A stretch of DNA of 41,388 nt, from IMG/VR virus record IMGVR_UViG_3300044982_000030, positions 1 through 41,388 of that record. One strand, given 5' to 3'. The position numbers were made by a program, and so were the translations under genes. The notes below the pieces were generated by a model. It did no database searches. It was not told the DNA's origin and worked only from the letters and a program-made list of their open reading frames with translations. The DNA is from a virus. Numbering within the stretch: the first letter of the stretch is position 1; every line of letters starts with the position of its first letter. Positions 1 through 41,388 of the stretch are shown here, piece by piece.

Positions 1-127
1 TGGCGGGCCGCTAACCCGCATGGATGCTCACTCTCGCTTCAAACGGCTTCGCGTTTGAGGATCGAGCCGCTTGACTAGTTCAGGTTGGTGTGCAACGCGC
101 GTGAGACCGACACTCAAACACTCAAAC
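1..127. repeat. 127-bp direct terminal repeat, left copy (probable assembly overlap)
   Basis: Bases 1-127 are identical to 41262-41388. The repeat stops inside a tandem CACTCAAA-type octamer tract (about 112-130) and not at a natural boundary. Exactly 127 bp is a usual maximum k-mer for de Bruijn assemblers, so this most likely marks circular closure of a complete genome (41,261 bp unique). It contains a 9-bp stem hairpin (37-45 with 52-60) and a smaller GCGGG/CCCGC hairpin (3-7 with 15-19). Confidence 0.95.
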
Positions 128-456
128 ACTTGTCTCGAGAGACCCATTCAATAGCGCCTGGCAACAGGTGGTCTGGTTGACATAACGCCCGACATGTCCC
201 GTAGGGCTAAGTGGTATGGTCTCGCGCCGGAATCACGGCCGAAAGCTTTGCCGTGTGATTGGGCGAATGCGGGCAACGGCGAGCTGCTGGCTTCCGAACG
301 AAGCGGCGAGGCTGCCTCACCCTCGATTGCCTGGTCGGACGCCTGCCTGGGCGCTGGCCGCGAGCGCGGCCCGAAACTCTGGGGGCCTCCCACCCCCGAC
401 TCCGGGTCGTGTGGTTTGAAAATGAACCCTCCCCGCATCCCCCACTTGCAAACCAA

Positions 457-472
457 TGTTAGGTCGGGCACA
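457..472 (+). promoter_or_regulatory. Operator-like site F (TGTTA-N6-GCACA)
   Basis: The site reads TGTTAGGTCGGGCACA. It shares TGTTAGG, a central G and CAC-TG in register with the operator-like site at 30693-30708. It lies in the leader upstream of the late genes. No good -10/-35 pair overlaps it, so if it is bound by the Cro-like protein the effect on transcription is unclear. Confidence 0.4.
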
Positions 473-513
473 TGGCCTTGCCGCCTGCACTCACACAGTG
501 CTTGCCGACGAGG

Positions 514-529
514 TGTTAGCCATGGCACA
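514..529 (+). promoter_or_regulatory. Operator-like site G (TGTTA-N6-GCACA)
   Basis: The site reads TGTTAGCCATGGCACA. It has the same half-site and spacing as site F, 57 bp downstream of it. It is about 90 bp upstream of the first late gene. This is the weaker match of the two and is listed because the pair is close together in a region with no gene. Confidence 0.3.
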
Positions 530-619
530 CTGCACTGCCTGCCGAGGTGCCGGGTGGTGACGGGCCATCCGGGCGAGCGCCTTGGTGGGCATCCCGCCAT
601 CTCCCGCCAGGAGCACGCC

Positions 620-784
620 ATGACCCCCATCTCCGACCGCGCCGGCATCCTGCGCGCGCAACTGTCTCCCAAGCCCACGCCTGCCCCTCAACCGGTGGCG
701 CCGGCACCGAGCTCGCCTCAGGGCTTGGGTGTGGTGCGCGGCAATGACCACCGGCTGGGCGACTTCAGTGGGAGGCTGGCGTGA
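620..784 (+). CDS. Small Pro/Ala-rich hypothetical protein
   Basis: 54 residues, first gene of the rightward late block. The ATG at 620 has an AGGAG 7-8 bases upstream, whereas upstream in-frame starts have none and give a composition unlike protein. The middle is Pro/Ala-rich (about residues 15-36) and probably disordered. I recognise no family. The stop overlaps the GTG start of the next gene (GTGA), which suggests translational coupling. Its place just before the terminase genes is common for small packaging or regulatory proteins, but nothing in the sequence proves a role. Confidence 0.6.
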   Translation: MTPISDRAGILRAQLSPKPTPAPQPVAPAPSSPQGLGVVRGNDHRLGDFSGRLA

Positions 785-1047
785 GCCGGGCCGAGCTCGG
801 GGGCATGATGCCGGTGCTCACGGAGGCCTACCACTCGGTGGCTGGGCAGCCTGCGGCGGCACTCGGTGGCTCCACGCTGGCTGGTGGTCCGGTGCCTGTT
901 CCACGTGGAACGACGCTGCTGGAGTTCATCGACGACCGGATCCGGGGGATCGATGCGGAACGCAACCGGCTGTGCATGCTGAGGGACCAGCTGACGGCGG
1001 CCGACTGCAATCCTGAGGTGGATGTCATCCGGCGGGTGCTGGGGTGA
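781..1047 (+). CDS. Hypothetical protein, 88 aa
   Basis: The GTG start at 781 overlaps the preceding stop by four bases (GTGA). The first half is Gly/Ala/Pro-rich. The second half (about residues 44-80) looks helical and charged, with the run LLEFIDDRIRGIDAERNRL followed by further amphipathic sequence, so a short coiled coil or oligomerisation helix is plausible. No family is recognised. The stop again overlaps the next GTG start. The chain of overlaps from 620 to 1584 argues that these small proteins are made together with the terminase. Confidence 0.65.
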   Translation: MSRAELGGMMPVLTEAYHSVAGQPAAALGGSTLAGGPVPVPRGTTLLEFIDDRIRGIDAERNRLCMLRDQLTAADCNPEVDVIRRVLG

Positions 1048-1325
1048 CGGCCACGCTTCAGTCGCTGGTCATGACGCAGGAGGAGTACGCGAGTGCGCGG
1101 AGAGCCTATGCGGCGGACTGCCGACCGGTTCAAGGAGAGCTCGTGGAGCTGGCGTCTCGGGTGGAGCGGTACGTGGACGGCGAGGCGGTCTATGAGCCTG
1201 AAGCCGCGGCACGACGTCGGCAGTTGCTGGGCAAGCTGGACGAGCTCTACCGGTTGCACTTCCCTCTGAGCCTGTGCGGGTGCTGCAGCCGGGCGCTGTC
1301 GGACTGCCTGTGCCCGGATGACTAG
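1044..1325 (+). CDS. Hypothetical protein with C-terminal Cys cluster, 93 aa
   Basis: The GTG start at 1044 overlaps the upstream stop. The protein is mostly helical and charged, with a central segment rich in Glu, Arg and Leu. It ends in a cluster of four cysteines (CGCCSRALSDCLC), which could bind a metal ion. The family is unknown. The stop overlaps the following ATG at 1318 by eight bases. The position immediately before terL fits a packaging-associated or regulatory protein, but a small-terminase assignment cannot be supported from sequence alone. Confidence 0.65.
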   Translation: MTATLQSLVMTQEEYASARRAYAADCRPVQGELVELASRVERYVDGEAVYEPEAAARRRQLLGKLDELYRLHFPLSLCGCCSRALSDCLCPDD

Positions 1326-1584
1326 CATGCCCACGCTGCGCATCAAGGACATCGCGCCCCACTTGGCGGGTCGGATGCTTCCGGCGCTGTTCTCGGCCGC
1401 TCCCGAGTTCAAGAAGCCGAGATTCCCAGGTGATCCGTGGGCGGTTCAGCCCCATTGGGCTGCGTGGCACTGGATGCACACGACGGAGTGCGGCGAGCCA
1501 AACCACATCGGCAGCAGCAAGTCCTGGACGATCTCGATCGGGCTGCGAATCATCGGCGAGCCGCCTCAAGGAACTCTGTTTTGA
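1318..1584 (+). CDS. Hypothetical protein upstream of terL, 88 aa
   Basis: Starts at ATG 1318 inside the end of the previous gene and ends in TGA at 1582-1584, which overlaps the terminase ATG at 1584. The protein is Trp/His/Pro-rich, for example around residues 38-55 (WAVQPHWAAWHWMHTTE). Shared motifs of this composition are not known to me. Tight coupling to terL suggests co-translation with packaging functions. It could be a terminase accessory protein, but no HTH is visible. Confidence 0.6.
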   Translation: MTSMPTLRIKDIAPHLAGRMLPALFSAAPEFKKPRFPGDPWAVQPHWAAWHWMHTTECGEPNHIGSSKSWTISIGLRIIGEPPQGTLF

Positions 1585-3737
1585 TGGTCGAAGTCGACTT
1601 CGGCGGTACCCCGGCCGACCTCCCATCAGCACCAACGCCGGCCCACGTACCGGGTCTGCACACGCTCAACCAGCGCCACTCGACCAACGACCAGACGGAG
1701 TTGCTGAGGGGGCTGAGCCAGGATCGGGCGGTGGCGAGCGCGGTGCTGTTTCCTCATCGGCATCCGCAGGCGACGCCGCGGTTTCACATCGAGATCATGG
1801 ACTTGTGGGCGGCGGCTGACGAGTTCGTGGCGGTGGAGGCGTTCCGGGAGGGGGCCAAGTCGACGCTGAGCGAGGAGTTCCTGCTGCTCGAGGCGGCATA
1901 CGGCAACTTTTCCTACGCGCTCATCTTCGGAGAGACCTACACCAAGGCGTGCCAGCGCCTGGCTGCCATCAAGCACGAGGCGACTCAGAACGGCAAGCTC
2001 CAGGCGCTGTTCGGCCCCCTCAAGGGCGACACCTGGGGCGTGGACACCATCGTGCTGTCCAACGGCGTCCGGCTCGAGGCGCACGGCTGGGAGGAGGAGA
2101 TCCGCGGCTACAAGTGGCTGGACGCCCGACCCGATCGAGCCTACCTCGACGACATCGAGAACGAGACCAACACGCGCGACAAGGCGGCGGTCGACGCCAT
2201 GTGGCGGAAGCTGAACATGCAGCTCATCCCGGCGCTCGACCGCATCAAGCGCAAGGTGCGCATCACGGGGACTCCGCTGCGGGACGACTGCCTGCTCGCG
2301 CGCTGCGAGAGCTCGCCGGAGTGGGTCGTGGCCAAGTTCCCGGTCTGCTACGTGCCCATGCAGCCCCTCATCACGGGCGTGGACGCCATCCAGCATCCGG
2401 ACGCCGTGGCCATGTGGCCGGAGCGCGTGCCCATGGAGACGGTAGTTCGTGGCGACGGCTCGATGCTCAAGGGCATCCGGGAGGAGTTCCGGAGGTGGTC
2501 GGAGGACGGGCTGGCGCGGGAGTTCGTGCAGGAGTACATGCTCATCTCGGCGCAGACTCAGGGCAAGCCGTTCGTGGAGTCGGACGTCGTGCAGCAGGAC
2601 TACGACCCGCCCGGGTGGCTGCGCAAGGTGGCGATCTTGGACCCGGCCCGCACGGTCAATCGCAAGACCTCCGACCGGACGGGTCACTGCGTGCTCGCGC
2701 GCATGGGCTCGACGCTCTACGTCTACGAGTCGGGGGGCGAGTATTGGAAGCCGGACGAGATCGTGTCCGGGGCGTTCGAGCTGTCGGCCGACCACGGCGA
2801 CTGCGAGGTCGCCATCGAGCGCAACTCCCTCGACGAGTGGCTGATGCAGCCGCTACGGGTGGAGATGATGCGCCGCGGCATCGCACTCGACCTGATGCCC
2901 ATCCTGGCGCCGCCGGACCGCTCCAAGGAGCAGTTCATCCTGGGCCTGCAACCGTGGTTCAAGGCCGGCGACATCGTGCTCGTGGGCCCGCGCGGCAAGC
3001 ACGCCAAGCTGCTGGCCGAGATCGCCAACTTCCCCTCCGGCAAGCGCGACATCCTCAACACGCTCGCCTATGGCCAGCGCGTGTTCGGCGGCGCGCCGGT
3101 CTATCCGGAGTTCGGCCCGGACAACATCGTCACCGACCCGATGCCCACGCAGCAGTCGCAGCTGGCCGTCAGCGTGCACGCCACCTCGAGCGAGGTCTGT
3201 GCGGTGCTTGTGGCCATGGACGGCCGGCGCGTCACGGTGCTGGCGGACTGGACCAGCTCGCTGGCGGCGGGCGATGCAGTCAAGGACATCGCGGCGCTGG
3301 TGCGCGCGGCATTCCCGGGCCGGCGCTGCACCTGGTGGGTCGCGGCCGACGTCTACGACCAGGCCGGGCGCGTGGCACTCGTGGAGGCGCTGCGCCAGGC
3401 CAAGCTCGAGGTTCACCGCGGCGCCTACATCATCCAGTCCAAGGGCCAGCTGGCCGACATGCTCAGGACGTCCATCGAGCGCAAGCGCCTGCTGCTGGTG
3501 GGCGACACGTGCAAGCACACGCTCAACGCGCTGGCGGGCGGCTACCGCGTGGCGGTGGGGCCGGACGGGCGCGCCAAGGGGGAGCCGGAGAAGAACGTCT
3601 CGGCCACCCTCATGCAGGCGCTGGAAGTCTTGACACATGAGGTTGAGCACGGGCACACTGCGGACACACTTCCTGATGGGTTCGGTAGCACGCATAATGC
3701 GCACGGTCAACCCTACTTCTCGGCGCTGAGGCGCTAA
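1584..3737 (+). CDS. terL: Terminase large subunit (packaging ATPase/nuclease)
   Basis: Motor that cuts and pumps DNA into the prohead. The 717-residue product starts at ATG 1584 (overlaps the upstream TGA, AAGGA upstream) and not at the GTG at 1437, whose extra sequence is a shadow of the previous gene. The N-terminal ATPase has a deviant Walker A (REGAKST, about 88-94) and a Walker B (YLDDIE, about 188-193). The nuclease domain starts at the Asp of ILDPART (about D353), with a second acidic motif (AIERNSLDEW) and DILNTLAYG near 493-501. About 200 further residues (about 510-717) extend beyond the usual end and look like a second RNase H-like fold. Phage TerL proteins are commonly 450-600 residues, so this one is long. 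Confidence 0.93.
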   Translation: MVEVDFGGTPADLPSAPTPAHVPGLHTLNQRHSTNDQTELLRGLSQDRAVASAVLFPHRHPQATPRFHIEIMDLWAAADEFVAVEAFREGAKSTLSEEFLLLEAAYGNFSYALIFGETYTKACQRLAAIKHEATQNGKLQALFGPLKGDTWGVDTIVLSNGVRLEAHGWEEEIRGYKWLDARPDRAYLDDIENETNTRDKAAVDAMWRKLNMQLIPALDRIKRKVRITGTPLRDDCLLARCESSPEWVVAKFPVCYVPMQPLITGVDAIQHPDAVAMWPERVPMETVVRGDGSMLKGIREEFRRWSEDGLAREFVQEYMLISAQTQGKPFVESDVVQQDYDPPGWLRKVAILDPARTVNRKTSDRTGHCVLARMGSTLYVYESGGEYWKPDEIVSGAFELSADHGDCEVAIERNSLDEWLMQPLRVEMMRRGIALDLMPILAPPDRSKEQFILGLQPWFKAGDIVLVGPRGKHAKLLAEIANFPSGKRDILNTLAYGQRVFGGAPVYPEFGPDNIVTDPMPTQQSQLAVSVHATSSEVCAVLVAMDGRRVTVLADWTSSLAAGDAVKDIAALVRAAFPGRRCTWWVAADVYDQAGRVALVEALRQAKLEVHRGAYIIQSKGQLADMLRTSIERKRLLLVGDTCKHTLNALAGGYRVAVGPDGRAKGEPEKNVSATLMQALEVLTHEVEHGHTADTLPDGFGSTHNAHGQPYFSALRR

Positions 3738-3752
3738 CACCGGAGTCCATCC

Positions 3753-3938
3753 ATGGCCATCAGCCGATCGCACGACAAGAAGTCCCCATCGCAGAACCCG
3801 ACGTCCTTCTACAAGGGCGAGCAGCAAGGCGGCGCCTACGGCAAGGCCACCTCGGTGCCGGACAAGCTCACCGGTGGGCCGATGCGCGAGAAGGTCTATG
3901 GCGGTGGTGGCGCCGGCTCGACCAACAAGAGCAAGTGA
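3753..3938 (+). CDS. Small basic Gly/Ser/Lys-rich protein, 61 aa
   Basis: Follows terL after 15 bases and has GGAG before the ATG. The product is rich in Lys, Gly and Ser with no predicted hydrophobic core, and it ends in a Gly-rich stretch and a Lys-Ser-Lys tail. It is probably an intrinsically disordered virion or DNA-associated protein. No family is known. It lies between terminase and portal together with another small basic protein (3940-4101). Confidence 0.65.
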   Translation: MAISRSHDKKSPSQNPTSFYKGEQQGGAYGKATSVPDKLTGGPMREKVYGGGGAGSTNKSK

Positions 3939-3939
3939 C

Positions 3940-4101
3940 ATGTCCAAGGGTGCCGTCGCCAAGGACAAGGTGAAGGTCAAGGATCTCAAGGGGTCGTTCG
4001 GCCGCATTGCGGGCAAGAAGAACGAGCCCGACATGTCGCCTCCGAGCAAGCGCCCTGGCGCCGACGCGCTCAAGCGCAAGCTCGAAGGCAAGAAGCTCTG
4101 A
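3940..4101 (+). CDS. Small Lys-rich protein, 53 aa
   Basis: The ATG at 3940 follows the preceding stop by one base (TGACATG). The product is strongly basic, with alternating Lys and Val near residues 7-15 and several Lys/Arg pairs at the C-terminus. It is probably disordered and able to bind nucleic acid or an acidic surface of the portal. Longer starts in this frame run back through the previous gene and are not favoured. I recognise no family, but small basic genes between terL and portal are common in podoviruses. Confidence 0.6.
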   Translation: MSKGAVAKDKVKVKDLKGSFGRIAGKKNEPDMSPPSKRPGADALKRKLEGKKL

Positions 4102-4117
4102 CGCGCCGCGCCCGCTG

Positions 4118-6325
4118 ATGGCCGTCGACAGGAAGGCCAAAGGGAAGGCCAAGAGCAAAGCCAAGGCGCCCAAGGCCATGACGGCTGCGGGCGTTGAAGC
4201 TGAGAAGCTGGCTGCTGCGTCGGGAGACGACGGCAAGGACGCCAAGGTGGAGAACTGGGCTGACAAGCCCGACTCCGACACCTACGACGAGGCCAGCAAG
4301 CTCTACGAGAAGGTCAAGAAGGCCTTCGACAACAAGCAGGCGCAGATCGACGACTGCGAGGACTTCTGGGGCATCTACTCCGCTCAGCCCTCGGAGAACC
4401 AGCAGTACGCCGGCAACAGCCAGTGCTACATCCCCGCCGTCCGTGACGCCATCAATGCGCGCGTGAAGCGGTCTCTGTCGCAGCTGTTTCCGACCAACCA
4501 CAAGCACGTGGACGCGGTGGGCCCGACCGAGAAGGATCCGGCGCCGGTGCTGGCGCTCATGGAACACTACATCCGCACAACCAAGCTCAAGAGCGTGGTG
4601 CGGGCGGACATGACGGCCGGGGATGTGACAGGGCAGTGGAACCTGTACGTCGACTGGAGCAAGTCGTACCGCACAGTCACTGAGATCGTCAAGAAGCCAC
4701 CCGTTTTCACGAGCGAGGAAGGCGTCGAGGTCGAGGATCCGACGGACGAGGAAGGCGGCACGGAGAAGATCGAGGAGCGCGAGGTCATCACCGAGGGTCC
4801 GGACATCGTCCCGATCGCCACTGAGGACCTGGCCGTGTACCCGCCCACGTGCGACGACATCGAGAAGTCCACGGCCTCGGCGGTCAAGCTGCGCATGTCC
4901 AAGGAGAAAGTGCAGCAGATGATCGACGACGGCGTGTTCGTCGGCCCGGACGCGGACGAGCTCGTCGACCTCATGGCCAAGCCCGATGGCGCGCGCGATC
5001 GCAAGGTGCCGGCCAAGAAACGCTCCTCGGACGCGGGCGTCAAGACCGAGGGCACGTGGAAGTACGCGCTGATCTACGAAGTGGCCTGCAACCTGGACTT
5101 TGGCAACGACCGCAAAGAGGCGGCGTTGGTCTATTTCGCCGGTGATAACCAGATCGTTGGCATCATCAAATCTCCTTGGTGGTCGGGTCGCCGCCCAGTC
5201 ATTTCCGCGCCAGTCGAGAAGATCACCGGCTCTTTCTTCGGCATCTCCAAGATCGAGGCCGTCAAGTACTTGCAGTGGAACCTGAACGACTTCTGGAACA
5301 TGGGCATGGACTCGGCGCAGTACGCGCTGCTGCCCATCATCATGACCGACCCACTCAAGAACCCGAACTACCAGTCGATGGTGATGGGCTTGGCGGCAGT
5401 CTGGTTGGCGGACCCGAATTCGACCAAGTTCCAGGAGTTCCCTGCCCTGTGGAAGGACTCGATGCAACTGTGCAACGGCATCAAGGCGCAGATCTGGGAG
5501 TCGATGGACGTCAACGAGGCGATGATGGGCAAGATGCCCGCCGGCCGGAAGAACAACCAGCTCGTGGGCAACATGCAGCAGGAGCAGCAGATCAACATCA
5601 CCGACCATGCCAAGCGGTATGAAGAGGAGATGCTGAACCCGGTGCTCGAGCGCATGTTTGAGTTGGACCAGCAGTTCCGCACCGAGGCCATCACGGTGCG
5701 CACCCGCGGTGAGCTGGGCGCGCGCGCGGCCGCGGAGGTGGTCGAGCCCCAGGCGTTCGACCAGACGTGGAGCTTCAAGTGGCTGGGGACGAGCTTCCAG
5801 ACCAACATGCAGCGCATGCAGCAGATGATCTCGATGATGAACGTCATCCGGGGCATCCCGCCGCAGCAGTTGGACGGCAAGCGGCTCAACGTCGCACCCA
5901 TCGTGGAGTTCATGGTGGAACAGGTCTGCGGCCCCGAGATCGGTCCGCGCATCCTCATCGACGACCGCAACATGTTCACGATCCCGCCGGAGCTGGAGAA
6001 CGACATGCTCCATAACGGCATCCCGATCCTGACGCACCAGGCCGACGACCACATGGCGCACATCAAGGCGCACAACGAGGCGGCCAAGCACACGACCGAC
6101 CCGAGCGGCTACTACCGCACGCACATCCAGCTTCACATGAAGGCGCTGCAGGAGAAGATGCAGCAGCAGGCGGGACAGCAACAGGGCGCGCCGGGCATCC
6201 CCGGGGGCGGTCAACCTGGTGTGGCGGGAACACCCAAGCCGGGCGGTCAGGTCGGACAACCGAGGCCTCAAGGACCACCGGGCGGAATTCACGCAGACGC
6301 TATGCCAGGCGCACCAGCGCGCTAA
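4118..6325 (+). CDS. Portal protein (head-tail connector)
   Basis: Forms the dodecameric channel at the capsid vertex through which DNA enters and leaves. 735 residues from ATG 4118, close to the size of podovirus portals. It has a Lys/Ala-rich N-terminus, then conserved-looking segments such as NSQCYIPAVRDAINARVKRS (about residues 104-123) and a long helical central region. A Gln/Gly/Pro-rich C-terminus (about 680-735) probably forms a flexible or barrel end. Position directly after terL supports the call. The start is not certain, because no strong ribosome site precedes 4118 and an in-frame ATG also occurs at 4178. Confidence 0.9.
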   Translation: MAVDRKAKGKAKSKAKAPKAMTAAGVEAEKLAAASGDDGKDAKVENWADKPDSDTYDEASKLYEKVKKAFDNKQAQIDDCEDFWGIYSAQPSENQQYAGNSQCYIPAVRDAINARVKRSLSQLFPTNHKHVDAVGPTEKDPAPVLALMEHYIRTTKLKSVVRADMTAGDVTGQWNLYVDWSKSYRTVTEIVKKPPVFTSEEGVEVEDPTDEEGGTEKIEEREVITEGPDIVPIATEDLAVYPPTCDDIEKSTASAVKLRMSKEKVQQMIDDGVFVGPDADELVDLMAKPDGARDRKVPAKKRSSDAGVKTEGTWKYALIYEVACNLDFGNDRKEAALVYFAGDNQIVGIIKSPWWSGRRPVISAPVEKITGSFFGISKIEAVKYLQWNLNDFWNMGMDSAQYALLPIIMTDPLKNPNYQSMVMGLAAVWLADPNSTKFQEFPALWKDSMQLCNGIKAQIWESMDVNEAMMGKMPAGRKNNQLVGNMQQEQQINITDHAKRYEEEMLNPVLERMFELDQQFRTEAITVRTRGELGARAAAEVVEPQAFDQTWSFKWLGTSFQTNMQRMQQMISMMNVIRGIPPQQLDGKRLNVAPIVEFMVEQVCGPEIGPRILIDDRNMFTIPPELENDMLHNGIPILTHQADDHMAHIKAHNEAAKHTTDPSGYYRTHIQLHMKALQEKMQQQAGQQQGAPGIPGGGQPGVAGTPKPGGQVGQPRPQGPPGGIHADAMPGAPAR

Positions 6326-6337
6326 CAGGAGACGATC

Positions 6338-6502
6338 ATGCTCAGAGGGGACGCTCCCAGCTTCAGGTTCGTGGCCTTGGCGCCATCGACGGCCAACTCT
6401 CCGGGCAACAAGGGTGACATGTTCGTCGACGCCGTGGGCGGGTGGCTGTACATTTGCTACGCCGCTAACTTGTGGCAACGAGCATCCATCTCACCATTCT
6501 GA
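6338..6502 (+). CDS. Small virion-type protein, 54 aa
   Basis: Good ribosome site (AGGAG, 7-8 bases before ATG 6338) and directly downstream of the portal. The C-terminal half carries a pattern seen in many small podovirus tail or neck proteins: Pro-Gly-x-x-Gly-Asp-hydrophobic, then a W/Y-rich strand with Tyr-Ile-Cys, and a final Trp-x-Arg (WLYICYAANLWQRASI). By analogy it is a small structural or fibre-attachment module. The family assignment is from pattern memory only. Confidence 0.65.
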   Translation: MLRGDAPSFRFVALAPSTANSPGNKGDMFVDAVGGWLYICYAANLWQRASISPF

Positions 6503-6510
6503 GAGGCCCC

Positions 6511-7293
6511 ATGAAACGTATTTTCCTTGCGATTGCGCTGCTCCTCTCGTCTCAAGCTTGGGCCTGCGACTACGAGCTCCGCATCGTTCAGCGCGATGCG
6601 ACCGACAGCGGCACCTTCACCCGCCAAATCTGCCCCGTCAATGGGGGCACTCAGCCCTCCCTGATGGTGCAAGATCCGTTCACGGGCCAAGTGCAGATGG
6701 GGCAACTGGTCGGCTTCACGTGGGACGGGACCACGCTGACAGCCACTGGGACTCAGGCCGACTGGAATGCGACGACCGGCGGTGCGGTCATCTTGAACAA
6801 GCCCACGTTGTCTGCCGTCGCGACGACGGGCGCCTATTCCAGCCTAACAGGCACTCCGACGCTTGCAACGGTCGCCACCAGCGGCAGCTATACCGACCTG
6901 AGCAACAAACCGACCATCCCGGTCATCGCGGCGCGCGTCTTCAGCTATCCGACACGTGCGCTTTCCACGTGTTTTCAAGTCTCGAGCAGTCGCGACGCAC
7001 AGGTCACCTACGCCGTTGACGTCACCACGACGTTGACTCTGACGACGGGTCAGCAAGGATCGGTTGCCTTGCGTACCTACACCGACAGCGCGTGCACGCT
7101 CGGTGGCCAGACCGTCATCAGTGGCGCAAGCGGTCTACCTGCGGCGCTGTCGGTGACGGTGGGTCTGTCCAACCTGGGGACAGTCAGTCTGCCGTCAATT
7201 ATCCCGGCCGGCGCATGGGTCAGGATCGAGACGACCAGCACCACCGGAACGCCGACTTTTGCGGCGCGCCAAGGACAAGAGGTGTTGCTCTAA
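6511..7293 (+). CDS. Tail fibre-like protein with N-terminal signal peptide
   Basis: 260 residues from ATG 6511. The N-terminus is a textbook Sec signal (MKRIFLAIALLLSSQAWA, cleavage likely after residue 18). The middle contains two copies of a phage-fibre repeat of the type Thr-Thr-Gly-Ala-Tyr-Ser-Ser-Leu-Thr-Gly-Thr-Pro, the second ending SYTDLSNKPTIP. The C-terminal domain (about 145-260) is beta-rich with alternating Thr/Val and resembles the C-terminal domain of many phage fibre proteins that end in EVLL. A secretion signal on a putative virion protein is odd, since particles assemble in the cytoplasm. It might instead be exported to act at the cell surface. Confidence 0.75.
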   Translation: MKRIFLAIALLLSSQAWACDYELRIVQRDATDSGTFTRQICPVNGGTQPSLMVQDPFTGQVQMGQLVGFTWDGTTLTATGTQADWNATTGGAVILNKPTLSAVATTGAYSSLTGTPTLATVATSGSYTDLSNKPTIPVIAARVFSYPTRALSTCFQVSSSRDAQVTYAVDVTTTLTLTTGQQGSVALRTYTDSACTLGGQTVISGASGLPAALSVTVGLSNLGTVSLPSIIPAGAWVRIETTSTTGTPTFAARQGQEVLL

Positions 7294-7294
7294 C

Positions 7295-9838
7295 ATGCCG
7301 ATCGAGCAGAACGGCGCCATGCTTAACGCGGATGCCCTCGCGAGGGCTCTGCGTGCTGCCGGATCGACCGCCAAGGTGACGGTTGACGGCGCCATGGACA
7401 GCGCGGGTTCCGTCACGCGTGCCATCGTGGCTCTCGGCGGAAAGTTCGGCATCGAGCATCAGGGCGCCAACCTCAATTCGGACGCGGTGCAGAGAATTCT
7501 GTCGACTGGGTTCTCGACGCCGGCGGTGTTGCCTCCCGTTCCCAATGGCGGCATGATGTCGCTGACCGTCCTGAATACGACCCCCATCGACCCGCTCGTA
7601 GAGCAGACCAGCGGCAACACGGTCGGAACCAACGGCTCCGGCTGGGTCGCAATCGTCGTTCTTAAGGGGATCACGAGCCTCGTCGGAACCTGCGTTCCCA
7701 GCGCGCTGACGCTCTCCGTCACCGATCCTGGCTTCGACTCGAGCGGTAACGTCACGATCGTCTCGCGCACCATCGTCGGTGTGTCTCAGTTGCGCCGCCA
7801 GTACCCCAATGGGGCGTCGATGATGATTTCGACGGACGGCACGAATCTGACGCTCTACATCACCCTAAGCGACTGGATCTACACGCCCACGACCATTGTC
7901 TCGGCGACCATCGGCAGCACGTTCTACACCGGTGCTACGGCTGGCAACACCGGCGCGACCTACGCGAACCTGTCGCAGACCGCATACACCAAGCCGCTGT
8001 TCGGCTGGCTCAACCCTCAGAACGACACGGTGACGGCTGCCACGGCCGCCGCCTATCCGGTAGAGGGTGTCGCGATGCACCGCCATGCCCGCAACGGCCA
8101 GCAAGTCGCTTGCATCCAGTACAGCGTGACCGATGGCACGCTGACGACATCGCCCGCGCTCGTGGGTGCTCCGACGCTGTCGACTCGCCAGACGCAGGGC
8201 CAGGTCATCGAGACGTGGGCGGCCAGCCTCAACCTGTCCACGCTCGCGCAGTCGACCGCAGGCAACCTGTGCACGGCCAATGCCAAGGTCTACCCGTGGC
8301 TGGGTGATTCGACCGCCGTCATGGACTTGTCGGTCAGCGGCTATGCGTGGCCGACGTCGCTCCCGCTGACAAAGCTGAACCTGTTCAATGACCGCACCGG
8401 AGCCTACGGCGGCGGCTATGCCTACGTCCAGGCCGGCGCCGGCGGGACGCCACAGGTGAGCGCCACGCCCGCAACCGCGCGCGCCAATCCGTACGCGACG
8501 ATCGCACTGGCCTCGACGGCGCTGCGGGCCTGGAACAACACCAACCGCGCCCACAACGACCTCGGCGGCGGCACGATCCGCCTGATGGACAACGCCGGCG
8601 CGGCGCAGACGCACACCATCGCGGGTGCTCTGGTGAACGCGGGCGGCGCGACCTGGTGGGTCTGCGAGGCTGATCCGCTGAACACCGGTGTGGTCACGAT
8701 CAACTATTCCGGCACCGGCTCGCTCTCGAACATGAGCCGCTTCCGCAATCTGACGCTGGCCACCGGCGGCGGCAGCAGCTTCATGATCGTCGGCCAGGGC
8801 GTCGCACGCGAGATGACGTGCTGCGAGAACGTGACGTTCGACTCCACCGCGGCGGCGGGGAGTGCTGTCTCGCAACTGGCGATGAAGTACCTCTACAACG
8901 TCACGATCAAGGGCGGCCGGATATTGAACTTCGGCAACATCGCGCCGGCCACCGACAACATCCCGATCTGCCTGGGCATGGTGTCCACGACGGCCAACGA
9001 CAAGATGCAGTCGACGAGCGATCAGCCCAAGCTTTTCCTCGGCTGCAGCATGCCAGGCTTCGTCACGACCGGCGACAGCCACGCGACGGGCGACGGCGAC
9101 GACGGACGAATCCTCTACAACAACCGGTTCTACCGCGGCCTCGTGCTGCACACCACGGTTGCCACGCTGCCGTTTGGCTTCGCCAATGTGCAGAACCTCT
9201 ACGAGAACGACGGCCTGGACAGCGGCAACCAGTCCATGAACATGTTCGCGGACGGCGACTTGACGACCGTCACGAACTACATCGAGTTCCACAACACCGC
9301 GGTCGGCAATCGCTGCTCGCGCATGTACAACGACCAGCCGAACTCCCAGCTGTCGCCGTCTGGCGTGCTGAAGATGGGCGCGTCCCGATACAACATCTGG
9401 GACGACTACAACATCAAGGCCGACACCTACCAGGTCGCGAGCGGCGGGTCGCTCGGTGGACTGTCGTACACGTACAGCGTCGGCAACGAGGGCAACGTTT
9501 GCCTGTTCGGCGACGTGAGCCGGGCTGCAACGGTGGCGCCTCACAACGACAACAGCGCCGCGACGTTCCTGGGCAACGCGTGGTTGCCGTCGTCGGAATA
9601 CAACCTGTTCCGCACCGCGCTGGGCTTCACTCAGGCCCAGATCATGGCGATGTTCACGAACTACACGGTGGGACCGCAAGCCTCGCCGTTGATCGGCGGG
9701 ACGTACACGCTAGTTGCTGGAAATGCCAACCTCAAGGGCCGGGTCCCTGCAGGCAACGCGGTGCTTCTGAAGGACTTCGCGGGCAGTGCACGCAAGAACG
9801 ATGGCACGGGCGCGGCTGGCTGCTACGAATCGCCATGA
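7295..9838 (+). CDS. Large tailspike / receptor-binding protein, beta-helix type
   Basis: 847 residues. The start at ATG 7295 overlaps nothing and follows the upstream stop by one base. The N-terminal region (about 1-110) has a Leu/Ala-rich helix and probably attaches to the particle. The rest is Gly/Thr/Asn/Val-rich with short repeating beta strands, as in right-handed beta-helix spikes. A segment near 385-470 (LGGGTIRLMDNAG and following) begins a pectin-lyase-like helix. The enzymatic activity, if any, cannot be read from sequence. Its stop overlaps the start of the metallopeptidase gene (ATGA), so the two are probably co-translated. Confidence 0.8.
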   Translation: MPIEQNGAMLNADALARALRAAGSTAKVTVDGAMDSAGSVTRAIVALGGKFGIEHQGANLNSDAVQRILSTGFSTPAVLPPVPNGGMMSLTVLNTTPIDPLVEQTSGNTVGTNGSGWVAIVVLKGITSLVGTCVPSALTLSVTDPGFDSSGNVTIVSRTIVGVSQLRRQYPNGASMMISTDGTNLTLYITLSDWIYTPTTIVSATIGSTFYTGATAGNTGATYANLSQTAYTKPLFGWLNPQNDTVTAATAAAYPVEGVAMHRHARNGQQVACIQYSVTDGTLTTSPALVGAPTLSTRQTQGQVIETWAASLNLSTLAQSTAGNLCTANAKVYPWLGDSTAVMDLSVSGYAWPTSLPLTKLNLFNDRTGAYGGGYAYVQAGAGGTPQVSATPATARANPYATIALASTALRAWNNTNRAHNDLGGGTIRLMDNAGAAQTHTIAGALVNAGGATWWVCEADPLNTGVVTINYSGTGSLSNMSRFRNLTLATGGGSSFMIVGQGVAREMTCCENVTFDSTAAAGSAVSQLAMKYLYNVTIKGGRILNFGNIAPATDNIPICLGMVSTTANDKMQSTSDQPKLFLGCSMPGFVTTGDSHATGDGDDGRILYNNRFYRGLVLHTTVATLPFGFANVQNLYENDGLDSGNQSMNMFADGDLTTVTNYIEFHNTAVGNRCSRMYNDQPNSQLSPSGVLKMGASRYNIWDDYNIKADTYQVASGGSLGGLSYTYSVGNEGNVCLFGDVSRAATVAPHNDNSAATFLGNAWLPSSEYNLFRTALGFTQAQIMAMFTNYTVGPQASPLIGGTYTLVAGNANLKGRVPAGNAVLLKDFAGSARKNDGTGAAGCYESP

Positions 9839-10209
9839 TTCTCCAAACCAACCTCCCTACCTTCGGCGCGAGCGTCGGCCCCTTCGTCGTCCTGGGCCGC
9901 TATGCGACTCTGCTGGAGGGTTTCGAGCGCGATGCCATCATCGCCCACGAGCAAGGACACATCCATGGCCGCCACGCGCTCAAGAGGTTGGGAAGGCTGG
10001 TGTCGATGCGATGGTCTGACCTGATGGACGTCTGTCGGCAGCAAGAGTTGGAGGCAGACGCGCATGCAGTTAGCCAGGGTCACGCACTGGGCCTGATCTC
10101 GTTCCTTGGCAAGGTCAGACCTCCCCACAAAAGTGCACTTCACCCCACTCCCGGCGAGCGGATCGAACACATCATGAGGCTTCTGGCCCAGGAGATTCAC
10201 CATGGATAG
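9835..10209 (+). CDS. Minimal M48-like zinc metallopeptidase
   Basis: 124 residues. It has HExxH zinc-binding sequence HEQGH at residues 38-42, and a downstream ELEADAHA at about 71-78 that matches the M48 third-ligand motif (Glu followed by Ala-Asp). Known M48 enzymes such as HtpX and Ste24 are membrane proteins of 280 residues or more. This one has no membrane segment and is only the catalytic core. The ATG overlaps the tailspike stop (ATGA), and its own stop overlaps the next start. It may process tail or fibre proteins or attack a host target. Activity is inferred from motifs only. Confidence 0.75.
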   Translation: MILQTNLPTFGASVGPFVVLGRYATLLEGFERDAIIAHEQGHIHGRHALKRLGRLVSMRWSDLMDVCRQQELEADAHAVSQGHALGLISFLGKVRPPHKSALHPTPGERIEHIMRLLAQEIHHG

Positions 10210-10534
10210 TTGCGCTGCTTTCAGGCCCAAGGGGGCTACAACTGTCATCGCGGCGGCGGCCACTGCCCCTCCACCGATTCAGATCGGCGGCCCGGTCTCT
10301 GGCGATGTCGCGATCATGGTGTACAACTCGGGCGCAGTCGTCGCGTTCCTGGCATATGGCCCAAACGCTGCTACTGCCACAGCAAACGCCGTCGCCCCGA
10401 TCGCTGGCACGCCGTCCAACACCATCCCAATCCCGCCTGGCACTCAGACGTTCACGCTCACGGGGAACCTCTGGTACACCGCCGTCGCGGCGAGTGCAAC
10501 CACGCTGTACGTGACACCCGGCGAGGGCATCTGA
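10202..10534 (+). CDS. Small beta-rich virion protein, 110 aa
   Basis: ATG 10202 with CCAGGAG upstream, overlapping the preceding stop. The product is Ala/Thr/Val-rich with alternating hydrophobic residues, typical of a small beta sandwich. A conserved-looking core lies at about residues 32-100, including a Pro-Pro-Gly-Thr turn before a FTLTGNLWYTAV strand. Small proteins of this kind near capsid genes are often decoration or head-fibre proteins. That is inference, as no signature residue is known. Confidence 0.7.
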   Translation: MDSCAAFRPKGATTVIAAAATAPPPIQIGGPVSGDVAIMVYNSGAVVAFLAYGPNAATATANAVAPIAGTPSNTIPIPPGTQTFTLTGNLWYTAVAASATTLYVTPGEGI

Positions 10535-10536
10535 GC

Positions 10537-10566
10537 TTGACTCAACCGTTACATCTCGCATATAAC
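10537..10566 (+). promoter_or_regulatory. Sigma70-type promoter before capsid genes
   Basis: TTGACT (10537-10542), 18-bp spacer, TATAAC (10561-10566). Predicted transcription would start near 10573, about 14 bases upstream of ATG 10587, giving a short leader with a GGAG ribosome site. The gap between 10534 and 10587 is one of the few intergenic spaces in the late block. No TGTTA operator motif overlaps it, so control is probably separate from that of the early promoters. Confidence 0.5.
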
Positions 10567-10586
10567 CCCTCAACCGGAGAAACCCC

Positions 10587-11117
10587 ATGCACATTGCCGC
10601 CGCCCTGGCGCTAGTCATCGCCGCAGCCGCCCTCGATTTTTTGGGCAAACTGCTCTTTCCCCGGATCATCGTGGCGCAACCGCGCGGGATGACACCCGAC
10701 AAGTCCTCGATGTGGGGACTCAACGCATTGCTGGCCAACATCAACCAGTACGCCCTCATGCCTCAGCCGGCGATTGCCACGTCCGGCACCGCTGTGGCGC
10801 TGTCGGGGAGTCAGTTCACGGCTGGCGTCGTCTTGCTGACGGCCGGCGCATCCGGAGCGTTCACGATCAACTTGGCTAGCACGGCCGCCATCATCGCAGC
10901 CCTTGGCCCGACCATCCCGATGGATGGAACGTACGGCGAGCCCATCTTCGTTCAGAACAACGGCATCGGCCAGACGGGCACCATCACCGCGGGCGATGCG
11001 GGCACGACGCTCAGTGGAACGATGACCATCGCGAGCAATACCACGCGCGTCTTCCTGCTCACCGTCCTGAGCCCCACGACCATCAGCCTCACCAACGTCG
11101 GGTCTCTGACCCTCTGA
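10587..11117 (+). CDS. Virion-associated beta-sandwich protein, 176 aa
   Basis: ATG 10587 after CCGGAG. Residues 1-22 are strongly hydrophobic (MHIAAALALVIAAAALDFLG) and could be a membrane or capsid anchor. From about residue 65 the sequence is Ala/Gly/Thr/Val-rich with a repeating strand pattern (TAGVVLLTAGASGAFTINL, then a TTLSGTMTIA hairpin and a final TNVGSLTL). This matches a domain seen on many phage structural proteins and related in layout to the next gene product. Likely a capsid decoration or fibre domain, by inference. Confidence 0.7.
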   Translation: MHIAAALALVIAAAALDFLGKLLFPRIIVAQPRGMTPDKSSMWGLNALLANINQYALMPQPAIATSGTAVALSGSQFTAGVVLLTAGASGAFTINLASTAAIIAALGPTIPMDGTYGEPIFVQNNGIGQTGTITAGDAGTTLSGTMTIASNTTRVFLLTVLSPTTISLTNVGSLTL

Positions 11118-11130
11118 TCCGGAGACCTCA

Positions 11131-11946
11131 ATGAATCGCATCACTCGCCTCGCGCGCGCCATCAAGTCGCTGTTCCCGTCCCTCGTCGGGTACCCGAACA
11201 ATGCGCCCAATCTGCTCGCCTCGTTCGACGTCAACGGCGGTATCCCCAACATCAGCGCGTGGGGCGTCTTGCAGCAACTTTTCCAGTCGCTGTCTCCACT
11301 CGGCGGCGCCGTCAACTCGATCAACTCAGCGGCTGCCACGCTGACCCTGACGGCCATCGCGGGCGCTGTCGTCATGCTGACCAACGGCGGCGCCGTGACG
11401 GTCACGCTGGACAATGCCTACAACATCGTCAACACGATCCCGCTGCCGGCCGTCGGGCAGAAGTTCCCGCTGACCATTGCTGGCACCGCCGGCACCACTG
11501 TCGCCGCCCCGACCATCACGAACACCGGTGTCACCCTCTCGGGCACGACGACGGTCACGACTGGCGGCCAGCGCTTCTACAGCGCCCTCATCACGCAGCT
11601 GTACACCAACGTCGCCAACCCTCTGACGGCGGGTACGACCTTCACCTCGCTGACCCAGATCGGCACGAGCAACCTGTACACGCTGGCGCTCGGCACCAAC
11701 GCCATCACCACCGTCGTCGGCAACCTGATCTACGTCGGCGTCACGGCGGGCACGCTGCCGGCTGGCTGGTACCCGGTCTACAGCGCAGGCACGACCTCGG
11801 TCGTCATCGCCACGCCGCCCAACTCGACTGCCTGGACGGCCACTGCGGCCACCATGGTGGCGCCCACGACCGTCCCGTCGACCTACGCGCCGCTCATCAC
11901 GCTGACCGGCCTGTACGGCATGGCCGCGGGCGTCATCGTCGTCTAA
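11131..11946 (+). CDS. Virion protein with repeated beta-sandwich domain, 271 aa
   Basis: Starts at ATG 11131 with GGAG upstream. A basic N-terminal stretch (residues 1-20) precedes a Thr/Gly/Ala-rich beta domain. Residues about 70-160 align in layout with the domain of the preceding protein: a TAIAGAVVMLTNGG strand, a Pro-containing loop, then a TLSGTTTVTTGG hairpin. A second beta-rich region follows to the end. Likely a decoration or head-fibre protein that arose by duplication of the neighbour domain. No enzymatic motif is visible. Confidence 0.7.
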   Translation: MNRITRLARAIKSLFPSLVGYPNNAPNLLASFDVNGGIPNISAWGVLQQLFQSLSPLGGAVNSINSAAATLTLTAIAGAVVMLTNGGAVTVTLDNAYNIVNTIPLPAVGQKFPLTIAGTAGTTVAAPTITNTGVTLSGTTTVTTGGQRFYSALITQLYTNVANPLTAGTTFTSLTQIGTSNLYTLALGTNAITTVVGNLIYVGVTAGTLPAGWYPVYSAGTTSVVIATPPNSTAWTATAATMVAPTTVPSTYAPLITLTGLYGMAAGVIVV

Positions 11947-11955
11947 GTTTCGCCC

Positions 11956-11996
11956 GCCGGGCGTAACCCGGCACCCGCATTGCGGACGTAATCCGC
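11956..11996 (+). promoter_or_regulatory. Twin stem-loops with identical CGTAA loops in scaffold/capsid leader
   Basis: Two perfect hairpins, GCCGGG-CGTAA-CCCGGC (11956-11972) and GCGGA-CGTAA-TCCGC (11982-11996), sit between the stop of the beta-rich protein (11946) and the scaffold start (12009). The AGAGAG ribosome site follows at once. Identical five-base loops on different stems suggest an RNA-recognition element or a processing or translation control site. No U-tract follows, so a terminator is unlikely. Confidence 0.5.
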
Positions 11997-12008
11997 TGGA
12001 GAGAGAAG

Positions 12009-12797
12009 ATGTCATTGCTTTTGAGATTGCTTGCACGCATCGGACTGGCGAGCGCCTTCCTGTTCCCGAAAGCTGGAACGGATGACGACCCTGCGCCGGA
12101 CGATGAACCCGCTGATGAGCCTGCGGACGAACCTACCGACGATGACCCTGCCGAAGACCTCGGCGAGGATGACCCCGAGCCGGCAGCCACCGGAACGGGC
12201 AATCAGGATGCCCCGCCGCGCAGGGCCGCATCCCACGTCGCCGAACTCCGCAAGCGCACCCAGGAAGCCGAGCGCAAGGCCGACGAGGCCGCTCAGCGCG
12301 CGCGCGACCTGGAAGACCGCTTCAACCGCCAGGCCGCCGGCCCGACAGCTGCGGAACGCCAGATCGCTGAGGAAGAAGCCCGGCTCCGTGATCCGAACAC
12401 GACGGACATGGAGAAGTGGCAGATCCAGTCCAACCGGACCATCCGGGAGACCCAGGCGCAAGCCCAGGGCTTCCTGATGCAAGGTCGGGATGATCGCGAC
12501 GCGGCGGCCTACGAGCGCAAGGCGGCGACCAACCCCACGTACGACAAGTACCGGGACAAGGTCGAGGCCCAGGTCGCCAAGGAGCGGGCAGCGGGTCGTC
12601 TGGTTCAGCGGGAGATGGTCCTGGCCTACCTCGTGGGTCAGGACATCATCAGCGGCAACCTCAAGAGCAACAAGGCATCGACCAGCAAACCCATTCCGCG
12701 CGGCAAGACGACCGGCGCTCGCTCCGACACCCCGCGAACGGGTCGGATGACGGACGCCCAGAAGCGAGCAGCGCGGCTCCAAGATCAGATCATCTGA
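12009..12797 (+). CDS. Capsid scaffolding protein
   Basis: 262 residues, strongly charged, encoded directly before the major capsid gene. Residues 22-60 are an Asp/Pro/Glu-rich acidic stretch. Residues about 75-200 are a long Ala/Glu/Arg/Lys/Gln-rich helix predicted to form a coiled coil. The C-terminus is basic (about 215-262), as expected for a segment that binds the capsid shell. Composition and position are typical of phage scaffolds, though sequence identity is not required for the fold. ATG 12009 follows an AGAGAG ribosome site and two hairpins (11956-11996). Confidence 0.85.
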   Translation: MSLLLRLLARIGLASAFLFPKAGTDDDPAPDDEPADEPADEPTDDDPAEDLGEDDPEPAATGTGNQDAPPRRAASHVAELRKRTQEAERKADEAAQRARDLEDRFNRQAAGPTAAERQIAEEEARLRDPNTTDMEKWQIQSNRTIRETQAQAQGFLMQGRDDRDAAAYERKAATNPTYDKYRDKVEAQVAKERAAGRLVQREMVLAYLVGQDIISGNLKSNKASTSKPIPRGKTTGARSDTPRTGRMTDAQKRAARLQDQII

Positions 12798-12805
12798 AGG
12801 CCATC

Positions 12806-14206
12806 ATGCTCAAGTCGCTGTACACCCTGCTCGGACTCCTGTTCCCGGCTGTCACCAACTCCGCGTCGGGCTTATCGTCCGACGTCGAGAACTACATCCA
12901 AGACGAGGTCGAGCCGCTGGCACGCCGTCAACTGGTGGCCTACCAGTTCGGTAAGCCCCTCAAGCTCGACACCAATCGCGGCACCACGTACACCGCCAGC
13001 CGCTACCAGCGCCTGCCGCTGCCGTTCGCGCCGCTGCAAGAAGGCGTCGCGCCGGCCGGTGAAGCCATGACCCTGCAGCAGGTCACGGCGACCGCGCAGC
13101 AGTGGGGCGACCGCGTCATCATCACCGATGTCGCCAACCTGACCATCAAGCATCCTCTGTTCCAGCAGGCTATCCGCCTGGTCGCGCTGCAGATGCCCGA
13201 GACGCTCGAGCGCAACACGCTCAACACGCTGCTGGCCGGCACGCAGGTCAACTACGCCAACGGCCGCGCCTCCCGCGCCGCGCTGATCGCCACCGACGTG
13301 ATGAGCCCGCACGAGTCCAACCGCGCGGTCGGCTCGATGCTGACCTACGGCGTCCCCCGCTTCATGGGCGACGAGCGCGAGGACATGATGATCGAGGCCG
13401 GCGACAACCGCCCCTCGCGCGCCCCTGCCGTCATCCAGCACTACGTGGCCCTGATGCACCCGCTGGTGGCTCAGGACATGCGCGAGAACTCGGTCGTGGT
13501 CACGGCCTGGTCGCAGAACGACATCAACCGGCTGTACAACAACGAGTTGGGCCCGTGGGGTGGTGCTCGGTTCGTTGAGACGAATATGATGCCGTACTTC
13601 ACCGGCAACGCGGCCATCACCGGCACGCCGTCTGCGGCTGGTGGCTCGCTGGCATCCGGCACGTACTACATCCAGGTCACCGCGGCGCCGGCCCAGACCA
13701 GCGTCGAGCAGCAGATCTACCAGCTGAGCGGCGCCCTGACCGTCACGGGCCCCACCGGCTCCATCTCGGTCACGTTGCCCACGCTGCCCAACTACATCTT
13801 CAACGTGTATGTGGGCACCTCGGCGTCGGGCCCGGTCAACCTGGGCCTGTCGATCGCCGGCCCGGCCACCGGCCCGCTCGCTGGTCAGGCCACGCAGCTC
13901 ACCGGCGCCCAGACCGTGGTCATCACGGGCATCGGCACCTCGCAGACGCCTCCCGCGGCACCGGCAACCGGTGTGACGGTGTTCCCGACGATCTTCATCG
14001 GCGACCAGTCCTACGGCCAGGTGCTGCTGGAGAACCCCGAGTACCACTACCTGACCGGCGCGGACAAGTCCGACCCTCTGAACCAGACGCGCGTGGTCTC
14101 GTGGAAGATCTTCTACGGCTCGATCATCCTGAACCAGGCGTTCTTTATGCGCGTGGAGACGTCGTCGGCCTTCACGCCGGGCTACTCGGCGGGCACGCAG
14201 GCGTAA
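12806..14206 (+). CDS. Major capsid protein, N4-gp56-like, with inserted Ig/Fn3-like domain
   Basis: 466 residues forming the HK97-fold shell. The N-terminal half shows the N4-gp56 family pattern, including QQWGDRVIITDVANLTIKHP (about residues 98-117) and the following LQMPETLERNTLNTLLAG. After RFVETNMMPYF (about 255-265) comes a segment (about 275-388) that is Gly/Thr/Val-rich with alternating strands (SGTYYIQVTAAPAQTS, then SISVTLPTLPNYIFNVYVGT) and looks like an immunoglobulin or fibronectin-type domain. The capsid sequence then resumes with IFIGDQSYGQVLLENPEY and the C-terminal strand. Family members are usually about 350-400 residues, so the insertion accounts for the extra length. Confidence 0.9.
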   Translation: MLKSLYTLLGLLFPAVTNSASGLSSDVENYIQDEVEPLARRQLVAYQFGKPLKLDTNRGTTYTASRYQRLPLPFAPLQEGVAPAGEAMTLQQVTATAQQWGDRVIITDVANLTIKHPLFQQAIRLVALQMPETLERNTLNTLLAGTQVNYANGRASRAALIATDVMSPHESNRAVGSMLTYGVPRFMGDEREDMMIEAGDNRPSRAPAVIQHYVALMHPLVAQDMRENSVVVTAWSQNDINRLYNNELGPWGGARFVETNMMPYFTGNAAITGTPSAAGGSLASGTYYIQVTAAPAQTSVEQQIYQLSGALTVTGPTGSISVTLPTLPNYIFNVYVGTSASGPVNLGLSIAGPATGPLAGQATQLTGAQTVVITGIGTSQTPPAAPATGVTVFPTIFIGDQSYGQVLLENPEYHYLTGADKSDPLNQTRVVSWKIFYGSIILNQAFFMRVETSSAFTPGYSAGTQA

Positions 14207-14213
14207 TCAACCA

Positions 14214-14235
14214 GGGCCGGCCTTAGCGCCGGCCC
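14214..14235 (+). terminator. Strong GC hairpin after the major capsid gene
   Basis: Perfect 8-bp stem GGGCCGGC (14214-14221) and GCCGGCCC (14228-14235) with loop CTTAGC. It lies 8 bases after the capsid stop and just before the ribosome site of the 64-residue protein. No U-tract follows, so it may be a partial (read-through) terminator or mRNA-stabilising element that sets high capsid expression relative to downstream genes. Position is seen directly. Function is inference. Confidence 0.5.
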
Positions 14236-14251
14236 GCTTCAGGAGATCAGC

Positions 14252-14446
14252 ATGAACATCACCCAGATCAAGAACTTCGTGGCCACCGAGTACACCGCCG
14301 CCACCGCGGAGGTGCACAACTTCGTGGCATGGCTCGAGGGCAAGAACAACGAGCTCAACAGCGCCGTCGCGGCCATGAACTCGGCGCTTCCGGTGCTGCA
14401 GAAGGCCGGCTACGTCATCACCATCACGCCGCCGCCCGCGGCCTAA
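14252..14446 (+). CDS. Small hypothetical protein, 64 aa
   Basis: ATG 14252 with CAGGAG upstream, after the capsid-gene hairpin. The product is predominantly helical (for example residues 3-45, rich in Ala, Asn and Glu) with a hydrophobic beta-like tail ending in a Pro-rich stretch. It follows the capsid gene and overlaps nothing. Likely a small head-completion or minor virion protein. I recognise no family. Confidence 0.6.
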   Translation: MNITQIKNFVATEYTAATAEVHNFVAWLEGKNNELNSAVAAMNSALPVLQKAGYVITITPPPAA

Positions 14447-14455
14447 GGAGAACCC

Positions 14456-14893
14456 ATGTCCAAGACCGACAAGCCCGCGGACGACTTCGGGGCGCCGTCG
14501 CCCGCGCCCGACAACTCGGCCAAGACGATCGCCGAGCAGGCACTCGAGTTGGAGGCGCTGCGTGCCCAGGTCGCTCGGCTGTCGGCCAAGCCTGCCGAGG
14601 GCTTCGTGCAGCCCGGCGACCCCAACGAGACGTACGCGGGCGAGGACGACGAGGGAACGCCCCTCTACTTCTACCGCATCGACCTCGCGCCGTGCGGCGG
14701 GACAGACATCCGCCTGTCTGGCGAGACGTTCTTCCACGGCGAGGTCTACAAGGTGACGGTGCACCAGCTGCGCACCCTGCGTGAGATCGTCAACCGCACG
14801 TGGGGACACGAGCAGCAGATCGCGGGTTCCAACGAGAACTTCTACCGCAAGGAAACCGCGCGCACCCTCAGTGGCGGCATGCGTCGTCGCTGA
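14456..14893 (+). CDS. Conserved phage protein downstream of capsid, 145 aa
   Basis: ATG 14456 after AAGGAG. The N-terminus (about 1-55) is Ala/Asp-rich with a short coiled coil (EQALELEALRAQVARLSA). The central domain (about 65-120) has a pattern I recall from podovirus proteins encoded after the capsid gene: YFYRIDLAPCGGTDIRL followed by VYKVTVHQLRTLREIVNRTW. It is probably a head-associated or neck protein. The exact role is unknown. Confidence 0.65.
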   Translation: MSKTDKPADDFGAPSPAPDNSAKTIAEQALELEALRAQVARLSAKPAEGFVQPGDPNETYAGEDDEGTPLYFYRIDLAPCGGTDIRLSGETFFHGEVYKVTVHQLRTLREIVNRTWGHEQQIAGSNENFYRKETARTLSGGMRRR

Positions 14894-14917
14894 TCTTCAA
14901 CCCCGTCAAGGAAACCC

Positions 14918-15382
14918 ATGAACCAAGGCGACAACAACGGAGGGGCCGTCGCCGGCTCCTTCAACTTCGCGGCCCAGCTGCCCAACGGCAAGAGCCTGAC
15001 CTTCTCCGGCTACGTGCTGGCCGGAGAGTCCATGGACGGGATCGACCGCAAGCTCGACATCGCGGCCAAGGCCGTCGACCGCCAGCGCATGATCGCGGAG
15101 ATCCCCGAGCTCGAGATGAAGCTCACGCAGCTGCAGGAGGCTCGCCAGCAGTCGATGGACATCATCGCGGCGACGTCGCAGCAGATGGCCACCATCGACC
15201 CCAAGAAGCCGGGCAGCAAGCAGCAGATGTCCCAGCACGAGCTGCAGCTGAACAACCACCGCGTGACCATCCAGAAGTACGACCGCGACATCGCGCGCGG
15301 CTCCGAGGTGCTGGCCAACGCGCGCGCCATGGCTCAGGCGGCGCTGAACGCGGTGGCCGAGAACGATCGCGTGGAAGCCTGA
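14918..15382 (+). CDS. Hypothetical virion-associated coiled-coil protein, 154 aa
   Basis: ATG 14918 after CAAGGAAACCC (AAGGA ribosome site). Residues 1-30 are Gly/Asn-rich. Residues about 35-140 are long amphipathic helices rich in Gln, Ala, Met and Lys, probably a coiled coil. The stop overlaps the next start (TGATG). Its position between a capsid-associated protein and the head-tail adaptor suggests a minor head or tail protein, but no motif identifies it. Confidence 0.65.
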   Translation: MNQGDNNGGAVAGSFNFAAQLPNGKSLTFSGYVLAGESMDGIDRKLDIAAKAVDRQRMIAEIPELEMKLTQLQEARQQSMDIIAATSQQMATIDPKKPGSKQQMSQHELQLNNHRVTIQKYDRDIARGSEVLANARAMAQAALNAVAENDRVEA

Positions 15383-16080
15383 TGCCCCAAACTTCGCAGC
15401 AGATCGTCGCGTTGGCGTGCTCCGTTGCGAAGTGCCCGGGCTACATCATCCAGGGCGGGCAGTACCTGAACATCGTGCTTCAGGACTTGTGGATGCACTA
15501 CGACCTCAAGGTCAACCGTGTGACTCAGCCGTTGGTCGTCCAGGCGGGCACCAACGGCCCGTTCAACCTCGAGGTGGACTATGCGCGCACGTACGACATG
15601 TTCTACCTGCAGAACGGACTGCCGTACTTTCTTCACCCCGTTTCGGCGGAAGAGTTCGACATGGAGTTCAAGGACCCGTCGATCTCCAACTACCCATACG
15701 AGTACCAGACCGACCTGTCCACGCAAGCCCAGGTGGCTTCGGGCTCGGCCGGCCTGGTCTACATCTACCCTCAGTCCTCTGGCCAAATCACACTGACGCA
15801 CCGATACATGGTGCAGCAGCCCGACATCGCGACGCCGCAGACTTCCTCGGTGGTGCCGTGGTTCACGGACACCGACTACCTCATCAAGGCCACGGCCTAC
15901 CGACTCATGGACATCACCGGCGACGACCGCCGCGAGTCGTTCATGAAGTCGTGCGCTGACATGCTCCGGACGCACCTCATCATGGAAGGCGACGAGCAGG
16001 CCATCGTCAAGTCGGTCAAGCTCGATCCCCGGGTGTTCCGCGGCAACAGGTCGGTGCGCCCGACCAAAGTCACGGGGTAG
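15382..16080 (+). CDS. Head-tail adaptor / gatekeeper-type protein
   Basis: 232 residues. The ATG at 15382 overlaps the preceding stop. The layout (mixed alpha/beta, many aromatic residues, a central Tyr-rich segment near residues 88-118, and a helical C-terminal half with AYRLMDITGDDRRESFMKSC) fits the podovirus adaptor that joins portal to nozzle, comparable with P22 gp4 or T7 gp11. It is followed at once by the nozzle-like protein, which supports the call. No single diagnostic residue is seen. Confidence 0.65.
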   Translation: MPQTSQQIVALACSVAKCPGYIIQGGQYLNIVLQDLWMHYDLKVNRVTQPLVVQAGTNGPFNLEVDYARTYDMFYLQNGLPYFLHPVSAEEFDMEFKDPSISNYPYEYQTDLSTQAQVASGSAGLVYIYPQSSGQITLTHRYMVQQPDIATPQTSSVVPWFTDTDYLIKATAYRLMDITGDDRRESFMKSCADMLRTHLIMEGDEQAIVKSVKLDPRVFRGNRSVRPTKVTG

Positions 16081-16083
16081 CCC

Positions 16084-17703
16084 GTGGCCCTTCCCAACGC
16101 CCAACCCGTCAAGTTCACGCCCAAGGGCCTCAGCGACGCCTACGACGCGTCAGAGGCCTTCCCGGGGGCTTGCCGCGCGCTTGCCAACCTCGTCTTCGAC
16201 CAGGGCAACCCTGAGTTGATCGTGTGCCGGCCGGGCGCGACCCGGATGACGTCGTTTCCGGGGTTCACGCTACCCACGTTCGTGTCCGTGCACGCGGCCA
16301 TCGGGACGGTCATCTACGGCATGGTGTCGACCAACCGCAACCCGGGCCACGACGAGCCGTTCGCGTACGACACGGTCGCCAACGCGTTCACGACTATCTC
16401 AGGCGTCACCAACGCCAACACGCCGACCAGCCCGGCCCTGACTGGTGCCTGGCAGCCGCCCTCGATGACGGTGGTCGGGACCAAGATCCTCATCACGCAT
16501 CCGGGGTTCAATGGATCGGGCACGCTGTACTTCGGCGTGATCGACATCAGCAATCCTGTGGCGCCTGCGTGGTCGTCGTCCAACCTCGCGACCAATCCGC
16601 TGCCGTCTCCTCCGAGCTGGGTCGCCAACCTGAACAACCGGGCCTACTTCGCGGTGGGCAACGTGCTGTACTTCTCCGACGTGCTATCGCCCCTGGTGGC
16701 AACGAACGCCGGCCAGTCGCTCACGCTGGGAGACCCCACGCCTATCCGCGCGATCGAAGGCCTGCCCATCCAGACGACCTCGGCGGGCGTGTCTCAGGCG
16801 CTACTGGCGTTCAAGGACTTCCAGGTCTGGCAGATCACGGGCGACCCGACGACGCAGAACCTGGCGCTCAACTTCCTGTCCCTGAACGTCGGCACATCCG
16901 CCCCGCGATCGCTGGTGCAGAGCCCGTACGGCGTCAACTTCATGGCGATCGACGGACCGTACATCGTCGACCCGTTGGGGCTGGTTCGTCCGCTGACCAA
17001 GCAGCCTCAGGCGTCCGACCAGGACATCCAGCAGCCGTTCATCTACGCCACGACTCCGAGCCGGGTGTCGGCGGGTTACTCGGGCGGCATCTACCGCATC
17101 TGCCTGGACACGACCCTCAACGGCTCGATCGCGACCAACGACTACTGGTTCGACACGCAACGCCGACGCTGGAATGGTCCGCACTCGTTCCCGCACGACT
17201 GCGCGTCCCAGGTCGGGAGCTACTTCGTCCTGTCGCATCAGTCCAAGGGCGCGGCGCTGTTCAAGTCGCAGCTGTTCCAGGACGCCACGAGTGTCTACCT
17301 GGACGACGGCAACTCGCTGAGCTTCTACCTCGAGTCCTCGACGTTCCCCAAGGACATGTCGATGTCGGAGAAGATGGTCGTCGAGTCGACCATCGAGTTG
17401 GGCGTCGCGGGTGGCACCGTGTCCTATGGCATCACGGCACTTGACGAGCAGCGCAACACGCTCAACCATGCGCTTATCAACATCTCGTCGAGTGCCACGC
17501 TGTGGGGCGGCTCGACCTGGGGTGGTGGCTTGTGGTCGTCGGGGATCAACATCCCCTCGGTCTACACCATCCCGTGGACGGCGCCGCTGGTGTTCCAGAA
17601 GATGGCGCTGGTGGTCACGGGATCGTCCAAGAACAACGTCTCGATCGGAGCCTTCTTTGCGCGCTACCAGATCACCGGATACATGAACAGGAGCCAGTCT
17701 TGA
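16084..17703 (+). CDS. Tail nozzle-type beta-propeller protein
   Basis: 539 residues from GTG 16084. The sequence consists of repeated beta strands with many Asn/Gly/Ser turns and aromatic strand ends, for example ANLNNRAYFAVGNVLYFSDV near residues 179-198. It carries WFDTQRRRWNG (about 356-366), which resembles propeller strands of podovirus nozzles (T7 gp12, P22 gp10). The C-terminal part is Ser/Gly/Trp-rich. By position after the adaptor it forms the distal tube that closes the DNA channel. Function is inferred from layout and length. Confidence 0.75.
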   Translation: MALPNAQPVKFTPKGLSDAYDASEAFPGACRALANLVFDQGNPELIVCRPGATRMTSFPGFTLPTFVSVHAAIGTVIYGMVSTNRNPGHDEPFAYDTVANAFTTISGVTNANTPTSPALTGAWQPPSMTVVGTKILITHPGFNGSGTLYFGVIDISNPVAPAWSSSNLATNPLPSPPSWVANLNNRAYFAVGNVLYFSDVLSPLVATNAGQSLTLGDPTPIRAIEGLPIQTTSAGVSQALLAFKDFQVWQITGDPTTQNLALNFLSLNVGTSAPRSLVQSPYGVNFMAIDGPYIVDPLGLVRPLTKQPQASDQDIQQPFIYATTPSRVSAGYSGGIYRICLDTTLNGSIATNDYWFDTQRRRWNGPHSFPHDCASQVGSYFVLSHQSKGAALFKSQLFQDATSVYLDDGNSLSFYLESSTFPKDMSMSEKMVVESTIELGVAGGTVSYGITALDEQRNTLNHALINISSSATLWGGSTWGGGLWSSGINIPSVYTIPWTAPLVFQKMALVVTGSSKNNVSIGAFFARYQITGYMNRSQS

Positions 17704-19496
17704 CCATCATCGGAGCCCTTCCCTCGACGCTGGTCAATGGGACTGTCAACGACGCCACCCAGGTGCAAGGTGACCTGCAGTGGATCGTCGACCAGGTCAA
17801 TTCCAACGGAGAAGCAGCCGGCCTGGCGCCATCCCTTGCCGCAAGCGGCGGGTCTGCACTGATCGGGTACATCGCGTCTGGATCGGGTGCGGTGGTGCGC
17901 ACGGTCCAGGACGCCTTGCGCGAGGGCCCGGTGAGTGTCTGCGACTACGGCGCGGTCGGTGACGGCGTCACGGACAACTTGTCCGCAATCAACGCAGCGC
18001 TGGTGGTCAGCTCGAGCATCTACTTCCCCGTCGACAAGAACGGCGGCACGAATTACGGCATCTCGGCGCCGATTCGGTCGACGGTCGTCGTGTACATCGA
18101 CGGCGACCCGGGCGTCACCATCACCGCCCTGGCTGGCTTCACGGGCATCGCGATCACCAAGGCAGGGTCTCCGTTCACGCTGAAGGCGATTGTCGCGATC
18201 TTTGCGGGGACCAACATCGGATCGTTGTCGGACACGCGCTTGGCTCAGAGCGGGAAGAAGGTCTACATCGGGTCGAACCTGCTGTTCAACTGCGCGAGCA
18301 ATGCCGACTACGGCGTGGTGATGAACGCGGTGGCTGGTCCGGAAGTTCACTGCGACGTCGCCAATGCGGCTCAGTTCGGTATGTGGTTCGGCCCGCTGTG
18401 TTTCGGCGGGCGCGTCGTCAACTCTCGCCTCATGGCCAATGTGGTCGGCGGGGTCTACGTCGGCAATGGCTGCAACGGCTTCTCCATCAATGATGCCGAG
18501 GTCTGGGGCAACGGGATCACGCAGACGTACGGGATCTACATCGATGGCGCGCCGGGCGGAACCGTAGGCGCGACCGGGGCTGTGACGGTTGCCGGCGGCT
18601 ATATCGAGAAGTGCGCGTCTGGTGTCGTTCTGAACAATGCCGGGCAGGTCAACATCGTCAGCGTCGATATCGAGGGCATCACGGGAAGCGCAGTCGTCGC
18701 GACGTGCACCGCTGGCGCCACCTACGGCATCATCAACATCGTCGGCGGAAACCTCGAGTCGACCAACACGGCGATTTCCAACGCGAACGCCTATGTGACG
18801 GTCTCGGGTGGAACGACCATCGTCAACGGCTCGACGCTGGAGCCTTTCACATCGACCACCAGTGATTCGATCTTCAACATCATCAGCGCGCGCTATTTTG
18901 ACAGCGGTGGAAATCCGACGATCAATCCGCCGTTCGCCGCGACAAACACGCTGTTGGTTCAGAACCAGTCGTCGGCGAAATCGACCACGATTCACAAGAG
19001 CGTCACTCCGGGTGGTGGCAGCTACTCGCCAGTCTGGGAGTTCTACAACTTCACGTCGCCTAGCCAGCCGCAAATTATCAGCAGCGGCTTCACGTTCATC
19101 TCGCAGCAGCTGGCCGACACGAACCTCACCAACAGAACCGAAACAGACCTATTTTCTCGGATAACCGACACCAACTCCGGTACCCCACGCAACAAGAGCG
19201 AAGTTAGGTTCCGCATCGGGTTCGATTCGACGACTGAAGCGAAATTGATGATTCCGGACAGCACGCTGGACGTGTCTCTGGGAACCATCACGAATCCGTT
19301 TCAGCGTGCTGTCGCTGGAAATATGGTGACCACCTCCGCGCCGGTTAGTCAGGGCGCTGGTACGGTGGTTTTCGGTGGCACGACGACGACGACTGTGGGC
19401 GGAGTTGGTGGGGCTTCCGCGCTGCCGGCGACTCCTCTCGGATACATCCTCATCAACGTAGGGGGTGTAGCCGCACGCATCCCTTACTACAACTGA
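17700..19496 (+). CDS. Tailspike/tail fibre with pectate-lyase-like beta-helix
   Basis: 598 residues. The start is TTG 17700, chosen because AGGAG lies 6-7 bases upstream and the frame before it is only a shadow of the nozzle gene. The TTG overlaps the nozzle stop (TTGA). N-terminus: LPSTLVNGTVNDATQVQGDL, a head-attachment pattern shared by many phage spikes. Residues about 80-100 (VCDYGAVGDGVTDNLSAI) carry the DGVTDN signature of the pectate-lyase superfamily, followed by a Gly/Asn/Val-rich beta-helix to about 390. The C-terminal domain is Thr/Gly-rich. It probably recognises or degrades a host surface polysaccharide. The substrate is unknown. Confidence 0.8.
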   Translation: MTIIGALPSTLVNGTVNDATQVQGDLQWIVDQVNSNGEAAGLAPSLAASGGSALIGYIASGSGAVVRTVQDALREGPVSVCDYGAVGDGVTDNLSAINAALVVSSSIYFPVDKNGGTNYGISAPIRSTVVVYIDGDPGVTITALAGFTGIAITKAGSPFTLKAIVAIFAGTNIGSLSDTRLAQSGKKVYIGSNLLFNCASNADYGVVMNAVAGPEVHCDVANAAQFGMWFGPLCFGGRVVNSRLMANVVGGVYVGNGCNGFSINDAEVWGNGITQTYGIYIDGAPGGTVGATGAVTVAGGYIEKCASGVVLNNAGQVNIVSVDIEGITGSAVVATCTAGATYGIINIVGGNLESTNTAISNANAYVTVSGGTTIVNGSTLEPFTSTTSDSIFNIISARYFDSGGNPTINPPFAATNTLLVQNQSSAKSTTIHKSVTPGGGSYSPVWEFYNFTSPSQPQIISSGFTFISQQLADTNLTNRTETDLFSRITDTNSGTPRNKSEVRFRIGFDSTTEAKLMIPDSTLDVSLGTITNPFQRAVAGNMVTTSAPVSQGAGTVVFGGTTTTTVGGVGGASALPATPLGYILINVGGVAARIPYYN

Positions 19497-19504
19497 GCGC
19501 TGAA

Positions 19505-19726
19505 ATGGACAATGACACTCCGCCACCGCCGGTTTCAACTCGTGCCCTCCTGATCCACCTCTTGGGGGAGAACGAGCGCATGCACAAGCGCCTGGATGAC
19601 CTGTTCGTCCTCGTGACGCCTCCGCCTCCGCCCAAGTGGTACGTGCGGGCATTCTTCTGGATCCTCGACTGGCGATCGACGGTCATCGCCGGCATTGCCA
19701 TGATCCCCTGGAGGAAGACGCCATGA
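19505..19726 (+). CDS. Possible holin or lysis-associated membrane protein, 73 aa
   Basis: ATG 19505 sits upstream of the endolysin, and the two overlap (ATGA). A Pro-rich N-terminus and linker (PPPP at 6-9 and again near 39-43) flank a helical segment. The C-terminal third (YVRAFFWILDWRSTVIAGIAM) is hydrophobic and aromatic, and could be one short membrane segment flanked by basic residues. Single-segment holins exist, and this is the only gene between tailspike and endolysin. The hydrophobic run is short and holin function is not proven. It could also be a small fibre chaperone. Confidence 0.5.
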   Translation: MDNDTPPPPVSTRALLIHLLGENERMHKRLDDLFVLVTPPPPPKWYVRAFFWILDWRSTVIAGIAMIPWRKTP

Positions 19727-20241
19727 TGGACACCAACCCGCGTGCCAAGCAGGCTACCGCGGCGGCGGCTCTTGCGTGCTGCATTGCGGCACCTTGCGAG
19801 GGCATGCGCCAGTACGTCTACAAGGACCCTGTGGGCATCCCCACGTACTGCTTCGGCGAGACGCGCAATCCGGTTCTGGGCAAGCGCTACTCGATCGACG
19901 AGTGCAAGGGCCTGTTGACGGTGCGCATGCAAGAGGCTGTCGACCAAGTCGCTCGGTGCGCGCCATCGGCTCCGGTGAGCGTCCTGGCGGCATTCGGAAG
20001 CGCCGTCTACAACCTGGGCCCGACGCTGGCTTGCGACCCGACGCGATCGACCGCGGCCCGACTGCTCTCTGCTGGCCAGTGGCCGCAAGCGTGCGAGCAA
20101 CTGCCGCGGTGGAACAAGGCCACGACGCCGGGCGGTTTCCTCATCACGTTGCCAGGCCTGACCAAGCGCCGGCTGGTCGAGCGCGACGAGTGCCTGAAGT
20201 TCGACGACGCGCCCGCCACTCAGGAGACGCCCAATGCCTAA
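19723..20241 (+). CDS. Endolysin, GH24 lysozyme with SAR-like N-terminus
   Basis: Cleaves the peptidoglycan glycan chain at lysis. 172 residues with the GH24 catalytic layout Glu-x8-Asp-x5-Thr (E26, D35, T41: CEGMRQYVYKDPVGIPT). Residues 11-24 are Ala/Cys-rich and weakly hydrophobic (ATAAAALACCIAAP), like a signal-anchor-release domain. The cysteines at 19, 20 and 25 recall thiol-controlled activation in the P1 lysozyme. The ATG overlaps the preceding stop and GGAGG is upstream. The following gene is the i-spanin. Confidence 0.88.
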   Translation: MMDTNPRAKQATAAAALACCIAAPCEGMRQYVYKDPVGIPTYCFGETRNPVLGKRYSIDECKGLLTVRMQEAVDQVARCAPSAPVSVLAAFGSAVYNLGPTLACDPTRSTAARLLSAGQWPQACEQLPRWNKATTPGGFLITLPGLTKRRLVERDECLKFDDAPATQETPNA

Positions 20242-20761
20242 GATCGCCATGTTCCTCATCATCGTCATGGGCATCATCGGCGCCGGGATGTGGTACGGAC
20301 ACACCCGCTACGTCGAGGGCGTGCGCGTCACCAAGCTGGCATGGGACGCTGACCGTGCGGGTTGGCAGAAGGCGCTCGACCAGCAGAAGCACGATGCGCT
20401 CGCATTGCTGGTGTCCGCGCAGGCCGATACCGACGCCGCAAACGCCAAGGCCGCGAAGGTGGCCGTTCAACAGGAGAAGGACTATGAGACGTACATGGCC
20501 GGGAGCGCTGCTCTCAAGTCAATGCTTTCTGCTCGCGGCTTGCGCTACGGCGCCCAAGAGCCCGCCCCCGCCCGATGTGGGCCAAGTGGTGGCCCTGCCG
20601 TGCCCAGCGCCCCCGCCCAAACCCAACCTCCCGCCAGTACCGTCGTTCAGCTTCCAGACGCTCTTGCAGCAAGACTTCGACAGCACGCTGCCCAAGCCGA
20701 TGACGTCGTCAACGCCTACCGGCGCTGCGTCGCCGCGGTGAACGGAGGGCCTGACCTGTGA
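20234..20761 (+). CDS. Rz: Inner-membrane spanin (Rz-like)
   Basis: 175 residues starting eight bases inside the endolysin gene. Residues about 4-22 form one transmembrane helix (IAMFLIIVMGIIGAGMWYG), followed by a long Ala/Gln/Lys/Asp-rich helical periplasmic region (about 28-90) and a Pro/Ala-rich linker. It would connect inner and outer membranes with the lipoprotein coded inside it (20484-20741). Its presence indicates a host with an outer membrane. The stop overlaps the GTG of the cupin gene. Confidence 0.85.
   Translation: MPKIAMFLIIVMGIIGAGMWYGHTRYVEGVRVTKLAWDADRAGWQKALDQQKHDALALLVSAQADTDAANAKAAKVAVQQEKDYETYMAGSAALKSMLSARGLRYGAQEPAPARCGPSGGPAVPSAPAQTQPPASTVVQLPDALAARLRQHAAQADDVVNAYRRCVAAVNGGPDL
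20484..20741 (+). CDS. Rz1: Outer-membrane spanin lipoprotein (Rz1-like), nested in Rz
   Basis: 85 residues encoded wholly inside Rz in another frame. The ATG at 20484 follows CAGGAGAAGG. It has a signal peptide with a lipobox at residues 17-20 (LAAC), so Cys20 would be lipidated. The mature part is very Pro-rich (PPPP near 27-30, PAPPPKPNLPPVP after), as usual for Rz1. It pairs with Rz to fuse the membranes after the lysozyme has acted. Nested Rz1 genes are a classic arrangement in lambdoid phages. Confidence 0.85.
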   Translation: MRRTWPGALLSSQCFLLAACATAPKSPPPPDVGQVVALPCPAPPPKPNLPPVPSFSFQTLLQQDFDSTLPKPMTSSTPTGAASPR

Positions 20762-21123
20762 GGTTCCCTGACACGCTCATCAAGCGCGGTGACGTCGTCG
20801 CGTTCGCCGATGCAGGCTTCCCGCCGCCCGTGCATCACTTCGTCGCCAGTGGCTACACCAAGGTCTACACGGTGCCAGCGGGCAAGGCTGTCCATCAGCA
20901 CAAACACAAGACCTCGCACTCGGGGGTCTTGCTGCTGGGGCGCGCTCGGGTTCTGGTGGACGGTCATTGGATCGAGATGGTCGCACCGGCAACACTTCAC
21001 ATTGCAGCGCACAAGCTCCACACCGTGGAGTCCATCACGGAAATCCTGTGGGCATGCGTGTGGCCCGATGCCGAGGGCGCCACGAGTCCCGAGCAGATCG
21101 ATCACCAGGTCATCGAGCCATGA
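20758..21123 (+). CDS. Cupin-fold protein
   Basis: 121 residues from GTG 20758, overlapping the spanin stop (GTGA). The pattern HQHKHKTSHSGVLLLGRARV (residues 46-65), followed by a Gly turn, a beta strand and His85/His88, fits a small cupin with a His-rich metal site. Cupins act as metal-dependent dioxygenases, isomerases or binding proteins, and the substrate is not evident here. The stop overlaps the start of the 2OG-oxygenase gene, so the two are probably co-translated and may act on one target. Confidence 0.7.
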   Translation: MRFPDTLIKRGDVVAFADAGFPPPVHHFVASGYTKVYTVPAGKAVHQHKHKTSHSGVLLLGRARVLVDGHWIEMVAPATLHIAAHKLHTVESITEILWACVWPDAEGATSPEQIDHQVIEP

Positions 21124-21746
21124 ACAAGAAATTCGTTCAAGTCGCAGCTGGCGTTGACGTCGCGCCGCTGCTATTCGACATCCAGCGTCAGCCCGAGCTC
21201 TGGAACAAAAATCCGGCGCGCTTGGGTCGGCGCGGGCCGCACCGCAACTCCGACGACATCTGGCTCCGCTACAAGGACGAGCGGCCGCACATCGAGTCGG
21301 GCAAGTGGGACGACTTCTGCGACCCGCATATTCCCGAGTGGTACTGGGCGATCGACAAGCTGCCCGCCGCCAAGCCCATCATCTTCGACATCATGGCCAA
21401 GACCAAGGCCGAGATGCTGGGCGGTGTGCTGATCTACCGCGTGCAGCCTGGCCGGCGCATCCACCCGCACGTCGACACCGGGTGGCATCCCGAGTTCTAC
21501 GACAAGTTCAATGTCTGCATCACCAGCAACGCCAGGGCCTCGTTCAGCTATGAGGACGAGACGATGATTCAGGCGCCGGGCGATGTGCACTGGTTTCGCA
21601 ACGACGTGCTGCACGAGGTCTGCAACGGAGGCTCCGGCGACCACATCGTCATGACCGTCTGCGTCCGCCTGGATCAGGGCGAGCGTGTTCCGCCGAGCCC
21701 GGCCGGGTGGACGATCGACAAGGCCCTCGCGGGCAAGGAGAGCTAG
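21120..21746 (+). CDS. 2-oxoglutarate/Fe(II)-dependent oxygenase, aspartyl/asparaginyl hydroxylase type
   Basis: 208 residues from ATG 21120. The iron-binding facial triad is visible: H117-x-D119 (HPHVD), a distal H165 (DVLHEVCNGG), and an Arg near 183 (CVRLD) suited to bind 2-oxoglutarate. Spacing and the pattern of a Gly-Asp-hydrophobic-His-Trp-Phe strand fit the Asp/Asn beta-hydroxylase branch. Product and target are unknown. The gene sits between spanin/cupin and ejection proteins, so the substrate might be a virion or host protein, a nucleotide or a metabolite. Confidence 0.78.
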   Translation: MNKKFVQVAAGVDVAPLLFDIQRQPELWNKNPARLGRRGPHRNSDDIWLRYKDERPHIESGKWDDFCDPHIPEWYWAIDKLPAAKPIIFDIMAKTKAEMLGGVLIYRVQPGRRIHPHVDTGWHPEFYDKFNVCITSNARASFSYEDETMIQAPGDVHWFRNDVLHEVCNGGSGDHIVMTVCVRLDQGERVPPSPAGWTIDKALAGKES

Positions 21747-21747
21747 C

Positions 21748-22824
21748 ATGCCGTTCGGATGGGTGAGCGCGGGCAGCGCACTGGTGGGGGCTGGTTCGAC
21801 CCTTTACAACGACTTCAAGGGTGGCTCCGGCAGCAAGACCGGCCAGACCGGGAGCATGTACGTGCCCACCGGCCTGGGCGGTGCCGATCAACAGTGGCAG
21901 CAGAACAGCGCCACGAACCAGGACCAGTTGAACGGGTTCGCGGGTCAGGTCGATCCCAATATCTCGAGCGCCTATCAGCAGCTGAGCAACATCGACTACC
22001 AGCCCTACCTGCAGGCGTCGCAGCAGGCCGGCAGCCAGTACGGGCAGCTCGCCAACACGGTCGGCCAGTACGGCGGCCAGATGGCGGGGCAGGCTCAGAA
22101 CGACTTCGGCCAGCAGCAGGCGTTGCAGCAGGCCGGGCAGTCGGTCTACAACCTGGGCATGGACCCTCAGAACGCGCTGTACAACAGAACTCAGCAGCAG
22201 ATCACGGACCAGTCCGCGGCATCGAACTCGATGTACGGCTTGGGCTCGAGCGGTCAGGGCGCGGCGTTGCAGAACCAGGCCAACGAGAACTTCAACATCG
22301 ACTGGCAGAACCAGCAGCTCGCGCGCGCATCGCAAGGCCTGCAGGGCATGACGAGTGCCAACCAGGCAGCCGGCGCGCAAGGGACGCTCGGGAGCGCCGC
22401 GCTGCAGCAGTCCGCGGGCTACTACGGCCAGCAGCCGGGCTACACGCAGCAAGCCGCGTCCACGCCGATGAACGCACAACAGCAAGTCGGCCAGCAGGGG
22501 TTCACCAACGCGCAGAACTACTCCACCGCTCTGGGCTCTGCGATGGCGCCGTACGACCAGCAGCAGAACCAGAACATCCCCTACATGAACTACGGGTCGG
22601 GCGCGGGCAGCAACGCGTTCCAGAACACGCTGGCTGGGCAGCAGGCTCAAAACAACGCCCTACAGCAGGCCGGAAGCGCGCTCGGAAACACCAACTGGTC
22701 GCAGCTGTCGAACCTGTTCGGGGGCAGCGGGGGCAGCAACCTGTCCGGCAATGGCTACGGCGGCTACGGGACTTCCGGTCAGAGCGGCGCCGTCCTGTAC
22801 GGTGACGGCTACGGACCGGGCTAG
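21748..22824 (+). CDS. Gln/Gly-rich internal virion protein (ejection type)
   Basis: 358 residues from ATG 21748. The N-terminus (about 1-30) has small hydrophobic and Gly residues, followed by a long Gln/Asn/Gly/Ala-rich region with many QQ and QNQ runs. There is no enzymatic motif. Such low-complexity, Gln-rich proteins in three-gene clusters before the end of the podovirus late block are typical ejected core proteins that help DNA cross the cell envelope. Together with the next two genes it probably forms the ejectosome. Assignment rests on position and composition. Confidence 0.6.
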   Translation: MPFGWVSAGSALVGAGSTLYNDFKGGSGSKTGQTGSMYVPTGLGGADQQWQQNSATNQDQLNGFAGQVDPNISSAYQQLSNIDYQPYLQASQQAGSQYGQLANTVGQYGGQMAGQAQNDFGQQQALQQAGQSVYNLGMDPQNALYNRTQQQITDQSAASNSMYGLGSSGQGAALQNQANENFNIDWQNQQLARASQGLQGMTSANQAAGAQGTLGSAALQQSAGYYGQQPGYTQQAASTPMNAQQQVGQQGFTNAQNYSTALGSAMAPYDQQQNQNIPYMNYGSGAGSNAFQNTLAGQQAQNNALQQAGSALGNTNWSQLSNLFGGSGGSNLSGNGYGGYGTSGQSGAVLYGDGYGPG

Positions 22825-22832
22825 GATCACAC

Positions 22833-24290
22833 ATGGCAACCCTTCTCTCCGGTCTAGCACCCCTGACCTCTGGCTACTACCAGGGCGTGGACGAGCGCAT
22901 GCGGCGGCAGATGCTGGAAGGGCAGATGCGCGCGCAGGCCGAGCAGCAACAGGGTCTGGCTGCGCTGGCGAACGCATACGGTAATCAGCAGCAGACGCCT
23001 CCCCCTGTTCCGCCGATGCCTCAGCCGCCGATGCCGGGGCAGCAGTCTCAGCCGCAGCAGCCTCCTCAAGGTGGTCCGCCCGGCGCCCCCCCTCAGGGCA
23101 TGCCGCGCCCGCCCATGCAGCAGCAGCCTCAGCAGGCCCCTCAGGCGCCCCCGGTCAAGCCCTATACGGCCCCGCAACCGCCGCAACAGGTCAGCCCCCA
23201 GCAGCAGGCGCCTCAGGCCGCGCAACAGGGCATGATCCCGCCACCGCCGCAAGTCACTGCCGCGGTGCAGTCGACGCTGCCTGATCTCGAGACCATGGCC
23301 TCGACGCTAAAGAAGCAGGGCATCACGGGCATGGCGCTGATGGCAGCGTTGCAGCAGCACCAGCAGTTCCTGAGCGTCGAGGGCAAGCAGCAGCTCGCGC
23401 AGTTGACCGAGCAGGTCAGGCACATGCAGGCCGAGGCGGCTCAGACGCGCGCAGGGGCGGATGTGACACGCGCCCAGACTGGACAGGCCGGGGAGGAGCG
23501 TCGGCAGCAGTCGGCTGATGGTGGCAATGCCATGAGCGCGGCCAAGATCGCCGAACTCAAAGCCCAGGCCGAAGCCGCCCACGCGCGCGCCAACAAAGCC
23601 GCCAGCAGCGGCACCTACGCCCAGCCCGAGGACGTTGACCTGCTAGCCCGCGGTGTCGCCGCCGGCAAGATCGACCCCAGGTCCCTCAGCACCAAGGGCG
23701 GACTGCGCGAGCACATCCTCGAGCGGGCGATGAAGATCAACCCGGACTACGACCAGAAGGACTTCAACGCCGACAACGCTTTCAACGTCTCAAGCATGCG
23801 CACTGCTGGCACTGCTGGCGCCAACACGGCCATCGCAGCCGGTGCAGCACAAGGCGGCGCGGACATCCTTATGGAAGAGGCGGCGAAGGTTCCTCGGACA
23901 GCCATCACCTCTATCAACAAGATGTGGAACGCATCTCGTGGGGAGTTCCAGGATGCAAAATACGGGGGATTTGCCGCGGCTCTAAACACGTTCGTCAACG
24001 AGTACGCGCGGGCGGTCAACCCCAAAGGAACGGCCACCGTCAGCGACAAGGAGCACGCGCGCGAGATCTTGTCCACGGCGGATAGTCAGGAAAATCTTGA
24101 GGAAAAGATGGGCGTTCTGCGCAAGGAAATGCAGCGCGGAAAACAGGCTCCTCAAGACGTTGCTCGTGATCTAAGAGCAGCACGCAAGGGAACCAGTGAA
24201 CCCGCCGCCCCCAAGGTCGGGACCATCAAGGACGGATACCGCTTCAAGGGCGGCGATCCCGCACTGCCGGCGAGCTGGGAGAAGCAGTAA
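22833..24290 (+). CDS. Pro/Gln-rich internal virion protein (ejection type)
   Basis: 485 residues. The start resembles that of the previous gene (short hydrophobic N-terminal stretch, then a helix with many Arg/Met/Gln). Residues about 55-130 are extremely Pro/Gln-rich, clearly disordered. The rest is Ala/Glu/Gln helical (KMGVLRKEMQRGK near 429-441). The stop overlaps the next ATG (TAATG). Probably the second of three ejection proteins. It might be cleaved or unfold during delivery. Not identified by motif. Confidence 0.6.
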   Translation: MATLLSGLAPLTSGYYQGVDERMRRQMLEGQMRAQAEQQQGLAALANAYGNQQQTPPPVPPMPQPPMPGQQSQPQQPPQGGPPGAPPQGMPRPPMQQQPQQAPQAPPVKPYTAPQPPQQVSPQQQAPQAAQQGMIPPPPQVTAAVQSTLPDLETMASTLKKQGITGMALMAALQQHQQFLSVEGKQQLAQLTEQVRHMQAEAAQTRAGADVTRAQTGQAGEERRQQSADGGNAMSAAKIAELKAQAEAAHARANKAASSGTYAQPEDVDLLARGVAAGKIDPRSLSTKGGLREHILERAMKINPDYDQKDFNADNAFNVSSMRTAGTAGANTAIAAGAAQGGADILMEEAAKVPRTAITSINKMWNASRGEFQDAKYGGFAAALNTFVNEYARAVNPKGTATVSDKEHAREILSTADSQENLEEKMGVLRKEMQRGKQAPQDVARDLRAARKGTSEPAAPKVGTIKDGYRFKGGDPALPASWEKQ

Positions 24291-25618
24291 TGCCGCCGTG
24301 GGATGAGTACAAGAAGCCGGCAGAGGCTCAGGCGGGCCCGTGGGCAGCGTATGCGCCTGCCCAGGCTGACAGCGCACCTCCCGAGCCGGCCAAGCCCAAG
24401 GAAGAGCCCTACAAGCCCGGCAAGGCCATGCTCGACTTCATCTTCGGTCCCGCCGAGGCTGCGCTCAACCTGGGCACCAGCATGGTCGCCAAGCCGGTGG
24501 CCGACGTCATGGGCATGTCCGCCCAGGCGAGCGACGCCATGCGAGACAAGCCCGAGGGGAATGCCGGCGCGTTCAAGGACGACCTGCAGCGCTCCATGAC
24601 GTACGAGCCGCGCGGCGAGACAGGAAAGGCCATCGCGCAGTACAACCCGCTGGCCCTGATCGGCAAGGGCGTCAATGCGGTCGGTGGTGGGGTAGAGGGC
24701 CTGGTCGCCCCGCCAGGGGCCTCCACGGGCCGCCAGATGGCCGGCGCAGGCATCCATGAGGCGATCAACCAGGCGCCAGGGTTCCTCGGCGTCAAGGCAG
24801 GCGGCGCAGGTGAGGCGGCGCAGGCGGCGCTCAAGGGAGGAGCGCGCGACATGATGCAGTCGGCTCTCAAGCCTCCGATCGCGGCTCAGCGCACCGGAAA
24901 GGCAGCCACCGCCATCGACACGCTGCTAGATACCGGTACCAACGTCAGTCGAGCCGGCGCGGACAAGCTCCAAGCGCGCATCACCGACCTCAACCAGCAG
25001 ATCGCCGACCAGATCGCCAACTCGACGGCCGTCGTCGACAAGAAGGCCGTGGCGGGCAACCTCAACCAGGTCATGGCGGACTTCAAGAAGCAGGTCAATC
25101 CGGACGCAGACATCCACTCGGTGCAGAAGGCCTACGACGAGTTCATGGACCATCCGCTGCTTCAGGGCAAGCGCAGCGTTCCGGTGCAACTCGCCCAAGA
25201 GATGAAGCAGGCGACCTACAAGTCCCTCGGTGACAAGGCCTACGGCGAGATGAAGGGTGCGGACATCACGGCCCAGAAGGCCCTGGCGCGCGGACTCAAG
25301 GACCAGATCGCCAAGGCTGTTCCCGAGGTGCGCCAGTTGAACGCCGAGGACTCCAAGTTGCTGACCACGCTGCCGCTGGTCGAGCGCCGAGTTCTCATGG
25401 ACGCCAACAAGAACCCATTCGGTCTCGGCTGGCTCACCACGAGCCCGACCAAGTTCGCTGCCTGGATGGCCGACCGTAGCCCGGCGTTCAAGTCCATCGT
25501 GGCCCACATGCTCAACCGATCGTCCGCCGCAGCGCCTGGTGTCGCGGCTGGCGCCGTACCGGGCGGCTTGGCCACCAATTCCTACGCCGGACAACTCCCC
25601 CAACCGCCGCAGCAATGA
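24290..25618 (+). CDS. Internal virion / DNA-transfer type protein, 442 aa
   Basis: The ATG at 24290 overlaps the preceding stop. The N-terminus carries a repeated Pro-Trp-x-x-Tyr type motif (PPWDEYKKP, then GPWAAYAP), a feature of several phage DNA-transfer proteins. A segment around 45-70 is amphipathic and Ala/Gly-rich. The central part (about 200-330) is long helices with many Gln, Ala and Asp, and the C-terminus is Ala/Pro-rich. It probably completes the ejection-protein set. The stop overlaps the ATP-grasp gene (ATGA), linking the two. Confidence 0.6.
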   Translation: MPPWDEYKKPAEAQAGPWAAYAPAQADSAPPEPAKPKEEPYKPGKAMLDFIFGPAEAALNLGTSMVAKPVADVMGMSAQASDAMRDKPEGNAGAFKDDLQRSMTYEPRGETGKAIAQYNPLALIGKGVNAVGGGVEGLVAPPGASTGRQMAGAGIHEAINQAPGFLGVKAGGAGEAAQAALKGGARDMMQSALKPPIAAQRTGKAATAIDTLLDTGTNVSRAGADKLQARITDLNQQIADQIANSTAVVDKKAVAGNLNQVMADFKKQVNPDADIHSVQKAYDEFMDHPLLQGKRSVPVQLAQEMKQATYKSLGDKAYGEMKGADITAQKALARGLKDQIAKAVPEVRQLNAEDSKLLTTLPLVERRVLMDANKNPFGLGWLTTSPTKFAAWMADRSPAFKSIVAHMLNRSSAAAPGVAAGAVPGGLATNSYAGQLPQPPQQ

Positions 25619-26961
25619 GCCGACTCCTCATCATCGACACCTCCAGCAACTGTCTGGACTTCGCCATCCGCTGCATGGACGCCGGACACAAGGTCAAGGT
25701 GTACGACCGACCGCGCAAGGACAACACGCCGCGTCGGTCGGGACAGGGCATCATCGACAAGATCACCGACTACAACGAGCTGCGTCGCAAGTGGGTGGAC
25801 TGGGCCGACGTCATCTACGCACCCGACAACGTGGCCTACGTCGACTTGCTCGACTCCCTCATTCAGCAGGGATATCCGGTGTTCGCTGGCGGGCTCGAGG
25901 CGGCCAAGATGGAGCTTGACCGAGAGCACGGCCAGAAGCTAATGAAGGATCACGGGATCCCCATCATGGAGTCGGTCTCTTTCCATGACTATGACGCGGC
26001 TATCGAATACGTCAAAAAGCATCCCCACATGCTCGTCTCCAAGCCCAGCGGCGACGCGAACAAGGCACTCAGCTACGTCGCCAACAATGCGGGAGACATG
26101 GTCTATATGCTGCAGCGTTGGAAGGGTCGAGAAGACCTCAGGGCCGCTGCTCGTGCGGAGGGCTTCATCCTCCAGGAGAAGAAGGTCGGCATTGAAATGG
26201 CGGTCGGCAGTTGGTACGGCCCCGGCGGTTGGTCGAAGTGGGCGTATGAGAATTGGGAGAACAAGAAGCTCATGAATGGTGACCTCGGCGTCGCCACCGG
26301 TGAGATGGGCACCGTAACGCGCCCCGTCCTTCGCAGCAAGCTGGCAGATGAGGTGCTTTACCCCATTGAGCCATACCTGAAGAAGATAGGCTACGTCGGC
26401 TACATCGACAACAACTGCATCATCGATGACGAGGGCTGTCCCTGGCCGATGGAGTGGACGATGCGTGACGGCTGGCCCCTGCGCCACAACGTGATTGCGC
26501 AGATGAAGGGCGACCCCCTTCAGTGGATGCTTGACCTGCTTCATGGGCGCGACACCATCGAGTTCGAAGACGGGCAAGTGTGCATCAGCGTGGTCATGGC
26601 GATCCCGGACTTTCCGTACTCAAGGCTGACGAACAAAGAGGTCTGCGGGATCCCGGTCTACGGCGCTGCGGACGACCCCGAGCACATCCACCCGTCGGAG
26701 ATCATGATGGGGATGGCGCCGGTCGAGATCGATGGCAAAGTAGTCGAGATGCCGCACTGGGTCACCAGCGGCGACTACGTGCTGATTTGCACTGGCACGG
26801 GCGACACGATCTCGGGCGCGCGCCGCTCGGCGTACAGCGCGATCAAGAAGGTCAAGGTTCCGAACAGCCCGTTCTACCGCACGGACATCGGTCACGGCCG
26901 CCTCGTCAAGCAGCTTCCGCAACTCAAGGCGCTCGGCTATGGTGTCGGGCTGGAGATGTAG
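25615..26961 (+). CDS. ATP-grasp ligase, PurD (GAR synthetase)-like
   Basis: 448 residues. N-terminal Rossmann-like half starts MSRLLIIDTSSNCLDFAIRC, as in the PurD fold. The ATP-grasp part shows HPHMLVSKPSGDANKALS (about 138-155), a GFILQEKKVGIEMAVGSWY strand pair (about 183-201), and the Mg-binding region EWTMRDGWPLR (about 281-291), comparable with EFNxRFGDPE of PurD. The Asn of that motif is replaced by Thr and the Asp-Pro step is altered, so purine biosynthesis itself is doubtful. It may ligate an amino acid or peptide to a nucleotide, sugar or protein. Its place right after the ejection proteins is unusual. Confidence 0.75.
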   Translation: MSRLLIIDTSSNCLDFAIRCMDAGHKVKVYDRPRKDNTPRRSGQGIIDKITDYNELRRKWVDWADVIYAPDNVAYVDLLDSLIQQGYPVFAGGLEAAKMELDREHGQKLMKDHGIPIMESVSFHDYDAAIEYVKKHPHMLVSKPSGDANKALSYVANNAGDMVYMLQRWKGREDLRAAARAEGFILQEKKVGIEMAVGSWYGPGGWSKWAYENWENKKLMNGDLGVATGEMGTVTRPVLRSKLADEVLYPIEPYLKKIGYVGYIDNNCIIDDEGCPWPMEWTMRDGWPLRHNVIAQMKGDPLQWMLDLLHGRDTIEFEDGQVCISVVMAIPDFPYSRLTNKEVCGIPVYGAADDPEHIHPSEIMMGMAPVEIDGKVVEMPHWVTSGDYVLICTGTGDTISGARRSAYSAIKKVKVPNSPFYRTDIGHGRLVKQLPQLKALGYGVGLEM

Positions 26962-27011
26962 GGTGAGATCAGGCATCGCGTGGAGTCCCGCAAGTCAATG
27001 GAGTATCGAAG

Positions 27012-27548
27012 ATGGCAAAAGAGCCGCTGAACGAGCAGAACATCAAGCGCAGGCTGCTGGAGAACAAGGGCGACCTGGTCATGACCGCGGCGTCTCTCGG
27101 GATCAAGGTCAGCAAGCTGCACTCGGCGATCCGCTGCAGCTCGGTGCTCAAGGCCGCGATGACGACGATGGAGAGAGTCAAGGCCGACCCGACCTATGAG
27201 GACATGAGCCGGGAGCAGTTCGCGGACCAGCTCGCCTCCCTGTCGACGGTCTACCAGCTCGAGGGACTGAACACCATCCACGAGCTGGCCATGATGGACC
27301 ACGGCGACAACGCCTCTCTCGCGGACGTCAGGCTCAAGGCAGCGCTGGCTCTGCGCGGATCAGGCGCAGCGTCGAACACGGGCAACGGCGGCATTCTGTC
27401 GGAGCTGAACGAGGCGTACCTGTCCATGGCCACGCGCGTCAAAAACCTCCGGGCGACGGCAACCCTGACGGTCTCTTTGGAGTCGGCCGGGCCGGCGGAC
27501 GCGCTGGCTTGGGAGCAGGAGGCTCAGGGCGTTCCTCTCGCACGGTGA
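27012..27548 (+). CDS. HTH protein, candidate small terminase subunit
   Basis: 178 residues. The N-terminal part (residues 9-48) looks like a helix-turn-helix of the Fis/terminase type (RRLLENKGDLVMTAASLGIK followed by a recognition helix). The rest is helical with a central oligomerisation segment (about 80-140), a layout shared by phage TerS proteins. No other gene in the window has a better TerS signature. It is the last gene of the late block, far from terL in the linear map, and its end overlaps the leftward gene 27439-27747 by 110 bases. Confidence 0.5.
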   Translation: MAKEPLNEQNIKRRLLENKGDLVMTAASLGIKVSKLHSAIRCSSVLKAAMTTMERVKADPTYEDMSREQFADQLASLSTVYQLEGLNTIHELAMMDHGDNASLADVRLKAALALRGSGAASNTGNGGILSELNEAYLSMATRVKNLRATATLTVSLESAGPADALAWEQEAQGVPLAR

Positions 27549-27747
27549 TCTCCCGGAACTCGATGCAGCCTTCGTTGCGCATCGCGCGCAGGGCTGGAAG
27601 GCCATTGGCGTGCATCGAGACCAGTTGCCGACCCGAGACCAGCTTGATGCCCTTGGCGCCAGACGGCAGGGCTTCCAGGCGGCGGTAGAGGTCGGTCAGC
27701 GTGCGATCGGTGGGGTCACAGCGGAGGGTGATTTCGAGCATCCTCAT
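27439..27747 (-). CDS. Hypothetical protein, 102 aa, last leftward gene
   Basis: The ATG at 27745-27747 overlaps the stop of the upstream recombination gene (ATGA). Residues 1-65 form a mixed alpha/beta domain. Residues about 72-102 are very Pro/Arg-rich (PAPKPARPPARPTPKRP) and disordered. The gene ends inside the 3' part of the rightward HTH gene (27012-27548), so the transcripts converge and overlap here. Family unknown. Confidence 0.6.
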   Translation of the reverse strand: MRMLEITLRCDPTDRTLTDLYRRLEALPSGAKGIKLVSGRQLVSMHANGLPALRAMRNEGCIEFREITVREERPEPPAPKPARPPARPTPKRPSGLPSPGGF

Positions 27748-28403
27748 GCGAACCCGCCCGCACCCGCTTGATCGCCCTCTCCGGATGTACCACCAGGCAC
27801 GGCAGTTCGTTGTGCATCCTCTGGTACTGGCCGGTCGACCAGCTCCTTGTACCAGCGTCCGAGCTCTGCTCGGTCACTCTCGGTAGGAGCATGACCAAGA
27901 TGTTGGGTAACCTGTTCAGCACTGACATCCAGCGCCGCGAAAGCATCGAGGGTTGTTTGAACATTGAACTTGCTCCTGGTCTTGACGGGTGAGACAGGCG
28001 CCATCTTCTTGATGACGTACAAGGCCTTCTGGCCCTTGGTCTTCGTGAGCGCGACGGACATGTCCTTGTCGATGTCGGACATGTGGCTGATGCGTATGCC
28101 GCCGACGGCCATGTTTCCGAAACGAACGGTCTCATCGTTGTAGAGGGTCAGGGCCTTGCCGACCCACTGACGACCATCGGAACCCCAGGCGAAGATCAGC
28201 ACCTTGCGCATGGTCTTGCACGGCTTGTAGGGCCGCCCGTCCTCGTCTTCGTAGTGCACCACCACCGGCTGTTCGGCACCACCATTGGCGGTGACTTCGG
28301 TCACGGTGATAGTGCGCGGGCCGCCGAGAAGCTGCTCCGCGTTGAGTTGGTCGGACTTGGGGATGATGGTGTTTCGGAGGTCGTGCGCGGCGTTAGTCGA
28401 CAT
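27744..28403 (-). CDS. Conserved phage recombination-associated protein (possible ssDNA-binding)
   Basis: 219 residues from the ATG at 28401-28403, overlapping the nuclease gene by eleven bases. The conserved block DLRNTIIPKSDQLNAEQLLG near the start, then PYKPCKTMRKVLIFAWG and a MSDID loop, matches a phage protein often encoded next to RecE/Cas4-type nucleases. The first 140 residues are beta-rich, consistent with an OB-like or annealing fold. The C-terminus is acidic and Gly-rich. It may bind ssDNA for the adjacent nuclease. This role is inference from pairing. Confidence 0.6.
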   Translation of the reverse strand: MSTNAAHDLRNTIIPKSDQLNAEQLLGGPRTITVTEVTANGGAEQPVVVHYEDEDGRPYKPCKTMRKVLIFAWGSDGRQWVGKALTLYNDETVRFGNMAVGGIRISHMSDIDKDMSVALTKTKGQKALYVIKKMAPVSPVKTRSKFNVQTTLDAFAALDVSAEQVTQHLGHAPTESDRAELGRWYKELVDRPVPEDAQRTAVPGGTSGEGDQAGAGGFA

Positions 28404-29265
28404 ACCCAACCTCCACATCGTCAACAGTCTCCCAGGCCGGCGCATCGGCCTCATAGATCGTCTCCGGATACCCCGGCCAGATGTTGGTCGCCAAGCACTC
28501 GGCCCAAAGACCGATGGCCTGTTCGACCTTGCGGGTGCCGGAGTCCTGCATGGTCTCAGCGCACTTGACGAGGTAGCACGAGTAGGGCGCCGTGTCCTCT
28601 TGCACCAGGAACACGAACTCGGGCACCACGCGGCCGATGGCGGACATGCCGCGACGGTAGAACGCCGACTGCGTGTCGTAGCCGTACGCCGTCATCTGTC
28701 GACGCATGAACTGGCCGGGATTCGGAACCGCAGTCGTCTTGTAGTCGAGGATGATGGAGTGGTCGTCGGTGAGCCAGTCGATGCGGGCACGACACCAGAT
28801 GCCCGCGTCATACCGGCCATCATTCGCGTTGAACTCCTGCCAGATCAGCGCCTGCTCCGGCTTGCCGTGCGCCATGATGTTGCCCAGCACCGATCGCGCG
28901 AGATAAGCCCTTGCCACCTCCACCATCACCACAGCCTCAGCGTACTGGTAGTGCAGCATAGGGATGAGACCACTGGCCCGTGCACGATCCCTCGCCGCCT
29001 TGGCATCCTTGCTGCGCCAGTCCTCCGCGTCGATGACTTGGCAGCAGTCATATCCCTCCAACAGCATGGAGTGAGCGGCCTTGCCAAGGTCAAACTTGGC
29101 GTCCTCGCTGGGCTGATACTGCGGGTTGAGCTTCGGATGCTTCAACCGCGCGTGGTCAGGGCTCTTGGTCAGCAGCGTCTTGATGATGCTGTTGGAGAGG
29201 CTGGGGGCCGGGCACGGGTCTGCGTGGTATGCCGCGGCCGGCATGGTGTGTAGGCCGGGGGTCAT
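28393..29265 (-). CDS. RecE-like PD-(D/E)XK exonuclease
   Basis: 290 residues. The active-site signature lies near residues 155-177: CRARIDWLTDD, then the core IILDYKTT, giving Asp and the D-x-K pair of PD-(D/E)XK enzymes. Upstream is GKAAHSMLLEG (about 61-71), the Gly-x-x-x-His of the RecE/lambda-exo-related group. It would resect dsDNA ends to make 3' single strands for recombination or for repair of concatemers. The neighbouring gene is the probable ssDNA partner. Expressed leftward from the divergent early promoter. Confidence 0.85.
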   Translation of the reverse strand: MTPGLHTMPAAAYHADPCPAPSLSNSIIKTLLTKSPDHARLKHPKLNPQYQPSEDAKFDLGKAAHSMLLEGYDCCQVIDAEDWRSKDAKAARDRARASGLIPMLHYQYAEAVVMVEVARAYLARSVLGNIMAHGKPEQALIWQEFNANDGRYDAGIWCRARIDWLTDDHSIILDYKTTAVPNPGQFMRRQMTAYGYDTQSAFYRRGMSAIGRVVPEFVFLVQEDTAPYSCYLVKCAETMQDSGTRKVEQAIGLWAECLATNIWPGYPETIYEADAPAWETVDDVEVGYVD

Positions 29266-29666
29266 TCATCCACCTCGGCTGCCTTCGCCTCGATGTCCTT
29301 GATCTTCTCCTTTAGGTAGTTGTTCTCGGTGCGGAGTTTTTCGATCTCCTTTTCCTTAGTCTGGATCGCCTTCTGGTTGCTTGTGTAGATGGCCGGAGTC
29401 GCGTGCTGAAAGCCTTCGCTGATGACCGACGACGACTCCGGAACTACCAGTTCGATCTCAACGCCGTACTGCTCCAGGCGGTAGACGTCTCCCAGCGAGA
29501 TCCCCATGACCGGCTTGATGGTGCCCATCTCCTGGTAGCCCTGCTTAATGAACACGGAGTTCTGCTCCAGCATCGCTGCCAGAGCGGGAAGGGTTTTCTC
29601 CGAACCTTGGTGGGGGATGTGGATGGCGATGTGCGTTGCGCCCTTGGTGTCGATAATTGCGAACAT
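29262..29666 (-). CDS. Hypothetical protein with C-terminal coiled coil, 134 aa
   Basis: Start ATG at 29664-29666 with AAGGA upstream. The N-terminal domain (about 1-90) is mixed alpha/beta. Residues about 97-134 form a strong Lys/Glu coiled coil (KEKEIEKLRTENNYLKEKI), probably a dimer or trimer helix. The stop overlaps the RecE-like gene start by four bases (ATGA), so co-translation is likely. No family recognised. It may be an accessory of the recombination module. Confidence 0.65.
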   Translation of the reverse strand: MFAIIDTKGATHIAIHIPHQGSEKTLPALAAMLEQNSVFIKQGYQEMGTIKPVMGISLGDVYRLEQYGVEIELVVPESSSVISEGFQHATPAIYTSNQKAIQTKEKEIEKLRTENNYLKEKIKDIEAKAAEVDE

Positions 29667-29705
29667 GGACTTCCTTGGTAGACGGGATGGATGAAGGTGG
29701 ATCGG

Positions 29706-29960
29706 TCAGGGAAGCGGCGTTTCGCCCGGCGTCAGAGTGTCTGAGGCTGACTGCAAGTCAGCCCTGATCTCGCCCACGGTGGGCAGCGGCGAGCCCAGGC
29801 TCTGGTTGATGAACGCCAGCAGCGCGGCCGTGCCGACCGACGTGACCGACGTGATGTCGCCGAAGATGTAGGCCAGCGAAAGGTCAGGCGGATTGCCAGC
29901 CGTCGTCGGGATGCAGATGACGCCGTTGGCGCAGCGTTGGAGGGTGATGCTGGATGTCAT
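29706..29960 (-). CDS. Hypothetical protein, 84 aa
   Basis: ATG at 29958-29960, preceded by AAAGGA. Predicted mixed strands and one helix (GTAALLAFINQSLGS, about 42-56). It ends in a Thr/Pro/Glu-rich tail. No motif is known to me. It is the second gene after the Gly-X repeat protein in the leftward transcript, with ten bases between the two. Confidence 0.6.
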   Translation of the reverse strand: MTSSITLQRCANGVICIPTTAGNPPDLSLAYIFGDITSVTSVGTAALLAFINQSLGSPLPTVGEIRADLQSASDTLTPGETPLP

Positions 29961-29969
29961 GGTGTCCTT

Positions 29970-30308
29970 TCAGTAGCCGTAGCCGTCGCCGTAGCCGTCG
30001 CCGTCGCCGTCGCCGTAGCCGTCGCCGTCGCCGTCGCCGTAGCCGGAGCCGTCGCCGTAGCCGGAGCCGGAGCCGTAGCCGGAGCCGGAGCCGGAGCCGG
30101 AGCCGTAGCCGGAGCCGGAGCCGTAGCCGTCGCCGTAGCCGTCGCCGTCGCCGTCGCCGTAGCCGGAGCCGTCGCCGTAGCCGGAGCCGTAGCCGGAGCC
30201 GGAGCCGGAGCCGGAGCCGTCGCCGTCGCCGGAGCCGGAGCCGTAGCCGGAGCCGGAGCCGTAGCCGGAGCCGGAGCCGGAGCCGTCGATCACCGAATCA
30301 GGCGGCAT
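29970..30308 (-). CDS. Low-complexity (Gly-X)n protein from a hexamer array
   Basis: 112 residues: a seven-residue start (MPPDSVI), then 52 dipeptides in which X is only Asp, Ser or Tyr, then a final Tyr. It follows a good ribosome site (AAGGAGAGC) and overlaps the preceding gene by eleven bases, so it is probably a real gene. Stretches of DGDGDGYGDG resemble Ca-binding EF-hand-like loops and the Tyr/Gly spacing recalls adhesive or phase-separating proteins. There is no signal peptide or enzymatic motif. Confidence 0.65.
   Translation of the reverse strand: MPPDSVIDGSGSGSGYGSGSGYGSGSGDGDGSGSGSGSGYGSGYGDGSGYGDGDGDGYGDGYGSGSGYGSGSGSGSGYGSGSGYGDGSGYGDGDGDGYGDGDGDGYGDGYGY
29973..30289 (-). repeat. 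Hexamer array, (TAC/GAC/TCC)-GGC, 52 units
   Basis: In the coding (minus) strand every unit is one of three codons, TAC, GAC or TCC, followed by GGC. The three codons differ from each other by one or two bases, and Ala (GCC) and other options are absent. The order shows a longer repeat: units 13-31 and 32-52 carry nearly the same succession with a few hexamers inserted. This points to slippage or unequal recombination of a hexamer tract that keeps the reading frame. Copy number may vary between isolates. Confidence 0.9.
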
Positions 30309-30585
30309 TGATGCTCTCCTTGGCGATGTCCGTGCAGACGATCGTCTCGATGACGCCCGTGAGGCGGATCAGTTCGACCGTGCTGTCGATCTTGACGCCC
30401 GAAGCGAGGCCGTTGGCGGCGACGCCCGACAGCGCCACGCCCTTCTTGGCCTTCCACGACCAAAGCCGACGCGAGTCCTTGAGCAGCGCGACGTCGCCTT
30501 CTTGCGACACGAGTTCGCCGGCATGCACGCCAGCGGAGTTGCAGCGGCAGATCACGTACTTGCCGGCGAGGATGTCTTGATTCAT
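30298..30585 (-). CDS. Hypothetical protein, 95 aa, first leftward gene
   Basis: The ATG at 30583-30585 is chosen because AACCAAGGAC lies just upstream, a leader also present before 33287 and similar to others. In-frame starts further upstream would run through the promoter/operator region. The protein is beta-rich with many Val/Gly/Ser ([18 protein letters not shown]) and possibly a small SH3- or OB-like fold. No family recognised. It is the first gene behind the leftward early promoter, with a leader of about 100 bases. Confidence 0.65.
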   Translation of the reverse strand: MNQDILAGKYVICRCNSAGVHAGELVSQEGDVALLKDSRRLWSWKAKKGVALSGVAANGLASGVKIDSTVELIRLTGVIETIVCTDIAKESINAA

Positions 30586-30691
30586 GTGGGGTCCTTGGTT
30601 GATTGACGGGGCCGGCGCCAGTGGATTCAAACCACCCGCGGAGAGTGCACCCGAGATGCACGCTACGGACTCAAGTCGCCCGGTTGAATGC

Positions 30692-30720
30692 ATGTTAGGC
30701 ACGTCACTTGTGGTTGTCAA
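30692..30720 (-). promoter_or_regulatory. Leftward early promoter
   Basis: On the minus strand: consensus -35 TTGACA (complement of 30715-30720), 17-bp spacer, -10 TAACAT (complement of 30692-30697). It would drive the leftward genes from 30585. Operator-like site A overlaps the -10 and site B the -35, so a bound repressor would block it directly. This is the best promoter match in the window. Confidence 0.8.
30693..30708 (+). promoter_or_regulatory. Operator-like site A
   Basis: TGTTAGGCACGTCACT, overlapping the -10 of the leftward promoter. A wider 17-bp stretch (CATGTTAGGCACGTCAC from 30691) is repeated inverted at 30760-30776 with one mismatch. Fits the shared motif TGTTA-N6-TNAC. Confidence 0.7.
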
Positions 30721-30730
30721 TACCCTAACA
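30715..30730 (-). promoter_or_regulatory. Operator-like site B
   Basis: On the minus strand TGTTAGGGTATTGACA, matching TGTTA-N6-TNACA. It contains the TTGACA -35 of the leftward promoter. It lies between sites A and C, giving three sites in about 83 bp as in lambdoid control regions. Confidence 0.65.
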
Positions 30731-30747
30731 CATCAAAGGGTCAGCAC

Positions 30748-30776
30748 TTGCGGCCACGTGGTGACGCGCCTAACAT
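30748..30776 (+). promoter_or_regulatory. Rightward early promoter
   Basis: -35-like TTGCGG (30748-30753), 17-bp spacer, -10 TAACAT (30771-30776). Transcription would start near 30783 and give a leader of about 20 bases before ATG 30802, which has AGGAG. The -10 lies in operator-like site C. The sequence around the -10 mirrors that of the leftward promoter. Confidence 0.7.
30760..30775 (-). promoter_or_regulatory. Operator-like site C
   Basis: On the minus strand TGTTAGGCGCGTCACC, the inverted counterpart of site A, overlapping the -10 of the rightward promoter. A and C place equal elements on both divergent promoters, so one protein could shut both. Confidence 0.7.
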
Positions 30777-30801
30777 GGCGAGCAACAGGAGAACCAACCA
30801 G

Positions 30802-31071
30802 ATGAACTTTACCCATCAATGGCATGTTGAGCACGAATCGACAGGAGAAGTTCGCATTCATCGCCCGGGCGGATCGATTGTTTGTATCGTTCATGGTCTG
30901 CGGGGTTGTGAGTTGGTCGACGAAGATGCTCGCCTAATTTCTGCCGCGCCTGAGCTTCTGGATGCCCTGAAAGACGTGTTGAGAATCGCCCGTGCGGCCA
31001 GCATTGGAATCACAGGGAACCAACCTCGCATCGAGCGCGCGCAAGCAGCCATTAAGAAAGCAACCGAATGA
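30802..31071 (+). CDS. Hypothetical protein, 89 aa, first rightward early gene
   Basis: ATG 30802 with AGGAG upstream, directly behind the rightward promoter. The first 40 residues form beta strands with a Gly-Ser-Ile turn. The second half is helical (LLDALKDVLRIARAAS, about 52-67, and a second Ala/Lys-rich helix). The pattern ARLISAAPELLDALKDVL is frequent in small phage early proteins of unknown function. The stop overlaps the repressor gene (ATGA). Confidence 0.65.
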   Translation: MNFTHQWHVEHESTGEVRIHRPGGSIVCIVHGLRGCELVDEDARLISAAPELLDALKDVLRIARAASIGITGNQPRIERAQAAIKKATE

Positions 31072-31259
31072 CCAAGGATGAAGCAATCAAGTGGGCCGGC
31101 GGCAAGGTGATCGACCTGGCGGCCAAGCTGCGCATCACCCACTCGGCCGTGTGCCATTGGGAGACGATCCCCATGGTGCACCAGTACCGGCTGGTCGCGC
31201 TGTCGGGTGGCAAGCTCAAGCTCGATGCGGAGGAGAGCAAGCGAACGAGGGTGGCGTGA
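31068..31259 (+). CDS. cro: Cro-like HTH repressor
   Basis: 63 residues. The helix-turn-helix (about 12-35) reads KVIDLAAKLRITHSAVCHWE, and the end (PMVHQYRLVALSGGKLKLD) follows the layout of small Cro-type proteins. It is the obvious candidate to bind the TGTTA-N6-TNAC sites that overlap the early promoters at 30692-30776, 32638-32666 and 40941-40968. No CI-like partner is seen. The stop overlaps the helicase start (GTGA). Confidence 0.8.
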   Translation: MTKDEAIKWAGGKVIDLAAKLRITHSAVCHWETIPMVHQYRLVALSGGKLKLDAEESKRTRVA

Positions 31260-32623
31260 AGCTCCGCCGCTACCAACAGTCGTGCGTGGACGAGATCCGC
31301 GCCGCCTTTGCGCACGGCCACAAGCGCACGCTGCTCGTGTCTCCGACCGGTAGCGGCAAGACCGTGATGTTCTCCTACCTCGCCCGCGGCGTCAGGGCCA
31401 AGAACAAGCGCGTCTACATCCTGGTCCACCGCGACGAGCTGGTGGAGCAAGTCTCCGAGACGCTGGCAAAGTTCGACGTCCCGCACGGCATCATCGCTGC
31501 AGGTCGACCAGCCACACCATCGCAGGTACAGGTCTGCTCGGTGTTCAGTCTCGTCAACCGCCTGGACGACTACCCGCCGCCTGACCTCATCATCCCCGAC
31601 GAGGCGCACCACGCGTGCTCCGGGTCGACGTGGGATCGGATCTTCAAGGCATGGCCTGAGTCGTTCGTGCTCGGCGTCACTGCGACACCGATCCGGCTCG
31701 ATGGCAAGCCGCTGAAGGGATCGTTCGCCCATATGGTTCTGGGCCCGACGCCAGCCGAACTCATGGAGGGAGGCGACCTGTGCGGCTACACCCTCTACGC
31801 GCCGCCGGTCGCTATCGGCAAGCTCAAAAAAAGGATGGGCGACTATGTCAAGTCTGAGACGGCTGCAGCGATGGATAAGCCGCAACTGGTCGGCAATGCT
31901 GTGGAGCATTACAAAGCGCTGGCTGCTGGCAAGCGGGCCATCGTGTTTTGTGTTTCGCTCGAACACGCGGAGAACACGGCCGCTGCTTTTCGTGCGGCGG
32001 GCTTTGCGGCCCAGCGCATCGACGGGACCATGAAGCGAGGAGCCCGCAAGCAGCTCGTGGGAGCCTTCAGTGCAGGGACCATCCAAGTCCTTACCAGTTG
32101 TGACCTTGTCTCGGAGGGCTTCGACCTGCCGGCGATTGAGGTCGCCATCCTTATGCGCCCAACGCCCTCTTTGGCCCTGTATCTGCAGCAAGTCGGACGT
32201 TCGCTGCGCCCGTTCCCAGGCAAAGACAAAGCCATCATCCTAGACCACGCCGGCAATTCCGGTGTGCACGGCCTTCCCGACGACGATCGCGAGTGGTGCC
32301 TCGATGGCGAGGAGTCCGGACGCAAGGGCAAAGCGCCGCCGACGCTCAGGCTATGCGGTCGATGCTACGCGCACACCAAGTCCGGCGTGATGGTCTGCCC
32401 GCACTGCCAGTGGGCCTGGCCGGCCGAGGCGCGGGAAGTCGAGGCCGTGTCCGGAGAGCTAGAGGTCGTGAGTCCCGACGAGGTCGCGCGCGTCAAGCTG
32501 GACTTGCGGCGAGAGGTCGGCATGGCAAAGACCGCCGAGGCATTGATCGCCATCGAGAAGGCGCGCGGCTACAAGCCCGGATGGCATCGGCACGTCCTGG
32601 CGGCGCGCGGTGGTGTCAGGTAG
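31256..32623 (+). CDS. DEAH-box superfamily 2 helicase with C-terminal zinc ribbon
   Basis: 455 residues from GTG 31256. Motifs in order: Q-like N-terminus (LRRYQQSCVDEI), Walker A SPTGSGKT (about 29-36), motif II IPDEAHH (about 113-119), motif III VTATP (about 141-145), and motif VI QQVGRSLRPF (about 311-320). After the second RecA domain comes a CGRC...CPHC zinc ribbon (about 367-385). It resembles phage helicases annotated as UvsW/RecG- or Rad25-like. It probably remodels replication or recombination intermediates. An A7 run at 31827-31833 keeps the frame. Confidence 0.88.
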   Translation: MKLRRYQQSCVDEIRAAFAHGHKRTLLVSPTGSGKTVMFSYLARGVRAKNKRVYILVHRDELVEQVSETLAKFDVPHGIIAAGRPATPSQVQVCSVFSLVNRLDDYPPPDLIIPDEAHHACSGSTWDRIFKAWPESFVLGVTATPIRLDGKPLKGSFAHMVLGPTPAELMEGGDLCGYTLYAPPVAIGKLKKRMGDYVKSETAAAMDKPQLVGNAVEHYKALAAGKRAIVFCVSLEHAENTAAAFRAAGFAAQRIDGTMKRGARKQLVGAFSAGTIQVLTSCDLVSEGFDLPAIEVAILMRPTPSLALYLQQVGRSLRPFPGKDKAIILDHAGNSGVHGLPDDDREWCLDGEESGRKGKAPPTLRLCGRCYAHTKSGVMVCPHCQWAWPAEAREVEAVSGELEVVSPDEVARVKLDLRREVGMAKTAEALIAIEKARGYKPGWHRHVLAARGGVR

Positions 32624-32637
32624 CTCACAAATAATGC

Positions 32638-32666
32638 TTGCGTGGTGTATGTTATATTTATAACAT
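32638..32666 (+). promoter_or_regulatory. Second rightward early promoter
   Basis: TTGCGT (32638-32643), 17-bp spacer, TAACAT (32661-32666). Predicted start near 32673, which makes the ATG at 32669 (upstream of the transcript start) unlikely and favours ATG 32696. Operator-like site D overlaps the spacer and -10. It is followed by a leader with GAGGA. Confidence 0.75.
32650..32665 (+). promoter_or_regulatory. Operator-like site D (near-palindrome)
   Basis: TGTTATATTTATAACA, a near-perfect palindrome (with the flanking A and T, 8-bp arms around a 2-bp centre) that fits TGTTA-N6-TAACA. It overlaps the -10 TAACAT of the promoter at 32638-32666. AT-rich in a GC-rich genome. Confidence 0.7.
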
Positions 32667-32695
32667 AGATGCACACCAACCGAGGAACCCCCGTC

Positions 32696-33256
32696 ATGAA
32701 CCCCTACCAACTCGCCCTTAAGTACGCCGCCGATGCGGGCCGCGACTTCTACGTCAACCGCGTGTCCCTCTCGCGCGATGAGGAAATCCTGCTCGTGGAG
32801 CCCCACAAAGACCGCCTGTGCTGCGCGATCGCCCATCCGGACGGCAAGCTCGAGTACGTTGTGCAAGGCTACTCGCACCCCGTAGCGATGACGGCCCGCA
32901 CGCTCGCGGTGCTGCTCGTCGCCGTCTTGTGTTCGGCGTTCCAGCCGGAGGCCCGAGCCGGCGACCTCTGGACGGCGCACAAGCTCTTGCACCTGACCGG
33001 CTCCGCAGCTCTCGCGGGCGTTGCCACCGACTACACCGGCAGCGAGTGGGAGGGCGCTGGCATCGCGTTCTCCGCGGGGCTGGCGAAGGAGGGGCTCGAC
33101 GCCTATCGTCGCCGTCATCGCAATGGGCACGACATGTTCACCTGCGATGCGCTGATCGCGGATGCCATCGGTGCGGCCATCGGCGCCAAGATGGGTGGCA
33201 TCTACCTGGAGCGCCAATCGCATGGCGTGCAGGTCGCCTACTCGACCAACTTCTGA
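32696..33256 (+). CDS. YfiM-like (DUF2279-type) protein with extra N-terminal domain
   Basis: 186 residues from ATG 32696 (GAGGA upstream). Residues 1-63 form a small soluble alpha/beta module. From MTARTLAVLLVAVLCSAF (about 65-82) there is a signal-like hydrophobic segment ending in an Ala-rich stretch, then DLWTAHKLLHLTGSAALAGV and EGAGIAFSAGLAKEGLDAY, a layout that recalls the bacterial lipoprotein family YfiM. The second part would be a periplasmic or membrane domain. An internal start at 32888 could make it a separate secreted product. Function unknown. Confidence 0.6.
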   Translation: MNPYQLALKYAADAGRDFYVNRVSLSRDEEILLVEPHKDRLCCAIAHPDGKLEYVVQGYSHPVAMTARTLAVLLVAVLCSAFQPEARAGDLWTAHKLLHLTGSAALAGVATDYTGSEWEGAGIAFSAGLAKEGLDAYRRRHRNGHDMFTCDALIADAIGAAIGAKMGGIYLERQSHGVQVAYSTNF

Positions 33257-33286
33257 CCGCCCCTCGCAACCAAGGACTGACCCCAC

Positions 33287-33484
33287 ATGACCGATACCCG
33301 AATGGCCTACGCAGCCACATGGCCCGCAGATTCCAGCGCGGCCTACGCCATCTCCGTCGCCACGCCCGACGCATCAACCGCCGAGACGGTGTCCGGTTGG
33401 ATCAAGGAAGGCGCCATCGTCTATTGCGTATCGGTGCAGCAGGCGTCCGAAATGTTCACCCGTTGGCTCGCCACCAAGGCCTGA
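33287..33484 (+). CDS. Small hypothetical protein, 65 aa
   Basis: ATG 33287, in the leader AACCAAGGACTGACCCCACATGA, which is like the leader of the leftward gene at 30585. Predicted mixed alpha/beta, Ala/Ser/Thr-rich, no motif. It lies in the run of small early genes after the second promoter. Probably one of the accessory host-takeover proteins, but no function is known. Confidence 0.6.
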   Translation: MTDTRMAYAATWPADSSAAYAISVATPDASTAETVSGWIKEGAIVYCVSVQQASEMFTRWLATKA

Positions 33485-33496
33485 AGGAGCCCCCAC

Positions 33497-33826
33497 ATGA
33501 CCGCATCCAAGACCGAACACACCAAGGGCCAGCTGCAGGTTCTGATCACTGACAGCGAAGCGATGAAGGGTGCGAACTGCGTCCTGATCAGCGATAACGG
33601 CGACCAGATCGCTCGCTGCATGGCGCCGTTTCCATTCGACACGTCGTGGAACGAACGCGATGCCAATGCCCACCGGCTGGCGCTGGCGTGGAATTGCCAT
33701 GATGAGTTGCTGGAGGCGTGCGAATCGATGATCAGTGCAGCCATGTTCGGCGATGAAGACGAGATGGATGCTGCCGTCCGTGCGGCTCATGAAGTTGTCG
33801 CGAAAGTCACCGGGAGCCAGTCATGA
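33497..33826 (+). CDS. Hypothetical early protein, 109 aa
   Basis: ATG 33497 with AGGAG upstream. The layout fits small phage proteins in which an N-terminal beta part (GQLQVLITDSEAMKG) is followed by two C-terminal helices (NAHRLALAWNCHDELLEACE, then EMDAAVRAAHEVVAKV). No catalytic residues evident. The stop overlaps the next ATG (ATGA). Confidence 0.65.
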   Translation: MTASKTEHTKGQLQVLITDSEAMKGANCVLISDNGDQIARCMAPFPFDTSWNERDANAHRLALAWNCHDELLEACESMISAAMFGDEDEMDAAVRAAHEVVAKVTGSQS

Positions 33827-34416
33827 CCCCCAATTCATCTGGTGGAGGGGCGGCGTTGGAGACGACCCTGCCGCCGTTGCCTGCTGACGGTGGCATCGGC
33901 CCCACCGACGACGAGTTTGGCTACACCGCCGACCAAATGCGCGCCTACGCCTTGTCCGCCATCCGCACTCTGGAAGAGAGGGTGGCGAGCTTGGAGGCGG
34001 CGTTGGGCGAGATGACCGAAGACCGCGACCGCCTCGACGCGCTGGTGAACTCGCCTGAGACGCGCGATTTCCTGACCGGCGTCCGCAACGAAGTCGCGCA
34101 CCAGATCGAGCGCTGGGGCACCGTCCACGACCGCGCGAAGGAGCCGGCGGACTGGTTCTGGCTCGTCGGCTACCTGGGCGGCAAGGCGCTGTCCGCGCAC
34201 GTCAAGGGCGACACCGAGAAGGCAATGCACCACTGCATCAGCACGTCGGCCGCGCTCGCGAACTGGCATGCGCACATCGCCCACGGCTCCGGCCTGATGC
34301 AGCCCGGATCGTCCGACCTGCAGGACTTCCTGCGCGAGACGTTCGGCTCGAATTTCATCGAGTACCAGACCGACCGAGCCGCTCTCTCCAAGACCGCCCA
34401 GCCGGGCATTGAGTGA
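33823..34416 (+). CDS. Conserved phage protein, 197 aa
   Basis: ATG 33823 overlaps the previous stop. Residues about 45-72 are a coiled coil (AIRTLEERVASLEAALGEM). The C-terminal domain (about 85-170) contains HQIERWGTVHDRAKEPADWF, then GYLGGKALSAHVKGDTEKAM, a pattern I recall from conserved phage proteins of unknown function and somewhat like MazG-type helical bundles, though the acidic MazG motif is not evident. Function unassigned. Confidence 0.65.
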   Translation: MTPNSSGGGAALETTLPPLPADGGIGPTDDEFGYTADQMRAYALSAIRTLEERVASLEAALGEMTEDRDRLDALVNSPETRDFLTGVRNEVAHQIERWGTVHDRAKEPADWFWLVGYLGGKALSAHVKGDTEKAMHHCISTSAALANWHAHIAHGSGLMQPGSSDLQDFLRETFGSNFIEYQTDRAALSKTAQPGIE

Positions 34417-34425
34417 AGGAATGAT

Positions 34426-35454
34426 GTGGCGGCGTACTACAACGAGATTGACCCGTACGCCGCGGCTTGGTTGCGCAACCTGATCGACGCTGGGCACATC
34501 GCGCCTGGCGCGGTCGATGAACGGAGCATCGAGGATGTTTTCCCCGACGACCTGCGAGGATTCACGCAGTGCCATTTCTTCGCCGGCATCGGCGTCTGGA
34601 GCTACGCGCTTCGTCGCGCCGGTTGGAGCGATGACCGACCTGTTTGGACGGGTTCCTGTCCGTGCCAACCTTTCAGCGACGCAGGCAAAGGCGCTGGGTT
34701 TGCTGACGAGCGGCACCTCTGGCCGGCGTTCTTCCACCTCATCGGCCACCATCGCCCTGCAGTCATCTTTGGAGAGCAGGTTGCGAGCAAGGACGCAATG
34801 CCTTGGCTCGACCTTGTTCAAGATGACCTGGAAGCCGTGGGTTACTCCTTCGGGGCGATCCCGTTTCCGTCTGCGGGCGTCGGTGCCCCGCATATCCGTG
34901 ACCGCCTGTATTGGGTGGCCGACGAGCCGAGCAACCGACGGGGAAAAGAACGTGCAGACGCTGGAAGGGTCGCTGCGAGAAATCGCACGCAAGGGTGGCC
35001 CGCAGGACTTGAATCAGGCCGCATGTCTGGCCTCTTGGGCAACGCCGGCAACGAGGGATTGGCACTCTGCCAGCGGTTCCCCGGAATTCCTAGCGGGTCG
35101 GGCGGAGCAGACGCGGGGCAAGCCCCTGTCGGAGCAGGCGTTCACGCTGGCGAGCTGGCCGACGCCGATGGCAGGCACGCCGTCTCAGAATGGCAACAAC
35201 GCAGCGGGGAACAACGACAGCAGCCGGAAGACGGTGGCTTTGTGTCTACCCCGGGAGCCGGCCCGACTAACGGCTTCTGGCGCGCTGCTGACTGGCTCCG
35301 ATGCCTCGATGACCGGTGGCGGCCAGTTGAACCCAGCTCATTCCCGCTGGCTCATGGCGCTCCCGCCCGAATGGGACGCCTGCGCGCCTATGGCAACGCG
35401 ATCAACGCGGAAGCCGCTGTCGCCTGGATCAACGCCTACCTGACCGCCTCCTAA
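34426..35454 (+). CDS. DNA (cytosine-5) methyltransferase
   Basis: 342 residues from GTG 34426. Motif [11 protein letters not shown] (about 50-59), catalytic motif [11 protein letters not shown] (about 75-83, Cys in PCQ), motif VI GEQV (about 116-119), motif [12 protein letters not shown] (about 158-165), and motif IX-X region [14 protein letters not shown] (about 318-331). A long, Gly/Gln/Arg-rich variable stretch lies where the target-recognition domain should be (about 170-280). It would methylate phage DNA to evade restriction. A second long gene (34631-35443) is nested in another frame. Confidence 0.85.
34631..35443 (+). CDS. Nested protein overlapping the methyltransferase gene, 270 aa
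   Basis: An open frame of 270 residues from ATG 34631 (GGAG just upstream), wholly inside the methyltransferase gene in another frame. It begins [20 protein letters not shown] and has a [20 protein letters not shown] block. Repeated W-x-T-P-x-x-x-D units ([17 protein letters not shown]) and an ending like [20 protein letters not shown] match a protein family I recall as encoded with phage cytosine methyltransferases. Function unknown. Both frames appear to be under protein constraint. Confidence 0.75.
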
Positions 35455-35488
35455 AGCCATCCCCTCACTCCAAGCGGGAAGACAAGCA

Positions 35489-35683
35489 ATGGAAAACGCT
35501 TTTGACCAGATGCGCGATGCCGTCGCGCGAGCCAAGCAGGTGAACGAAGCCGTCGACTCGCAAGTCAATGCGCTGGTCGACCTGCTCTCGGGGCGCCTGG
35601 AGCGTGTCGCGCCCTGGAAGCTGGCGCGCCTGAAGATCGCCCTGCAGCGCTTCAATGCGCGCACCGGCGAGTGGAAAGACTAA
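35489..35683 (+). CDS. Small helical protein, 64 aa
   Basis: ATG 35489 with GGGAAGA upstream, after the methyltransferase gene. Almost entirely helical, with a leucine-rich middle (VNALVDLLSGRLERV) and a second helix (ARLKIALQRFNARTG). It may be a small oligomeric regulatory protein. No family recognised. Confidence 0.6.
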   Translation: MENAFDQMRDAVARAKQVNEAVDSQVNALVDLLSGRLERVAPWKLARLKIALQRFNARTGEWKD

Positions 35684-35708
35684 CCGCCATTCAAGCAGGA
35701 AGACCAGC

Positions 35709-36146
35709 ATGACAACCGAGAAACTGCTCCCGTGCCCGTTCTGCGGCTGCAAGGCCGTGTGGTTCAAGACGGGCCGCGACATTGGCATCGAGTGCGAGGA
35801 CGGGTTCGACTGCCCTGGCCGCGCTCAGACGAACGTCTACGAGCCGCAGTACCGACAAGACGTGATCGCCCAATGGAATCGCCGCGTGCTCCCCACCGGC
35901 GAGGACATCCGCGACCTTGCCGACCTTGAAGCCGGTCTCCGCGCCAGCAGTGCGCCAGCCCAGGGGATGGTGCTGGTGCCGCGCGAGTTGGTCGCGTTCC
36001 TCGATGGCGAATCGGCCATTGATGGCGTCTGGTTCGGCGAACGCCACCCCGATCACAAAGGCCTGTTCTGGTGGCGAAAAGCACTCATGCAGTGCGCCGC
36101 ATCCCATGGCGCCGCTTCTGTTGCGGCTGGGGAGATGCAGCCGTGA
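35709..36146 (+). CDS. Lar-like restriction alleviation protein with extension, 145 aa
   Basis: ATG 35709 after AGGAAG. The first 60 residues fit the Lar family: LLPCPFCGCKAVWF (Cys-x2-Cys), a second Cys pair (GIECEDGFDCPG) and the closing WNRR. Lar of Rac prophage modulates EcoKI activity, and phage relatives are common. Residues 70-145 are an extension found with variable content in phage proteins. The stop overlaps the next GTG. Confidence 0.7.
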   Translation: MTTEKLLPCPFCGCKAVWFKTGRDIGIECEDGFDCPGRAQTNVYEPQYRQDVIAQWNRRVLPTGEDIRDLADLEAGLRASSAPAQGMVLVPRELVAFLDGESAIDGVWFGERHPDHKGLFWWRKALMQCAASHGAASVAAGEMQP

Positions 36147-36394
36147 TCGCGCCGGAACTCCTTGTTGCGGACGTCGACAAGTCAACCGGCTGCGTTGTTC
36201 TCCGAACGCCTGACGGTGAGATCGTTTTCTACATGGCTGACGGGAAGATGAATCCACCAGTTCGACGCGGCAAGGAATGCGAAGCCTGCACGACTTCAAA
36301 CCTCGCCACCGCGAAGGAGGTTGCGCGTGCATTCAACGCCCGTAAGCCAACCCCGAAACGCGAAGATGTTTGCACAGCAAAAGGACACGCATGA
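36143..36394 (+). CDS. Hypothetical protein, 83 aa
   Basis: GTG 36143 overlaps the previous stop, with GGAGA upstream. Residues 1-35 form beta strands (CVVLRTPDGEIVFYMADG). There are four Cys in total and a CEAC pair near residues 51-54. C-terminal Ala/Arg/Lys-rich helix. The stop overlaps the next ATG. No family recognised. Confidence 0.6.
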   Translation: MIAPELLVADVDKSTGCVVLRTPDGEIVFYMADGKMNPPVRRGKECEACTTSNLATAKEVARAFNARKPTPKREDVCTAKGHA

Positions 36395-36873
36395 CCCCCA
36401 CCACCCCCATCCCGAATGCCGCCCGACCAGCAGCGGTAGCGGAAGCGCTGCCGTCCATTCAACTCGCCGAGCAAGTTCTGCATATGGAAATGGTGACCGA
36501 GCGCGGCAAGCGTGCACGCGAATTGGCACGGCAAGTTCTCGCCAGCCACGACGAAGCACTGCGCTACCTGCGGCTCATCGAGCACGCTACCGCGCCAGGC
36601 GACGACGCTGCCTATCACGAGAACGCGCACGAACTCGCTCAGGCCGCCCTCGCCGCTCTCGCGCTACCACCCGAAGCGCCGGCCGCAGCGCTGCGAGATT
36701 GGGAAATCACCTGCGACGATTGCGCCGGGACGGGCAAGGTCGACCACTCCGAGCCGCTGCATGTCGACGGCCGGTATATGGGCGACGATCTGTTTTGCAT
36801 CCCGTGCGACACCTGCTTGAGCTGTGGCGTCCTCGTATCCATGGCAGACATCCCGAAGGAGATTCAGCGATGA
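36391..36873 (+). CDS. Hypothetical protein with zinc-knuckle-like Cys motifs, 160 aa
   Basis: ATG 36391. Two thirds are Ala/Glu-rich helices (about 15-110). The C-terminal part carries CDDCAGTGKV (as in a DnaJ zinc-finger repeat) and CIPCDTCLSCG, giving six to seven Cys that probably bind zinc. Such zinc modules are common in small phage early proteins and may mediate protein binding. Function unknown. The stop overlaps the next start (ATGA). Confidence 0.65.
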   Translation: MTPTTPIPNAARPAAVAEALPSIQLAEQVLHMEMVTERGKRARELARQVLASHDEALRYLRLIEHATAPGDDAAYHENAHELAQAALAALALPPEAPAAALRDWEITCDDCAGTGKVDHSEPLHVDGRYMGDDLFCIPCDTCLSCGVLVSMADIPKEIQR

Positions 36874-37550
36874 GTATCGCCATTCGTTCACGCGCACTCG
36901 CCGACGAGGTGCTGCTCGCACTCGAAGCCTATAGCGGCGGAGGCGTCGACAAGGAAGAACTCGCCGAGAACTGGTCGTCAGGCCTGTTGCCCCGGGTCTA
37001 TGACGCGCTCAACCTGTTCGCCATGCTCCCCCAAGCGCCGGCCACAGTAGAAGTGTCGAGGCTGGCGGAGGAGGTTCGCCTGAAGACTCTGGAGGCGGCC
37101 GCTAGCGTTTGCGAGAAGCTGGCATACACGCGCTTCGACGACCACGGCACGCGTGAGCCCGACACGGGCGCCTGCTACTACGGCGGCCGGAACAGCGACG
37201 AGTACGAAATCCGCGACGAGGAAGACCTCGACTGTGCGGCAGCGATCCGCGAGCTGGCCACCATGGCATCTACCGCAAGTGAGCCGGCCGCCCGCCTGGT
37301 GGGTGGAGAGGCGGCCGACGTCTATCGGATCGCGCTGGAGAGCATCGCTTGCGAGAAGCCGCGCCATGAGCCTGCGTCGAAGGCTTCCGGTTCGCCCGAT
37401 CGCATGCGCTGCTACCACTGCGGATTCGCATGGCAGCCTGACAACAAGCCGTTTCACGCCTTCGGGTGCGCTTACGTCGAAGCGACAGAAGCCCTCGCCG
37501 CCACTCAGCCTCCCCGGGCTGCCGCAGGAGCGACGGGAGAGGCGACGTGA
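36870..37550 (+). CDS. Hypothetical protein, 226 aa
   Basis: ATG 36870. N-terminal half mostly helical, with ALADEVLLALEAYSGGG near the start. A central acidic stretch (about 95-130) contains many Asp/Glu/Tyr. The C-terminal third has CYHCGFAWQPDNK (about 178-190) and a further Cys near 199, a possible zinc site. The end is Ala-rich. The stop overlaps the next GTG. No family recognised. Confidence 0.6.
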   Translation: MSIAIRSRALADEVLLALEAYSGGGVDKEELAENWSSGLLPRVYDALNLFAMLPQAPATVEVSRLAEEVRLKTLEAAASVCEKLAYTRFDDHGTREPDTGACYYGGRNSDEYEIRDEEDLDCAAAIRELATMASTASEPAARLVGGEAADVYRIALESIACEKPRHEPASKASGSPDRMRCYHCGFAWQPDNKPFHAFGCAYVEATEALAATQPPRAAAGATGEAT

Positions 37551-37801
37551 ACGTCAATCAACTGCACCGCGAACTCGGCAAGCTGATCGCGGCCGGCCAT
37601 GGCCGCAAGCCTGTCGCCATCGACATTCGCACCTTCTACACCTATGACCCCGCCGACGTGAACATCATCGGCATTGAGGAAATCGTTGGCCCGAAGTTCG
37701 TTTGCAAAACCGATGACGACGGCGGCACCAAGTGGAACAAGGATGATAGCGAGGCTGGAACTCGCACCGTGATCATTCAAGGAGATCACCATGAAATCTG
37801 A
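37547..37801 (+). CDS. Hypothetical protein, 84 aa
   Basis: GTG 37547 overlaps the preceding stop. GAGAGG lies upstream. Starts with a helix (NVNQLHRELGKLIAAGHGRK) and continues with beta strands (VAIDIRTFYTY, then IIGIEEIVGPKFV). It ends in an Asp/Glu/His-rich strand. The layout is like several small phage early proteins of unknown function. Its end overlaps the start of the next gene. Confidence 0.6.
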   Translation: MNVNQLHRELGKLIAAGHGRKPVAIDIRTFYTYDPADVNIIGIEEIVGPKFVCKTDDDGGTKWNKDDSEAGTRTVIIQGDHHEI

Positions 37802-38066
37802 CATCCCAAATGCCGCCCTGGTCGCCCAGGCGCAGGCGCTCATCATGCAGATGGTCGAGTTCGCCGGGGCGAGCACTCCTCTCGGCGAAAGGCTTGATTA
37901 CAGCGCAAACGACATGCGTGACTACGCTCTGAGCGCCGCCGCAGCCTCTCGCCTCGCCACGTTGGAAGAGGCGGCTCAGTTGCTCGACAAATTCGCCTTC
38001 CACTCCGCAGCGCACATTGTCCGCGCCCTCTCAGAAGACAAGCGCCCTGCGGCGGGGAAGGATTGA
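37791..38066 (+). CDS. Hypothetical helical protein, 91 aa
   Basis: ATG 37791 with AAGGAG upstream, overlapping the previous gene by eleven bases. Ala/Leu/Gln-rich helices throughout (ALVAQAQALIMQMVEFAG, then ASRLATLEEAAQLLDKFA). No motif. Part of the tightly packed run leading to the nuclease and VapE genes. Confidence 0.6.
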   Translation: MKSDIPNAALVAQAQALIMQMVEFAGASTPLGERLDYSANDMRDYALSAAAASRLATLEEAAQLLDKFAFHSAAHIVRALSEDKRPAAGKD

Positions 38067-38068
38067 GC

Positions 38069-38503
38069 ATGCCGGCCAAGCCCAAGCCACCCCTCGAGTC
38101 CGAAGTTCAGCGAGAGATCCTGCTCGCCTCTCCGTCGCGCGACTGCAGACTCCTACGCAACAATGTCGGGGCGTTCGAAGACAAGACCGGCCGTTGGGTG
38201 CACTACGGCGTGGGTGGCAATGGCGGCTCCGACACCCTCGGGCCCACGACCATCACCATCACCACTGAGATGGTGGGCCACCAGGTCGCCGTCTTTACCG
38301 CCATCGAGTGCAAGAGAGTAGGCAAGCGCGCGACTGAAGAGCAAGATGCCTTCCTCGCCATGGTGCGCTCTCGCGGCGGCATCGGTGCCGTCTGCCACTC
38401 CGTCGAAGAATTCCAAGGAGCCATTGATGCCTACTGCGCTGCCCTCCGAGGCGCCAGCCCCCCGTCCGTCAATGTCCCCGCCAGCACCGACGCTCGTTCA
38501 TAG
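38069..38503 (+). CDS. VRR-NUC domain nuclease
   Basis: 144 residues from ATG 38069 (AAGGA upstream). The active site is visible: GVGGNGGSDTLG with D55, then the strand VAVFTAIECK giving E80-x-K82, and a following ATEEQDAFL helix. This is the PD-(D/E)XK layout of VRR-NUC proteins, which cut branched or damaged DNA and are common beside phage primases and helicases. The gene overlaps the VapE-like gene by 77 bases in a different frame. Confidence 0.8.
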   Translation: MPAKPKPPLESEVQREILLASPSRDCRLLRNNVGAFEDKTGRWVHYGVGGNGGSDTLGPTTITITTEMVGHQVAVFTAIECKRVGKRATEEQDAFLAMVRSRGGIGAVCHSVEEFQGAIDAYCAALRGASPPSVNVPASTDARS

Positions 38504-40232
38504 CGTCGAGGAGCTGCCGCCCGTCGACCTGTCGCCCGCCATCGAGCGGCCACAAGCACAGCTGGTCATCGTCACGTCGGCCTCGGATAGAGACCGGCTG
38601 CGCTTGGTGCTGCCTGACTTGTGCGCGATCGTCTGGGACACCACTCGCATCGACGTCGACCTCGCCGAGCTACAGGCCAGGGAAGGGCGCCGAGCATTCA
38701 TCTGGCTCGCTCGAGAGAAGACCACCGACTGGCTGGGCTTCCAACTCACCGAGATGGGCTACGCCGTCAACGTCATCAAGAAGCTGGCCGGCAACAAGCA
38801 CGACCAGGTCATGGCGCAGTCCGGCTCCGAGATCCAGTCCTGGGTCAAGGCGCACATGAACGCGTGGGTGGCGCCGGCGATCGATGAGCCGGTGGACGTC
38901 ATCCCTGACCCCGTCGTCGAGCAGCCGCCAGCGCCTGAGCCGGCCGCGGTGATGGCACATGAGGAGGCCGCCGATGCGCTGGCTGCCCTCGCGCGCCAGC
39001 AGGGCATCCCTGCCATTGGCAAGCGCATGCGCATCGACGACTGGACCGGCATGGGGCTGCACATCAGTCAGGGCAAGCCAACGCCCAACGTGTCCAACGT
39101 GTCGATGCTGTTCGACCACATCAAGCCCGGCGAGATCTGGTACGACACGTTCCGTCAGTCCATCATGACCGTGGACGGACCCGGCAGGGCCGCCAGGCGA
39201 TGGACAGATGCTGACGACATCCGGTTGACCATCGAGGTGCAGCGCAACTGCGGGATGGTCAAGGTGGCCAAGGGGACCGTCACCGACGCTGTGGTTGAGT
39301 TTGCCATGCGCAACCTGCGCAACGAACTGCGTGAGTACGTCATGGATTTGCAGTGGGATGGCATCAGCCGCATCGACAAGGCGTTTGAGGATTTGTTCGG
39401 CGTCCAACGCAGCGATTACAACCGCGACGTCAGCCGGAATTTCTTCCGCTCCGCCGTTGCCCGCGCGCTCTGGCCTGGCTGTAAGGTCGACACGATGATC
39501 GTCCTGGAGGGTGAGCAGGGCATCGGCAAGTCGACCGTCCTGGAGAAGCTGGGCGGCCCGTGGTACTCGATCATGCGAGACAGCCCAGACTCCAAGGACT
39601 TCGCCATCGTGCTGGCTGGCAAGTGGATCGTGGAGATCGCCGAGCTCGACGTCTTCCTGCGCTCAAGCAGCAGCTCGAGCAAGCGTGCGCTCAGCACCGC
39701 CGTTGACACCTACCGTCCGCCCTACGGAAAACACTCGCTCGACCATCCTCGATCGTCGATCTTCGCTGGCTCAGTCAACCGCAAGGACTGGAACCGCGAT
39801 GCGACTGGGGCACGCCGCTACTGGCCGGTGGACTGCAAGTGGGCCAAACCTGAGATCGCGGCGCGCTGGCGAGACCAATATTTCGCCGAGGCCTTCCACC
39901 TGATGATTCACGAGACGCCGCCTGGGCAGAATCCCGACTGGTGGAAGTTCACCCAGCCCGACCAGGTTCTCGCCGAGCAGGAGGCTCGCTACATGGTCGA
40001 CGACTGGGAGGCGACGATCTCGTTCTACCTCAAGGGCAAGAGCAAGGTCGCGCCGAACCAGATATACGACGAGGTCCTGATGATCGACATCAAGGATCGA
40101 AACCACCGCACTCACGGCGTTCGCGTGGCCGACATCATGAGGCGCCTCGGATGGGAGTCCAAGTCGCTGTACACCAAGGCGACGGGGCAGAAGCGCTTCT
40201 GGATCAACAAGGACACGTGGACGGGCGGCTAG
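38427..40232 (+). CDS. VapE-like primase/helicase (virulence-associated E family)
   Basis: 601 residues from ATG 38427 (AAGGAG 7-8 bases upstream). The first about 190 residues are a helical/alpha-beta region that may hold a degenerate TOPRIM-like fold. The ATPase core has Walker A LEGEQGIGKST (about 360-370), Walker B-like WIVEIAELD (about 400-408), a DHPRSSIFAGSVN segment, and RRYWPVDC (about 466-473) with the sensor-like Arg. Family members act as replicative helicase/primase in mobile elements. With no polymerase gene visible, this is the likely replication initiator. It ends before the terminator hairpin. Confidence 0.85.
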   Translation: MPTALPSEAPAPRPSMSPPAPTLVHSVEELPPVDLSPAIERPQAQLVIVTSASDRDRLRLVLPDLCAIVWDTTRIDVDLAELQAREGRRAFIWLAREKTTDWLGFQLTEMGYAVNVIKKLAGNKHDQVMAQSGSEIQSWVKAHMNAWVAPAIDEPVDVIPDPVVEQPPAPEPAAVMAHEEAADALAALARQQGIPAIGKRMRIDDWTGMGLHISQGKPTPNVSNVSMLFDHIKPGEIWYDTFRQSIMTVDGPGRAARRWTDADDIRLTIEVQRNCGMVKVAKGTVTDAVVEFAMRNLRNELREYVMDLQWDGISRIDKAFEDLFGVQRSDYNRDVSRNFFRSAVARALWPGCKVDTMIVLEGEQGIGKSTVLEKLGGPWYSIMRDSPDSKDFAIVLAGKWIVEIAELDVFLRSSSSSSKRALSTAVDTYRPPYGKHSLDHPRSSIFAGSVNRKDWNRDATGARRYWPVDCKWAKPEIAARWRDQYFAEAFHLMIHETPPGQNPDWWKFTQPDQVLAEQEARYMVDDWEATISFYLKGKSKVAPNQIYDEVLMIDIKDRNHRTHGVRVADIMRRLGWESKSLYTKATGQKRFWINKDTWTGG

Positions 40233-40259
40233 GCTACACCCACCCACCACCTCAATGAC

Positions 40260-40282
40260 AACAGGCCCAAGAAGGGCCTGTT
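40260..40282. terminator. Hairpin terminator between convergent transcripts
   Basis: Perfect 9-bp stem AACAGGCCC (40260-40268) and GGGCCTGTT (40274-40282) with loop AAGAA, followed by a T and a GTTG stretch on the plus strand. It lies 27 bases after the VapE stop and 28 bases before the end of the leftward gene at 40310, so it could stop both. The T-tract is short (TTT at 40281-40283), so it may work only partly. It is the clearest terminator in the window. Confidence 0.75.
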
Positions 40283-40309
40283 TGCGTTGATGGCGGGGGT
40301 GTTGGCAGC

Positions 40310-40498
40310 CTAGACCACCTCCGACACGCGCACCAGGTTTCCGAAGTCGTCCATGACGCAGAGGCACATGGGGCAGTTAACCATGGGCTCGGCCACCGAG
40401 ATCCACCAGAACCGCCTGTCCTGGCTCGAGCGCCAGTGCTGGAAGTAGCCCTCACCGGCTTGGTAGCTGTCGCCGGTGCCTAGGCGATGGCCGGTCAC
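40310..40498 (-). CDS. Hypothetical protein with Cys pair, 62 aa
   Basis: Starts at GTG (complement of 40496-40498), overlapping the stop of the upstream leftward gene (GTGA). It contains Trp-rich strands (RRFWWISVAEP) and a CPMCLC cluster near residues 43-48 that could bind a metal ion. No family recognised. It is the last gene of the leftward right-end cluster and ends just before the terminator hairpin. Confidence 0.6.
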   Translation of the reverse strand: MTGHRLGTGDSYQAGEGYFQHWRSSQDRRFWWISVAEPMVNCPMCLCVMDDFGNLVRVSEVV

Positions 40499-40725
40499 AG
40501 CGACACTCCAAGATAGATGGCCAGACCTTCGGCGTCATAGCCGATGAACTCAGCCATCCTCGGAGAGGACGCGGCGGCATAGCCTTCGTTCCAGGCCTTG
40601 TAGTTAGCCTGACCGTTGTCGTCCGCCAGCCGGTAATACGGGTTGCAGCAGACCCAGTCGCGCTTGGCGTCGCTGCGGGCGGCCTCGAGGCCTTGTTGGT
40701 AGGCGGGGGTGTGGGTGGCAGTCAT
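40495..40725 (-). CDS. Hypothetical protein, 76 aa
   Basis: ATG at 40723-40725 preferred to an upstream in-frame Met because the upstream gene ends at 40734. Mixed Ala/Tyr/Asp-rich, with TPAYQQGLEAARSDAKRDW near the start and a YKAWNEGYAAA segment. This layout, a small helical protein with alternating aromatic residues, occurs in phage early genes of unknown function. GTGA overlap to the next gene indicates coupling. Confidence 0.6.
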   Translation of the reverse strand: MTATHTPAYQQGLEAARSDAKRDWVCCNPYYRLADDNGQANYKAWNEGYAAASSPRMAEFIGYDAEGLAIYLGVSL

Positions 40726-40733
40726 GGTGCGGC

Positions 40734-40913
40734 TCACAGCGCGTACAGCCCGCAATGCGGCTCGAACTCATAGTGCTTGGTCCCGTCCCGGTTGACCAGC
40801 TTCCAGCCGTGCGCCGTGCGCGCCGTGATCCTCAGGCTGAGGAATCCGACCTTGACTTGCTCGCCGACGGCCCAGACCTGTTGAGCGGGCTTGCGATGGG
40901 TGGTTGAGAACAT
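40734..40913 (-). CDS. Hypothetical beta-rich protein, 59 aa
   Basis: First gene of the leftward right-end transcript. ATG at 40911-40913 follows AGGAG and lies about 21 bases behind the predicted transcript start of the promoter at 40941-40968. Product MFSTTHRKPAQQVWAVGEQV, continuing with a small beta barrel (FLSLRITARTAHGWKLVN) and ending in Tyr-Ala-Leu. SH3- or chromo-like folds are possible. No family recognised. The longer frame starting at 40968 lies in the operator and is not real. Confidence 0.7.
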   Translation of the reverse strand: MFSTTHRKPAQQVWAVGEQVKVGFLSLRITARTAHGWKLVNRDGTKHYEFEPHCGLYAL

Positions 40914-40940
40914 GACGGGCTCCTGTGTTGGTGTGCTTGC

Positions 40941-40968
40941 ATGTTAGCATGCTAACAAAAGAGCGCAA
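40941..40968 (-). promoter_or_regulatory. Right-end leftward early promoter
   Basis: On the minus strand: -35-like TTGCGC (complement of 40963-40968), 16-bp spacer, -10 TAACAT (complement of 40941-40946). The operator-like palindrome E fills spacer and -10. It would drive the three leftward right-end genes. Same -10 as the other early promoters. Confidence 0.7.
40942..40957. promoter_or_regulatory. Operator-like site E (perfect palindrome)
   Basis: TGTTAGCATGCTAACA, a perfect 16-bp palindrome that fits TGTTA-N6-TAACA. It overlaps the -10 of the leftward right-end promoter. It is the cleanest copy of the motif, which makes it the best guide to the repressor half-site. Confidence 0.75.
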
Positions 40969-40996
40969 CCACGTACCTGAGCACGATCAGGGGTTA

Positions 40997-41025
40997 TTGG
41001 TCATGCGTTGTGAGCAACGTATTAC
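40997..41025 (+). promoter_or_regulatory. Possible rightward promoter at genome junction
   Basis: TTGGTC (40997-41002), 17-bp spacer, TATTAC (41020-41025). If real, it would transcribe rightward across the closed ends into the late leader. The match is only partial, with no operator motif, and it is the weakest promoter listed. Confidence 0.3.
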
Positions 41026-41130
41026 GTAGCCAGCACTACTGATACAAGCAGTCACAGATAGTCAGCCAGAGCACAGCTACAACCCCCGCAAACACATCGC
41101 AAACCGATCCCCAAACCTCCTGGAACCCGC

Positions 41131-41220
41131 ATGAATACTGAGTAAACCTTTAAACCTTTATATAGTAAAGAGTTAATAGAGGTGGTAGCTACCAGTACCA
41201 CCAGTGGTATACACCAGTCC
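41131..41220. other. AT-rich intergenic element with repeats, possible origin
   Basis: In a GC-rich genome this stretch is strongly AT-rich at 41131-41180, with a perfect tandem AAACCTTT pair (41144-41151, 41152-41159) and TATATAGTAAAG after it. It is followed by a hairpin GGTGGTA (41181-41187) / TACCACC (41196-41202), a palindrome GGTAGCTACC (41184-41193), and three ACCAGT copies (41191, 41200, 41213). Unwinding element plus short iteron-like repeats are features of replication origins. Nothing proves function. The neighbouring region 40914-41130 shows no gene. Confidence 0.45.
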
Positions 41221-41261
41221 CCTGCATAGTTGGGAACAGGCGTTTAAGCGTGGTGAGAGTT

Positions 41262-41388
41262 TGGCGGGCCGCTAACCCGCATGGATGCTCACTCTCGCTT
41301 CAAACGGCTTCGCGTTTGAGGATCGAGCCGCTTGACTAGTTCAGGTTGGTGTGCAACGCGCGTGAGACCGACACTCAAACACTCAAAC
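41262..41388. repeat. 127-bp direct terminal repeat, right copy
   Basis: Exact copy of bases 1-127. Joining the ends at this overlap makes the intergenic DNA between 40914 and 619 one continuous region of roughly 970 bp. That region separates the leftward right-end genes from the rightward late genes. Confidence 0.95.

Follow-up and report, generated by a model that had tools for sequence, protein, structure and literature searches.

Gene content and features of the locus

The window analyzed here is the whole of the 41,388-base virus record IMGVR_UViG_3300044982_000030. At positions 34426–35454 it carries the gene for a predicted C5-cytosine DNA methyltransferase catalytic chain (alpha); a second gene (beta) is contained wholly within alpha and is read in the +1 frame. 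An initial annotation from the sequence alone had described two overlapping open frames here, the second ending at 35443, and both are open as described. The features discussed below are as follows.

34426..35454, + strand: alpha, predicted C5-cytosine DNA methyltransferase catalytic chain; 342 aa, GTG start; motifs I–VIII and X; phrog_363
34523..34526, + strand: beta Shine–Dalgarno sequence GGAG, inside the alpha gene, 8 nt 5′ of ATG 34535; selection on its codons
34535..35443, + strand: beta, nested gene, +1 relative to alpha; 302 aa; phrog_1008 and phrog_31772; open and conserved in relatives
34573..34593, + strand: alpha motif I, HFFAGIG (AdoMet site); near-invariant columns in alignment A2
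34631..34633, + strand: possible secondary beta start, the ATG of the initial annotation (270 aa); ATG in only 60/127 loci, Shine–Dalgarno sequence rare
34651..34677, + strand: alpha motif IV with catalytic Cys80, which is invariant in A2; aligns with the PCQ motif of M.HhaI
34768..34785, + strand: alpha motif VI, FGEQVA; Glu117 invariant
34888..34920, + strand: alpha motif VIII, the final alpha segment matched by M.HhaI; conserved in A2
34916..34945, + strand: beta W-x-TP repeat 1; Trp near-invariant
34927..35265, + strand: alpha passenger stretch, codons 168–280; weakly conserved in alpha, predicted disorder, substitutions at beta third positions
35036..35065, + strand: beta W-x-TP repeat 2; conserved among relatives
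35156..35185, + strand: beta W-x-TP repeat 3; conserved among relatives
35318..35386, + strand: beta motif IX equivalent; most positions 97–100% conserved across 127 loci; chained link to canonical motif IX
35377..35418, + strand: motif X, in the alpha frame; R320, Y322, G323, N324 and A325 invariant

Elsewhere in the window, positions 38346–40232 encode a VapE-like primase/helicase-type protein (PF05272, E = 1.5e-61).

The phrog_363 match spans all of alpha (E = 5e-87), and that to Pfam PF00145 only residues 75–167 (E = 1e-12); the alpha profile also matches M.HhaI (E = 5e-15), with the match ending at motif VIII. These hits bear out the canonical methyltransferase motifs that had initially been read in this frame. 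Motif I, the catalytic PCQ (motif IV), the motif VI Glu, and RxR (motif VIII) are all present, with invariant columns in A2; motif VI reads GEQV, not ENV, and motif X is present as RLRAYGNAI. A motif IX pattern was found in the alpha frame of 0/127 family members and in the beta frame of 113/127. The arrangement of a single-chain enzyme, with a target-recognition domain (TRD) and motif IX between motifs VIII and X of the alpha frame, was not found, and alpha lacks both motif IX and a conserved TRD. AlphaFold models residues 1–167 and the C-terminus mostly with confidence, while residues 180–274 are predicted to be disordered (pLDDT about 38).

Beta belongs to two families, phrog_1008 (E about 1e-35) and phrog_31772 (E = 1e-32), that carry the label "DNA methyltransferase." That label seems to have been borrowed from the overlapping alpha; beta carries no catalytic motifs. 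Neither Pfam nor a sequence search of the PDB returned a match to beta. An AlphaFold model of beta alone was poor (pLDDT 59, pTM 0.27), and a fold search with that model recovered only noise; beta may need alpha to fold. The W-x-TP-x-x-x-D repeats noted in the initial annotation are present and conserved, and the C-terminus holds a near-invariant block corresponding to motif IX. The same nested gene is annotated in Escherichia phage K1ind3 (ORF29, "Mte8-like") and in Paenibacillus phage Bloom (gp57), with no function or mechanism given there.

Conservation of both reading frames

Relatives were fetched from viral contigs with either the alpha or the beta protein as query. All 160 of these loci carry both frames, and beta is in the +1 frame of alpha each time. 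With bacterial genomes and deeper relatives added, both frames are kept in the same register in 340/340 loci checked at that stage; neither an alpha without beta nor a beta without alpha was seen among them, whichever protein served as query. Searches of phage records with tblastn identified beta in 197 and alpha in 397. Candidates for a stand-alone beta (Porphyromonas phage AFR5B1, Deep1-GF2-KM23-C739, and Komagataeibacter phage phiKX1) were rejected, as the other frame in each holds an unannotated or damaged alpha.

Among 127 non-redundant complete loci, the beta frame is open over alpha codons 69–330 in 124, as against about 10 expected after synonymous resampling of the alpha codons; for the window alone, 0/400 synonymous resamplings were open in the beta frame. 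The remaining four frames are open in 0, 9, 0, and 0 of the 127 loci. Synonymous resampling and the codon-position tests described below together rule out a chance open frame. A 385-aa open frame also spans the methyltransferase on the minus strand (33835–34992); it looks like a product of chance, since only 9/127 relatives have an open reverse frame in the overlap.

A beta broken by stops beside an intact alpha had been named at the outset as the observation that would speak against the nested gene. Among 138 non-redundant loci, only two show a stop in the beta frame, too few to overturn it: a single in-frame stop interrupts conserved beta in L034, and in L071 a stop lies ahead of conserved beta, followed directly by ATG ATG. 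A third locus of this set, L031, has a stop in the alpha passenger stretch. The single stops in L031 and L034 would be rare cases of sequencing error or decaying copies.

The frame pair is also kept in 6/6 RefSeq E. coli prophage regions (L325–L330), and none of the six has the nested gene annotated. The arrangement occurs in hundreds of phages, and the second gene is nearly always absent from annotations.

Selection on the two frames

In this overlap geometry, the third position of an alpha codon is the second position of a beta codon, and the first position in alpha is the third in beta. Differences at the three alpha positions (a1/a2/a3) were summed over 50 disjoint pairs of relatives. The part of the gene that is alpha only behaves as an ordinary gene (289/236/995), and change at the third position is reduced over codons 82–167 (468/270/612). 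The pattern reverses over codons 168–250 (1148/787/792), with a1 exceeding a3 in 37 pairs and falling below it in 7 (p = 5e-6); codons 251–318 lean in the same direction (945/656/763; p = 0.01). Between the window and L002, its nearest relative, 23, 5, and 4 positions (a1, a2, and a3) differ over codons 168–250, and this single pair gives no frame signal over codons 251–312. The reversal over codons 168–250 indicates that beta, not alpha, is constrained there, in the region where a methyltransferase TRD would be expected.

Alpha shows synonymous change at 0.78 of expectation over codons 1–60 but only 0.37 over codons 69–167, with a sharp drop near codon 82; the low level over codons 69–167 is a sign of selection on the N-terminal part of beta. 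The codon-position patterns and this synonymous drop together indicate purifying selection on beta from roughly alpha codon 82 onward, and a middle of alpha that is mostly passenger. The initial annotation had proposed that the overlap covers the poorly conserved target-recognition stretch of the enzyme, with one frame free to vary there and the other constrained. Both points hold: the comparison of codon positions it had called for reveals selection in the beta frame, and beta is the constrained partner.

Start site of beta

The beta frame is open upstream as far as ATG 34517. The nested gene had initially been started at 34631 (270 aa); the relatives favor ATG 34535 (302 aa), which is the best-supported start. 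Alpha codon 37 (Asp) is GAT in 102/123 Asp codons, compared with 28% of Asp codons elsewhere in alpha 1–68, and GAT at this position together with the next G creates the ATG of beta. The codon for alpha Arg33 is AGG in 50/127 loci, compared with 1/463 background Arg codons; AGG here yields AGGAG eight bases 5′ of the beta ATG, and the window has GGAG at 34523–34526. ATG 34631 is disfavored as the main start, given its presence in 60/127 loci and the rarity of a Shine–Dalgarno sequence before it. No clear constraint was detected in the first ~40 residues of beta, and some loci probably start beta elsewhere.

Several relatives carry insertions. L334 (1187–3214) has an intein-like insertion exactly at the alpha catalytic Cys (junctions GSCP/CFPEGTLVL and IIVHN/CQPFS), which splits the beta frame; conserved beta picks up again beyond the insertion, at MMNDTSG, which implies an internal start at that point. 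L248, L054, L063, and L078 (and L080, by hit pattern) have an HNH endonuclease-like ORF after the beta stop, just past motif IX and in the beta frame; alpha is open throughout the inserted ORF and reaches motif X beyond. L045 (1405–3126) has an HNH-like ORF inserted after motif VIII, ahead of the recognition region, and an APHIR motif is repeated on either side of it.

Split and single-chain relatives

The catalytic gene of mycobacteriophage Firecracker (L382), and of L390, L391, and L393, ends after motif VIII; LLPTP repeats, a FAEWMMGWPxGW block, and motif X are found in the gene that follows it. In the Firecracker pair gp6/gp5, as in L391 and L393, the TRD, motif IX, and motif X are in the downstream gene; gp5 is a beta homologue, and gp6 and gp5 partly overlap. 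Six viral contigs (L392, L394, L395, L396, L399, and L400) have alpha and beta fused in frame as one chain, in the order motifs I–VIII, LLPTP repeats, FAEWMMGWP block, and GNGVVPQQA (motif X).

The direct match of nested beta to canonical motif IX is too weak to be read alone, and the link was therefore drawn through intermediates. In hhalign comparisons, the window beta profile matches L331-type nested beta (99.8%, E = 6e-28), and L331-type beta matches the split and single-chain C-termini (99.3%, E = 1e-20); these C-termini in turn match canonical motifs IX–X (E = 1e-4) in the correct columns. A direct profile comparison of window beta with the split and single-chain C-termini (E = 4e-9) takes in the TWK and WPTP segment without extending to motif IX. 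The split and single-chain relatives and these chained matches identify beta as the portion of a C5-methyltransferase that holds the target-recognition region and motif IX, read out of frame; it would most likely be the chain that recognizes the target DNA.

Nested betas are present in phages of Proteobacteria (including N15, epsilon15, and BcepC6B), Paenibacillus, Lactobacillus, Bacteroides, and Porphyromonas, as well as in a marine autographivirus and a T4-like phage. In a quick catalytic-domain tree, with moderate branch supports and a sample fetched with beta queries, the nested, split, and single-chain forms make up one clade (SH-aLRT 100) apart from 26/27 ordinary methyltransferases; the sole ordinary methyltransferase falling within it, L364, is a gappy fragment. 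The split and single-chain forms are nested among the nested-gene forms in the same tree. This topology suggests that the nesting is old and that the single chains of this group may be later. A broader history, for and against which we hold the case about evenly balanced, would make a large, old branch of phage C5-methyltransferases one of interleaved two-frame genes: the recognition half was put in the +1 frame once, and motif X either remained in frame 0 or came back to it; the arrangement persisted in phages of Proteobacteria, Firmicutes, Bacteroidetes, and marine hosts; and a few actinophage lineages later moved to split or single-chain forms.

Interpretation of the locus

Both frames are real and each is under selection; catalytic motifs and motif IX are distributed between them, beta has a start site inside alpha, and beta is homologous to the C-terminal portion of single-chain enzymes. 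The best explanation would be a two-subunit enzyme of the M.EcoHK31I kind: in all likelihood, positions 34426–35454 are one stretch of DNA that encodes, in two frames, the alpha and beta subunits of a C5-cytosine DNA methyltransferase. Alpha, in frame 0, would supply the AdoMet-binding and catalytic domain (motifs I–VIII) and motif X. Beta, in the +1 frame and initiated at its own Shine–Dalgarno sequence and ATG 34535 within alpha, would contribute most of the small domain, namely motif IX and the target-recognition region, in which the W-x-TP repeats lie. A single enzyme is predicted to form from the two chains, both of them required, with beta determining its site specificity. Alpha residues ~168–280 would then serve mostly as a readable, little-constrained bridge that takes the ribosome on to motif X. 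Modification of the phage's own DNA, as protection against host restriction, is the likely role. A Lar-type restriction alleviation protein (PF14354, E = 1.7e-9) is encoded directly 3′ of the methyltransferase, at 35655–36146, making up a small counter-restriction cluster, and its presence agrees with such a role.

It is improbable that beta is instead a separate regulator or partner, controlling activity or expression for example, and not a structural half of the enzyme. A regulator could well have its own start and Shine–Dalgarno sequence and match nothing in Pfam or among solved structures, as beta does; however, the homologues of beta form the C-terminal half of single-chain methyltransferases, fused in frame, and in the split forms they carry motifs IX and X. 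Beta is also never seen without a C5-methyltransferase alpha, which itself lacks motif IX and a conserved TRD. The suggestion in the initial annotation that the nested protein helps or controls the methyltransferase thus stands insofar as the two belong together; the same homology argues against a mere helper or regulator.

We consider it very unlikely that programmed frameshifting, once or twice, yields a single full-length chain instead of or besides two chains. The order of motifs on the DNA is collinear with that of an ordinary methyltransferase gene, and single-chain relatives exist, both as frameshifting would have it; yet selection maintains the internal Shine–Dalgarno sequence and ATG of beta, and a conserved beta segment 5′ of motif VIII, which overlaps alpha, would be missing from the product of a frameshift. 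Moreover, beta resumes only 3′ of the intein in L334. Scarcely credible, finally, is an untranslated beta whose openness and similarity are by-products of the conserved codons of alpha. GC-rich DNA often holds long alternative frames, and the window has many long chance frames, but the excess of open loci over the resampling expectation (124/127 against 10), the selected Shine–Dalgarno sequence and ATG, the retention of beta second positions while alpha first positions vary, and the reading of beta within a single chain in relatives all weigh against this account.

The two-subunit reading bears on how these genes are annotated and used. Phage methyltransferases are usually annotated as one gene; the nested gene is missing in most records viewed, and its protein family is named after the wrong gene. 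As the annotated alpha seems to have no recognition part of its own, cloning or expressing alpha alone is expected to fail or mislead. Naturally split methyltransferases are in demand for targeted DNA methylation (PMC3439449), and the set of loci described here is a supply of them. The nested, partly overlapping, and single-chain forms also offer a natural series for the origin and resolution of long overlapping genes. On the broader history of interleaved genes sketched above, the overlap may oblige the catalytic and specificity halves to be passed on, and swapped, as one unit. New here are the spread and age of the arrangement, the hidden ribosome-binding site, and the largely passenger middle of alpha. 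A search among open-access papers found no description of the phage-wide nested arrangement, and an earlier account may exist.

Comparison with known methyltransferases

The small chain of M.EcoHK31I is reportedly coded within the large one in another frame, and is about 176 aa long. Beta is likewise nested in another frame but is longer at 302 aa. In M.EcoHK31I, motifs I–VIII and X lie in the large subunit and only motif IX in the small one (PMC3404938, citing Lee et al. 1995); judged by that description, alpha and beta have the same split of motifs between chains. The predicted TRD of M.EcoHK31I was put in the large subunit (PMC3404938), whereas the codon evidence here points to beta. No partner restriction enzyme was seen at the phage locus, unlike M.EcoHK31I, and two distant DNA searches of E. 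coli genomes for M.EcoHK31I returned prophage copies only or no match.

M.AquI resembles the present locus in having two chains, with the catalytic half and the TRD half separate. Its small subunit, however, has motifs IX and X, an arrangement found in the Firecracker-type loci and not in the window, where motif X remains in alpha. The single-chain enzymes M.HhaI and M.HaeIII share with alpha a catalytic domain with motifs I–VIII; they differ in that the TRD and motif IX, absent from the conserved sequence of alpha, are here read in the other frame.
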